Positions 1-64,000 of a stretch of 64,000 nt of DNA are shown one piece after another. Made by a program: the position numbers and the translations under genes. The DNA lies in the NCBI GenBank assembly GCA_016748015.1, contig JAAOMT010000503.1, positions 550,509 through 614,508 of the forward strand. The letters are read 5' to 3'. The stretch's first letter is position 1. Each line of letters opens with the position of its first letter. The DNA is from Geosiphon pyriformis (lineage: Eukaryota > Glomeromycota > Glomeromycetes > Archaeosporales > Geosiphonaceae). The notes under the pieces were generated by a model, which saw only the letters and a list, made by a program, of their open reading frames with translations, was not told where the DNA came from and made no database searches.

Positions 1-390
1 TATAATAAATAAAAAATACACTAAATCAAAAAATAAAAAACATGTTAGATTAAAAAATAAAAAACACAAATTAATAATTATTTTTATAAAAATAAACAAG
101 ACAATATAATAAGTTAAAATATTTAAATTAATATATTTTTATAATTATATTATATTATAATTGTATATTATGAATAAAATATTATTATAATATAAAATAA
201 CATTATTATAAAATATCTGATTGTATATTTTATCAAAAAAAAATAGTCTTATAGTAATTAATAATAATATAATATATATTTGTTTTTTTATAGTTTTTTT
301 AAGTATAAAAATTATATGAATAATATTATTAAATTTTGAAAAGATAAAAAATTTTTCAAATTTATTTATTTTTGAAAACAATTTTATGAA
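1..390. other. AT-rich spacer without a recognisable gene
   Basis: Nearly pure A/T sequence with homopolymer runs. The only open frame is a low-complexity Phe/Ile/Lys/Asn string of the kind AT-rich DNA produces by chance. I see no gene, RNA or repeat I can name. Confidence 0.7.
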
Positions 391-524
391 TTTTTTTTTT
401 ATTAAACATTTAATGAGTGAAGCCCAACCACTATCTAGTACATAGAACCAAACTGAAACTCAAACTAAATATGATTCATGCACTTTCTACATGTGGCTAG
501 CCACTTAGACCAGACAAGGCAACA

Positions 525-3500
525 CTATACACCTATATTAACCTGTATCTGACCACTCAGGCCAGAAAAAAAACAACACAGTTTATGATGACCAAAGCAA
601 ATAGCAAAAGATTTAACCACTCCGAGCAATCTAACAACACTATCAAACAATATTGAGGATATTCCATGAGAGAGCCCAGAAACAACTCCACCATCATGAA
701 CCAAACCAGCCTTTTCTATTACCACCTGGTAACTAGACCTCACCAACCACATCTTGGTATGATGCAATTCTACAACAAATTTTACAAAATCAACAATCTG
801 AGCAACAGCTATCTTTTTATCATCAAAAACACTACAAGCCTCCTGACACCAATCATTCAACACAAACCCTTTGCAGACCAGAGTGTACAATTCAACATCG
901 ACAGAGCAATAAGATAGAACCTGCAATACAGCAGATGAAAAAACATTAAAAACACCAGCCAAGACAGACCAATGGGCAGAAGTCTCAACCAAGATCTCAT
1001 CACAAATGCCAGACTCACGAACATAAGTAAAAGCATGGTCAGGGAACTCTACACCACTGCACAGCAAACACAATACACCAGAGTAGCACTTATTATACAA
1101 CTTTTTTCTAACTGCCACTGGCAACCTTCTATGTACAGCTTTTATAAGATAAGTGCAAAGTGTCAAAGATTTATGACTAGTGAAGCCAGCGAGCATATGA
1201 GAGTTAGGATGCCACACCTTTGTCATGACAACCCAGTTGATGCAACCAATCAATGCATCAGGAATCACATCATAACCAGGGCCAGCTTTCCAATGAGCAT
1301 GACAAATTGACTGAAAAATATCCCTGACAAAATGACGGGCATTACCAGAAACAGCAGTACTCTCAACAACCAGAAAATGTTTACACACACCAGTCAACAG
1401 TGAAAAGAAAAATCCAGAGGCAGCCCAAGCAGCCAAGTCAGCTCTCTTATTACCAGAAACTCTAGAATGGCTCTTCATCTTAACCCAACTTACAACAAGA
1501 TCCTTATCTCTAATTAGATTGAAAATATGACACCTCTTTAGCCAGTATTGATTACAGAAATCAGGGCAGGCCAAAGACAGCTCAGACACATAAGCATCAA
1601 TGGCAACTTGGCTGTCAAGATGCAGCACCACAGTACTTGAAGAAGGAACACATTTCAAAGACAAAGTGACAGTCTGCAACTCAGCCATAATAGATAACAA
1701 AAGACCATGAACAGCAACACCAACACTCAGATCCAGTACCAGAAAGTATGCAGCAGCACCACTGGCAATCTCAGCAGAGCCAGCATTTCTCAAAGACCCA
1801 TCTGTAAAAACTTCAAAAAAACCAGACCAAACATCATGCAATCCATTCTTAACAGTAGAAAACTCCCCAGATCCCAAAATGTTTAAGCTGCACAACTCAT
1901 CAGAGCCAGCAGAACAAGAAGACGAGAAGTCCTGGCCCTTTAAAAACTCAGAAGAAACTGTAAACCAGTGAGGCACAGGACCACGTGGGTCCAATCTCTT
2001 CCAATAGCGAAAAGTCTTCCAATCCAACAAGCCACCCTTTTTATCGAAAAGCTGATCACCAAAAGCAACACCAAAACACTTAAGAGATTTGACTGAATCA
2101 AAGTACAGGGACTTCCCAAGAATAGATGATAAAAAAAAGTGACCAGAACTACGAAATGCAGTGGAGAGATTGTTTACCAAAGACAGTTCATTGCTCAAAA
2201 AAATTTTCACCACCCCAGCCAAAAAATTGTTTACTGGATTAATGTACAATCTAACAGAAAACTGCAAAGAATCCAAAGAAGCCCAACCAAGAACTTGCAA
2301 ATCCAAAAATCTATGACTAAACAAATGCCTGAGAATACCAGAAGCATTAGAGAACACAATCAGAGCAGCCACTTTCCCTTCAGACTGCACTTGTTCAAAG
2401 AGTTTCAGCCCATATAACAAAAAATGATACAAAGCAGCATCAGGAAAATCACAGGGAAAGTGAGCTTTAGATCTGAAACATTTTTTAACTAAGACATCCC
2501 ACTTGTGACAAACACTAGAAGAGATAAAACTGAACTGTATACGATAGCTGACAATAGGCTGCAAGACAGCCGAAACCAAATACAAAAACTGCTTATCAGT
2601 AATAGCCTTTCTTAGCACAACATTAACAAAGAAATGAATGTTTGCATGAGCTTTGGCAACACTTGGCTTGGACAACCTCTCTGTAGACAAAAAAATACCC
2701 AGATAATGATGTAACTTGCCCTTCTTAGCAATCAAAATTGGTTGACCACAAATACTCAATAAAACAACCTTAACACCCTAATTTATAGAAATAGCCACCA
2801 TCTTCTTACTGTTGATAAAAATATTGTTGATCACAAAAAATTCACTGGCAATGTTCAATGCATACTGAGTAGAGGCCTGACAATTCCCAACTCAGATAGT
2901 ATTATTAACAAATGCACCAGCTGAAAAATAAGAAGTCAAACCACTGCCACCCTCAATTCTGCCATTTTTCGAAACAAACTTAGTATTAATTCAGTACTCA
3001 CACAATTGTTCGTGCTTTTTGACTTTGCACAAAAGCAGATCATAGAAGATTCTCCACAGAAGAGGTAAAAAGACCTCACTCTGATCCAGTCTATCATGCA
3101 CCTTGTAATCACCAGACAAACCAAAATCAGTCATAACCCTGTTAATCCTATCTTCGTGAATACCACCAAAAAACTTAATGAATCTCTTACACATCTTGAC
3201 ATGCTACAAGCTAGCCCTCAAATAATGCTACCCAACTGAATTATAGGCCTTCCATATATCCTGCAAGACCAACCATACTTTTCTATTCTTCTTAATGGCA
3301 TTCTCAACCACCGATCCGACAACAAACACTGGAGATTGTGTGGATGTACCCTTCAACACCAAAAAATTGTCACCCTGAAGAATGTTGAATTTGCTACAAG
3401 CCATTAAGATACAATCGGATAGAATCTTTGAAAGAATCTTCCTGGCAGTCTCAATCAAAGCAATGAGCTGAGTGTTCGTAAGGACCTCATCTCAGTCATA

Positions 3501-5216
3501 AGGCTTAGGAATTATTGAAACCCACGCCCTTTTTTACAAAACAGATACCACATCAACAGATAAACACACATTGAATAAAGCCAACAAGCACCCCAAAACT
3601 ACCTCACTGCCATGTTTCCACAACTCATTCAGAATACCAGATAAACCAGCAGCCTTGCCATCAAGCAAACCACCAATAACTAAAAGCAACTCGTCCATAC
3701 TGACAGTACACATAACGCCAGAAAAGGCATTATCCCGAACATAGTCTAATGGAATGTACTGACGAGCCCAAAGATCAGGTAGCACCAAATGCACTGAGTG
3801 TTTCCTTGTCTACCCTTCCATAATCTTGTCCACACTAGACTTCATCTCCTCAGGCTCCAAAACCAATTCATCATCAACCACTAAGTGATCCAACACCACC
3901 TTGTGAAATGGCCTTTCTAACACACTCTTAATCATACCACCTTTGTTTGAACAAAAATTTTCCATGCACTTCTCAATTGCAATTCTAATGGAAGCTTTTT
4001 TGGCCAGCCTTGACTCAAATATCTTTGATCTCCTGTAATCCCTGTGAACTGATGACAAATGTTTAAGAATGACATCAGATTTCACTCTTGACCCTAACAA
4101 GTCAACAAAAGCATGAGCCTTATCATTATCAAGAGTCGACTGTCTATACACAAGGCAATCTACATTAGACAAGTTACCAGAGTGAAATTTCTTAACAATC
4201 TTGATCACCAGCAATTCCAAACCAAAAAACTTAAAGGAATGTCTGTTTTTTGCACAATTGAACTTGCTAAACTACTGTTTCAAAAATGATGCATTAGCAG
4301 ACTCCACCAAGACTTTCTCCAAAACTGCTCACATAGCATTCACATTGCCACAGTTTTCAGCACCAAAAAACATGTCACTCAACAACAAGAGCTTAAATGA
4401 GAAAAGATTCTTAAACTTAGCCCATTTAGCACAGTTAGCGTCTTTAATTTTGAACTTCCAACAATCTCTATTAGCCTGCCTGTGCATGCTATTCAATTCA
4501 GCATCCAGAAGCCCACCTAAACCAACTGACACCACAACTGCTCTGTGATCAGTATCAAAAAAGTCCAAAACAGAAACAACTTAATGACCAGCAATAGCAG
4601 AAGACAGATTACCACTAACAAAAATGTAATCAATTGTCTTCCCAACCCCTCTTAAGTTGCTTCATGTAGAAGCTCCAACCAAATAATAATTGAAAAATGA
4701 GTTAACCAAACCCAAATCCAAACAGAATTTGAAACTTGTACTCTTACCAGATCCATTCTCATTAAAGTCCCCACCCAAAACGACAAAAGAGCTGGAATTG
4801 ACAGCCTTTGCAATGAGAGAGTTAACCTTAAAAGACTGATCAAACCTAACCCCAGGAGAAGCACTAGCATACAACTCCAGAAGAGTAACCGAGAGCCTGC
4901 CCTTAAACAAGAGTCGAACAGAAATGATCCAACCAGGAATCTTCTTAACCTTTGAAACATGACGAGCCAGAGAATTGTTCATGATTACAGCAACACCAGC
5001 CCCAAGATAACCAACATCCAAACCAGAAGTAAAAATTCAAACTCCATCAAACTTATCCTTAATTCATGGTCCAGAAGAGGTCCTTAACTTCATTTTTGTA
5101 ATGAAAGAAACCATATTTCCAGAACTCACATGCCAATGAACAATGTCTGCTTGCTTAGCAAGGACATTGATATCTTGAACATTACATGTAGCAAATTTCC
5201 AGACCAGACTGGTTAT
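525..5216 (-). pseudogene. L1 ORF2: endonuclease / reverse transcriptase / RNase H, broken
   Basis: Reading leftward. The endonuclease (about 5200-4330) keeps the GGDFNE motif and the DTDHRAVV block equivalent to the SDH motif. Linker and RT follow (about 4220-2700). The RT FxDD box reads FVNN at 2901-2912, so both catalytic aspartates are Asn. From 2759 to 525 the frame is open for 744 codons and covers the RT end, RNase H and a terminal finger. RNase H keeps its acidic set: FTDGS, AELQ, HLDSQ and NKRADLAA. The finger keeps CLLC and DHAF, but its last Cys is Tyr. The start codon region overlapping the ORF1 stop now reads ATA. Upstream stops and frameshifts separate the blocks. The product would have made and inserted cDNA by target-primed reverse transcription; this copy cannot. 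Confidence 0.9.
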
Positions 5217-7180
5217 TGGAATGAAGATGAGAGAGAACAACCCGGATCAGAGTACAAGAAATCCAATCTTGCCAGGACAAAACTAACTGAAGCTTCCAGA
5301 GCAGACATTTTAGATTCTAAACCACCCATTTTGGAGATAAAAACCCTTGAACCACTCAAACTAAGAACAGCAGTAAACTTAGTAGCACCAGAAAAAGAGG
5401 GAACAGATACAGTCGGCTCATCATCCAGAGCCATATCCAAATTCACAACTGAAACTGCAAGCACAGAAACAACTAAAGGCACACTTCCAGAAAGAGATGC
5501 CAATAGTACCAATTTGACAAAACTGAGTTTTTTCAAAATACCAGAAACCTGATCCGCTAAAATCTCTAAAGAGCGTTCTAAAGTTGCCAAACAATCGCCC
5601 AATTAAGACATGACAAGAGGATCAGACATTAATAAAGAAGGAACCAAACCAGGATGTAAATCAGTGTCAGAAGAACTAGAGGAAAACACACGAGAGGTGG
5701 CACCACCAGCAATCTGAGCCCAAGTTTTACCAGCAAAAGACATGGGATGCAAAATAGGTGTTTGCTTTCTTTTATAAATATTAGCCAATCAAACTCAATC
5801 TTGATCAGAAATTATCCGTTTCCCACAAACACCAGAATTCCCACCCACAGGACAGATGGCAGTAACATAACCGAATTGTGTACACTTGGTACAACGGGCC
5901 AAACAAAGACCAGCCCAACGCAAGTTTACACTCTTGAAAACTGGAACCAAACCAATAGCAGCCAATTTGGCCGCCTCACTCTTAAAACAGATTACAGCAC
6001 ACCGAACACGAACATATGATATGAAATTATGGCCAATAACACAAGTTTTCTCACCATAGGCTTCTACCAAGTCTGAAAGATTATGAGCAGTTGTACCAAC
6101 TAGAAGGGTATACAACAAAGCACAATAAAAGTCCCTTGAAATCCAAGATTCTTTGTCATTTACTACCAAAGCCACATGTACAGAATTTTTTTCCACAAGA
6201 ACAGACCACTTAAAAACAACCAAACAGACAATCTCAGCTGATTTAAATTCAACCACAGCTTTTTGCCACAAATCAATCAGCTGCATCCTGATAGAAATGA
6301 TCTTGCCAAATTTGGAAAACACAGCCTTTATTGCTGATTTGGAAAGATCAACTGGAATCTCCTTGATGATTATCTTCCAATTTGTACAGCTGTTTACTTT
6401 TTTGAGATCAGTATTGACAACAACATTCTCATTAATCACCATTAATTTGGCCTTATTCAAACTAGATTTACTTGTGAAGATCGATCTTATGATTTTAGAA
6501 AATTTTAAGAAAATTGAAGCATCTCTAAAATCATCAATACGATAAAAAATTTTTTTAATTGAAATCAACTTATCACTATTAGTCTTTCCAGGCACATTTG
6601 ACAACTCTACATCCAAGGCAAACAATTTAACTGGTTCAAAGACATAACATTCCAAAACACATAAAATCACAGATGGCAGCCAATTGGATCCAGCAAATTT
6701 AGCTCCAAGAAACACCAACTCAGTATCATTGTCACTCATGCTTGCGAAGGAAATTGCCTTCAGTGGCTATCTCAGAACGAAGGTTTTTGTTCGCATTTTT
6801 CTAGGAGTCATATTGTCTTCTATTTCATCAGTTTTTGAAGCATTGGGATCCATGTAACTCGTCTCCTCAGCAACCATGCTTTCTAAATTCTTAGCATCTG
6901 ATACTTCACTAACACCTGCTTCCTTACTATTCACCTTGTTTCCCCAAGATCTCTACAGCTTAACATCATCACTATGTAGCATACCCACCAAGAACAGACT
7001 GTCCAACGAGTCCACAATACCACCAAAGACACCAGGCAACTTTGTTTTTTTGTATGAAGGACCATGCGAGTATACACTCTCAATGCGTGCTTTAATTTTT
7101 TTGCTGCCAAACCGGAACCCCAACCCAGCCGAATTCGAACTCGAAGTGCCAGCAAAAGAGCCCACTGGATCTATAAGCAC
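5213..7180 (-). pseudogene. L1 ORF1: nucleic-acid-binding gag-like protein, broken
   Basis: Starts around 7180 (MLIDPVGSF). It runs through an in-frame TAG near 6957 into the block SYMDPNASKTDEIEDN near 6850. After another break, a 314-codon open stretch (6739-5795) holds an RRM-like region ending in the zinc-knuckle area. That knuckle reads CTKCTQFGYVTAIC, with Tyr where a His is expected. The last parts (5788-5603 and 5602-5213) are the variable Ser-rich and heptad-like tail. The family role is RNA binding and chaperone activity in the LINE ribonucleoprotein. The last codon CAA and stop TAA overlap the expected ORF2 start. I recognise the sequence type from LINEs of arbuscular mycorrhizal fungi; that is family knowledge, not a search result. 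Confidence 0.85.
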
Positions 7181-7290
7181 AAATAGAGGTACGTTTGAAG
7201 AAATAACAAAAGAGACAAGGGAAAAAAAGGGTAAAAAAAACTATCTCTTTGACAACTCCAAGCTTTTGTTGTGGTTCCCAATTTTTTTTA

Positions 7291-8954
7291 TGATTATTTT
7301 TATTAAATATTGAAAATTTAATATTTAAAGCAAATAATTTTCAAATTAAAACAATAATTAAAACCTTAAATAATAAAAATTTAAAAAAATTTTTAAACTA
7401 TTATTATTAACAAAAAAAAATTTTTTTTTAAAGACTTTACTAATATTTATTTGATAATAATTTTCAAAATTTTAAAAATTATAAAAATATTATTGTTAAT
7501 AGTATTATTATTAATATAAAAACTTGTTTTTTTAATTGAAATTTTTTTTCTATATTTATATTGTTTAATTTAATTATATTATTAGTTTTAAAATTACTTA
7601 ACTTGTTATTTATAGAATCTTTTTATTAAGTAAAAGATTTAGTATTTTTTGTCAAATTTTTTAAAATACTTTTTTTGCATTTTTTTTAAAAAATAAAACT
7701 GTATTAATTTTATTAAAACTTGATTTTTTTGTTATTTTTTGTTATACTAAATTTACTAATATAACTAATAACTTTGTATTTAAACAAAAATAATATAAAA
7801 GTATTTAATTAATAATAAATATATCAAAAAAACAGGAAAAATTTCTTTTAAAAATTTAAAATTAATAAAAAAGAGTTTTTAAAATATTTATAATATAATT
7901 TACAATAATCTTAAAAAAAAATATTATGTAAAATAATAACAATAAAAATAAAAATAATAATAAATATTACAAAAATTTAATAATTTTTAAAGTAATAAAA
8001 AATAAAAAATTAATAAATTAGATTCTAATAATTGTATTTAAAAAAATTTGATATTATTTTTAAAAACCAACTTTATATTAATAAAATTATATATAAATTA
8101 AAAAATAGTTTTAATATAAGTCAATTTAATCTTAAAAAATACATTAAATTTTAAAATAAAAATTACTTATTTTAAAAATTTTAATAATTAATAATAATTT
8201 TTAAATATTATTAAAAACAATACTATTAAAAAACCAAAAAAAATTTTTTTATTAAATTCAATTTTTTTAATATATTAATTTTAATAATAATAATGTTTCA
8301 AAAAAATTAGTGTTTTTTTTGTTTAATATAATAAGTTAAAATATATAATTTATATATAATTTAAGATTTTATATAATTATATTGTATTAAATAATAATTG
8401 AGCTTTGTATGTTAAACAATAAATAAAAAAAATATTGTTGTTAATATTATTTAAAACATGTTTACAACCAGAATAAAATTAAATATTATAATTGATATTA
8501 GTGTAAAAACATTAAAAAAACCAAAAAAAACCAATTTTAACTTTTTATATTAAAACTAGTCTTAATTAATTAATTAATTAATTAAAATAAATTTTATACA
8601 AAAAAAACTTTTATTTAAAAACAAAAATAATGCTTTTTTAATAATTAAAACTACTTAAATTCTTTATTATTTAAGAAAAATGTTTTCGCAAAACACTGTT
8701 TAGCTGCTTTTATGGTTAGAAGAACTTTAAGAATAATTGTAATTTTATTATTATATATTTGATCAATATTAAATAAACACAACAAAAATAATTATTGATT
8801 ATGTTTGATCAATATTAATAATTTTATTTATAGGGTATTGTGAAGAAGTGATTTATTTTGCCACAATACCAAAAAATAGATGTAGTAAGCAAACTCCAAG
8901 TTTCTGGATCTTATTTAACAGGAGAATAATTCAACCAGTCTATTAATTTTGATT
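7291..8954. other. AT-rich intergenic region upstream of ATE1
   Basis: About 1.6 kb of A/T-dominated DNA with no coding signal on either strand until about 8840, where composition becomes mixed just before the ATE1 start. It presumably contains the ATE1 promoter, but I can point to no specific motif. Confidence 0.6.
8562..8584. repeat. TTAA-type microsatellite
   Basis: About six tandem copies of a 4-bp unit (TTAA/ATTA) in the spacer upstream of ATE1. Confidence 0.8.
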
Positions 8955-10949
<1,995 letters not shown>

Positions 10950-11689
10950 GTCGTCTTTGGGCTAAAGGAACCTTGAAACCCATTTACATTCTTCAGAACC
11001 ATGGATTATTGAACCAATTAATCATCAAAAATGACTGAGGAGCTGTGGCCTCTAAAAATAATCTTTCATAACAGTTAAGTTAGATTCTTCAAGAATTAAA
11101 TGTCTTAGATAAAGTGACCTCAAGTTATCTGGCTTACCGCAATCACATCCTTAAGTACCCCCATCATAATTTATCTTCGGATATACTACTTGGTATTTAT
11201 TTAATAGAATGTATTATAACTGGATATTATATAAGTAATACAATTTAGGATTCAATTTTTTATTATTTTATTGATTTATATAATCAATTTCCTTTTCATA
11301 ATAACTATTTAATTCATTATTATTAATATTATTTTTATTTTCAAATTTATAGAAATTATTAAATTGTTTAGTTATAATAACTTGATTATAATCAAAAATT
11401 AAATGTTTTTTAACCCTATTTTGAAACATTAAACATATTACAACATTTGAATTTATGTTTTTTCAAGCTGTTTTAACTTATTGTGTAATAATAAAATATG
11501 TAAAATGTTGAATACAACCAATAAAAATATAATTTATCTGTTATTTAAGTATTATATTGTTAATAATTATATATTAAAAAATTAAAAATCAATTATTTTT
11601 GCTTTAAATCATTTTTTTAATTTAATATTTTTATTTATTTTTTATTAATTTAAATATAATTACAGATAATAATTAAAATTATATATAAT
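10950..11689. other. ATE1 3' flank and AT-rich spacer
   Basis: The first 250 bases have mixed composition and probably include the ATE1 3' UTR. The rest is AT-rich and leads to the 5' end of LINE L2. No gene seen. The string AGATAATAATT at 11664-11674 recurs just after the L2 poly(A) tail (19462-19472) and could be a target-site duplication. Confidence 0.6.
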
Positions 11690-11815
11690 AATACAAAAAA
11701 AAAACTTCTTTCTCTCTTACCTCCAAAAATTCTCAAAAAAGTGCATTTTTGAAAAAGAAGTTTTCTGTTTTTTCTTGTCAAATCTTTCAACATTTCTTTA
11801 AATAATTCTTTCATC

Positions 11816-13680
11816 ATGGATTTAAAGACTGCTTCAAGCAGTGATATGTTTAAAAAGAAGGCGCCCAAAGATGCTTTCCATGGTCCTGTTAGTGGTTCTT
11901 TTGCTCAGAAAAAAAAGTGGTTCTTGGGAATGTTAAACACACTGGTGATGAGAAGGATATCTTTTTGAGTAAATTTGGGTCTAGTGATAGTGTATATTCT
12001 GATGTGGATAGTATGTCTGGTAATGATGAGGATGTTGGCATAACTGGTGTAAATGAGAGGTCTTTGCTGGGCTCAGCTGCCACTACTCCCAAGGCAAAAC
12101 ATGTTAATACTGATACAATGTTTGGCTTTCCACTTGGCTTTTCTAATTTTATTATGAATGATGATGAAATTGTGCTTCCTTTTCGCTTGTCTATCTCTCT
12201 GGAGAAAAAGTGGATTGATCCAAAAATTATTAAGATTTCTGTGGAAGTATTAATCAAGAAATCATTTGCATTGGATATTAATCTCTCAGTTGTGGAAGAT
12301 AATTTAGCAACAGTGAAGACCCAGCTAATTAGAAAAATTTTTTCTTCAGTCAATGGTTTTGGGGGGGCCATTACCTCCTTAAAATTTGAAGAGATCATCT
12401 AATTTACCTTCACTTCTGAAGAGAGCATGGGAAAGACCACATTATTGGCCAGGGAAAATGGGATCATTGTAAACACCAATCTCAAAAAACAAGGAGTGTG
12501 CTCAGATTAAGCCGTAGTCATCAAAAAAATTCCCATGGATACACCAAAAGAGATAATTGTCACCGCAGTATCCACATTTGGAGAAATTAAATTTATCAGA
12601 ATTCAGTTAATCAGCATGTGACAAAAGACTGTTGTGGAGTTTGCCGAATCGAGTCAAGCTGATTTGTTGGCCTTAAAATGGTCATTCCTAATTGGGAAAG
12701 ATTCAGTGCATGTGGCCAAGGCCGTGGGTGATCATGATACATGGGTGTTGAGAGATCAGTTCAGGGCGCTTTTGTTTACTTTGCTGGTGGGAATGACTGT
12801 ACATGATCTTAGTACTCTTCTGGATGGGACTGGTGGGAAAACCTATATCATTAATTAATCTTTGGACACTGGCAATAGGATTTATTGTGCTGTGATTGGC
12901 TTTGAATCTGAGGAGGATTTGGATACTGCCTTTCATACTGAGCCTATTTTTGGTGGTATGCAACTTTCATGAGCCAGATTAGATTTGGTTAAATGTGGGA
13001 AGTGTGGGCATTTTGGCCATTCAACTCTGAAGTGAGATGTATTGGTAGTGTTATCTTCTGAGCTCAAAAGTTCATTCAAAAAGCCTGCTTCTGGTTTTGA
13101 TTGTTTTCAGTTGGCCAAGTTGTACACAAAGAAAAAAGTTCCTATCTCTTGCTCTGTTGTCTTTGGTGGCAAATTATGGGCTCAGGTAGTATCTCTTGAC
13201 TCCTCTTCTGATGGCTCACTTTTTGGTTTTGGTTTGCTCTCTGGTGGTTTACCTATCTCTTTGGGTTTTTTCAGTTCTCAAGTCGATGAATTGGATGAGC
13301 GTTTGGCAGTTTTGAAGCACTTTTTGGAAATTCTATCAGATTAAGTTTCTGTCATTCTTAAAAAATTGAGTTTTGTTGAACTGGTGCCATTGGTGTTTCC
13401 ATCTTGTGCTTCTCCTTTGGCTGTTTCTGTGCCTTTGGCTCCAGTTGTAGATTTGGATATGGCTCTGGATAGTATGTTGGCTTTGCCTGCTCCCCCCTTT
13501 TCAAGTAGTAGTGAATTTGCAGATGGTCTTAGTCCAAGTGATTCAAAGGTTCTCACTTTCAAGATGGGTGGTTTGGAGTCTAAAATGTCTGCTCTGAAGG
13601 CTTCATTCGGTTTGATTTTGGTGAGATTAGATCTTTTGTGTTCTGGTTCAGGTTCGTTCTTACTTTTGTCATCCCAATGA
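11816..13680 (+). pseudogene. L2 ORF1: RRM-like and CCHC zinc-knuckle protein, broken
   Basis: ATG at 11816 begins MDLKTASSSDMFKKKAPK. A frame change follows at the A run near 11910, then a long block with the acidic stretch SDSVYSDVDSMSGNDEDVG. The RRM-like core (about 12200-12860) contains IKKIPMDTPKE and WSFLIGKDSVHVAKA. A clean knuckle CGKCGHFGHSTLKC-type (C-X2-C-X4-H) follows near 12990; its last Cys codon now reads TGA. The tail resembles that of L1. Internal stops lie at positions where other copies have Trp or Gln (for example before AVVIKK and before QKTVVEF). The TGA stop at 13678 overlaps the ORF2 start codon as ATGA. Confidence 0.85.
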
Positions 13681-16378
13681 GTGGTTTGATCTGGAAATTT
13701 GCTACATGCAACGTTTGGGGCATCAATGTTCCTGCAAAACAGACAGACATTGTCTGTTGGCATGTGAGTTCTGGGAATATGGTTTTCTTTATTGCTAAGA
13801 TAAAATTGAGGTCCTCTTCTGGATTATAGATCAAGGACAAATTTGATGGGGTTCGGATTTTTACTTTTGGGTTAAATGTTGGTTATCTCAGTACTGGCAT
13901 TGCTGTAATCATGGACAACTCTTTGGCTTGCCATGTTTCTAGAGTTGAAGAGGTTCCTGGTCATTTGATTTCGATTCGGCTTTTGTTTAAAGACAAGCTT
14001 TCAGTTACAATTCTGGGTTTGTATGCTGGTGCTTCTCCTAAGACTAGGTTTGCTTAGGCTCCTGCAGTGAATTTTCTTATTGCTAAGGCTGTTAACTCCA
14101 GCACTTTTGTTGTTCTGGGTGGTAATTTCAATGAGAATGACTCTAAGAGGAGTGCAAGTTTTAAGTTCTGTTTGGGTTTGGGTTTAGTCAATTCTTTTTT
14201 TGGATACTTTTTGGTCAAAACGGCTACATGGAGCAATTCTAGGAGGGTGGAGAAAACAATTGATTTTATTCTTGTTAGTGGGACTCTATCTTCTGCTGTT
14301 GTGAAGCATTGTGTAAATTCTGTTTCTGATTTTTTTGATATGGATTACAAATCTGTCATGGTTTCGGTTGGTCTGGGTGGGCTTTTAGATGTTCAGCTGA
14401 ATGGTTTGCATAAGCAAGCCAACAAGAATTGTTGGAAGTTTAAGATTAAGAATGCTGATGATGCTGGATAGTCCCATTTTAAGAAATGTTCTTCTGCCAA
14501 GATGTTGGAGGTAAAGGGGAGGTTTCTTGGCACTACTGCTGGTCTTGATTTGGATGCTATGTGGTTTTTGCTGAAAAAGATGGTGGTGGATTCTGCAGAT
14601 GAAATATTTTCCAGACATTGGTTCTGTGATTTTCAGTGCTCGAAAAATAAACATTCTTTTAAGTTCCTGGTTGCCAAGATAGTTAAATGTCTGACCTCTG
14701 CTAATACTTCTGGTTTTGATTGATTTGTGAAGAGATGGTCAGCTCTAGATGCTAGTAAAACTCTTGTTCTAGAGAACATGGTTTATGGTAGCCAAAAAAT
14801 GGAGAACCTTCTTAGTTATTTGTCACTTGTCAAAAAGGAGTACAGAAAATCCAAGATGTTTGAGTCAAAGTTGTTACAAGAGGCTGCTATCAGAAAGACT
14901 ATTGAGAAGTGTATGAAATGATTTTGCTCAGACAAGAGGAGTATGATTAGGAGTGTTCTGAATCAGCCATCTCGAAAAGTGGTGTTGGATCACTTGGTAG
15001 TTGATAATAAGTTGATATTGGAGCCAGAGAAGGTCAAGTCAAGTGTTGACAAGATTATGGAGGGTTGGACATAGAAGTGTGTAATGTCTATAGTGCTGCC
15101 TAATTTCTAGGCTCGTCAGTATGCATCTTTGAACTATGTTAGAGATAAAGCCTTTTCTAGTGTAATGAATATAATTAGCATAAGTGAATTACTTTCGGTT
15201 ACTAATAGTTTTCCTAATGGCAAAGCTGCTGGCTTGTCTGGCATTCCCAATGAACTTTGGAAACATGGTTGTGGTAAGGTGTTGGAATGCTTTTTGGTGT
15301 TGCTAAATGTATGCTTATCTGTTGGCATGGTGTCTGCTTTTTGGAAAAGTGCGTGGGTCTTGATAATCTCTAAGCCTTATGATTGGGATAGAGTTCTTAC
15401 AAACACTCAACCTATTGCTTTGATTGAGACTACCAGAAAGATTTTGTTTGATCATATCTTTTTGGCTTGTAGTAAATTTGGTGTTCTCCAGGGTAATAAT
15501 TTTTCAGTACTCCAAAGTACTTTTACGCAATCTTCAGTGTTTGCGGTTGGTTCAATTGTGGAGAATGCTCTTGAAAAAAATAGGGAAATTTGGTTGGTTT
15601 TGCAAGATATGCAGAAGGCATATAATTCTGTTGGTTGGCCTTACTTGAGAACTAGTTTGCAGTGCATCAAAATGTGTAAGAGGTTTATTGAGTTTTTTGG
15701 AAACATTCATGAGGATAGAGTTAACAGGGTGATGACTGATTTTGGCTTGTCAGATGGCTATAGTATACATGATGGATTGGACCAGGGTGAAGTTTTTTCG
15801 CCTCTCTTATGGAGGATTTTCTATGATCCACTCTTATGTGAAGTGAAAAGACATTAGCATTTGTGTGAATACTGTGTTAATTCTAAGTTTGTTGCAAAAA
15901 CAGGCAGAGTTGAGGGTGTGAGTGGGATGATGTCTTACTTGGCAGCTGGTGCATTTGTCGATGATATGATTTGGATTGGAAATTGTCAAGCCTCCACTTA
16001 GTACGCTCTGAACATTGCCAGTGAGTTCTTTGAAATCAATGATATTTCTATCAATAATGATAAGATGGTGGCTATTCCCATTAACCAGAGTGTTAGGGTT
16101 GCCTTTTTGAGTATTTGTGGTCAGCCAATTTCAATTGTTAAAAAGGGTGAAGCTCATCATTATCTGGGTATTTTCTTGTCTACAGAAAGTTTGTCTAAAC
16201 TTAGTGTGTCCAAAGCTCATTCTGATGTTCATTTTTTTGTTAATGTCATGCTTAGGAAGACTATCACAGATAAACAGTTTTCGTATTTGGTCTCAGCTGT
16301 CTTGTAGCCTATTGTTAGTTACCAGACTCAATTTAGTTTTGTTTCATCTGGAGTTTGTCACAAATGGAATATCATGGT

Positions 16379-17356
16379 GTTACCAGACGAAATTAAAGAT
16401 ATTATTTAGCATGAAATTATCTTTATAATTCCTATCATTAATTAGCATATATTATCATTTTAAATTATCACTTATTACATTAGCAAAATGTCCGAAATTA
16501 TCATTTAATTAATAACCCAATTTGTACATAACACAAATGTAACCTAATTGTGATGATCAATTATGCAATACCCCGAACTATGTAACATTCAAAAAGTTTG
16601 CCAAAATTTGTAGAAATTCGCCGAAATAATTGATAGTTCACCAAAATATCTAATAGTTCGCAGAAATAACTTGGAGTTCACTGAAATGTATCTTTAGTTT
16701 AACGAAATTGTAGAAAATAGCAAAGTTCAAGTTCATAGAATAGTGTTATGACAAGTTGTATAAAAGAAAAGCTTCTCTCTTCGAGAAAATATATCTTACT
16801 TCAGATTTAACAATTAGAATCATCCTTTATACACAAAAACAAAATAAATATCAAATAATTCGAAAAGCCAAATTCTTAATTATTTCCCCTAAAATTAACC
16901 AATTTCTATTAACAGTTTGAAATTGACTAGCTACCAATTTCAGTAAATTGTTAAAGCACTTCCAGGCCTGAATCCAAAACAACTTCTATAAATTAGTTCT
17001 TACTTTTCTTTTATATTTCTTTTATTTTCTTTTTTTCTTATTATAAATCATTTGAGTAGTCTACAGACAAGAATTCCTGTAAAAGAGTTGACTTTCACAG
17101 TAAAGTAACTACACATTTTAGTGAGCTTCCAAACAAGCATTTCCTGAAAAAGAGTTGACGTTTACTACAATGTAACTATACAAAGTAACTGGCACAGAAT
17201 TGGCCATTCCACTCATAAGCCCAGCAGTTTAAATTATAGGAGATAATTTGAAGATAAATTCAGTTATTGGAGGTTCAACCACATTCAGAAAACGTGAATT
17301 TATAGCAAACAGGCATCAATAACCATTTAGAAAAGAGACTTAAAACCTCCAGTAAC
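16379..17356 (+). mobile_element. R1 repeat, copy 1: non-autonomous element inserted in LINE L2
   Basis: The insert is bounded by GTTACCAGACG on the left and CCTCCAGTAAC on the right, so its ends form an imperfect inverted repeat (GTTAC..G..G). It interrupts the L2 ORF2 frame. It has no credible ORF. The same sequence occurs in reverse orientation at 26908-27866 (nearly full length) and 25590-25915 (partial), which defines it as a dispersed repeat. Inside are a 20-21 bp minisatellite (16615-16715) and two copies of a block with AAAGAGTTGAC followed by GTAACTA (about 17085-17125 and 17150-17190). I find no clear target-site duplication, so its class (MITE-like DNA element or other) is open. 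Confidence 0.7.
16615..16715. repeat. 20-21 bp minisatellite inside R1
   Basis: Four to five degenerate units of the form TAGTTCRCCGAAATAAYTTR (for example TAGTTCACCAAAATATCTAA then TAGTTCGCAGAAATAACTTGG). More diverged versions are seen in the two other R1 copies at matching positions. Confidence 0.75.
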
Positions 17357-19461
17357 AATAGTTAGAAAGGGTCTTAAGTCCAAAGCTGGTTTGCTTCATG
17401 ATTTTCCAGATGCTGCCTTACATCACCCTTCTTTGTATGGCTTGAAAACTTTTGAACAAGTGCAATCTAAAGAGAAAATTGCTGCTTTGGTGTTCTTTTC
17501 TAATGCCTCAGGAGTTCTTGGGTGTTTGTTTAATTATAGGTTTTTAGACTTGCAGGTTCTTGGTTGGGCTCCTCTGGATCTTTTGCAGTTTCCTGTCAAG
17601 CTGCATGTTAGTCCAGTCAACAACTTTTTGGCTGGGATTGCAAAGATTTTTTTGAGTAATGAGCTTTCTTTGGCTAACAACCTTCCCAATGCCTTTTACA
17701 GTCCAGGTCGTTTTCCACTTTCATCAATTCTAGGTAGTTCTGTGTATTTTAATTCTGTTCACTTTCTGAAGCATTTTGGGATTGCTTTTGGTAATCAGTT
17801 TTTGGATAAGAGAGACCATGTGCTAGATTGGAAGACTTTTTATTGTTGGAAGAGGTTGGACCCATGGGGCCCTGTGCCATGCTGGTTTTTGGTCGCATCC
17901 GAGTTTATGTTGGCTCAGAGCTTTTCTGCTTTCAGTTCTGCTAATTTCACTCAGTCTGTTAATACGAACATTTTAGATTCTGATGTGTTTTCTCTGGTAA
18001 AAGGTGGGTTGCATGATATCTGGTCTAGTTGCTTTGAGATATATACTGATAGATCTTTGAGAAATGCTGGCTTGGTTGATATTATGTATGGTGCTGCTGC
18101 ATATTTTCCGGTTTTGGATAAGAGTGTTGGTGTTGTGGTTAGTGGTCTATTATTCTCTACTCTGGCTGAGTTGCAGGCTGTTGCATTGGCTCTTAAGTGT
18201 GTATCTTTCTCTTGTCGAGTGATTTTACATATTGATAGCCAAGCTGCTATTGATGCCTGCTTGTCAGAATTTTCTTGTGCTGTTCCTGATTTTCATAATC
18301 GATGCTGGTTAGAAAGATGCCATATTTTTAATTTGGTTAGGGAAAAAGATCTCGAGATGGTTTGGGTTAAGGTCAAAGGCCATTCTGGCATTTCAAGTAA
18401 TATCAAGACTAATTTGGCAGCTGGAGAAGCTGCTCAATCTTCCTTTTCTTTGTTGGCAGGAGTTCATGAACATTATTTGGTGGCTGAAAACACAGTAATC
18501 TCTGACAATGTCTGCTATTTTGTAAGGGACATTTTTCGGTCTATTAATTGTGCTCACTAAGAGGCTGGGCCTGGTGTGGGTGTGGTACCTGTTAACTTAA
18601 TTGGGTATGTAGACTGGATTTCTACTGCGAAGGTTTGGCATCTGGACTCTCATATGCTTACTAGATTCACTGGTTAGAAAACTTCAAACTTGCACTCATA
18701 TTTGATGAAGGCTGTGCACAGGCATCTTCTTGTAGCTGTTCGGAAAAAACTGTATGATAAGGGCTATCCTGGCATATTGTGCCTGCTGTGTGGTGAAGTA
18801 GAATTTTCTGACCATGCCTTCACGTGCTCTCAAGATGGTGTTATTCATAATGAGGTTCTGGTTGAGGCTTCTGCTCATTGAGTTTTGGTGGCGGGTCTTT
18901 GTGACTTGTCATTTTCGGCTGTTTTGCAGATGTTGTCTGCCTGTTTTTTGAATGTTGGTTTGTATTCTATTGTGTGTAAATGTTTTGTGCTGAATAATTG
19001 GTGCAAAGAGGCTCAGGGTGTATTTGATAATAAAAAGCAGGCTATTGGTGAGGTTGTCAATTTTGTTAAGTTTGTAGCTGATTTACATTGTGTATGAGTG
19101 TAGTTGGTGAGGTCTGAACATAGGGTGTGGATGAAGAAGGCTGGTTTGGTTGTTGATGGTAGAGTTGTTTCTGGTCTGTTTCATGATGTTTCTTCTATGT
19201 TGTCGGGTGGAGTGGTTAGAATGCTTGGTGTGATCGAATCATTTGCTGTTAGCTTTGGTCGTCATTTGCCATGCTGTTTTTTTTCTAGTCTAAGTGATGT
19301 TGTTAGTGTCATTATAGGTGTATAGTGTTGCCTTGACTGGCCTGAGTGGCTAGCCATATGTAGTAAGTGTGTAAATTGCATTTAATTTGGGTCACTTAGT
19401 TTGATTTTATGTACTAGATAGCAGTTGGGCTTCACTTAATAAAAGCAGAATAAAAAAAAAA

Positions 19462-20706
19462 AGATAATAATTTTTATTATTAATTATATATATTAAAATA
19501 ATAATAAAATTAAATTTTTATGTTTATAATTACAAATTTAATTATTATTTTGTTTTTTTTAATTAATATAGCAATTGTATTTAAGTAGTAATTGGGCTGC
19601 ACTTGTAAAAACTCTAAAAAATAACAATTAAAAGTTTTAATTTATTAAACTTAAAAAAAAAAGCTTTAAAGTTTTATTATTATTTATATTATCAAAAATA
19701 ATGGTAGTAAAATTTTTAAATAATTATAGAATTAAATACAAATTTTTTATAGGGTTATATTATTTATAATTTTAAAATTATTTAATATATTTGAATTAAT
19801 ATAACTAATTTTTTTATAAAAGTATTGTTTAATTTACTAATATTTACATTTTATTATTACTACTAGTTTTATTGTTTATTTTGCTATTTTATAATTTAGA
19901 CACAATAATAATATTAAATTTTAACACATTGATAACCAAAAAACTAATAAATAAATTAATAGTTTCAATCTTAAAAACAAGTTTTTTAGTCTTTTTATTA
20001 ATATTTTTATAGATATAGATATTTTTTTTTGGTATTAAAGCAACTTTTTATTTTAGTTTTATCTAAGTTTAAATTATTAACAAAAAAACTTACCAGATTT
20101 ATTGTTACAAATAAAAAAAATAATTTACAAAAAAAACAGAATAAAAAAAAAAAAAATTTTTTTTTAATTTTTTTGGCTTTTGTTATGATCAAAAAATTAG
20201 CTATAATTATTAAAATTAATTATTGTTTTTTAACAATCTTATTTTTTTGGTTACTTAAAAAATAACAACAAAAATTGCTAAAAAAAAAAATCAAAGTTTT
20301 AATATAAATTTGTTGTTAAAAATTTTAGCTAAATATTAAATTTGTTTTTTAATCGTTTTTATTATTAAAAAAGTTTTTTTTTTCTGTTATTTTTTAATTA
20401 TATTAGCAAAAATAATTGTTGTTTCTTTTTTTCTAAATGTAAACATAAAATTACAAAACCAAAAGTAATATTTTTTAAGTTTAAAAAAAAAAACAATATA
20501 CATAAATAAAATTTTTTAATTTAAAGCAACTTAATTTTAATAATAAGAATTCAAGTTTAAAACTGACTTTTTCTTGAATACCTGGTAAAATAACCTTTGA
20601 AATCGAGCCATTGAGATAAAGCCTTCTTACAAATCTTGATAATGACGTCATTAATCCACCGGTTTTGTTACAGCATGCCACACATATAAAACTACTTCCT
20701 GCAAAC
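19462..20706. other. AT-rich spacer between LINE L2 and CTU2
   Basis: A/T-dominated, with Lys/Phe-rich chance frames. Composition becomes mixed from about 20570, shortly before the CTU2 start, so the promoter is probably there. No other feature seen. Confidence 0.6.
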
Positions 20707-22878
20707 ATGTGTAGTATTGACGAGGAACCAATATTGGCCAAAGGTATCTACTCAAAGTTTGATATTTTATAATGGCAGTTTCAATAAGAATATCTTTTTT
20801 CATATAGAAAAGGTGAATGAATTATCTTCAATTAAGCAATGTATAAAATGTAAAGCAGCAAAAGCAACAATTTTGATACGGCATTCTACATATTGCAAGT
20901 AAGAATAGGACTGGAAGAGTTTTAAACATGATTTTATGAATTAGTAATGGAAATTTGAATCACATTGTAGACCATGTTTTCAACACGTTTTTGTCGGGAA
21001 ATTTCGAAAAAATATGGAAAAATCCCACTTGATCCAAACCCCTTCTGCTGATAAAGCTATGATAGCATTTTCTGGTGGTCCGTCATCAAGGTGAATTTAA
21101 AAATTGGGTCTTTTATTTTTACAAATAATGATTCTCAGATTTTCAAATTAATCTTGTGATATGGATATTGTAATTATTTTTGCGATTTCGGGACGTAATG
21201 CCAAATACCATGTTTTATGACCTTTCATTGATCTTTTCAAGATGCATGCTTCAACTTTTGCATGATTATTGTGAACCTTTACCTCATGAGATATCAAAGA
21301 AGAGAGTTTTTTCCTCCATTGAAGTATGCCACGTTGATGAAAGCATAGTTTTTCAAGCACAGGTTTATTCACGGGCGATCTTTTGAGTATACTTTGCCTT
21401 TCGGTCGGTATTTTCTCTGAATACTTTATATATTGAAATCCAATAGGAGCACACAGTAAAGAAGATCGAAAAGATTACACAACAATATGGGTATCATTAT
21501 ATAGGTTTGCACTTGGAGGATATCTTCTCGCCAGAATTTACTCCTAGTGGAACTTATAATAATCTTGTTGAAATCACTTTTGATGATTCTAAAAGGACCC
21601 AGGCGAATGGTTTATTTTCAAATCTAATATTCAAGCTCTTATTTTTCCTCTGAATTGACTTCATTCTGTTCACATGAATCAAAACTAAATCTCTCTTTTT
21701 AGAACTCATGTCAAATCTGCATCAAGAGAATTCACTTTCTAATGCAGAAAAATTACGATCTCTTTTTGAGAATGTCTCCAAGTTTACATCAAAAGAAGAC
21801 TTTTTATGGCATTTAAAGTTGAGTCTGTTAATACAAGCGGCCAGGAAAAGAGGGTAATCTGATATGATCACGAAAATTTAAAGTTACCATATGACGTTTT
21901 TCTCTGGCTAAATATTCTTGACAAAATTTATCTTAGTTGCACTAGGCTATTTATGGGTGAATGTTCGACTCGAATTTCGATAAAAATCATTTCATTGACA
22001 AGCAAAGGTCGAGGATTCAGTCTCCCATTTGAAATAGCCGGAGAAAATGCTTGGTTTGAAGGTTTGCATATTTATCTGATAGTTAAGCTGGAGAAAAAGT
22101 TGCCACGTTCTAAATATCAAATAATTTTTTAGATATAATAATCTTAAGACCAATGAAAGATATGCTTTCCAAAGAAATTGGAATATATAATCGATTTTTA
22201 GGATTTGACACGGTAATAACATTGAATTTTACATCCATGAAGCCAGCGAGATCTAGCATTGAGAAATTGACAGAAGGTAGAAATCATCATGTTGAATTTT
22301 GTTTTTACTATATTTTTCTCAAATATCAGTTGCTGAAATTTTTACTAGATTTCATTATCGGTTTGGAAAAAGAATATCCTTCGACGGTAAGTACCATCTT
22401 TCGGACAGGTTGCAAATTAACACCATCCGAATCGACTGATCCAGAACAGATTTGTGCACTATGCATGATGTATGTAAAATCATCAAATTTACACAAATAT
22501 TAGCTTATTAATTTCTTAATTGAAAATTCTAGGCCTTATCAGAAGGGTGTCAAAGATTGGCAAAACCGAATTACAGTTCACGCGAGAGAATTTTATAACT
22601 CGCAAGCTTTAAAACAGATGTCAGATTTACCCTCAAACTCCACTCTTTGTAAGAACATATTATGTTTGTCAAATGATTGTTGTGCCTCGAACTATCTTTT
22701 AGGCCAGCATTCATATGATATTTCCAATTCTTTATGTTATGGATGCCTGGTAAACATGCGAGATATCAAGAAGGTAGAGTTACCTCCTTATGTAGCCGAC
22801 ACATTGGAAAAAGCAAACTTACGGAAAAATTTGAGAAATCAAATTAAAGACTTTTTATTGGATGATGAGGAGGATTAA
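20707..22878 (+). CDS. CTU2: Cytoplasmic tRNA 2-thiolation protein 2 (CTU2/NCS2), ten exons, intact
   Basis: Partner of CTU1/NCS6 in the URM1-dependent 2-thiolation of wobble U34 in tRNA-Lys, -Glu and -Gln, in the cytosol. Exons: 20707-20743, 20808-20898, 20971-21090, 21242-21362, 21447-21609, 21703-21853, 21937-22061, 22133-22276, 22349-22469, 22533-22878. Total 1419 nt, 472 residues, no break; introns are GT-AG, 63-151 nt. Motifs: CIKC at C24/C27 and CKPC at C42/C45 (N-terminal Cys cluster), then AFSGGPSS at about 75-82, the degenerate PP-loop typical of this subunit. After that come QQYGYHYIGLHLEDIF, FMGECSTRISIKIISLTSKG, RPMKDMLSKEIGIYNRF and GLEKEYPSTVSTIFRTG. The C-terminal Cys pairs are CALC, DCC and CYGC. 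Length is close to yeast Ncs2. The start is the only Met giving a spliced frame into the Cys cluster. Confidence 0.96.
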
Positions 22879-22973
22879 TTTTCACAACCACCGATTTATA
22901 AATGAATCGTACTTCAGTTAATAAATTTAGAATTAATTCGAATTGGTTTGGTGAATGATATTGTTTATTTCTA

Positions 22974-24184
22974 TTAATAGACTGCTTTAATTTGGCTGGC
23001 ACAATCACATAAACTGTTCGGATGGATTATTTCCTGCATGGTCACTGTAGGACAAGGATCCATCACAATCCCACAATCCCGGCAGTTGGACATCTTGGAC
23101 CCTGCGATTCTTTGGATGTTTCCACATTGACTACAAGTCTCAGATGTGTAAGCTTCGTTCTGGAACCCCTAATTCCTCGGCTTTGGTAATCAGACGTTGA
23201 CGAAATCGATAGTGCGCCCAGCATAGCACCTTTCTAACTGTTTTTCGCGTGATTTTTTTCGTTTGTCGGTTCACCATGTCCGATACCTCAAAGGGACGTG
23301 AGTGAAAAATGTGACAGCTTTTCTGTGTATTTCTGTCGGCAAAGTCTAAGATCTTTTGACGCAACACCCAATCGCCTTTCCTAATTTTCTGGCTTTAGTT
23401 TTCTTACGTATTTAATTTATCTCTCTTTGAGCAAATATCATCCATAAATTTGCAGAGGCGAACAATACGACTGATGTCGCAAGAGCCTATTTTGGCTACA
23501 CCTTTTCTTTGGAAATATCATGTAAGTGGAGCACGAATACCAGGATCTATTAAGATTGCATGAACAGGGTCATTCGCTTGAGTTTCACAGAGCCGTTTTT
23601 GCGTCTCGCGTTCCCAGGCAAACTTCCATTCATTAGGTTTGCGATAGTAAGTGAGCTTACCACCACATGTGATCTTGTGTTGATTGGACCATTTGTTATT
23701 TTTAAACTTATTTTTAAGGTGGAGAGGCCATAATACATGTTTATCCTTAAAATTAAAGAATAAGAAATGGCATAAAAACGACATAAATAATGATATAAAA
23801 CAATTTAATAAAAAATAAAAACATAAAAAGTTATTATCTTTACCTTGTGTCAATGTGCATATGCATCTATTGCTAGAGTGTGAATGTAAGATATATAGAA
23901 GAAATTCGAAGGTAACTCGGCGAAGTTCTGAGCACGAATTGTTATGTTGTGATGTAATGCCTTACGAGATTGAAAAGAAGGATGTGTTGTCGCTGTGCAT
24001 TACGTTTAATCACTTCCTTTTGCGCAACCAATACTTGATGAATCGCTTCGTCTGTGATGTTGGTGGGAGCTGAGCCTAAATAACCTCTTGAGAGCATGCC
24101 AAGATGGACGATGGCTTTGCAAAATTTTCTTTCAGCCCAGATACCTGAAACATCATCCAAAGGAGGATTTTTTGTTGAAGTGTC
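22974..24184 (-). pseudogene. Fanzor/TnpB-family RNA-guided nuclease, degenerate
   Basis: Read right to left. At 24184-23945 is an N-terminal block (KNPPLDDVSGIWAERKFC, then ITDEAIHQVL). After a frame change comes QSRKALHHNITIRAQNF, matching the TnpB wedge strand region. An AT-rich stretch (about 23845-23750) may be an intron. Then the RuvC-I motif ILIDPGIRAPLT (23565-23525), followed by IGSCDISRIVRLCKFMDDICSK and, after stops, DMVNRQTKKITRKTVRKVLC with WAHYRFRQRLITKAEELGV (23300-23165). A one-base frameshift at about 23157 leads to EAYTSETCSQCG and NCRDCG, the RuvC-III zinc finger (23156-23060). The final RD.N.A.N motif is scrambled. Family role: RNA-guided DNA cleavage encoded in transposons. 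A TGA follows the RuvC-I motif; with the frameshifts the gene is dead. It is convergent with CTU2. Fanzor subgroup cannot be decided here. Confidence 0.85.
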
Positions 24185-24436
24185 CTAGGTTTTAACCATC
24201 CTTTTTCCGTGATACCATATTATTTCATAAGGATGCGACGACTTTTGCTCTATCTTACCACAGTATTAAAGGCAAATCTCGCCAAAGCAAAAAGAGGATC
24301 TTGAGCGATAAAACAACTTCTCGACATATGAGCTTGTCAGCAATGTCGGCTCTGAGGTCAACTTCAAGTGCCAGGGCTTAAGACCCTAGTGGAACGATCG
24401 AGCCAAGGTGCTGTCTCGGAGGTTGCTATTACTCAC

Positions 24437-24976
24437 TGTGATTGACTCTGCCTATTTGCCTTTTACTTCTGATGGGCACAAATTCTTCCAGGATATTCTC
24501 GCCATCAACACAATCTTCATCTGTCGCATGCAGGGAAGAAGAGCTTCTCGCCACTGAAGAGAACGCAGGAACAAAAAAGCACAAGGGAAAGGTATTGATC
24601 TCTTATTTATAATGCTTCATAATTCTACTAGCTCAGAATGTAATTCTCCCTTCTGTAAGGCTCGAGTCAACTCTTCACAATTTACATGAACCAGAAAAAT
24701 TTATCTAGGGAAACATACCTTCTTACTCTCTATATAATCTGAATCCGTTTCACTTTCTGATGTTGAAATCGGACTTTCTGCATATGATAATGGCTTTCTC
24801 TTTCTAAGTCCCCTACTAGTTGTCAATGATGGATCTGCTTTGTCTGACACAGTTCCGGCTACAAAGTTTCCGTCGTAGATATTTCGCTGTTTGGTGGAGA
24901 TGCACTTGCTTAGATTGACAATTCTTTTCCCATGTTTTTGCTGATTTATGAACCCTCGAATGAAAGATCCGAACAA
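24437..24976 (-). CDS. Possible two exons upstream of the Fanzor relic, unknown protein
   Basis: On the same strand as the Fanzor relic. Exon 24727-24976 is open and hydrophilic (RGLRKRKPLSYAESPIS, then SESETDSDYIE). It can splice at GTAAGA (24726) to TTCAG (ending 24554) and continue in phase as ARSSSSLHATDEDCVDGEN and IRSKRQIGRVNH to a GTGAGT donor at 24436. The splice phases agree, which supports a real gene fragment. Downstream (24400-24260) another open stretch reads EVDLRADIADKLICREVV. These may be the disordered N-terminus and first domain of the Fanzor gene, or of another gene; I do not recognise the sequence. No start codon is visible at the upstream end. Confidence 0.4.
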
Positions 24977-25052
24977 TTAACAATATTCTCAAATTAACAT
25001 ATGTTTTTATTTCTCATCCCATCTGAACATCAGTCAAACGAAAAATTTATCT

Positions 25053-25353
25053 GCGCCAGATGGGTCCAATGTTGGGTCATCGAAAAGATTTGAACAGCAG
25101 CCCGACGAAAAGTTTGACTGTGCCCCAACACCAGTTTGTGGCATGACGAAAAGTATTTGAATGCAACGAAACGAAAAGTTTCCCTGCACGCCACTTAATT
25201 TTTATCAGCGCCAGATGAGTCCAATGTTGGGCCATCGAGAAGATTTGAACAGCAGCCAGACGAAAAGTTTGCCTGTGCCCCAACACCAGTTTGTGGCTCG
25301 ACGAAAAGTCTTGAATGCAACGAAACGAAAAGTTTCCCTGCACGCCACTTAAT
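25053..25353. repeat. Two tandem copies of a ~147-bp unit (period 155 bp)
   Basis: Copy 1 is 25053-25199 and copy 2 is 25208-25353, both starting GCGCCAGATG and ending CGCCACTTAAT, with about ten differences. Each unit contains several copies of the short motif ACGAAAAGTTT (also CGAAAAGATTT and ACGAAAAGTAT). A related ACGAAAAATTT lies just upstream at 25038. GC content is much higher than in neighbouring DNA. No protein is evident; both strands show open frames only because of the repeat structure. Confidence 0.9.
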
Positions 25354-25589
25354 CATGTTCTTAACAAAAAAAAGTTTTCTTGCCTCTCTATAGCGATTCA
25401 GAAGAGATTTTGCCTTTTTTTGTCTTCCTTCTTCGTCACTTTATTCTGTTTTATCCTCTGCTGAATTTAGCATAAATGCCTTTTAATGTTAATCATGAAT
25501 TTTCTAAAGTAGTGATGGTTTTTGAGTTGAGTATACAGGTAAATTGCCTTAATTCCCGATGAATCCGCTAACAATAATTTACTAAGCTT

Positions 25590-25915
25590 TTTCTAATATT
25601 TTGATGAATTAAATATACATTCAGCAAACTACAAGTTATTTTAGCAAAATATCAAGTATTTCAGTATATTTCGTCAAATTTCTAAATATTTGGCAAATTC
25701 TTGAATGTTACATAGTTTAGAATATTGCATAATTTGATTATTATATTTAGTTATACTTGTATATTATACAAATTGAATTATTAATTGAATAGTAATATTT
25801 GATACTTTAATTAAATAATAAATAATAAATTGAAAATAATATTATATATTAATTGATAATAAAAATTATTAGGGTAATTTTATGCTATTTAATAATTAAA
25901 TTTTTGCCTGATAAT
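25590..25915 (-). mobile_element. R1 repeat, copy 3 (partial, reverse orientation)
   Basis: Reverse complement matches the first third of copy 1: the block around TATGTAACATTCAA, the minisatellite region, and the end near GCATAAAATTACC. It ends at the same point as copy 1 (GATAAT for GGTAAC). The part beyond the minisatellite is missing. Confidence 0.65.
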
Positions 25916-26907
25916 CTAAAAATTTTTATAGTTGAGTTTTTTGTATAAAAAATAAAGATTTAATATTAATAGCTTTTAATACTTTGTATTTTATTTTTTT
26001 GATATAATAACTAGTTTATCTTAATGTTTTTTGTTTTTTTGATAAGTTAATCTTATGCTTATTTTACATTTTTTACCAAATTATTTGTAAGATTATAACT
26101 TAAAAACCAAATTTAAAATTTTATTTGAAAAAAGCTTTATATTTAAAAACTTTTTTTTTTCTTATTTTTATGATTACAATTAAAGCAAAGAGTAAAAAAG
26201 TTTTAAATATTACTTTTCCTATAGTAACTAATAAAGTTTCAACAAAAAAAGATTTTTCTATTGTTAAAGCAGCTAAACAAAATATTCTAACAATGTTTTT
26301 TTTAAATATTAATAGTAAAAAGCTGTTTTTGACAGCTTTAAAAACAATTTTTTTGCCTTTGGCTAGTGGTTTTTTTTTTAATTTAAGTTTTTTTTAAGAG
26401 ATACATTTAAGTTAATCTTAGTATTGTTTTTATTTTCTCTAAAAACCCAAAGATTTGTAACAATAATTGAATTAACAAACTGATCTTTCTTATTTTTATT
26501 ACTAATATTATTACTATTTTTACAGATTAGAATAACAAGCTAATAGATAGCAAAAAAGAATAAGATTGTAGAATAATAGAATTAATCAAAGAAAGTTCAA
26601 CTTTAAAGAATAAATTAAATAAATATAGATTCAATATATGAAATTAGTTTTATAAAATATTTCAGTCACTATCTTTTCAAAAAATAACCAGAAAATTTAA
26701 AGATAAAAAAATAGTCTGTACTGTTAACAAATAATAATATACTGGTATAATTCTATGTTTTACATTAGTATTCTTAAAATTTAATATTAAGTATCAGATG
26801 TATTCTTTAGTTATGTTTTATTTAATAATCTTTAAATACTACAATTATATGAGTCAGAAAAAGAATAGGTAAATGCCAATAAATAATTTTTTATTTCAAG
26901 ATATTTA

Positions 26908-27866
26908 GTATTACTGGAGGTTTTTGGTTTTTTTTTAAATGTTGCTAATATCTGTTCCTGTTAATTCATGTTTTCTAAAAGCTAGTAAACTTCTAATAAC
27001 TGAATTTATCTTTAAATTATCTTTTATAATTTAAATTACTGGGCTTATAAGTAGAAAAGCCAATTTTATGTTAGTTGCTTTATATAGTTATATTATAAGA
27101 AATGTCAACTTTTTCTCAGAAATTGTTTATCTAAAAGTTTACTTAAAATATGTAGTTACTTTGTTGTAAAAGTTAACTTTTCTATAAAAATTGTGTTTGT
27201 AAACTATCTTAATGATTATAATAAAAAAAATAAAAAAAAATAAAAAAATGTAAAAGAAATAGAATTTTTGTCAAGAGAATTGTTTTCTGTTTAAATTTAG
27301 AATCATTAACAGATTACTAAAATAAGTAGCTAGTCAATTTCAAAATGTTAGTTGAAATTTTGAAGAATGTTAAGTATAATTATTTAAAAAAATTGAATTT
27401 TCAAAGTATTTAATTTTTATTTGTTTTTTTGTAAAGATATGTGTAAGATAATTAATTTTACTAAGATAATTCCGAATAAGATATATTTTCTTAATGAAAA
27501 AAACTCTTTTTTTATACAACTTATTGTAATACTAGTCTATAAATTTAAACTTTCTTTTTTGTTATAATTTCAATAAACTAAAGATACATTTTAATAAACT
27601 ATTAACTATTTTAGTAAATTATCCATTATTTTGATAAATTTCTACAAATTTTGGTGAATTCTTAAATATTACATAGTTCAAGATATTATGTAATTTAATT
27701 ATCTTAATTTCTATTGTACAAATTGGATTATTAGTTAACTAATAATATTCAATAATTTGATTAAATAATAAGTGATAATTGAAACAATATTTAATATATG
27801 CTAGTTAATAATAGGAAATATAAAGGTAATTTTATGCTAATTAATAGCTAAAATTCTATTGATAAT
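26908..27866 (-). mobile_element. R1 repeat, copy 2 (near full length, reverse orientation)
   Basis: Begins ATTACTGGAGGT (complement of the copy 1 right end) and ends GATAAT (copy 1 left end GTTACC), 959 bp against 978. Shared landmarks in order are TAACTGAATTTATCTT, CTGGGCTTATRAGT, the double GTCAACT..TTACTTT block, the minisatellite region, and TACATAGTTC followed by ATTATGYAAT. It is more A/T-rich than copy 1, as if C->T and G->A changes had accumulated. Confidence 0.7.
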
Positions 27867-28017
27867 ATCGAATACTTGAAGATAAAAAAAAAATAAGTAA
27901 TAAGAGAAAAATTGAGATTATAGTTGTTATTTTATTTATTTTTGATTAATTGCTACATAATACTTTTACAGTTAAAAAACTTATTACTTATATAGCTATA
28001 AAAAGTAGTTAATGATT

Positions 28018-28089
28018 AGATCAATAATTAAGTTAATAATCAGATTAACAATTAGGTCAATAATCAGATTATTAATCAGATCAATAATT
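28018..28089. repeat. 12-bp minisatellite, six units
   Basis: Units read AGATCAATAATT, AAGTTAATAATC, AGATTAACAATT, AGGTCAATAATC, AGATTATTAATC, AGATCAATAATT. The period is exactly 12 throughout. Confidence 0.85.
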
Positions 28090-29978
28090 ACTATTTAAAA
28101 ATAGAGTGGCCAATTATATAATATTAATAGGTAATATATATAATAATTAATAAAAACTACAAGTTTCAATCATAATACTATTATTTTACAAATGACCAAA
28201 AAAATCAAAGAGTTAAAAAACAATAACAGTTACTTGAATCTACTATTATTATACCAAATATTTTTGTAGTTTTAAATAAGATCTTGAATAAAATTTCTTT
28301 AACAAAAACCAGTTCTTTTCTTAATATAAATAACAACAATAATAGCATATATTTCAAAATAAGTTAAGATTAACTACTAATTATATTGTTAAATATAATG
28401 TTTTCTAACAAATTATTATTAATTTTAAAGGCAAAATAACTTATTAAATTATCTAATTTTAAAAATTAAGCTGATTAAATGAAAACCAAATCAACTTTTG
28501 CTTTTTTGTTTTTGATATTGTCTCAAATAATGCTTGAAAAACAATTTTCAATTATCAAAAAATTTTTAAGTAAGTAGTTTTTACTTTAATACTTAATGCT
28601 ATTTTCAAAATTAAATTAGTCTTAATTAATTTTTTGTTTTATTTATTGTTTGGTCAAACTTTTTTTTAGTTGTATTGTTTTTGAAATTAGTAATATGATT
28701 TTTTAGATTAATAACTATATCTGTTTTATTTTTCATTTTCTTAATTTGTATTATTGTTAACATTTTATTATTGTTACTTTTAAGTCTTGTAAAATACTAA
28801 AGCTTATTATAATAAAAACTAGTATTCTGTACAAATATTGTATTTAGTGAAAAATTTTTGAATGTTGTCACTATTATAAATATTAAAGTTTGAACTATTT
28901 TTTTTACTAAATATAAGATTTTTTTTTTTAAATTGTTTTTTAGGTTTGTTGTTGGCTTCAAATTTTTTATGTTTTTTTCTATTAATCAAAAATCTTATAC
29001 TAAAATTTTTGCTCTTTTGGCTTCTTTTTCTGTTGTTTTTTTGGTTGTTTCTGCTGTTTATTCTGTTGTTAAGTCCAGATTAAATTTTTTGAAAACTTAA
29101 ATTTCAAGTTTGGCTGTTTTAATAAAATTTGTTATTAAGTCTATTGATTTTTGGTTACTTTGGTTACCCTTTTTTAAATAAGCATATTGCTAAGACTTTT
29201 TAAATAAAAAAAATCTGTGCCATAAAATATACTGTTAATAATTTTTATAATTTTCTAATTAGTGTTTTTAAAGACATTATATGTTTCAAGTTTAAGATTA
29301 ACTTTAGTAAAATAGACTATAATAGAATACTAGCTGTTAAGTCTTTTTTTTAAGTAAAAATACTATTAAATAAGTTATTGCTTTATAATACATGTTAAAT
29401 ACTAAAACTTATAATAATATAGAATTAACTAGATTATTTTTTAATAAGTTTATTTTTGATTTTAAAAATTTAAATAGTATTATTAAGAAAATTTATGGAC
29501 TGAATTTACTTTTGGCTTCTTTTGTTTTAATATAATATTGTTTTAATTGGTTTAAGTTACTAATTATATATAAAAAATACATAATTTATATCTAGTTTAG
29601 ATTATTTAATTTGATATATTATATTAAATTGTATTTAAACTTTATTTGTTAAATATAAAAAAAAACATTAAATATGTAAACTTATAAAAAATAATTAAAA
29701 AAATATATTATAATATAATAATATACAAAAATATATAATTATATTTTATAATTTAATTAAAAATAATCTTATTTTAAATAATATATAATTTTAATAATTT
29801 TAATAAAAAAATATATTAATTAATTAAATAATTTTAAAAAATAAACAAAAAAATTTTGGAAAAAAACTTCTTTATCTCTTTTATCTTAAATTCCCAAAAA
29901 AGAGTTGAAAGTTTTTTTTGAAAGAAGTTTTTTACAATTCAGTATGATAAATTCAAACCTTTTTTTGATTTTGAGACT

Positions 29979-31803
29979 ATGGTTGGCCCCAGTATTGCTG
30001 TCATGAAAGGAGTTGTTAAAGATTCTGGCTTTGGTGGAGATTTCAGGCCTGTTTTGCCAAGAAAAAAAAGGAAGGGTAATGCTTTGGAGAAGAATGTTGG
30101 AAACAAAGAAAGATCTGCTAAGGAGCCAAGTGGTCATTCATGAGGGTCTAAAACTGGTAACACCACCAAGTCTGATAGTATTGACATGGAAAAAAAATGT
30201 TTGGTTAAGAAAACCAGTTTTAACTATAGTAAGAGTAGTGTTTTTGCTAATAGGAATCCTAATTAGACACTTAAGGAGCCAGGTATCAAGATTAAGAAAG
30301 CATTAGGCAAGCCATTAAGAAAGATAAATTTCACTAGTTATGGTGATATGAATGATGTTCTGTCAGATGGTTTTTTAGAACTTCCTCTTTCTTTGAAGAA
30401 TTTGGTTAATGTCTCTGTTCAGAAGTCTTTTGCTTTAGATATTAGGCTGGATAAAGTGGCTGAGAAATCTTCTCAGGATAAATTTTCAGTGGTCAAAAAA
30501 TTATTTTCAGAAATCAATAGTTTTGGGAGAGCCTCTACTCTTTCAAAATTTTCTGGAATCATTTGTGTGACATTTACTTTCGAATTGGGTTTAATGAAAG
30601 CCACTGAAAAGACTACTGGTGCAAAGATCTTAGTAAATGCCAATCTCAAAAGATCTATTGGACATTCAGATTGGGCTGTGGTATTAAAAAAAATTCCAAT
30701 TGGAACATCAGTAGAGACTGTGTGTATTGTATTATCCAAATATGGTGTGGTGGTGTTGATCAAGATACAACTGGTGGGTTTATGGCAAAAAGCTGTAGTC
30801 AAATTTGGTAAGATTAAACAGACTAATTTGGTTATAATTTATTGGTCTTTCCTGATTGAGAAGAATGCTGTACATGTGGCCAGGGCTGATAAGGATAGAA
30901 AATCATAGGATGTAAGGAATCATCATAAGGCTTTGCTTTATACTCTATTAATGAGAATAAACACTCATAACATCTGAGATTTTATTGGCTTCATTGATGG
31001 GAAAATATGTGCTATTGATTGACATCTGGTTATATATGTTTGAACCAGATGTGCCATTGTTTGTTTTGATTTAACTATATCCTTAGATGCTGCTATGTCT
31101 ACTACTCCAGTTTTGAGAGGTGTAAATCTATGCTGGTCTCATTTGGGTTTTTGCTAAATATGCTAAATATGAGAAAATAGGTCATACATTATTGGGCTGT
31201 TCTGTGAGTGGGAATTTTCTTACTGGGAGATCTTTTCATAGAACACTTTCAAACACAGATAAAAGCAAGCTGGCTGCTATTTATGCCAAATGCTTGGCCC
31301 TTGTTGCTCATCTTATTGCCTTTGGTGGAATTTCTTGGGCAAAAATTGCTGGTGAATCTTTGTTTTCTCTTCCTCTTTTTGTGCATAATAATTTGGTTAA
31401 TTCTGGCTCTTTTTTGGAGATGAGGCCTATTCTATCTGTTATATTTGATATTGAAAAAAGGTTCGCTGTTTTGGAGAGCAGTTTTACCAGTCTTGTAAGA
31501 CAAATTAGTAAGTTGGCTAAGAGATTGGACCCACTCATGCTGGCAGTTTTCCAGCTTAGTCCTGGATGTCAGCTGCCAATGACCCCCCCATTACAGGATC
31601 AAGTGGGTAATGTAGTAATAGAAAAGGGTTCAGATAGGATTACAGATGGTAGAACTGCTGCGAATTTGGACTCTTCTGTCTTTCCCAAGATAAAAAGACT
31701 GGAAAACATATTAGAAGAGCTTTCTGCTTTAGTTCTAAGTCTGACAGCAAAATTTGATGGTTTGATTTTGGCTGGTAATGTATTTTTCAAACCCTCTTCT
31801 TAA
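29979..31803 (+). pseudogene. L3 ORF1: gag-like protein, broken
   Basis: ATG at 29979 (MVGPSIAVMKGVVKDSG) with a basic run RKKRKG; a stop near 30141 follows. The RRM-like region is open at 30348-30908 and includes VQKSFALDIRLDKVAEKSS, VVLKKIPIGTSVE and WSFLIEKNAVHVARA. The knuckle near 31150 reads KYAKYEKIGHTLLGC, where two expected Cys are Tyr (a G->A change each), so zinc binding is lost. The tail (31192-31803) is open and ends TAATG, overlapping the ORF2 start. Confidence 0.82.
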
Positions 31804-34800
31804 TGATTGGTCTAGTTTAAAAGTTTGCCACATGTAATGTAAGAAGATTGAACAATTCTGTGAAGCTAAACAATGTCATTTGTTGGCACAAAAACAAAAA
31901 CAATTTGGTTTCTATTTTTACAAAATCAAAGTTAAAAGAGAAGATTTGCTCTTGAATTGTCAACAAATTTGATAGTGTTTGGGTGTTTACTTCTGGTTTG
32001 GAATTTGGTCATCTGGGTGCTAAGGTCATGGTCATCATGAATTTTTTGTTGGCGAAACATGTGTACAGGGTTTCAGAAGTGCCTGGTTGGCTCCTGTCTA
32101 TCAGGTTGCTTTTTAAGAATAAACTTTCAGTTTTAGTTTTGGAACTTTATGCTGATGCTTCTCAAGCAGTTCACTTTTCTCAGGCTGGTAAAATCAACTC
32201 TCTCATTGCAAAGGCTGTAAATAAATCTTCTTTTGTCATTCTTGGTGGTGACTTCAATAAAGATGATTTGCATAAAAGTGCAAGTTTCAAAAGGTGTCTT
32301 AATCTTGGTTTGGTTAATTTTTTGGCTGAGAGCACAGTGTTAAAAAAGCCTACTTGAGAAAACTCTAGAGACATCATGAAAACAATTGATTACATGTTGG
32401 TTTCTCCAAACTTGGCCAGCACAATAGTACATCATGACATTTTTGGAGTGGATGAGCATTTTGACACAAATCACCAGGTTGTTTCTGTGTCTATTGGTTT
32501 GGAAGGGCTTTTAAATATACAGTTAAACTTTTTTCATAAACAGGCAAATAGAAATCATTAGAAATTTGATTTCAAACATGCTGGGAAAGAGAAATGGAAC
32601 AATTTTAAAAATGCTATATCAGCCAATACTGCAATGTTCTCAAGTGAATTTGCTGTCTCTGTAGTATTTTCAAATTTGGACACTATGTGGGATGTTGTTT
32701 GCAGAATAATAACTCTTTCAGCAAATGAAACATTAAAAAAAAAATGATTTAAGGGTTATGATAAAGTTTTCACCAAAGAGTTTTTTAGATTTTATAGATT
32801 GAAGTTGTTGGTATCTAAGCTAATTAAGGCTTCCTGTCTGGTTTTTAATGTGGAATTTGTATTTTTGTTGGATACATAGATTGAACTTGATGCTGTTAGT
32901 GTGTTGGTGGTAAACTCTTTATTTTTTTCAGGTTCCAATTTTGACATGATTCATTCTGCTCTGGCTAAGACAAAGAAATTTTACTGCTTCACTAAATTGC
33001 TGGAATCCAGGCATGCTGAGGAATCATGCATTAGAGCAACTGTTAATAAGAGGATAAAAAGTTTTAAGTCAGACAAGGAACATACCATCAGAAATGTTTT
33101 GGAGCATCCTTTTTACAAAGTGGTATTGGATCATCTGGTTGTAGAGAATGAGTTGGTATTGGAGCCCAGCCTAGTTAAGTTTGGTGTGGATGGAATCATA
33201 GAAGATTGGACCAGAAAGCACAGGGTGGTGTCTGATGTTTCAGATGACTGGTTACAACAATACCAGTCTTTGGAGTATGTTTTTGATGGTGCCTTTCTGG
33301 ATGTAATGTGTTTAGTTAATTTTGATGAGTTGCTTGGTGTGGTTTCTAATCTGCCTGAGGACAAAGCTGCTGGTCTTTCTGGGATTTTGAATAAGCTTTA
33401 AAAGCATTGTGACAAGTCAATCTTGGATATGCTTTTGGTGCTTTTGAATTTTTGTCTAATCTGTAAGTCAGTATTCAGTACTTAGAAGGAAGCTTGGGTC
33501 TTGATAATTTCCAAGCCATATGAATGGAAGAGAGTTCTTATAAACACCTGATCTATTGTCTTGATCAAAACTGCCCACAAGATCCTTTCTAAGATTCTTT
33601 TGGATAGGATTTCATCAGTCTGTAGCACTTATGATGTTTTGCATGAGGACAATTTTTTAGTTTTAAGAGGTACAACAACACAGTCTTCTATTTTTGCTAT
33701 TGGTTCAGTTATTGAAAATGCTCTGGAGAAAGATCATGAACTCTGGTTGGTTTTGTAAAACATGTAAAAGGCTTATGATTCTGTTGGATGGGAGCATCTT
33801 CGAAACAGTTTGGTTAGAATAAAAATGTGTAACAGATTCATTAGATTTTTTAATGATATTCATAATGATTGCATTAATAGGGTTATAACAGATTTTGGTT
33901 TGTTAGATAAGTACAAGATGCATGATGGCTTAAATTAAAGGGAGGTGTTCTTACTACTTCTTTGGTGTATATTTTATGATTCTCTTCTGTGGGAAGTCAA
34001 GAAACAAGTAAGTGGGTGTGGGTATAAGTTGAATTCTTACTTCATTTTTAGATGTGATCGTGCCAAATCTCAGACTAATCTCTCTTTTTTTTTTGCCACA
34101 GATGCTTTTGTTAATGATACTATATGGGTTGGCAGTAATCGAAGTGCTATGCAGCACAATTTTAACATTGCTAGTGAATTTTTTGATATCAATAACATTG
34201 CAATTAATAATGACAAAACTGTGGCCATCCCTATGAATTGCCGAGTTATGAATTCCTCTCTGTTAATCAGTGGGTCACCAATTTCTGTTGCCAAGAAAGG
34301 GGAATCACATTACTATTTGGGTATCTTTTTGTTCACTGAGAGTCTTTCAAAGCCTAACTTGGCTAAGGCAAATTCTGATGTCCAGTTTTTTGCTAACTTT
34401 GTTCTAAAAAAGACGGTTTTTGATAAGCAGTTTATATATTTAGTTTCAGCAGTCCTCTATCTTATTATTGGCTATAGAATACAATTTAGTTTTGTTCCTA
34501 CCAGTGTATACAATAAGTAAAACATTTTGATTCATAAGAACTTAAAGTCTAAGTCTGGTTTGTCACATGACTTTCCCAATAATGCAATTTATCATCCTTC
34601 TCTGTATAATATGAAGACCTTTGAGCAAATTCAGACTGAAAGCAAAGTGGTCTCAGTTATTTTTTTGCAAACTCTATTAGAATTTTGGGTAGGCTGTTTT
34701 CTCACCAGTCACATGATCTTCAGGTTCTTTGCTAGTGTCCACTTCACTTTTTGCAATACCCAGTTTGTGTCAAGATCAACTCTTTGGATAATTTTTTAGC

Positions 34801-36041
34801 AGGTATGGTGCATATTTTCTCTGGAAGTGAATTAACTTTGAGTGGCTCTCTGGCCAGTGTTTTTTGTTATTGTGACAGAACCCCTATGTTTCTTGTTCTC
34901 AGTAAATCAAATTATCTTAAGTATGTCTCTTCACTTTGGTGTTATGGAATTGCTTTTGTAGACCAACTTTGTAACTAGAGTAGAGCTATTTTCAATTAGA
35001 AGACCTTCAAACAATAAAAGCAGTTGGACTCATGTGGTCCAGTTCCTATCTGGTTTGAGCTTTCTGTTCAGTTTCTTGATAGTGCATCTTCTCGGTCTGT
35101 CTGTTCCTCACTTTTGGACAATTGTGGCTCTTTGAATATTCTTCAGTCTAGTAAGTTTAGTGTTATTAGTGATGGTTTGTTGTGTGCTGATATCAATCAT
35201 TTTTCTGTCTATATGGATGGATCATTGAGTGGTTTAAGAACTTTGAATATGAAAGCTGGGGCTGCTGTTTTCTTTGAGGACATAGATATGGGTTTGAATG
35301 TGGGAGTGTCTGGTTTGATGTTTTCCACTATGATAGAATTGCAGACTATTGCTCTGGCTCTTGAGTGTGTTCCTTCTTCTCACTTAGTCGACTTGTTCTT
35401 GAACAGTCAAGCGGCTTTGAACGCATGCAAGTTGGAGTTGGAATTGGCTTACCCAGATTTCAGAAATTGGTATTGGATTGAATACCACCACATTGCCAGT
35501 GTTATTTGTCATAAGAATTTGAATATTAATTGGCATAAGATTAAAAGTCATTTGGAAGTTTCAGACAATGAGTGTGCTGATAAGTTGGCCAGAGCTGCTG
35601 CCCTTTCTAATTGGCATCTGCTCTATTTAGTTAATGAACACTTTTTTAGAGTTGGTGGTACAGCTGTTTCTAGTAATTCTAGGTATTTTGTTTGGGATGT
35701 TTTTCAGTCTGTTCATTATGTGCATTGGGAAGTTGGTTCTGATTCCTGGGTGGTGGCAAACCATTTGCATGCAGATATTGACTGGCTTAAATTATCTCTG
35801 GTTTGGCATCTGGATTTTTACATGGCTGCTGGTTTTACTAGTAAGTAAACTGCTAGCTTCCAGACATATTTTATGAAGGCCTTGCACTATTGGCTCTTTG
35901 TTGCTGTGCATAAACAACTTTATGATAAGCAGTACCCTAGTGTGGTGTGTTTGTTTTATGATAATGTTAAAGTCTTGAACCATGCTTTTTCTTGTTCATT
36001 TGATGCTGCTAATTGTGCTCAGTTGGTAAACATTCATGCAT
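31803..36041 (+). pseudogene. L3 ORF2: endonuclease / RT / RNase H, broken and 3' truncated
   Basis: ATG at 31803. The endonuclease has CNVRRLN, an intact GGDFNKDD motif and DTNHQVVSVS (for SDH). The RT region includes KAAGLSGILNKL and an FxDD box reading FVND at 34107-34118, so the first Asp is lost. RNase H (35200-35600) has YMDGS and IELQ, but LNSQ replaces LDSQ (35402-35404); NECADKLA is kept. The finger reads CLFY where L2 has CLLC. The frame is lost at 36041 at the LTR junction. Confidence 0.85.
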
Positions 36042-36346
36042 TGTTACAGATGATTATTTGGAGTCTCAAGTCAAATAACAAATCCATAACTTGGTGCTTA
36101 GTTGATACTCGGGTGTTGATATCTGAAGGTTTTGTTGTGAAGTTCTTTGTATAATGAACAGAGATTCAATTGTTGTCTTTTCCGTAGCCTCCCAGAATTG
36201 CAATTCTGTCGAATTTTTTTCTCAGTATAGTGGCCAGTAATCTTGGCAGAGATGCCTTTCTGGTAAGCTATCCTTAAATTCTCAATTTCTATATCCTTCT
36301 TTTGGAGTCTTTTACCAGGCTATCCTTGATGTCAATAACTTAGTGC
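36042..36346 (-). repeat. LTR fragment of Ty3-type element D
   Basis: Begins TGTTACAG directly in L3 sequence. It aligns with the start of the element A LTR (CTTTGTATAATGAACAGAGATTC, then CTGGTAAGCTATC), but it is a separate, diverged copy. It breaks off at 36346, where a second LTR (TGTTATAAATG) begins, so element A inserted into D. The rest of D must lie beyond the window. Confidence 0.75.
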
Positions 36347-37601
36347 TGTTATAAATGATTACTTAGAGTGTTAGAGTAAGTAATAAGACCTATAACTTGG
36401 TGCTCAAGGCTGTTGTCAATGATAAAATCTGAAAATGCATTTATCTGAAGGGTTTGGTTGAGTCCTTTGTATAATGAACAGAGATTCAGTAGTAATAGTT
36501 TTATCTGTAGCTTCCCAAAACTACAGTTTTATCAATTTCTTTCTCAGCTTGATGGCCGGTATTCTTCCTGGTAAGCTATTCTCAATTGAGTGTCCTACCC
36601 TTATTTTTGGGTTTTTTACCAGTACTATATTTTGATGTTAGTACTTTCGTGTGATAATTCTCTTTAATAAAGTTAGTAATAACAGTAAAACAAAAAAAAA
36701 TGAAATGGAAATAAAATAAAGAAATAAGCCAAGGTAATGAATAAGTTAGTATCCTATCAATAGCCATGATTAAGAGCTATTGTTCCAACATGATTAAGTA
36801 TCAATTACTATTAACATAAAGTGTTGATAGTGGAGAGTGAATTTATATGGTAAATGATTTATTTATTTAATATTTGTGGATGGGAGATTTTTAACTAAAG
36901 ATTCTGCTCTTTTTATTTCTAATACTACTGCTATATATACATAATTTATGTTCTACAAGATTGCTCACATTCCCGAGCAATGTGTTATGATTTTTTGAGC
37001 AATACTCATATTGCTGAGCAATGTGCCCTAATTTTCTAATATTGCTCTATATTGCTGAGCAATGTGCCATGTTTTCTGATATTGCTCCACATTGCTGAGC
37101 AATGTGCTCACATGCTACATGCTATTCACTTATTGGTCTACTATTTCCCTATATCTGTTTTATTTTTATGAGTAACAGCACTTAACTTTTTAATCAATTA
37201 GTAAAACAAAGAAATGAAAACATAAAAAAAATAAAAGAAAATAAAAAAATAAACAAAAGCAATTGCAAGTTAGTATTCTGTTAATAGCTGTAATCAAGAG
37301 CTATTGTTCCAGCATAGTTAAGTATCAATTACTATCAACATAAAGTGTTGATAGTGGAGAGTAGATTTATATGGTAAATGATTTATTTATTTAATATTTG
37401 TAGATGGGAGATTTCTAACTAAAGATTCTGTTCTTTTTACTTCTAATGCTACTGCTATATATACATAATTTATGTTCTACAAGATCACTCACATTCCCAA
37501 GCAATATGCTATGATTTCTTGAGCAATGTGTTCATGTGCTACATGCTATTCACTTATTGGTATACTATTTTCTTATATCTGTTTTCTTTCTATGAATAAC
37601 A
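36347..37601 (-). repeat. Element A 3' LTR (composite, with internal duplication)
   Basis: Ends TGTTA/TAACA. Contains two related units, 36347-37174 and about 37175-37601; both end in CTATGARTAACA. Each unit has the hairpin CTATYAACATAAAGTGTTGATAG (36808-36830 and 37332-37354), a TATATATACATAA stretch and a cluster of ATTGCTNAGCAATGTG palindromes (four in the first unit, fewer in the second). The same two-unit structure occurs in the 5' LTR. Confidence 0.8.
36965..37106. repeat. Cluster of LTR palindromes CACATTGCTNAGCAATGTG
   Basis: At least four copies in 140 bp. The best is 37088-37106, a perfect 9-bp inverted repeat around one base. Matching clusters occur in the 5' LTR at about 46645-46755 and 47135-47290. 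They lie in U3 close to a TATA-like stretch, so they could be binding sites for a regulator; that role is inference. Confidence 0.75.
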
Positions 37602-37619
37602 TTATCTTCTCCTTTTTAA

Positions 37620-38370
37620 TATTGAGCTTCATTGAAATCTTCATTTTGAATTACTTCTAACACTTTTTTTTCAAGTATTGTTTGTTTGACTCTGTTTCTC
37701 ACGTCTTCTACTTGTGTATTGTTCATTCTTCCCATTGGTTAATGGTTATGGTTTCCATATTAAAATGTAACAATATTTTTGGATAGTTTTGATATATGTT
37801 GTATAGTTGGTACATTGTTCTAACATGTAGTGTTAAATTTATTTTCTTTCTGATAAATTCTTCAATTTGTTGTATTATGTCTTAATTGAATATTCTCTTG
37901 GATTTGTTGATATACAACTCCTGAATATTTAACTTCCGACCTAACTGGTAGTAGCAATATAATATTGGAAGTTGTTCTGTCCATTGCTTCCAATTTTCTT
38001 TTGTAATCTCTTCTGTTGGTGCCATAATAGGTCTTTTCCCAAAAATGTTTTTCATTTTTTCTATTAAGTTATCTGTCCAGTTTTTATTGGTCTTTGGTGG
38101 TCGCTGGTATGGTGTAGTCTTTGTTTTTCTTTGGGTGTTTTGATAGCAGATTATTTGGTTGTTAATAACAATTTCCATGTCTAACTGTTATTCACTTAAG
38201 GCCTGGAACAATTGTTAAACTATAGTGTAAATATGATCTGGTATTTCCATTTTTCTTGGTTGCTTTTGTCGCGTGTACTATATCTTTATATACTCTTTTG
38301 GTTGTTCAATTTGACATGTTTGGTTCAATAATTATGATTGGTTCTAGATCTCATGGAATCTTATCTGGTT
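37620..38370 (-). pseudogene. Element A: C-terminal module downstream of GPY/F, unknown function
   Basis: After the GPY/F region comes LEPIIIIEPN. Then, with frame changes, IPDHIYTIV.QLFQALSE, MEIVINNQIICYQN (38178), EEITKENWKQWTEQLPILYC and YYQLGRKLNIQELY. It aligns over its whole length with the end of element C (63500-64000) and with A' (47371-48150). No transmembrane segment or signal peptide is evident, so it is unlikely to be an envelope. I do not recognise the fold. Confidence 0.7.
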
Positions 38371-38429
38371 GAACTAGTATTCTTTGTACTCCTAATTGTA
38401 GAATGTTATTGCTAGATAATGATGCTATC

Positions 38430-39478
38430 TGGTGATATGATTTCAGTCAATTACCATATGCTACTTTGGCTAAGATTTTGTTGTCCCATCTTAATTTGTA
38501 AGCTCTATTTCCTAGAATTTCTTCTATGTGAAATGGTTCATCCTATTTGGGGTCGAATTTTCCACTCCATTGTTTTTCTGCTTTGGTATGATGTAATAGT
38601 ACTTTGTCTCTAATCTTGAATTTAACTGGTTCGTCTGATAGTTGGTTATCATGTCATTCTTTTTGCTTTTCTTGTGACTTTTGGATGTTATCAGCTGCTC
38701 TTTGCCATTTGTTTTCTAGTGTTTCCATTAAGTCATATGTTTTTTTCAACAATGTTTCCTGGAAATTACCTTCAGTTATTGGTTCTGTTGGATAAGTGTT
38801 GACTTTTATCTTAACTGGTAATGTTGCTGTTCTACCATATACTAATTCAAATGGTGTTGCTTGTGTAGTGTCTTGCTTTATTGTTTGATAAGCAAATAGT
38901 ACTGATGATATAAACAAATCTCATTCGTCCTGATTTTCTTGACTGATCTTGGCAATTGCTTTACACAATATTTTGTTAAACATCTCAACTAACCCATTTG
39001 TTTGTGGATGATATGGTGATGATAATAGTCTTTTGATTCCAAATCTCTGGCTTAATTCTGCTAATGTTCTGTTCACAAAGTAAGTTCCTTGATCTGATAA
39101 TAATTCTTTTGGACATTCATGTCGACAAATCAAATCTTGATGAATAAATTCAGCAACAGATTCTGCATCTGCTCTTTGAATGGCTTTTGCTTCTGGCCAT
39201 TTAGTAAGATAATCCATAGCTACTGCAATATATCTGTTGCTTCTGCTGGTAATTGTTAATGGTCTAACTAAGTCAATTCCAATGTAATTGAATGGTTGTC
39301 TCACTTTGATTGGTCTTAATGGTTTATTGAGTCTTGTTCCTCCTTTTTTCTGACAAGCATCACAATTTTGAACATATTGGATGATGTCTGGATACATTGA
39401 TGACCAATAGTATCTTTTTCTGGTTCTTTCCATGGTTGCTTCTTTATGAAAATGTTCTGCTATTGGGTCTGAGTGCAT
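38430..39478 (-). pseudogene. Element A integrase with GPY/F module, broken
   Basis: The HHCC zinc module (HSDPIAEHF...CDACQKKGG) is followed by the catalytic core: GIDLVRPL (D), SDQGTYF (D) and NGLVEMFN (E), so the DDE triad is present. The open stretch 39478-38921 and the next frame 38917-38654 (SVLFAYQTIKQDTTQATPFE) are separated by a break. The GPY/F region (about 38600-38450) reads WSGKFDPK*DEPFHIEEILG. It inserts cDNA; the GPY/F part is typical of Metaviridae. Confidence 0.85.
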
Positions 39479-39489
39479 GTTGAATAATA

Positions 39490-41191
39490 TTGTTTCTTTC
39501 TCTAATTCTGTGATTACTCTGGTTAGTTGATCTGAATTTTTTCTGTTCTTTCAGTAAAGTATATTTTGATGATTAATAAAATATTTTAATTGTTGTTTTA
39601 TGTTGTTTTGTTCTTTTTGAGATAATTTCTTCTTGAATAATTGAGTATTTATATAATGTTGAAGTTGTTGGTATTTTTGTGTATTCATGTTTTGTTATAT
39701 TTTTGGGTTGAAATGTTTTTAGATTTGTCTTATTCATGACAATTCATTAGTATTTCCATTGTTTTTTCTTTTTTTATAATGTACTGTATAATTAAATAGT
39801 GAAAGTTCTATTTTTCATCTGGCATGGTAATTGTCTACAAATTCTTGTTTCTGGATTGAAGTCAATCCCTTGTGATCCATATATATTTCAAACTTTTGGC
39901 TCAAGTATTCTCTCCATTTTATGACTGCTCAATAAATTGCTAAGTGTTCCAGTGCTGGTGTTCTATAGTTCTTTTCAGCTGGACTTAAGCTTCTACTGGC
40001 ATATGCTACTAGATGTTCTCTTCCATCTGGTCTTTTCTGTGATAGTACTGCTCCCAATGCTTGACCTGATGCATCCATAGTGATAATAAATCGTTTGTTG
40101 TGGTCTAGATACATTAACACTAGAGCTTGAATAAGCTTTCTTCTCAATGTGTTGAATGCTTTTTGTTGAGCTTCAGTCCATTCATACTTTACATTTTTGG
40201 TTTGTAAATAGTGAAATGGCTGGGCTAGTTTAAAAAAGTCCTTGATGAAGCAGCAATAATAGTCTGCGAATCCCAAAAATGCCCTTAGTTCTGACAAGTT
40301 TGTTGGTACTGAAAAGTTCTTTACTATCACAATCTTATCTGGATCCATTTTGATGCCATCTTTGCTTACCATATGTCCCAAAAACTTGAGCTTAGTTTTT
40401 CCAAAGAAACACTTGGTTGCATTTAGTTTTAATCCAGCTTTTCTTAGTCTTTCAAACACCTGCTGAAGGTGATGCAGATGATCATCAAATGTTTTTGAGA
40501 ATACATTGGTGTCATCTAAGTATACAACTACTGATTTCCATAGTAGTCTAATATATACAATTTTCATGAGCCGTTGGAATGTTGCTGGAGCGTTCATCAA
40601 GCCAAATGGCATGACTTCAAATTTGAAATTCCCTTTTCTTGTTGTAAATGTGGTTTTTTGTTTGTCAGCTGAATTCATGGCTATTTGCCAGTAACCACTA
40701 TCTAGATCCAGTGTCGAGAATCATTTGTTTCCTTCAAAAGCATCAAATAGTTCTTGGATTTTTGGCATTGAATAACTATTACCTTTGGTCACTCCATTTA
40801 GTTTCCGATAATCCACACAGAAATGGATCTTTCTATTTTTCTTCCATACTAGTACCACTGGTGATGACTATGGGCTTATTGATGGTTAAATTAACCCATT
40901 GTCAAACATTTGATTGATCTCTTGACAAATGATCTCATGGCTGGCTGGTGGTACTTTGTATGCTCTTTGTTTGATTGATATTGCATCTCCAGTTTTGATC
41001 TGATGCTGGATAATGTTGGTGCAGCCAAATTCATTCTTACTTGCAAAGATGTCATTGAAATTGCTGAGTAATATTTTTAGTTGCATTTGTTGGAGTGGAT
41101 CTAGATTCCCCATGTTTATCTGTTCCAACTGTTCTGGTTGGAGCAGATAACATTCACTTCGTCTGTAGATAATTTGTGATGTAATGTCCAC
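39490..41191 (-). pseudogene. Element A reverse transcriptase and RNase H, broken
   Basis: Starts around HQIKTGDAISIKQRAYKVPP (41040). The RT core includes VMPFGLMNAPATFQRLM and an intact YLDD at 40511-40522. RNase H begins at about 40110 with ITMDASGQALGAVLSQK. Stops break the fingers region (40880-40680) and the RNase H end. Copies DNA from element RNA and removes the template. Confidence 0.88.
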
Positions 41192-41416
41192 ATATTTGCA
41201 AAGCTGTGAAAAGTCTGAAATATGGTTTGGTGGTTGATCCTCAACTTAAGTGGTTAAGCATTCAATGATAGTTCCTTTTGGTATCTCAATAACATTTCCG
41301 GTTGTGTTGTAGATGAGAATTTTTATATTTTTGGGGCTTTTGGCTAATATGTAAAGATTAGTGAGTTCAATTTTTCCTAATTCACAAATGCTAGTTTCTG
41401 CCTCAAACAATTGAGC

Positions 41417-42244
41417 TTAATCCTTCACTTCTTTTTTTATGGCTAACCTATACTGGTCATATGGTGGAATGGAAATTGATTGACAAGTTGAGATAATTTT
41501 TTCTTTGTTAATAATTTCTTCTTCTGCCATATTAATTGATATATCTATTCTACCCATTAATTTAAATCTCTGTATCTCTCTAGCTGTAATCCCTAATTTT
41601 TTCCTGTTTCTTATTGATACTAACTGCACTATTTTCACCAGAGGTAAGAATATTGCCTGTGCTATCTTTTTGTTTGGATCTATGATATATGCTTTTTCTA
41701 AGTCATTTTGTAGCATAGCAATGATATTTCCTATGTATTTTGTGTTAATTATTTCTCCTTTGATGTTGATTCCCTTTTTTGCTAGGCTACTTCTAGATGC
41801 TAACTGAACCATTGTTGTTACTAAAATTTCCAGTGCTATTTTTAGATTGATGCAAGTGCACGAATATGGTTCCAATTTGAGGGGATTTTTCCCTAGATAT
41901 TTTAGATCAAACCCTGCATCAGTATCATGCGTGCATTCCAGCATGATACCTTCATTATTATCACTATACCATTTGAGTTCCTGCTCCTTAGAGAGATTAG
42001 GAAGCACAATATATATTTCGGAGTTTGAATTGAAGTCTGAATCATTGATATTGTGAGTGGAGCTGGAACCAGTGTTTTTGTCATCATTGTTGTCAGAGTT
42101 TGAATTGGGATTGAAAACTGATTCCGATTCTGATGTGTAGCTGCTGATTGGTTCTTCTTTCTCTGAGATTGTGTAGATCATGCGTGGTGGCGGATTGTAA
42201 ATAAGGTCACACTCATTACAATATTGAAAGTCACATGGAATCAA
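41417..42244 (-). pseudogene. Element A dUTPase-like domain between protease and RT
   Basis: Open for 275 codons. Motifs in order: DTDAGFDLKYLG (motif 1), SRSSLAKKGI (motif 2), GEIINTKYIGNIIAMLQND (motif 3), KKIAQAIFLPL (motif 4). The FGSTGR-like motif 5 is degraded to FKLMGR. An acidic, Ser/Asn-rich linker precedes it (42130-42020). The family hydrolyses dUTP to limit uracil in new cDNA. Upstream, the block CNECDLIYNPPP is the last Cys pair of the preceding domain. Confidence 0.82.
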
Positions 42245-42254
42245 ACAATGGTTA

Positions 42255-43190
42255 CATAGTTGAGTGTTGATTTCTTCTAATTATTGCTTTTGTTCCTCTT
42301 TTGTTGGTGCCAAATTTTGGTAGTGCTCATGAAATTCTTCTGGGTCTGCTTCCAGATCCAGAAAAGCATCTGGATTGGGAATCAAAACAATATTAACTGG
42401 CTCTGGAGGGTTGTTCTTGATTTTCAATATTTCACTGGGCATGGCTCCTTTGATTTTGGCATTCACCATCTGCCAGATCTTGTCTTCGTCATGTGGATAC
42501 CTGTCCAAGCAATTGATTGCTCAGTGCCAGACTGCAGTAATAGGCATTTCATGACTCACCCAGTCACTGATAAGTATTGTGTATTGGCATGAAGCATTGC
42601 ATATTTCCCCTCACCCAGAAATGTCATTCCACATTCCTTTGTCGAGTAATTGTTCATCACAAGTGAGACATGATTCATTGTTCTACTTGCCTTGCCTTTT
42701 TGGGTAGTCATAGCATTTGCGGTAGCAAGGCTTGCAATAGTAATGTGTTCTTGTCCAATAGTCTTCATCAGAGGCAATCCAGGCTTCCATGGAGGACAAT
42801 TTCTTTCCACAGTCTTTGTATTTGAGAAATATATATGGCAATTCCTTTATTGGTTCATGTGAGTATTCTCTTTCCCAACTACTAGTTAATTTTTCTGTGG
42901 TGGTGGTGTCTTTCAATATATTTTCTTCCCTTTCTTTCCCTTTCCTTTTGTCTCTTTCTTCCCAGTCTAGAATTGGTGGCATCTTGCTTTGGTTGTCATC
43001 GGTCCAAGCATTGATGATAGTTCTCCAGATATGTTTTTCTCTTTGTTTCTTCTTTTCCTTATCATTGTTGTCCCAAGCAAGTATTGGTGGCAGTTCATTG
43101 TGGTTGACATCAGCCCATAAGACCTGATACACTTCCCATGTTGGTTTTGGCTTTTTTTCCTCGAAGTTAATGAGTGAGGTTGGCATGATA
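42255..43190 (-). pseudogene. Element A Cys-rich domain between protease and dUTPase
   Basis: A block with paired cysteines and histidines: YKDCGKKLSSMEAW, HYYCKPCYRKCYDYP, then (after a break) CGMTFLGEGKY, which matches the WNDIPGRGGTCD region of element C. Two related repeats around 43190-42960 read LPPILAWDNND and MPPILDWEERD. Spacing suggests zinc-binding fingers of unassigned type. Known only by similarity to B and C here. Confidence 0.65.
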
Positions 43191-43300
43191 CTGCTGGGTT
43201 TGAAATGGCCACACGTTGCTGGTACTCTTGTGTGTCAGCCATTCTGGCTGAGCTACAACTCCTAAGTGGTCCAATCGAGGATAGCATTTGTTTTGGTAAG

Positions 43301-43900
43301 CTAGTTATTACCAACTAGGGCTTGGTATTGAGTGGCTTCCATCACCAAAACTTTGATAGGGACTATGATGTCATTGACTTCAAAAGGAAAGTTGTCAATC
43401 TTACCAATAGGAGTTTTGGTTGCTCCATCAGCTGTGATGATCCTTGCGCTGGCAGCTCTATCAACTCTGCAACCTAATTGATCCATGAGTTGTTTGGTGA
43501 TGATGCTGCCAGCTGATCCACTATTCAGGATCAGTTTAATATACTGACCATTAACTTTGGTATTAGTATACATTGCAGTTATTGGTTTGGTGTCCAGAGT
43601 AGCTTCACTGAATAATGGAACTGATGTGATTTCCTCAAGTTCAAATGGAAATATGGCAGCAAGTAATTTGTTCTCGGTGCTGGCAGCTGGTGGAATGTTG
43701 TTGGTAAGTGGTTTCTGGTTTGCTGGATACAGTGTTTTCTGGGGTAACCAGAAGACTTAAGTAGTTCTGGGAACTCGGGTTTTGATTATACCTGGTTCCT
43801 GAACTCTGCTGGTATGATTCTGATAGTTGATTTGATGAACTGGAGATCGGTTGATGTACTACCATCATCGATCTCCAGTTTTGTTGTGTCATTCTTGGTC
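43301..43900 (-). pseudogene. Element A aspartic protease (retropepsin-like), inactive
   Basis: The flap and core read NGQYIKLILNSGSAGSIITKQL. The catalytic DSG is NSG, with the Asn codon at 43523-43525 (GAT to AAT type change). LVMEATQYQALVGN follows. Upstream (43890-43640) is a Gln/Ser/Asn-rich spacer. Confidence 0.85.
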
Positions 43901-44189
43901 TTTGGATTTTGTTTTGAGGTAAGTTTTGTGGTGGTATTTAAATTTGTCAGGGTTGATAAATTGTTGGTGTCTGTGATTGATATAGTATTGGTGGCTGTGG
44001 CTAATAGATTGCTTGTGGCTGTGGTTGATAAATTGGAGCTTGATACACCAGTGGTTGATATAGTGGTTGCTGTGTTATTAGTAGGTAAGTGGATTAATAT
44101 TGCTCTTGATTGGTATAATAGTTCAGCATTTGAAATCTACGATCAGAGTTTTGATATTGATTTTCTGATCGGGGGTTATTATACACTCG

Positions 44190-45990
44190 GCAGTCAGCTC
44201 TAAGGTGTTTTTGTTTACCACAGTTGTGACAGACATGCATCTCTTGTTGTCATGGCTAATTAGAGGACATTGGAAAACATGACTGATTTTGGAAATGATT
44301 GGTGTTTTTTTAATTATTGCATTATTGTAGAAGTTAATAGATTGGGTAATTGTCAGCTAAGTATCTTTCTAATTTCTGATTAATGGAATCACTGAATTGT
44401 TTCAGTTTAGAATTCAAGTCAGATGATCCATTCATTACTAAATTTACAGCTTGGGCATGATTGGCTTTTAACTCAGCAGCTTCAAAGTCTTTAGCATAAG
44501 TGACTGCAGTAGAAAAGTCTACTAGATACATTGAATGTACTCATTGTAGGATGCTACTGCGTAAGTTTCTGATGAACTGATTTAAGATTTGTGGTACTGT
44601 AAAGTAATTAGCTTGGATAGCTTGGATTTGGCGCAGATTTTTGTGAAAGCATCCTAAGTAAGTGATGACTGCTTCTGTGTTCTTTTGTTTTATGGTGGTA
44701 AAAGTACTTGTTAGGTGGTTGATGCTATTGTTATTACTGAAATATCTTAGGAATTCTATTTTAAATGCATTAAAATTTTGGGGTTTCTGGGCCAAGCTAT
44801 AATATCATGAGTTGGCAGTATCCTTTAGGAAATATGGGATGACTTATATTGTTCTAGTGTCATCCCAATTATTTGCAGTGATGGCTTTGGCTATATTATT
44901 AATCTATGCTTGGGCATTGTTCTTTTTGTCTGTAAACTTCTCAAGTTTTGCAATTGGTGTAAAAGCCATTGGCATGATCAGTTGCTGTTGTTGTATTGGT
45001 AGTTAAAGCTATTGGGACAGTTGCTAAACTGGTTGCTGTATAAGTTGCTGTAGTAGTGGTTGTGCTATTGGATCAATTGGTGGGTGTTCAATGACGATAT
45101 TTGGAGGTAAGTTCAGCTGATTAATTGCTTCGGGGTTTTGATTGTTCTGCTTTGGCTGAGCTTGAAAATTTGAAGTTTCGATTTTCAGATTTTTTTGATT
45201 TGGATTTTTCGGAGTTTGAACGTTCATGGTTTCAAATTCTGGGATTTTTGGAATTGGGTTTTGGTAAATAAATTCCTGATCCTCAAATTTTTTTTCCTCT
45301 TCTTCTTGTTCTTCTTTCAATTCAGTAACTTCCCAAGAACTTGCAGTTCCAAAATCTGGTTGAAATGGCAGTAATCAAAATCCTAATAGTGTTGGCAATT
45401 GTGATTTAAATCCTTCAAAGTACGCGCTGTATAGTCCTAATAGATCTTCTTTTCTTTGTTTACTTTGAAATGGAAATTGTCCAAATGTTGATGTTGCATT
45501 TGATGTAGATGTGTCTGCTGATGCGATATTGATGGTGCTTCCAAGAGTATAATAATATGATAGATTTATAGGTGATTCAATTCTGTATTTCTTCCAAGTG
45601 GGTGGTTGGATCCATTGAAGTGTTACTGCCAGTGTTTGTAATTTTCCTTTGCCCTTACTGGTATAAGTGATTGGGTATCTTTGTTGGATGTAATGTTTAA
45701 TTTCTTTGTTAATCTTAGTGATAATAGATGCAAAATTATGATTTGTTAGTAAGCTGGTGTTTTGGATTAATTTATGATAAAAAGTTTCTCTTGCTGATTC
45801 AGTGTTTACTGGTGTTCCTAACAAATATGCAATTTTCTCGTTGACATAGAAATTAAAGGCTGATTCTGCTGATATATGATTTTGGTTTAATCCCAAGTGT
45901 TAACAGTAGTGTTGAAATAAGGATTTTGCGAATCCTAAATGGTTTGCTCCTATACTTTCTGATTCTGCCACTGTTGATTTATTTGTTGGT
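44190..45990 (-). pseudogene. Element A gag: N-terminal domain, capsid, zinc knuckle, broken
   Basis: The N-terminal part (45896-45375) has SAESAFNFYVNEKIAYLLG. A charged linker follows (45320-45024), then the retrotransposon gag/capsid region (44990-44334) with FLKDTAN, FKIEFLRYFSNNNSINHL and NLRQIQAIQANYFTVPQ. The knuckle CHNCGKQKHLRADC (C-X2-C-X4-H-X4-C) sits at about 44230-44190. The start codon is not preserved clearly. Confidence 0.82.
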
Positions 45991-46012
45991 GCTGGTTTTC
46001 TGTAAGATTATA

Positions 46013-46029
46013 CCTCACAGGGAGCACCA
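46013..46029 (-). promoter_or_regulatory. Element A primer-binding site
   Basis: Minus strand TGGTGCTCCCTGTGAGG, three bases inside the 5' LTR edge. Identical to the element B site (49378-49394). Starts TGG as expected for pairing with a tRNA CCA end; the tRNA cannot be named from here. Confidence 0.8.
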
Positions 46030-46032
46030 AAT

Positions 46033-47357
46033 ATTACAGGTGATTACTTAGAGTATTAAAGTAAGTAACAAGACCTATAACTTAGTGCTCAAGGCTGTTA
46101 TTAATAATGGAATCTGAAGGTGCATTTATCTGAAGAGTTTGGTTAAGTTCTTTGTATAATGGACAGAGATTCAGTGGTAATAGTTTTATCTATAGCTTTC
46201 TGAAACCACAGTTTTGTCAATTTTTTTCTTAGCTTGATGGCCAGTATTCTTTCTGGTAAGCTATCTTTAATCGAGTATCCTACCCTTATTTCTAGGTCTT
46301 TTACCAGTGTTATATCCTAACGTCAGTATCTCCATATAATAATCCTCTTTAACAGAGTTAGTAATAACAGTAAAACAAAAGAAAATAAAATGGAAATGAA
46401 ATAAAAAAATAAGCCAAGGTGATGAATATGTTAGTATCCTATCAATAGTCATAATTAAGAGCTATTGTTCTAGGATGATTAAGTATCAATTACTATCAAC
46501 ATAAAGTGTTGATAGTAGAGAGTAGATTTATATGGTAAATGATTTATTTATTTAATATTTGTGGATGGAAGATTTTTAACTAAAGATTCTGCTCTTTTTA
46601 CTTCTAATACTACTGCTATATATACATAATTTATGTTTTACAAGATTGCTCACATTTCCGAGCAATGTGTTATGATTTCTTGAGCAATACTCATATTGCT
46701 AAGCAATGTGCCCTAATTTTCTAATATTGCTCCACATTGCTGAGCAATGTGCTCACGTGCTACATGCTATTTGCTTATTGGTCTACTATTTCCCTATATC
46801 TGTTTTATTTCTATGAGTAACAGCACTTAACTCTTTAATCAATTAGTAAAACAAAGAAATGAAAACATAAAAGAAATAAAAGAAAATAAAGAAATAAACA
46901 AAAGCAATTGCAAGTTAGTATTCTGTTAATAACTGTGATCAAGAGCTATTGTTCTAGCATAGTTAAGTATTAATTACTATCAACATGAAATGTTGATAGT
47001 GGAGAGTGGCTTTGGATGGTAAATAGTTATTTATTTGATATTTTTGAATGGAAGGTTGCTTAGATCAAATTTAAACTGAGAGATCTGTCCTTTTCTACTT
47101 TTAATACTACCACTATATATACATAATTGATGTTCTACAAGATCGCTCACATTTCTGAGCAATGTGCTATGATTTCTTGAGCAATGCTCACATTGCTGAG
47201 TGATGTGCTCTAATTTCTAACATTGTTCCACATTGCTAAGCAATGTGCCATGATTTTTGACATTGCTTCATATTGCTGAGCAATGTGCTCACATGCTAAA
47301 TACTATTCTTTTATTGGTCTGCTATTTTCTATATTTGTTTTCTTTTTATGAATAACA
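46033..47357 (-). repeat. Element A 5' LTR, also 3' LTR of A'
   Basis: Same two-unit layout as the 3' LTR: units 46033-46820 and 46821-47357, hairpins at 46493-46515 and 46977-46999, palindrome clusters at 46645-46755 and 47135-47290. The second unit has more palindromes than its partner in the 3' LTR, so the array has changed in copy number. It is followed directly by the 3' region of a second element of the same family. Confidence 0.8.
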
Positions 47358-48597
47358 TTATCTTTTTTTTTTAATATTGAGCTCCATCAAAATCTTTATT
47401 TTGAATTAATTCCAATACTTCTTTTTCAAGTATTGTTTGTTTGACTCTGTTTTTCATATCTTCTACTTGTGTATTGTTCATTCTTCCCCATTGGTTAATG
47501 GTTATGGTTTCCATGTCAGAGTGTAACAGTATTTCTGGATAGTTTTGAAATATGTTGTGTAGTTGATATATTGTTTTAACATGTAGTGTTGAATTCATTT
47601 TCTTTCTGATAAATTCTTCAATTTGTTGTATTATGTCTTGGTTGAATATTCTCTTAGATTTGTCAGTATACAATTCCTGAATATTCAACTTCTGACCTAA
47701 CTGGTAGTAACAGTATGATATTAGAAGTTGTTTTGTCTATTGCTTCCAATTTTCTTTTGTAAGTTCTTCTGTTAGTGCCATAATAAGTATTTTCCCAAAA
47801 GTGTTCTTTACTTTTTCTATTATGTTATCTGACCAGTTTTTATTATTCTTTGGTAATCATTGATATGATGTATTCTTTGTTTTTCTTTTGGTGTTTCAAT
47901 AGCAAATTGTTTAGTTGTTAACAATAATTTCCATGTCCAGAGATTGTTAACTTAAGGCCTGAGATAATTGTTGAGTTATGATATGGATATGATTTGGTAT
48001 TTCTATTTTATCTTGGTTGCTTTTGTTGTGTATACTGTGCTCTTATATATTCTTTTGGTTGTTTAATTTGACATGTTTGGTTCAATAATTATGATTGGTT
48101 CCAGATTTTGTGGAATTTTCTCTGGTTGAATTAGTATTCTTTGTACTCCCAGTCATGGAATGTTATTGGTGAATAATGATGTTATCTGGTGATATGGTTT
48201 CAGTCGATCATCATGTGCTGCTTTGGCTAAGATTTTGTTGTCCCATCTTAATTTATAAGCTTTATTCCCAAGTATTTCTTCTATGTGAAATGGTTCATTC
48301 TATTTGGGGTCAAATTTTCTACTCCATTGTTTTTCTGCTTTGGTACAATATAAAAGTACTTTGTTTCTAATCTTGAATTCAACTGGTTTATTTGGTAGTT
48401 GGTTATTATGTCATTTTTTTTGCTTTTCTTGTGACTTTTGTATATTGTCAGCTGCTCTTTGTCATTTGTTTTCTAGAGTTTCTATCAAGTTATATGTTCT
48501 TCTTAGCAATGTTTTCTGGAAATTATCTTCAGTTATTGGTTCTATTAGATAAGTATTGACTTCTATCTCAATTGGTAATATTGCTGTTGTTACTCAT
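47358..48597 (-). mobile_element. Element A': 3' part of a second copy sharing the LTR of A, cut by B
   Basis: From the purine tract (47358-47372) leftward on the minus strand it has the C-terminal module, whose last open part 47688-47371 ends NKDFDGAQY right beside the LTR. Then come the GPY/F region (about 48370-48190) and the end of the integrase, up to 48597, where element B begins. The arrangement LTR-internal-LTR-internal with one shared LTR suggests recombination between copies. The remainder of A' should lie beyond B. Confidence 0.75.
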
Positions 48598-49375
48598 AGA
48601 AATATAGAAAATATATTAGCATAATTAGTAGCCAATCAGAAGTAGACATAGTAAATATAGAATTCCAAGATTCCTCTTAAGAATTACAGGATTCCAAGAA
48701 TTCCAAAATTCCTGTCGTGAAGAATCGAAGAATTGAGGAATCTCAATTATGTATATATAGCAGCAGGATTAGAAGCTAAAAAGACAAACCTCTTAGTGTA
48801 GATTAATCTAAGCAACCTTCCAATTCCCAATTATCAAATAAATAATTATTTTATATCTCAATTCACTCTTCGCTATCAACATGAAGTGTTGATAGTAATT
48901 AATACTTAACTACGCTGGAACAATAGCTCTTGATCATGGCTATTGATGAGATACTAACTTACCAAATTGCCTTGGCTTATCTTCATTGTTATTTTCTTTA
49001 TTTTATTTCTTTCTTTCTTTAATTTTGTTGTGCCTACTAATTGATTGAAGATTAAAAGCGCTGAGTTATTGACATCACGGATAGTCTGATAAAAGACCCA
49101 GAAATAAGGGTAGATTTATATATATTATCAGTTAGCTTACCAGAAGAGCACAACTGCCAGAATAAATCCAGCCACCAAGCTAAAAAGAAATTGGAAAACA
49201 ACTGACAACAAACGACAAATTGCCGCACTATCAGATCTCTGTTCATTATACAAAAGACTTCATCAAAACCTTCAGATACAACATTTGTAGAATATCATCG
49301 ACAGAAATAGCTTTTTGAGCACCAAGTTACAGGTTTGTTATTTGACTTGAGACTCCAAATAATTCAACTGTAACA
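48598..49375 (+). repeat. Element B 5' LTR (778 bp)
   Basis: TGTTACTC...CTGTAACA, a 6-bp terminal inverted repeat. Contains a TATA-like TATATATAG at 48752-48760 and the hairpin at 48873-48895. The second half matches the LTR of A (CTTGATCATGGCTATTGATG, GACCCAGAAATAAGGGTAGA); the first half is unrelated to A, so U3 has been exchanged or has diverged fast. It lacks the palindrome cluster of A. Confidence 0.85.
48873..48895. promoter_or_regulatory. Conserved LTR hairpin, 9-bp arms and 5-base loop
   Basis: CTATCAACA / TGAAG / TGTTGATAG. Present once in B and twice in each LTR of A (36808, 37332, 46493, 46977) with its stem nearly unchanged while flanks diverge. It is followed by the shared GAGCTATTGTTCC box (reverse complement here). 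Role unknown. Confidence 0.7.
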
Positions 49376-49377
49376 TT

Positions 49378-49394
49378 TGGTGCTCCCTGTGAGG
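49378..49394 (+). promoter_or_regulatory. Element B primer-binding site
   Basis: TGGTGCTCCCTGTGAGG starting two bases after the LTR end; identical to that of A. Confidence 0.82.
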
Positions 49395-49437
49395 TATAAT
49401 TCTACAGAGAACCAGCACCAACAACACCAAACCAAAA

Positions 49438-51400
49438 GTGGCAGAATCAGAAATAATAGGGACAAATCATCTAGGATTTGCAAAATCCTTATTTCAACAG
49501 TACAGCCAGCAGCTAGACCTAAACGACAATCATTACCCAGCAGAATCAGCTTTCAACTTTTACATCAATGAAAGAATCACAGATTTCCTAGAAAGACCAG
49601 TTGATATTGAATCAGCAAGAGAAAATTTCTATTTGGAACTAATTTAACACACCAACTTACCCAGAAATCACAGTTTTGCACTCATCATTAGAGAAATCAA
49701 CCAAAAAATTGAAAGATATACACAAAGAACATTCTCTATTACTTATCAGAACAAAAGCAAAGAAAAACTACAGACACCAGCAGTAACACCCAAAGGAATA
49801 CAAATTCCTAATTGGAAGAAACAAAGAATCGAATCTCTGATATATCCATCATACTATTACATGTCTGGAAGTACCATCAACATCACATCAGCAGACGCGT
49901 CCACTAGTACAAAGACGCCGCTAGCAAGAATTGCATTTCAGAGTAAACAAAAAAAAAATAAACTATTAGGAGCATATAGCAATTATTTTGAAGGATTTAA
50001 ATTGAGATTACCAACACCATTAGGATTTTGATTACTGCCTCATCAGCCAGATTTCAGAACTGTTAGTCCTTAAGAAATTACTGAATCAGAAGAAAAAGAA
50101 GATGAGGATCAAGAATTTAATTACCAAAACCCGATCCTAAAAGACCTGAACATTCAAACTCAGCAACATTTAGAAAATTCGAAAATTGAAACTCCAAATA
50201 TTCAAACCCCACCAAATCAAAAAAATCAAAACCCCAAGTTAATTCATTAGCAAAATCTACCTTCAGTTATTGTCATTGATCAACCACCAATTGAGCTGAT
50301 CAGTGAGCCAATTCAACCACCTCAAGTACCACCTCAACAACTGTTATCTCTTCAACAACCACTTCAACAGCCACCACAACCACCTAACTTAGATCCAATG
50401 GTCTACACACCAATTGCAAAACTTGACAACTTTACTGGCAAAGAGGACAATGCTCAAGTATGGCTGAATGATGTAGAAAAGGCCATCACAGCCAATAGAT
50501 AGAATGAGGCTCAGGCAATGCAAGCCATTTCCTACTTTCTCAAAGATACTGCCAATTCATGGTACTAGAGCTTGATTAATAAACCACAAGATTTCGAGGC
50601 CTTTAAAGAGGAATTCCTAAGATACTTTAGCAACAATAACAGCATCAATTGCCTGGTCAACACATTCACCACCATAAAACAAGGAGAAACTGAAGCAGTC
50701 ACCACTTATCTGAGATGCTTTCATCGAAATCTGCGCCAAATTCAAGCAATTGATGCCAACTATTTCACAGTACCACAGATCCTCAACCAGTTTATCTGTG
50801 GCCTGTGCAGTAGCATTCTGCAACATGTACATTTGTTGCATCCAGGTACACTTCAAGACGCAGTCACATATGCCAGAGATTTTGAATTCACTGAGTCAAA
50901 GGCCAACTATGCCCAAGTCATTAATCTAGTAATGAACGGATCATCTGAATTGGATTCCAAATTGGAGAAGTTCAGTGAATTAATTAATAAGAGATTAGAA
51001 GGATACTTAGCTGACAATCATGCCATTTATCAGTCTTCACAATGATGCAATAATCAAGGAAACTCTAATTGTGGCCAAAATCAACCACGTCCATCTTCAT
51101 CAACCAATCAACAGTGGCAACAGAAAATGCATATTGCCACTATTGTAGTAAACAAGGACATATTCAAATCAACTGCTGCCAGCATTTAAATAACCAACAA
51201 TTGGGAAATCAATATCAAAACCCCGATCACTGGTTCTCAACTCCAAATTATCAATCAAACTCAACACAATATCAAACTACTTACCTGCCAATAACACAGC
51301 AATTAATTTATCAACCACCAGTATATCAAGCTCCAATTTATCAACCAATGGTCCCAATTTATCAGCCATAGTCACAGATAATATATCAACCGCAGTCGTC
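49438..51400 (+). pseudogene. Element B gag, broken
   Basis: Begins near MAESEIIGTNHLGFAKSLF (first codon now GTG). N-terminal domain PAESAFNFYINERITDFLE; a Gln/Pro-rich linker (50280-50400); capsid (50400-51045) with FTGKEDNAQVWLNDVEKAI and FKEEFLRYFSNNNSINCLV; knuckle CHYCSKQGHIQINC at about 51130-51175. After it comes a Tyr/Gln/Pro repeat tail (YQPPVYQAPIYQP). Stops replace Trp or Gln of C, as in NR*NEAQ (C: NNWNDQR) and WY*SL (C: WYQSL). Confidence 0.85.
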
Positions 51401-51476
51401 AACAATCTATCAATCCCAAACAATTTAGATCCTGCCACAAAACTTACTGGCCAGCAGAGTCCAAAGACCAAAAATC

Positions 51477-53140
51477 ATGCAGCAAAACTGGAGATTGTTA
51501 ATGGTAGTTCATCAACTGATCCCCTGCTCCTTCAATCAAACAGGATCTCATCAACAGAATTCAGGCACTGGGAATCCCCAAAATCTGAATTCCCAGGACT
51601 ATTTAAGTCTCCTGGTTACCCCAAAAGACGCCTCACCCAGCAACCAGAAACCCACCCAAAACCACCAAACATATACCAGCAATATTCCACCAGCAACAGT
51701 CACCAATAATGAATCACTGGACGCCATTTTTCCATTTGAACTCGAGGAACTGTCAACCACGCCATTATTTAGTAGAGCCGCACTGAAAGAAAAACCAATT
51801 ACCACCATGTACACTGATGTGAAAATTGATGGCCATCCCATCAAACTAATACTTGACAATGGTTCAGCAGACAGCATCATTACATAACAACTCATGGATC
51901 AATTAGGTTGCCAAGTTGATTGAGCTGCTAGCACCAGAATTATCATGGCTGATGGAGCGACCAAGACTCCAATTAGCAAAATTAATGACTTACCAATTGA
52001 AATTAACGGCATCATAATACCAATCAAAGTACTCATTATGGAAGCCACCCAATACCAAACTCTAGTTGGTAATGACTGGCTGTTCAAAATGAACGCCATT
52101 CTGGACTGAAATACACAAAAGCTTTAACTCAGCCAGAACGGGCAACACATGCAAGTACCAGCAACATGTGGCCACTTCAAGACTACCAACACCATGGCAC
52201 CACTAATTGACTTTGAGAAAGAAAAACCAAAACCTACCTGAGAAGCCTACCAAGTATTGTGGGCTGACAAAGAACACAACAAGCTGCCACTAATACTCTT
52301 TTGGGATGACAATAGGAAAGAAAAGCAAACAAACAAACTTACCTGGAAAACTGACAATCTGACTTGGACCGACAACAAACAAGAAAAAGCCTCCAGTTGG
52401 AAATGGAACAAAAATAAGGGAAAAGGAAAAGAAAAAAAAAAAGGAATGCCACCAACTGCTGCTATTTATAATTCCTACACCCATCACACTCCACAACAAT
52501 CCAATTATTGACAGCCAAGGCTTGTATGCGTCGATTGTGGCAAGAAACTGTCATCAATGGGTACATGCTGTGGTGACAATGAGGAATACCACACCACAAC
52601 AAAGTTCTACTGTTATCTATGCTTACTTGAATGCTTTGGATGACCAAAGTAGCAAGAAAAATGGAATAACCAACCTTGTCTTGCTTGTGGGGAGACCCTG
52701 CTAGATGAAAGGATGTGGAACAACATTCCAGGACGTGGAGGAATGTGCGATGTGTCGTGTCAATACATGATTTTAATAAGTGACTGGGTAAAGAAAAAAA
52801 CACCAATAGAAGCAGCCTGGAGAAGAGCCGTGCAGCAACTGGACAGTTGTCCACATGACAATGATGAAATTTGGAGAATGGCAATCAGCAAAATAGAAGG
52901 AGCAACACCCAAAGAGATTAGAGAAATCAAAAACAACCCACCAGAACCCATTGAGCTTGACTGGGACACAAAACCAGTCATAAATTTTCTGAAACCAGAA
53001 GAGTTCCATGAACACTACCAAAACTTGGCACCCACTAGAAAAGAGCAAGAACAATGGCTAGCACAGTTGAATACAAGACTGTGTTGCCATTGTTTAATTC
53101 TCAGTGACTTTGAATATTGTGATAATTGTGACCTCATTTA
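51477..53140 (+). pseudogene. Element B protease and Cys-rich domain, broken
   Basis: Protease: DGHPIKLILDNGSADSIIT at about 51835, where the DSG triad reads DNG; then IMADGATKTPI and EATQYQTLVGNDW. The Cys-rich domain (52200-53140) has VDCGKKLSSM, PCLACGETLLDERMWNNIPG, RGGMCDVSCQYMILISDWV and, further on, CCHCLILSDFEYCDNCD. In C the same order is seen. Several stops (VD*AAS at about 51918, LD*NTQKL) and small frameshifts. Confidence 0.78.
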
Positions 53141-53149
53141 CAATCCACC

Positions 53150-53990
53150 ACCATGCATGATCTACACAATCCCTAAAGAGGAAAGACCAATTAGCAGCTG
53201 CACATCGGAGTTGGAATTGCCGCTCAATCCTGATTCAAACCCTGACAATGACAACAATGAGAATAATGGTTCCAGCTCTGTTCAAAATGGCAATGACAAT
53301 AACAATGATATCAAATCAGATTCAAACTCTGACTCAAACTATAGACAATATATTGTGCTTTCTGACCTCACTAAAAAACAAGAACTGAAATGGTTCAGCA
53401 ATAATAATAAAGGGATTATGCTGGAACACACACACAATACTGATGCAGAATTTGATCTAAAATATCCAGGAACAGAAGCCATCAAATTGGAACCACATAT
53501 GCACATTTGTATCAATTTGAAAATAGCACTAGAAATTCCAGCAACAACAATGGTTTAATTAGCATTTAAGAGTAGTTTAGCAAAAAGAGAGATTAATATA
53601 AGAGGAGGAATAATTGATGTGGGATATGTAGGAAATATCATCACTATGCTACAAAATGACTTAAACAAGGCCTATATAATAGAGTTGAATAAAAAAATAG
53701 CACAGACAATATTCTTACCTTTGGTTAAGATAGCTTAGTTAGTACCAGTGGGAAACAGGGAAGAGTTAAGAATAACAGCAAGAAGGATACAGGAATTTGG
53801 GTCAACGGATAGAATAGATATACCAGTTAATATGGCAGAAGAAGAAATTGTTGGCCAAGGAGAAATTATTTCAATTGGTCAAGCTATTTCCATTTTACCA
53901 TATAGTCAGTACATACTAGCAATAGAAAGGAAGAAAAAGGAGCAAGAACAGATATTTGAAGCTGAAGCAAGTCTTTGTGAATCAGGAGAG
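53150..53990 (+). pseudogene. Element B dUTPase-like domain, broken
   Basis: Asp/Asn/Ser linker, then NTDAEFDLKYPGTEAIKLEP (motif 1), FKSSLAKREI (motif 2), GIIDVGYVGNIITMLQND (motif 3), KKIAQTIFLPLVKIA (motif 4), QEFGSTDRIDI (motif 5). All five motifs are visible, which makes the assignment firmer than in A. A TAA at 53556 replaces a Gln of A. Confidence 0.82.
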
Positions 53991-54159
53991 ATGGAACTGA
54001 TTAATCTCCACATACCAGCCAAAAGCTATAGCTACATAAAAATTCCCATCTACAACAACACTGACAATGTTATCAACATACCAGAAGGAACCACCATCGG
54101 ATATTTAACCACAGAAATAGAAGACCAACCACCAAACTCCATTCCAGACTTTCCACAAC

Positions 54160-55485
54160 TTTGTGGATATGTCGATATTACATCACAAACAATTTATGGA
54201 CGAGACAAATATTATTTACTCCAACCAGAACAATTGGAACAAATGAACATGGGAAACTTAGATCCACTCCAACGTATGCAGCTCAAGATGTTGCTCAACA
54301 ATTTCAAAGACATCTTTGCCAGTGAAAACGAGTTTGGCCGAACTGACATCATCCAGCATTAGATCAAGACTGGAGATGTAATGTCAATCAAACAAAAAGC
54401 ATACAGAGTGCTACCAGCCAGCCACGAGATTATTCGTCAAGAGATAAACCAAATGCTTGACAATGAGTTAATTCAACCATCAATGAACCCATGGTCATCA
54501 CTAGTAGTACTTGTTTGTAAAAAAAATAGGAAAATCCAATTTTGTGTGGACTACAGGAAACTCAACAGTGTAACTCGTGGAGACAGCTATTCAACTCTAC
54601 GAATACAGGAATTATTTGATGCTTTCGGTGGAAACAAATAGTTCTCAACATTAGACTTGAACAGTGGTTATTGACAAGTAGCCATAAATTCAGCTGACAA
54701 AGAGAAGACAGCATTTACCACTAGAGAAGGGAATTTCAAATTTGAAGTGATGCCATTTGGCTTAACCAATGCCCCAGCCACTTTCCAATGGCTAATGGAA
54801 ATTGTTTATACTGGCTTATTATGGAAATTAGTAGTTGTATACTTGGATAACACCAATGTATTCTCAAAAACATTTGATGATCACTTTCATCATCTTCAAT
54901 AAGTGTTCGAAAGATTAAGAAGAGTAGGACTAAAGTTAAATGCAACAAAGTGCTTCTTTGGCAAAACAGAACTAAAATTCTTGAGACACATATTCAGTAA
55001 AGACGGCATCAAAACGGATCCAGAGAAAATAGAGATAGTAAAGAACTTTTCAGTACCAACCAATGTGACTGAATTGAAATCATTCTTGGGATTTGCGAGC
55101 TATTATTGATGCTTTATAAAGAACTTTTCAAAGATAGCTCAACCACTCAATAATCTGCAAACCAAGAATACCAAATATAAATGAACAGAAAGTCAACAAG
55201 AAGCTTTTGATATTCTGAAAAGAAAGCTCATTCAAGCTCCAGTACTGATCTACTCAGATTACAACAAATCATTCATCATTACTACCAATGCATCAGACCA
55301 AGCATTGGGAGCAGTACTATCTCAGAAGGAATCAGATGGCAGAGAACATCCAGTAGCATATGCCAGCCGAGGTCTAACACCAGCCAAAAAGAACTATGGA
55401 ACACCAGAACTAGAATATTTAGCAATCTATTGGGCAGTCATGAAGTGGAATGAATACTTGAGCCAAAAGTTTGATATATACACAG
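54160..55485 (+). pseudogene. Element B reverse transcriptase and start of RNase H, broken and cut by element C
   Basis: RT follows the spacer with PEQLEQMNMGNLDPLQRMQL. It contains SMNPWSSLVVLVCKKNRKIQ, GNK*FSTLDLNSGY*QVA (both stops are Trp in C), MPFGLTNAPATFQWLM and a catalytic box reading YLDN (54840-54851), so the second Asp is lost. RNase H starts at about 55275 with IITTNASDQALGAVLSQ, Asn replacing the catalytic Asp (55287-55289). The frame ends in FDIYT at 55485, where the LTR of C begins. Confidence 0.88.
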
Positions 55486-56353
55486 TGTTATGGTTTAAGA
55501 ATTTAGCAAAAAGAATCATAAAAATAATACAAACTATTCAATCATAATATAGCACAGTAATAATCTTAGAAAGGTAATGATTAACATAGTAGCAAACACC
55601 ATCTCACTATAGTGACAAGTACCAGTTCACAATAGCAGCCAACACCAACTGGTGATAGGAGCAAACACCAGATTGAAATATCAAAAAGAAATTATTACAA
55701 TGTGTTTTCTCATAGAACTACAAACATGTATATATACAGTAGTTTTAATATTGGGAAATAATCAATCAAGTAATAAAAATCATAACTTATCAAGCAATAG
55801 ATCCAATTTTATCCAACAAACTTTACTTTAAATTATATTTTCAAATTAAATATCCCAAGAAATCTTTAAATCAAAAAGAAATGAAAAAGAATATTTAAAA
55901 CTGAATTATCACAACCCAAAGTATTAAGAAACTTACTTGTATTATTTATTGAATGAAACTATCATTCATCAACTAAATTCCTTGGAAGAATAATCCTTGA
56001 TCAAGATTATTTACGTTGTTACTAATTAATAAAAGCTTTATTGTAAGAATTAGAAAAGCACTAAAGACCATTAACATTCTGTGTTTCTAGATTAGAGAAA
56101 CACATTAGGCAATTGCAAGGATAGCCTCAGAGAAGACCCCAGACAGTGGGTAGATTTCAGTTCAGTCTCTGAGAAGGAGTACATAAACACACACAACAAT
56201 CAAAGAATAACTTATATCACAACAGTAAAAAGAAAACCTTCAGTGTAACAGTAACATTATCACACAAATAGAATTGAGGAACTCACGAAAGACTGATTGC
56301 AATTAAAACAGAATATCAGCAATTAAATATAACAAGAAAACCATCCCGTAACA
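55486..56353 (+). repeat. Element C 5' LTR (868 bp)
   Basis: TGTTATGG...CCGTAACA, inverted ends TGTTA/TAACA. TATA-like TATATATA at 55729-55736. Inserted in the RNase H of B; the base run CACAG just left (55481-55485) is the expected 5-bp target duplication, to be found again after the 3' LTR beyond the window. Not similar by eye to the LTRs of A and B. Confidence 0.85.
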
Positions 56354-56355
56354 TT

Positions 56356-56371
56356 TGATGAACCCTATGAG
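56356..56371 (+). promoter_or_regulatory. Element C primer-binding site
   Basis: TGATGAACCCTATGAG, two bases after the LTR. Differs from the A/B site; probably TGGTGAACCCTGTGAG with two G->A changes, which would be a different tRNA primer. Confidence 0.65.
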
Positions 56372-58290
56372 AAAAGAAAATCAAAAAGAAAATAATAATT
56401 AGCAATAATTCATTGCTAAAAAAGAAGAGACAAAAGTGGTGACAAAAACCCCTAATCTTACTGTTCTTGAATTCTGCCGTGCTATTTACACACAAAATCA
56501 AAGTGATCTTGAATTACCAGAAGGGTGTTGTCCAGCAGAATCTGCCCTCACTTATTATATCAATGCCAGAATAAATTATCATATAGGAAAGGAAGAAGAG
56601 CCACACGACACAAAACTTGGATTGTATAGAGAATTATCACAATACACTACAAAAGAAGTAGCAGTAATAGCCACAACTATTGTCAAAATCCATCGAAAAA
56701 TTGAACAATATGCCAATAAAAATTTTCCAATATCCACAGGAAACACTAGGGAACATGCCAACAAAACCAAAGAAAATTTAGAAACTAATCAAGAAAGTAA
56801 CCAGCAAAAACTAGGAACACCAGCTCAAACGCCAAAGAAAACTGTTACTCAATCAATAAAGAAACAACATATTTATTTACCAGAAGATAAATCATACCAT
56901 TTTTCACCAGAAAATAAGATACAAATTCCATTAGGAGCTGCATCATCATCAACATTAACTCCACAAACGCCAAGAACTTCTAATTATACAGATAAAATTA
57001 AACAACGTAACTGGGGAGACATACCAATTACAGGAGGATATTCATCACTATTCCAAAACCCTCTTTTTCAGCCAAAATTTAGAACGGGGTTTGAAAACCG
57101 TAAAGAGAAGTCTGAATTGGAATCCGAAAAAGAGACCAGCGAAGAAACAATCACAAGACCAGTCACTGGAACAAGCAGCCAGTCCAGAAACCAAGAAACT
57201 CATGATCAAGAGGAAGAACCAGATATAAGAGAAGCCACCTTTAGGAATGCTCAAGGAAATATTATCCCACCTCCTCTTAGACCAATAAACCCACCAGCAG
57301 AAAACGGCAACGAAATAACTACACCATATATTGCAAGACTAACAGATTTCTCAGGAGAGGAAGAAGAAACGGACGTGTACACATGGCTCAGAGAAGCACA
57401 AAAAGCCATCCAAGCAAATAACTGGAATGACCAAAGAGCAATTCAAACATTACCTTTCTTTCTGAAAAGCACAGCCGACTCGTGGTATCAAAGCCTGGAA
57501 ACAAAACCCACGAGCTTCGCTGAATTTAAAAATGCACTCCTGGAGTATTTTAGCGACCCAAACGCCGTAATCCAACTACAAAATGAATTCAATACTATCA
57601 AGCAAAATACCGGTAAAACTGTCACCCAATACTTTGCTCAATTCAATTGAATTTGCCGTCAGATTGAAGCAATTGAACAAAGATACTACACTGATCCTCA
57701 GGTTTTAAATCAGTTTATTAAAAGATTAAAAAGCAGCATTTTAGAAAGAGTATGCCCTGTCCACCCTAATTCCTTACCAGAAGCCGTTATGCTTGCCAGA
57801 GCCCTTAAATCGGCTGAGAAAGAAGCTAACCATAGTCAAATAGTTAACATGGTAATGAAGGAAAATAAAACAGAAACATTAGAGAAAAGAGTAATGCGAT
57901 TAGGGGAGGAACTCTCTAAGAAAATAAAAAGTTACCTCATCCCGGATCCAAAAAAAAATACATACCAACCACCCCAAAGATGCAGCCAGGAAGTCAGCGA
58001 CAGTCAAAATAATTGCTCGTTGCACCAGGAATTCAGAACAGAAACACATGCCTGCCATTTTTGCAAACGTGTAGAACATTTGATTAGTCAATGTCGAATG
58101 CGAATGATGCAGGAAGCACGCAAAAATAATTACTATGTGCCACCCCAAATGCCCAAAAACCAGTACACGCCAATACCATGCCAATATCCCACCACGTATC
58201 AAAATCAAGGAGCTTACCAGCAACAGTCCATGATAGCCAACCTGAATTGGTGTCCCAAGGCCCGAAATCAGCCCATGTAGAACCAGAATG
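56367..58290 (+). pseudogene. Element C gag, nearly open
   Basis: In-frame ATG at 56367 is followed by TAG (56400) and TAA (56406), then an open frame from 56409 on; those stops could be former CAG/CAA. N-terminal domain (AESALTYYINARINYHIG), charged linker with PATGTSSQSRNQE-type sequence, capsid at 57310-57860 (FSGEEEETDVYTWLREAQKA, FKNALLEYFSDPNAVIQLQN), knuckle CHFCKRVEHLISQC at 58053-58095. Only two stops interrupt it: TGA 57648 (Arg in B) and TAG 58278. The same frame continues into protease, so gag and pol were one ORF. Confidence 0.85.
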
Positions 58291-58870
58291 CATTGATCCA
58301 GAGGAATCCAAACCGCGCCAGAACCAATCAGCAAACCAATCCAAACTACCAAAATTATCAACAAACTTACCTTAATATACCAAAAAATCTGATCATTGGA
58401 AACAATGATGGTAGAAACATAAACAGAACCAAGAATTCCTTCAAATTGAGCCAGACAATACCACCAGCAGTTGCCACCGAAGATAGCAGCCTCGCAGCTA
58501 TTTTTCTTTTTGAATTAGAGGAAAATGAGGCTATGTTCAGTGGAGCAGCATTGGACAAAAAACGCCCAATCACTGCTATGTATATGGAAGTTACTGTAAA
58601 CAATACCCCAATCAAACTTATCTTAGACAGTGGATCTGCTGGAAGCATCGTAATGCTTTAACTAGTAAACCAACTGGGTTTCAAAGTTAATCGTGCCGCA
58701 ACGTCCCAAATCATAACAGCCGATGGAAGTACAAAGCTGCCTTATGGCAAAATCGACTCATTCCCTTTCGAAATTAATGGCATAGTAATATCTACAAAAG
58801 TATTAGTAATGGATGCTACACAATATCAAGCATTAGTAGGGAATGACTGGCTAACAAAAGCCAACGCCAC
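58291..58870 (+). pseudogene. Element C aspartic protease, catalytic triad intact
   Basis: VNNTPIKLILDSGSAGSIV with DSG preserved, then TADGSTKLPYGKIDSFPFEI and MDATQYQALVGNDWL. One stop, TAA 58659, at the position of a Gln (TKQLM in A). In frame with gag upstream and the Cys-rich domain downstream. It would cleave the polyprotein. Confidence 0.87.
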
Positions 58871-59798
58871 CTTAGACTGGACCACCCAAGAGCTTCTGAT
58901 CAATTATAATAGCCACCAGGCCAAAATTCCAGCCACCTGTGGCCACTTCCAAAAACCCAGCGCCAACCAAAGACCTACTTTCGAATTTGAGGAAAATCCA
59001 GCACTACCAGCCATCGAAACCTATCAGCTCTCTTGGACTGATAACCAAAGAACAGGACTACCAGCCGTACCAATGTGGACCAGCAAAGAAAAATCCAAAT
59101 GGAACCAGGTAAGTTCACGAAGAAACCATCAGCAACGCAGACCAAAGCTAGAATGCTCGGTTTGCAAGAAAAAACTCTCATCTATGATTGCATGCAGCGC
59201 ACTGGATAAAGACCCAAGAAATCTCACCCACTACTATTGTAACCATTGTAACAAAGAAAAATACAGTTACCCAGAAAGACACGAAAAATGGGACGAGGAA
59301 CCATGCCTCGCTTGTGGAGAACCGTTACCAAGAGGGTGCGACTGGAATGACATACCAGGCAGAGGAGGAACGTGTGACGCAACTTGCCAATACACGATCC
59401 TCATCTGTGACTGGGTAAGAGGAGGAATGCCATTCGAAACAGCATTCAACAAAGCGTTAAAAAGACTACAGCACTACCCACACGACGAGAACAAGTTGTA
59501 CAATACTGCACAAGCCAAAGTAAAAGGAGGAACTGCCGAAGAAATACAACGTTGGAAAGAGTCAGCCAAAGTAGCCAACGAAGTCGCCAGCTACAACATG
59601 TTCGACCCAGTGAACAAATTCCAGGACTACTACCAAAAACTATGCCCCACTCGACAAGAACAAGAACAATACCTCGCCCAAATCAACACTTACCTCTGCG
59701 AAAACTGTCTCATCCCATGCCAAAATCAGTGCTGTGAAGAGTGTCAAAACGAAAGAGACTTAGAAAGAAAAATGGAAATTGAGAATCAGCAGTCTTAA
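58871..59798 (+). pseudogene. Element C Cys-rich domain (unassigned zinc fingers)
   Basis: Open for about 310 codons, the best copy of this domain. Cys/His sets: ECSVCKKKLSSM, THYYCNHCNKEKYSYPERH, EPCLACGEPLPRGCDWND, GGTCDATCQYTILICDW, then an amphipathic helix region, YYQKLCPTRQEQEQYLAQ, and CENCLIPCQNQCCEECQ. At least six Cys pairs. I know no standard Metaviridae domain like this between protease and RT. Stop TAA at 59796. Confidence 0.72.
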
Positions 59799-60527
59799 AA
59801 TCAATCAATAAATCAACAAGACTCACCTGATGGTCCCAAGTCAGAAAAATTTGTAGTCTATACTGACCTAGAACAGGTGACCGACATCCAATACTTTGAC
59901 AACGGGCACTTAAGAATAATACCCAAAAGAGCCCATCCAACCAACGCCAGATTCAATCTACGTTATCCGGAAGACCAATCCACAACGTTACCACCCAGAA
60001 GCATCACCAAAATTGACCTAAAAATAGCGGTTGAAATTCCGCCAGGAATAATGGTTCAAATAACATCATAATCAAGTCTCGCGAAAAAAGGAATAAGCAT
60101 TCAAGGAGGAGTAATTGACTCTGAATACACTGGAAATTTGATGGTTTTGCTACAGAACAATTCAGAAAAGCCTTATACCATTGAATCTAAGGAAAAGATT
60201 GCACAAGCAATTTTCCTACCATTGGTAAAAATTGGAAAATTCGTGCCAGTGGAAAATCGTAAGGAATTGTCACAAACAACGAAAAGAACTTTTGGTTTCG
60301 GATTGACAGAAAAAGAAATTGAAGCAAATTTTGCTGAAACAATAGAGGAAAAAGGCAAAGTAATTAAAAATGAGCGGTCCATCATGCTCCTACCATATGG
60401 AAAATCAGAAATAAGAATAAAAAGGACAATTAAAGAAAAAGACCTAATATTTGAGCCCTACCCAGAAACTTGCCAACAGTTTCTCATAGGACTTACTAAC
60501 CTTTTTATTCTAGCTGATAAAGCTTAA
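59799..60527 (+). pseudogene. Element C dUTPase-like domain
   Basis: NARFNLRYPEDQSTTLPP (motif 1, degenerate), TS*SSLAKKGI (motif 2 with TAA 60069), GGVIDSEYTGNLMVLLQNN (motif 3), EKIAQAIFLPLVKIG (motif 4), FGFGLTEKE (motif 5 region). The conserved Asp of motif 1 is replaced (ARFN for AGFD). Same frame as the flanking domains. Confidence 0.8.
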
Positions 60528-62144
60528 TGGATAAAAATTCCTATCGCAAACACCACAGAAGAACCCATCTACATTCCGGAAGATACCATCATTGGATACC
60601 TCGGAATGGAGCTAGAAAATGCGTCAACACCATAAGAAATTCTAAATTTCCCAGAAATCACCCTCTACTGTGAACTCACTTCAATAGATTGGCAACAACT
60701 GTTAGAATGCTATCAATTTATGCCAAAAAAATTGGCCAAATTAAACATTGGAACAATAGATCCTGACCAATAGCGACAATTAAAAGCATTAATTTTAAAA
60801 TACTCTGATATATTTTCAAGAAATGGCAAATTTGGAAGAACCAACTTGGTTCAACACCAAATCCCCACTGGAGACACCAGACCTGAAAAACAACGTGCTT
60901 ACCATGTTCCACCAATAGAGCATAATTTTATTAGAGAAGAAGTCCAAAGCATGTTGGAAAAAGAAATAATACAACCATCAATGAGCCCATGGTTCTTACC
61001 AGTTGTTTTAGTAAGGAAAAAGAACGGAAAAATTAGATTTTGCGTCGATTATCACAAACTAAACAGCAAAACAACCAAAAACTTATACCCAATACCGTTA
61101 ATTGACAAAATCTTCGACGTTTTTGGAGGAGCAAAATGGTTTTCTACACTGGACTTGACCAATGGGTACTGGCAAGTGGAAATGGACCCAAAGGACAGGC
61201 ATAAAACAGCATTCACAACACAAAATGGCAACTATGAGTTTAATGTAATGCCATTTGGATTAACAAACGCTCCTGCGACATTCCAAAGACTAATGGATGT
61301 AATTTACTCTGGAATCCTGTGGCAATCTGTTATTGTCTACTTGGATGATACAAATGTTTTCTCGGCAAAATTCATGGATCATCTCCAACATTTACAACAA
61401 GTTTTTGAGAGATTGAGACATGCTGGACTTAAACTAAATCTAGAAAAATGTTTCTTTGGGAAAAATGAGCTAGCATTTTTAGGACACATAGTTGGAAAAG
61501 ATGGAATAAAACCAGATCCATTAAAAATAGACAAAGTGAAAAATTTTCCAGTACCTCGAAATGTTTCAGAAGTTAGAAGCTTTTTAGGACTTGTATCTTA
61601 CTACCGCTGCTTTGTAGAAAACTTTTCAAATATCGCCAAACCCCTTAATTACCTACTATCTAAAAATGTGAAGTTTGAATGGACTAAAGCACAACAAAAA
61701 GCTTTTGAGTACCTTAGACAAAAGCTCATTGAATCACCAATAATGATCTATCCGAATTTCAACAAGAAATTCATTTTGGCCACAGATGCCTCTGGAACTG
61801 GACTTGGAGTTATTCTGTCACAAAAAGATGATAATAGAAGAGAACGTGTAATTGTTTATGTCAGCAGAAATCTCAGTACAGCAGAACAAAACTACGCAGC
61901 ACATGAACTTGAATGCTTAGCAGTAGTCTGGAGTTGTGTTCACTTTGACACATATTTACAGTACCAACCCTTTGAGATTACGACAGATCATAGAGGTCTG
62001 GTCTGGTTAAATAACAAGAAAGCGCTAAAAGAAAAATATGCCAGATGGTCACAAACATTAGTACTATATGATTATATTATCAAATACAAAGAAGATACCA
62101 AAAATGCTAATGCCGACTGTTTGTCAAGAATGAGACACACATAA
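60528..62144 (+). pseudogene. Element C reverse transcriptase and RNase H, catalytic residues intact
   Basis: Stops at 60633 and 60771 lie in the spacer before RT. From 60846 the frame is open for 432 codons: IRFCVDYHKLNSKT, KWFSTLDLTNGYWQVEMDP, MPFGLTNAPATFQRLMDV, YLDD at 61338-61349, and the connection region GHIVGKDGIKPDPLKI. RNase H has FILATDASGTGLGVILSQ, HELECLAVVW and TDHRGLVWL, ending NADCLSRM. A one-base loss near 62131 shifts the frame and creates the TAA at 62142; the true continuation is ETHIKITNPP in the integrase frame. Confidence 0.92.
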
Positions 62145-63510
62145 AAATCACCAACCCACCCACCACAACAACAATAAACAACCACCTTTACAAAAATCTC
62201 AGCCAATACTTGGAAACACTACAAATAGACGAAGAAATGCCAGTAAAAGAGCCAATTAAGCTCCAAAAATTAGCAAAACACTATTTCATCCAAAATCACA
62301 TACTTTATTACTGGAATTGACAAAATCCAAATAATTCATTAAGAGTTATAACCATGGATGAAAAAGAAACTATCTTATTTAACATGCACTCAGATATTCA
62401 TTCAGGCCACTTTGGAAAAACAGCAACCATCCAATGTGCAACTAGCCATTACTATTGGCCAAAAATAAGTTCAGACATAATCCAATACATAAGAAATTGT
62501 GACCCATGCCAACGAAGAGGAGGAGCAAAAACAACGGAATTATTAAGACCAATAAAAGTTGAACAGCCATTTGACAGAATCGGAATTGATTTAGTTGGAC
62601 TCTTACCAATAACAACAAGAAACAACCGTTATATTGCAGTAGCCATGAATTATCTCACCAAATGACCAGAAGCTAGAGCTATTAAAACAGCTGATGCTAT
62701 TTCCGTAGCTCAATTTGTACATGAAGACTTAATTTGCTGACATAGATGTCCACAAGAATTGCTATCAGATCAGGGCACACACTTTGTAAACAGCATCTTA
62801 AAAGAACTTAGCCAAAAATTTGGAATCAAGCAACCACTGTTATCACCATACCACCCTCAAACAAATGGATTAGTTGAAAGATTTAATCACACATTATGCG
62901 AATCACTGGCGAAAATTAGTAACAAACATGAAAAAGAATGGGATTTGTTTATATCAGCAGTACTACTAGCATATAGAACAGTAAAACAAGATACTACACA
63001 ATTCACACCGTTTGAACTAGTTTATGGAAGAAAAACCACATTATCAGTTGAACTTACTATCCCAACTTATCCAAGTGACACTATCACGGAAGCAACATTC
63101 CAGGAAACACTACTTAGAAGAATATATAAATTAATGGGAACTTTAGAAAACAAAAGAAGAAAGCACAAAATATTGAACAATCACAAGAACAACAAAAAGT
63201 GAGACATGATAACCAGTTACCAGATAATATAATTAGCTACAAAATTGGAGATAAAGTATTGTTGCATCGTACAAAAATGGAAAAACAGTGGAGTGGAAAA
63301 TTTGATCACAAGTGGGATGGACCATTTTATATTCATGAAATACTTGGAAATGGAGCATACAAGCTAAGACTAGATAATAAAATATTAAGAAAAGCAGCAC
63401 ATGATAACCGGCTGAAATTCTATTACAGTAAATCAGTAATAACAACAAAAACACCCAGAATTGGAACACAATTACCTTTAATTCTACCAGAACAAATTCT
63501 ACGAGATTTA
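62145..63510 (+). pseudogene. Element C integrase with GPY/F module
   Basis: HHCC module: HSDIHSGHFG and CDPCQRRGG. Core: GIDLVGLLP, LLSDQGTHFV, NGLVERFNH; the DDE triad is intact. Stops at 62318 (Trp expected), 62663 (Trp in A: YLTKWPEA) and 62738 (Arg in A). A frameshift near 63150 precedes AQNIEQSQEQQK. GPY/F module at 63240-63420 with WSGKFDHKWDGPFYIHEILG. Confidence 0.9.
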
Positions 63511-64000
63511 GAACCAATAGTTTTAATTGAACATTATTTGAAAAGATAATTAATCTTAGATCACAGCAAAAATGATTTAACAACCATAAAAACGCATGCA
63601 AAAGATTCCAAAATAGCAGTCAAAATTAAAACAATGATACTTATTCCCGAAAACATCAACAATATAACTCAACAATTAGTTGAAAGCTTACAACAATTAA
63701 AATCCGATCTAGAAATCACAGTTAATAGCTCCAAAATAACATACATAAAAAGAACAATAGAAAATCCAAAAACAAGAAAAGAACATAATTTCGAACCATA
63801 TAATATTGCCAAATATAACAACAAATTTATTAGCAAAGTTATTGAAAAATTAGAGATAGCATTGGGCAATACATTAATAATGGAAGAAATAGAAATAAGT
63901 GAATTAACACCAGACACATTTAGCAACTTGAAAACGAAATTCCCAATTAATTACTGTTATTATCAACTAGGAAAGCACTTGAACATACAAACATTATACT
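63511..64000 (+). pseudogene. Element C: C-terminal module after GPY/F (unknown), runs off the window
   Basis: The integrase frame meets TAA at 63547 and then continues open to the window end: LILDHSKNDLTTIK, MILIPENINNITQQLVESLQ, FISKVIEKLEIALGNTL, ELTPDTFSNLKTKFPINYC, YYQLGKHLNIQTLY. It matches the same region of A and A' (for example YYQLGRKLNIQELY). It is predicted mostly helical by inspection, charged, and without a membrane segment. The shared frame shows it was the C-terminal end of the polyprotein. Confidence 0.72.

Follow-up and report, generated by a model that had tools for sequence, protein, structure and literature searches.

Fanzors are eukaryotic RNA-guided nucleases. The closest described systems are the Fanzor2 elements of the IS607 type, which, as outlined by Bao and Jurka (2013, PMC3627910), share with the family reported here the RuvC and zinc-finger core, have neither terminal inverted repeats (TIRs) nor target-site duplications, and in some cases carry a serine recombinase. 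Compared with that outline, the family in Geosiphon pyriformis occupies at least 113 places in one genome, has an intron-like insert in one subfamily, encodes a TnpA without the N-terminal DNA-binding domain and has no intact copy among those listed. A DPG motif and a repositioned glutamate, described as marks of Fanzors and pro-Fanzors by Yoon et al. (2023, PMC10711439), who define the alternative RuvC-II glutamate (Ealt), are common to the fungal family and to pro-Fanzor IS607 TnpB. The TnpAs of the relatives that we set under pro-Fanzor IS607 TnpB have, in three of three scanned (two bacterial, one from a viral contig), a MerR-type helix-turn-helix (HTH), whereas the fungal TnpA does not.

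IS607 elements have GG termini and repeated motifs inside their ends, according to the description by Chen et al. (PMC6188088). As far as the descriptions in PMC6188088 and PMC4058570 extend, the IS607 family (IS1535, ISC1904, ISC1926) is like the fungal element in the TnpA catalytic domain, the GG/CC termini and the short motifs repeated inside the ends; the fungal element differs in that its TnpA is without MerR and a Fanzor-type protein replaces the canonical TnpB (model NF038280). In Saccharomyces kluyveri an IS607 transposase has likewise multiplied in a fungus, although there, in the account of PMC2715888, the serine recombinases number six genes and keep the N-terminal DNA-binding domain, unlike those described here. 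SpuFz1, the Fanzor1 of SPu-1, is a fungal nuclease of the same superfamily reported as RNA-guided (PMC10432273); the summary of SPu-1 in PMC3627910 gives it 33-bp TIRs and putative TA duplications, whereas no TIRs were found in the family studied here. In the literature searched, in which subscription papers are thinly represented or largely absent, we found no paper joining Fanzor with Glomero- taxa and none combining Rhizophagus, transposable elements and TnpB; Fanzor and Rhizophagus appear together in a review, and IS607, fungal genome and serine recombinase appear together only in yeast work.

A dead and rearranged Fanzor copy beside CTU2

The window, by which we mean the whole stretch of 64,000 nucleotides that was analysed, contains the following features.

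22114–22878, plus strand: 3' exons of CTU2, converging on the element (PF10288, E 1.7e-11 in 22114–22503)
23019–24296, minus strand: Fanzor relic, degenerate coding body and last bases of the right end (nhmmer, terminus)
23019–23025, minus strand: right terminus CCATCCG, with flank from 23018 (right-end alignment)
23026–23062, minus strand: damaged segment, with DRDENGARGIFLRAL (RuvC-III) codons and most conserved right-end sequence deleted (alignments)
23070–23156, minus strand: TNB-domain zinc finger EAYTSETC..C...C..C, including the alternative RuvC-II glutamate (PF07282, translation)
23191–23244, minus strand: conserved block KTVRKVLCWAHYRFRQRL upstream of the zinc finger (translation)
23533–23550, minus strand: RuvC-I motif IDPGIR in the DPG form (translation)
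23746–23843, minus strand: AT-rich, intron-like 98-nt insert GTAAAG...TTTTAAG (fuzzy pattern)
24279–24578, plus strand: remnant of tnpA (IS607-type serine recombinase), inverted relative to the Fanzor (tblastn, DNA matches)
24579–24690, plus strand: inverted Fanzor coding start, running on from the inverted tnpA fragment (blastn)

On the minus strand, IDPGIR (23550–23533), KTVRKVLCWAHYRFRQRL (23244–23191) and EAYTSETCSQCG...NCRDCG (23156–23070) follow one another in that order. IDPGIR and KTVRKVLCWAHYRFRQRL share one frame with stops in between, and the zinc finger lies in the next frame, just as the original prediction had described a series of motifs broken by stops and frameshifts. This arrangement is not due to chance; a block akin to KTVRKVLCWAHYRFRQRL is also present in the bacterial and viral-contig relatives. 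The glutamate of E-AYTSET-C lies six residues ahead of the first zinc-finger cysteine, as in Fanzors, and the DPG is present too. In Pfam, the C-terminal piece alone matched PF07282 at 28.5 bits (cut-off 26.3), and the RuvC piece alone matched no TnpB family. A read-through of both pieces matched the TnpB-like protein L79 among solved structures (E 5e-9), as well as OrfB/TnpB chains (E about 4e-8).

Positions 532–1778 of a family profile (nhmmer) aligned to 24296–23026 of the window. The relic had been placed at 22974 to 24184. The place is right, and the limits needed correction because homology to other copies spans the stretch between about 24296 and 23026, with the last base of the terminus at 23019, leaving 22974 about 45 bases too far out and 24184 about 110 short. 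That interval was not the whole element either: the inverted tnpA fragment falls outside it, and with the IS607 transposase the prediction had also overlooked the type of the element.

At the damaged segment, where alignments of 39 copies and of right ends indicate the deletion, the window translation reads ...GIVMDPC. In terms of the superfamily pattern D-X(125,275)-[TS][TS]XX-C4 zinc finger-X(5,50)-RD, which the family consensus contains in full, the window copy retains D...TSxxC4 and its RD is deleted. The inverted tnpA remnant matched the family TnpA consensus by tblastn (E 2.9e-23) and gave reverse-orientation DNA matches too; by blastn, positions 2303–2533 of locus L066 matched the window at about 24688–24465, again in reverse orientation. 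The window copy is dead and rearranged: RuvC-III and some of its right end are gone, and its tnpA is inverted. Locus L054 likewise has internal segments that are inverted, along with a right-end motif in inverted orientation (1053–1067, 2832–2907), so that local inversion is not peculiar to the window copy. Just upstream of the relic, at 25046–25353, there is a tandem duplication of about 154 bp with 93.5% identity.

CTU2, a tRNA-modification gene that had been predicted to adjoin the relic, was identified by PF10288 in the ORF at 22114–22503. We infer that 22504–22878, which is open with no Pfam match, belongs to it as well; the end of CTU2 lies about 140 bases from the right terminus of the element. 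Elsewhere in the window, a 409-codon open stretch (17331–18560) that matches RNase H weakly, at 24.5 bits against a cut-off of 25.8, is perhaps a LINE-type element.

Arbuscular mycorrhizal fungi typically have no type I FAS. The host had been predicted to be a fungus of the mycorrhizal lineage. Its fungal nature is supported by 11 Fungal_trans (PF04082) matches in the assembly against none in 14 prokaryote controls. The mycorrhizal part of the claim is consistent with the data, given that the assembly has no match to type I FAS (PF08354), for which 1 of the 14 controls was positive.

The family in the Geosiphon genome

Searches covered 124.7 Mb in 406 contigs. The window core gave at least 159 matches (150 of 327 candidates scored), a family-consensus core at least 169 (150 of 512 candidates scored) and PF07282 at least 67, while a guessed RuvC-I pattern found 2 places. 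When the window-core list and the list of TnpA matches described below were merged by hand and by eye, with overlapping and secondary rows dropped, they came to at least 113 non-overlapping Fanzor places, distributed over many contigs, and to 120 TnpA places (119 after merging), all of these being lower bounds. The prediction had looked forward to intact relatives in the same genome; no match listed crosses the core without stops, the longest stop-free cover being about 120–150 of 238 positions.

From 54 oriented sequences, 53 of them from genome loci and one from the window, we built an nhmmer profile by iteration; it is about 1,820 positions long. DNA alignments between copies reach past the coding core and define an IS607-type element of about 1.8–2 kb with the order tnpA, Fanzor and a sharp right end. 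For the copy alignment, 39 of 44 anchored loci were used; the five omitted represent a distant subfamily. The family consensus Fanzor protein, in which a few residues where frames meet were supplied on the basis of similarity, scored 77.9 bits with PF07282 (cut-off 26.3) and 100 bits with NF040570 (guided_TnpB, cut-off 100); against NCBIfam the consensus scores at, not above, the cut-offs. With the canonical IS607 TnpB model NF038280 it reached 43 bits, far from the cut-off of 350. Among solved structures it matched TnpB-like protein L79, which we take to be mimiviral, with an E value of 6e-24. Together with the match of the window piece to PF07282, its resemblance to TnpB-like structures and the recurrence of the sequence across the genome, these consensus scores uphold the prediction of an inactivated Fanzor copy.

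A diverged second Fanzor subfamily (SEAYTSKTCSQCGWIN... DRDVNGARGIFLRALLNGC) is present in the same genome at L063, L064, L065, L036 and L050; TnpA-like pieces are clear in L050 alone, and the subfamily has no settled place in the tree described below. At C310:450176 and C397:2607 (L070, L071), 2,182 bases are identical, including the best-scoring TnpA relic, which means either that the two contigs overlap at their ends or that the stretch was duplicated very recently.

An IS607-type transposase apparently without its MerR domain

The 5' third of the profile codes for a serine recombinase of the IS607 type, represented by its catalytic domain, and the remainder for the Fanzor/TnpB protein. The TnpA consensus scored 109 bits with NF033518 (transpos_IS607, cut-off 110) over 61–185 of the 187 model positions and 48.7 bits with PF00239 (cut-off 23.3), and it matched the structures of IS607-family catalytic domains (E 3e-18). 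Against the genome it gave at least 151 matches. Real copies reached the PF00239 cut-off at three places, two of them being the identical contig stretches; the PF00239-positive TnpA at C397:2607 sits upstream of a Fanzor. At 45 of the 113 Fanzor places listed, a TnpA lies 83–1303 bases upstream on the same strand, and none lies downstream; at the other 68 no listed TnpA is upstream, and for 72 of the 119 TnpA clusters there is no listed Fanzor nearby. An opposite-strand TnpA near a Fanzor was seen for just 2 of the 119 clusters listed, the window copy being one.

Relatives were sought in bacterial, archaeal and viral collections with a profile of five fungal sequences, which confirmed 90 stretches from bacteria or archaea, of which 80 were kept, and a further 13 from viral contigs. 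The best, from Chloroflexota, Synergistota and Cyanobacteriota, share 47–49% identity in the core, and the bacterial relatives at this level carry an overlapping TnpA. Across the 93 loci there were 51 TnpA ORF matches, and 7 of the 13 viral contigs have a TnpA. In 34 of 38 near-complete TnpAs of the relatives the catalytic domain starts at ORF residue 59 or later, and all three that were scanned (two bacterial, one from a viral contig) were positive for a MerR-type HTH.

In the host assembly, MerR (PF00376) gave no match, against 12 of 14 positive controls. An in-frame stop lies four codons before the position of the TnpA ATG in five of seven anchored copies (eight were fetched), and, as measured in three copies, the left end of the element is 96–110 bases upstream of the point where TnpA starts. 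Because of this stop, the nearby left end and the absence of PF00376 matches, the N-terminal MerR domain appears to be missing from the fungal TnpA rather than overlooked upstream of it.

Ends of the element

By eye, 29 copies, namely those that reach profile position 1820, share a right terminus ...CAATCCATCC followed by G (21 copies) or A (8 copies). The dinucleotide at this end is CC in 23 of the 29, one transition away from it in four, two transitions away in one, and GC in one. Flanking sequences past the right end are mostly unrelated. A 37-base terminal pattern with up to three mismatches was found at 23 places, and the reversed-pattern control at none. The left end begins GATGAAAAGATTTGCTTAATAATGCC. 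Where GAT[G/A] is readable, the bases before it are CC in six of nine left ends, CT in two and TC in one (by eye); where GATG is changed (L025, L042, L058), CC precedes it in none of three. Left ends too decayed to read were excluded from these counts.

The 17-base motif TGCTTARTAWTGCYTAT, with up to four mismatches, occurs inside both ends in the same orientation, giving 20 matches in 16 left ends (shuffle mean 0.29) and 28 matches in 34 right ends (shuffle mean 0.32); the shuffles preserve nothing beyond base composition, and with related copies these counts do not amount to a probability. For TIRs, the reverse complement of the right-end 15-mer, with up to two mismatches, was found once in the 54 sequences, at an internal position in L054. 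Searches for empty sites with seven joined flank pairs returned 20 matches, which consisted of the query flanks themselves and six short partial repeats, none spanning the junction.

The right end as a candidate guide RNA

Conserved non-coding sequence was predicted at the 3' end as a possible guide RNA. Such sequence is present and stops at the right boundary of the element; covariation gave the RNA structure no support. A right-end hairpin fits single sequences. In a right-end alignment (A3) of 23 hand-chosen right ends out of 33, however, the 13 pairs showed no two-sided change, with pairing at 88.7% against a shuffle mean of 88.9%. RNAalifold predicted no pair on the right end, and Rfam, searched with five loci and the window, gave no match at gathering scores. 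Since the structure tests lend it no support, the guide RNA stays a positional argument: by its position, the conserved right end would be the location of the guide scaffold.

Right-end sequences with no Fanzor among the nearby matches listed were noted by eye at C114:531870, C155:105526, C258:883256, C308:438700 and C370:1049004. These are possible solo right ends and would resemble the 'ghost' guide-RNA loci that PMC10432273 mentions in connection with Fanzor.

Decay and past selection

Copies with more than 600 aligned bases diverge from the consensus by 17–30%. In four Fanzor stretches we compared variants common to at least four copies with those private to a single copy, dropping variants in two or three copies and columns of fewer than 15 letters. 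Among shared variants 247 of 543 fell in the third codon position, and among private variants 139 of 508 (Fisher p 1e-9, which is only nominal because the copies are related). This third-position bias in shared variants and its absence in private ones indicate that the Fanzor was probably kept by purifying selection in the source lineages, each inserted copy then decaying neutrally. The N-terminal Fanzor stretch by itself showed no significant excess (45 of 115), nor did the tnpA region (34 of 91), where selection is without support.

RIP-type decay was considered as well. The C>T rates (CpA 0.174, CpC 0.171, CpG 0.208, CpT 0.185) show no CpA bias and a mild CpG excess, and it was rejected.

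The intron-like 98-nt insert matches a fuzzy pattern in 12 of the 31 copies that span the site. We read this GT...AG insert as a putative spliceosomal intron of one subfamily, in line with the suggestion that the Fanzor copy might have introns.

Discussion

We conclude, with high confidence, that the window relic is what remains of an IS607-type transposon, a copy now dead and rearranged, which once carried a nuclease of the Fanzor2 type that was probably RNA-guided. Because the DPG, the repositioned glutamate and an IS607 TnpA occur together, we file the family under Fanzor2 as outlined by Bao and Jurka (PMC3627910); its sequence points there and it would have worked in the same way, as a variant with reduced transposase. 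In a tree of 47 bacterial, archaeal and viral rows and three fungal ones, with no known Fanzor2 protein included, the fungal branch is long and unresolved; the tree was made by a quick method with SH-aLRT only and has several long branches.

Other origins were weighed. That the element came with an integrated giant virus, its copies being viral debris, is very unlikely. Relatives are encoded in 13 viral contigs, seven with TnpA, and Fanzor2 is known in large DNA viruses (as reported in PMC3627910), but the copies have sharp ends of their own and mostly unique flanks. Nor did any of seven neighbouring open stretches exceed the Pfam cut-off for a viral family; one match below the cut-off to a poxvirus envelope family (18.0 against 24 bits) was taken as noise.

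The capture of a Fanzor1-type gene by one of the usual DNA transposons of eukaryotes (Mariner, MuDR, Helitron) is known in other early-diverging fungi, where Fanzor1 is the common form (in the accounts of PMC3627910 and PMC10432273). Here such a capture is highly improbable: the IS607-type TnpA upstream at 45 of the 113 places listed largely refutes it, the inverted right-end sequence turned up in the single internal instance in L054, and none of the 20 solved chains matched by the consensus (E up to 0.01) is named Fanzor.

Contamination of the assembly by bacterial (cyanobacterial-type) IS607/TnpB DNA has a negligible chance of being right; the nearest matches are bacterial and viral contigs (the search covered prokaryote and viral collections), but they are just 47–49% identical in the core, the window contig is 945 kb long with CTU2 beside the relic, and the copies lie across many contigs, 17–30% off the consensus where measured, one subfamily bearing an intron-like insert. 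The marks that purifying selection once left on the coding region could also come from a host Fanzor gene, domesticated and since decayed. This reading has next to no probability, being refuted by the copy structure: the places number more than 100, are dispersed, and show the defined ends of a transposon together with a gene for its transposase.

For the IS607-type transposon carrying a Fanzor2, the observed homologies, gene order, ends, copy number, decay and traces of past selection on the Fanzor can be joined to a life cycle proposed on the basis of established work on TnpB, Fanzor and IS607. The serine recombinase TnpA would have excised the element and inserted it between GG/CC dinucleotides. 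The guide RNA would have been a transcript that stops at the right end, with the conserved terminal sequence as its scaffold and the adjoining host DNA as its guide. The Fanzor and its guide RNA would then have cut the vacated donor site, and repair would have copied the element back, raising the copy number. RNA guidance, the cut-and-repair cycle and insertion at GG/CC are thus put forward by analogy; splicing of the insert is likewise a proposal.

A transposase that has no DNA-binding domain and an insert that resembles an intron suggest, in this genome, adaptation to a eukaryotic host. A bolder proposal, which we regard as rather unlikely, is that of a eukaryote-adapted IS607 lineage of more than 100 copies with a catalytic-only transposase; since a transposase cut down to its catalytic domain would need end recognition from elsewhere, the ends would be recognised by a host protein or by the Fanzor ribonucleoprotein. 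In a rival to the catalytic-only reading, the lineage was non-autonomous and depended on a full-length TnpA that was later lost. If the lineage did use a catalytic-only transposase, end recognition by the Fanzor ribonucleoprotein would be a direct link between RNA guidance and transposition.

The genome is a fossil bed of this family, with at least 113 places, many having readable ends, and with subfamilies and traces of selection at the codon level. With ends, subfamilies and selection traces together, it offers a test of whether the transposon kept its nuclease as it multiplied.
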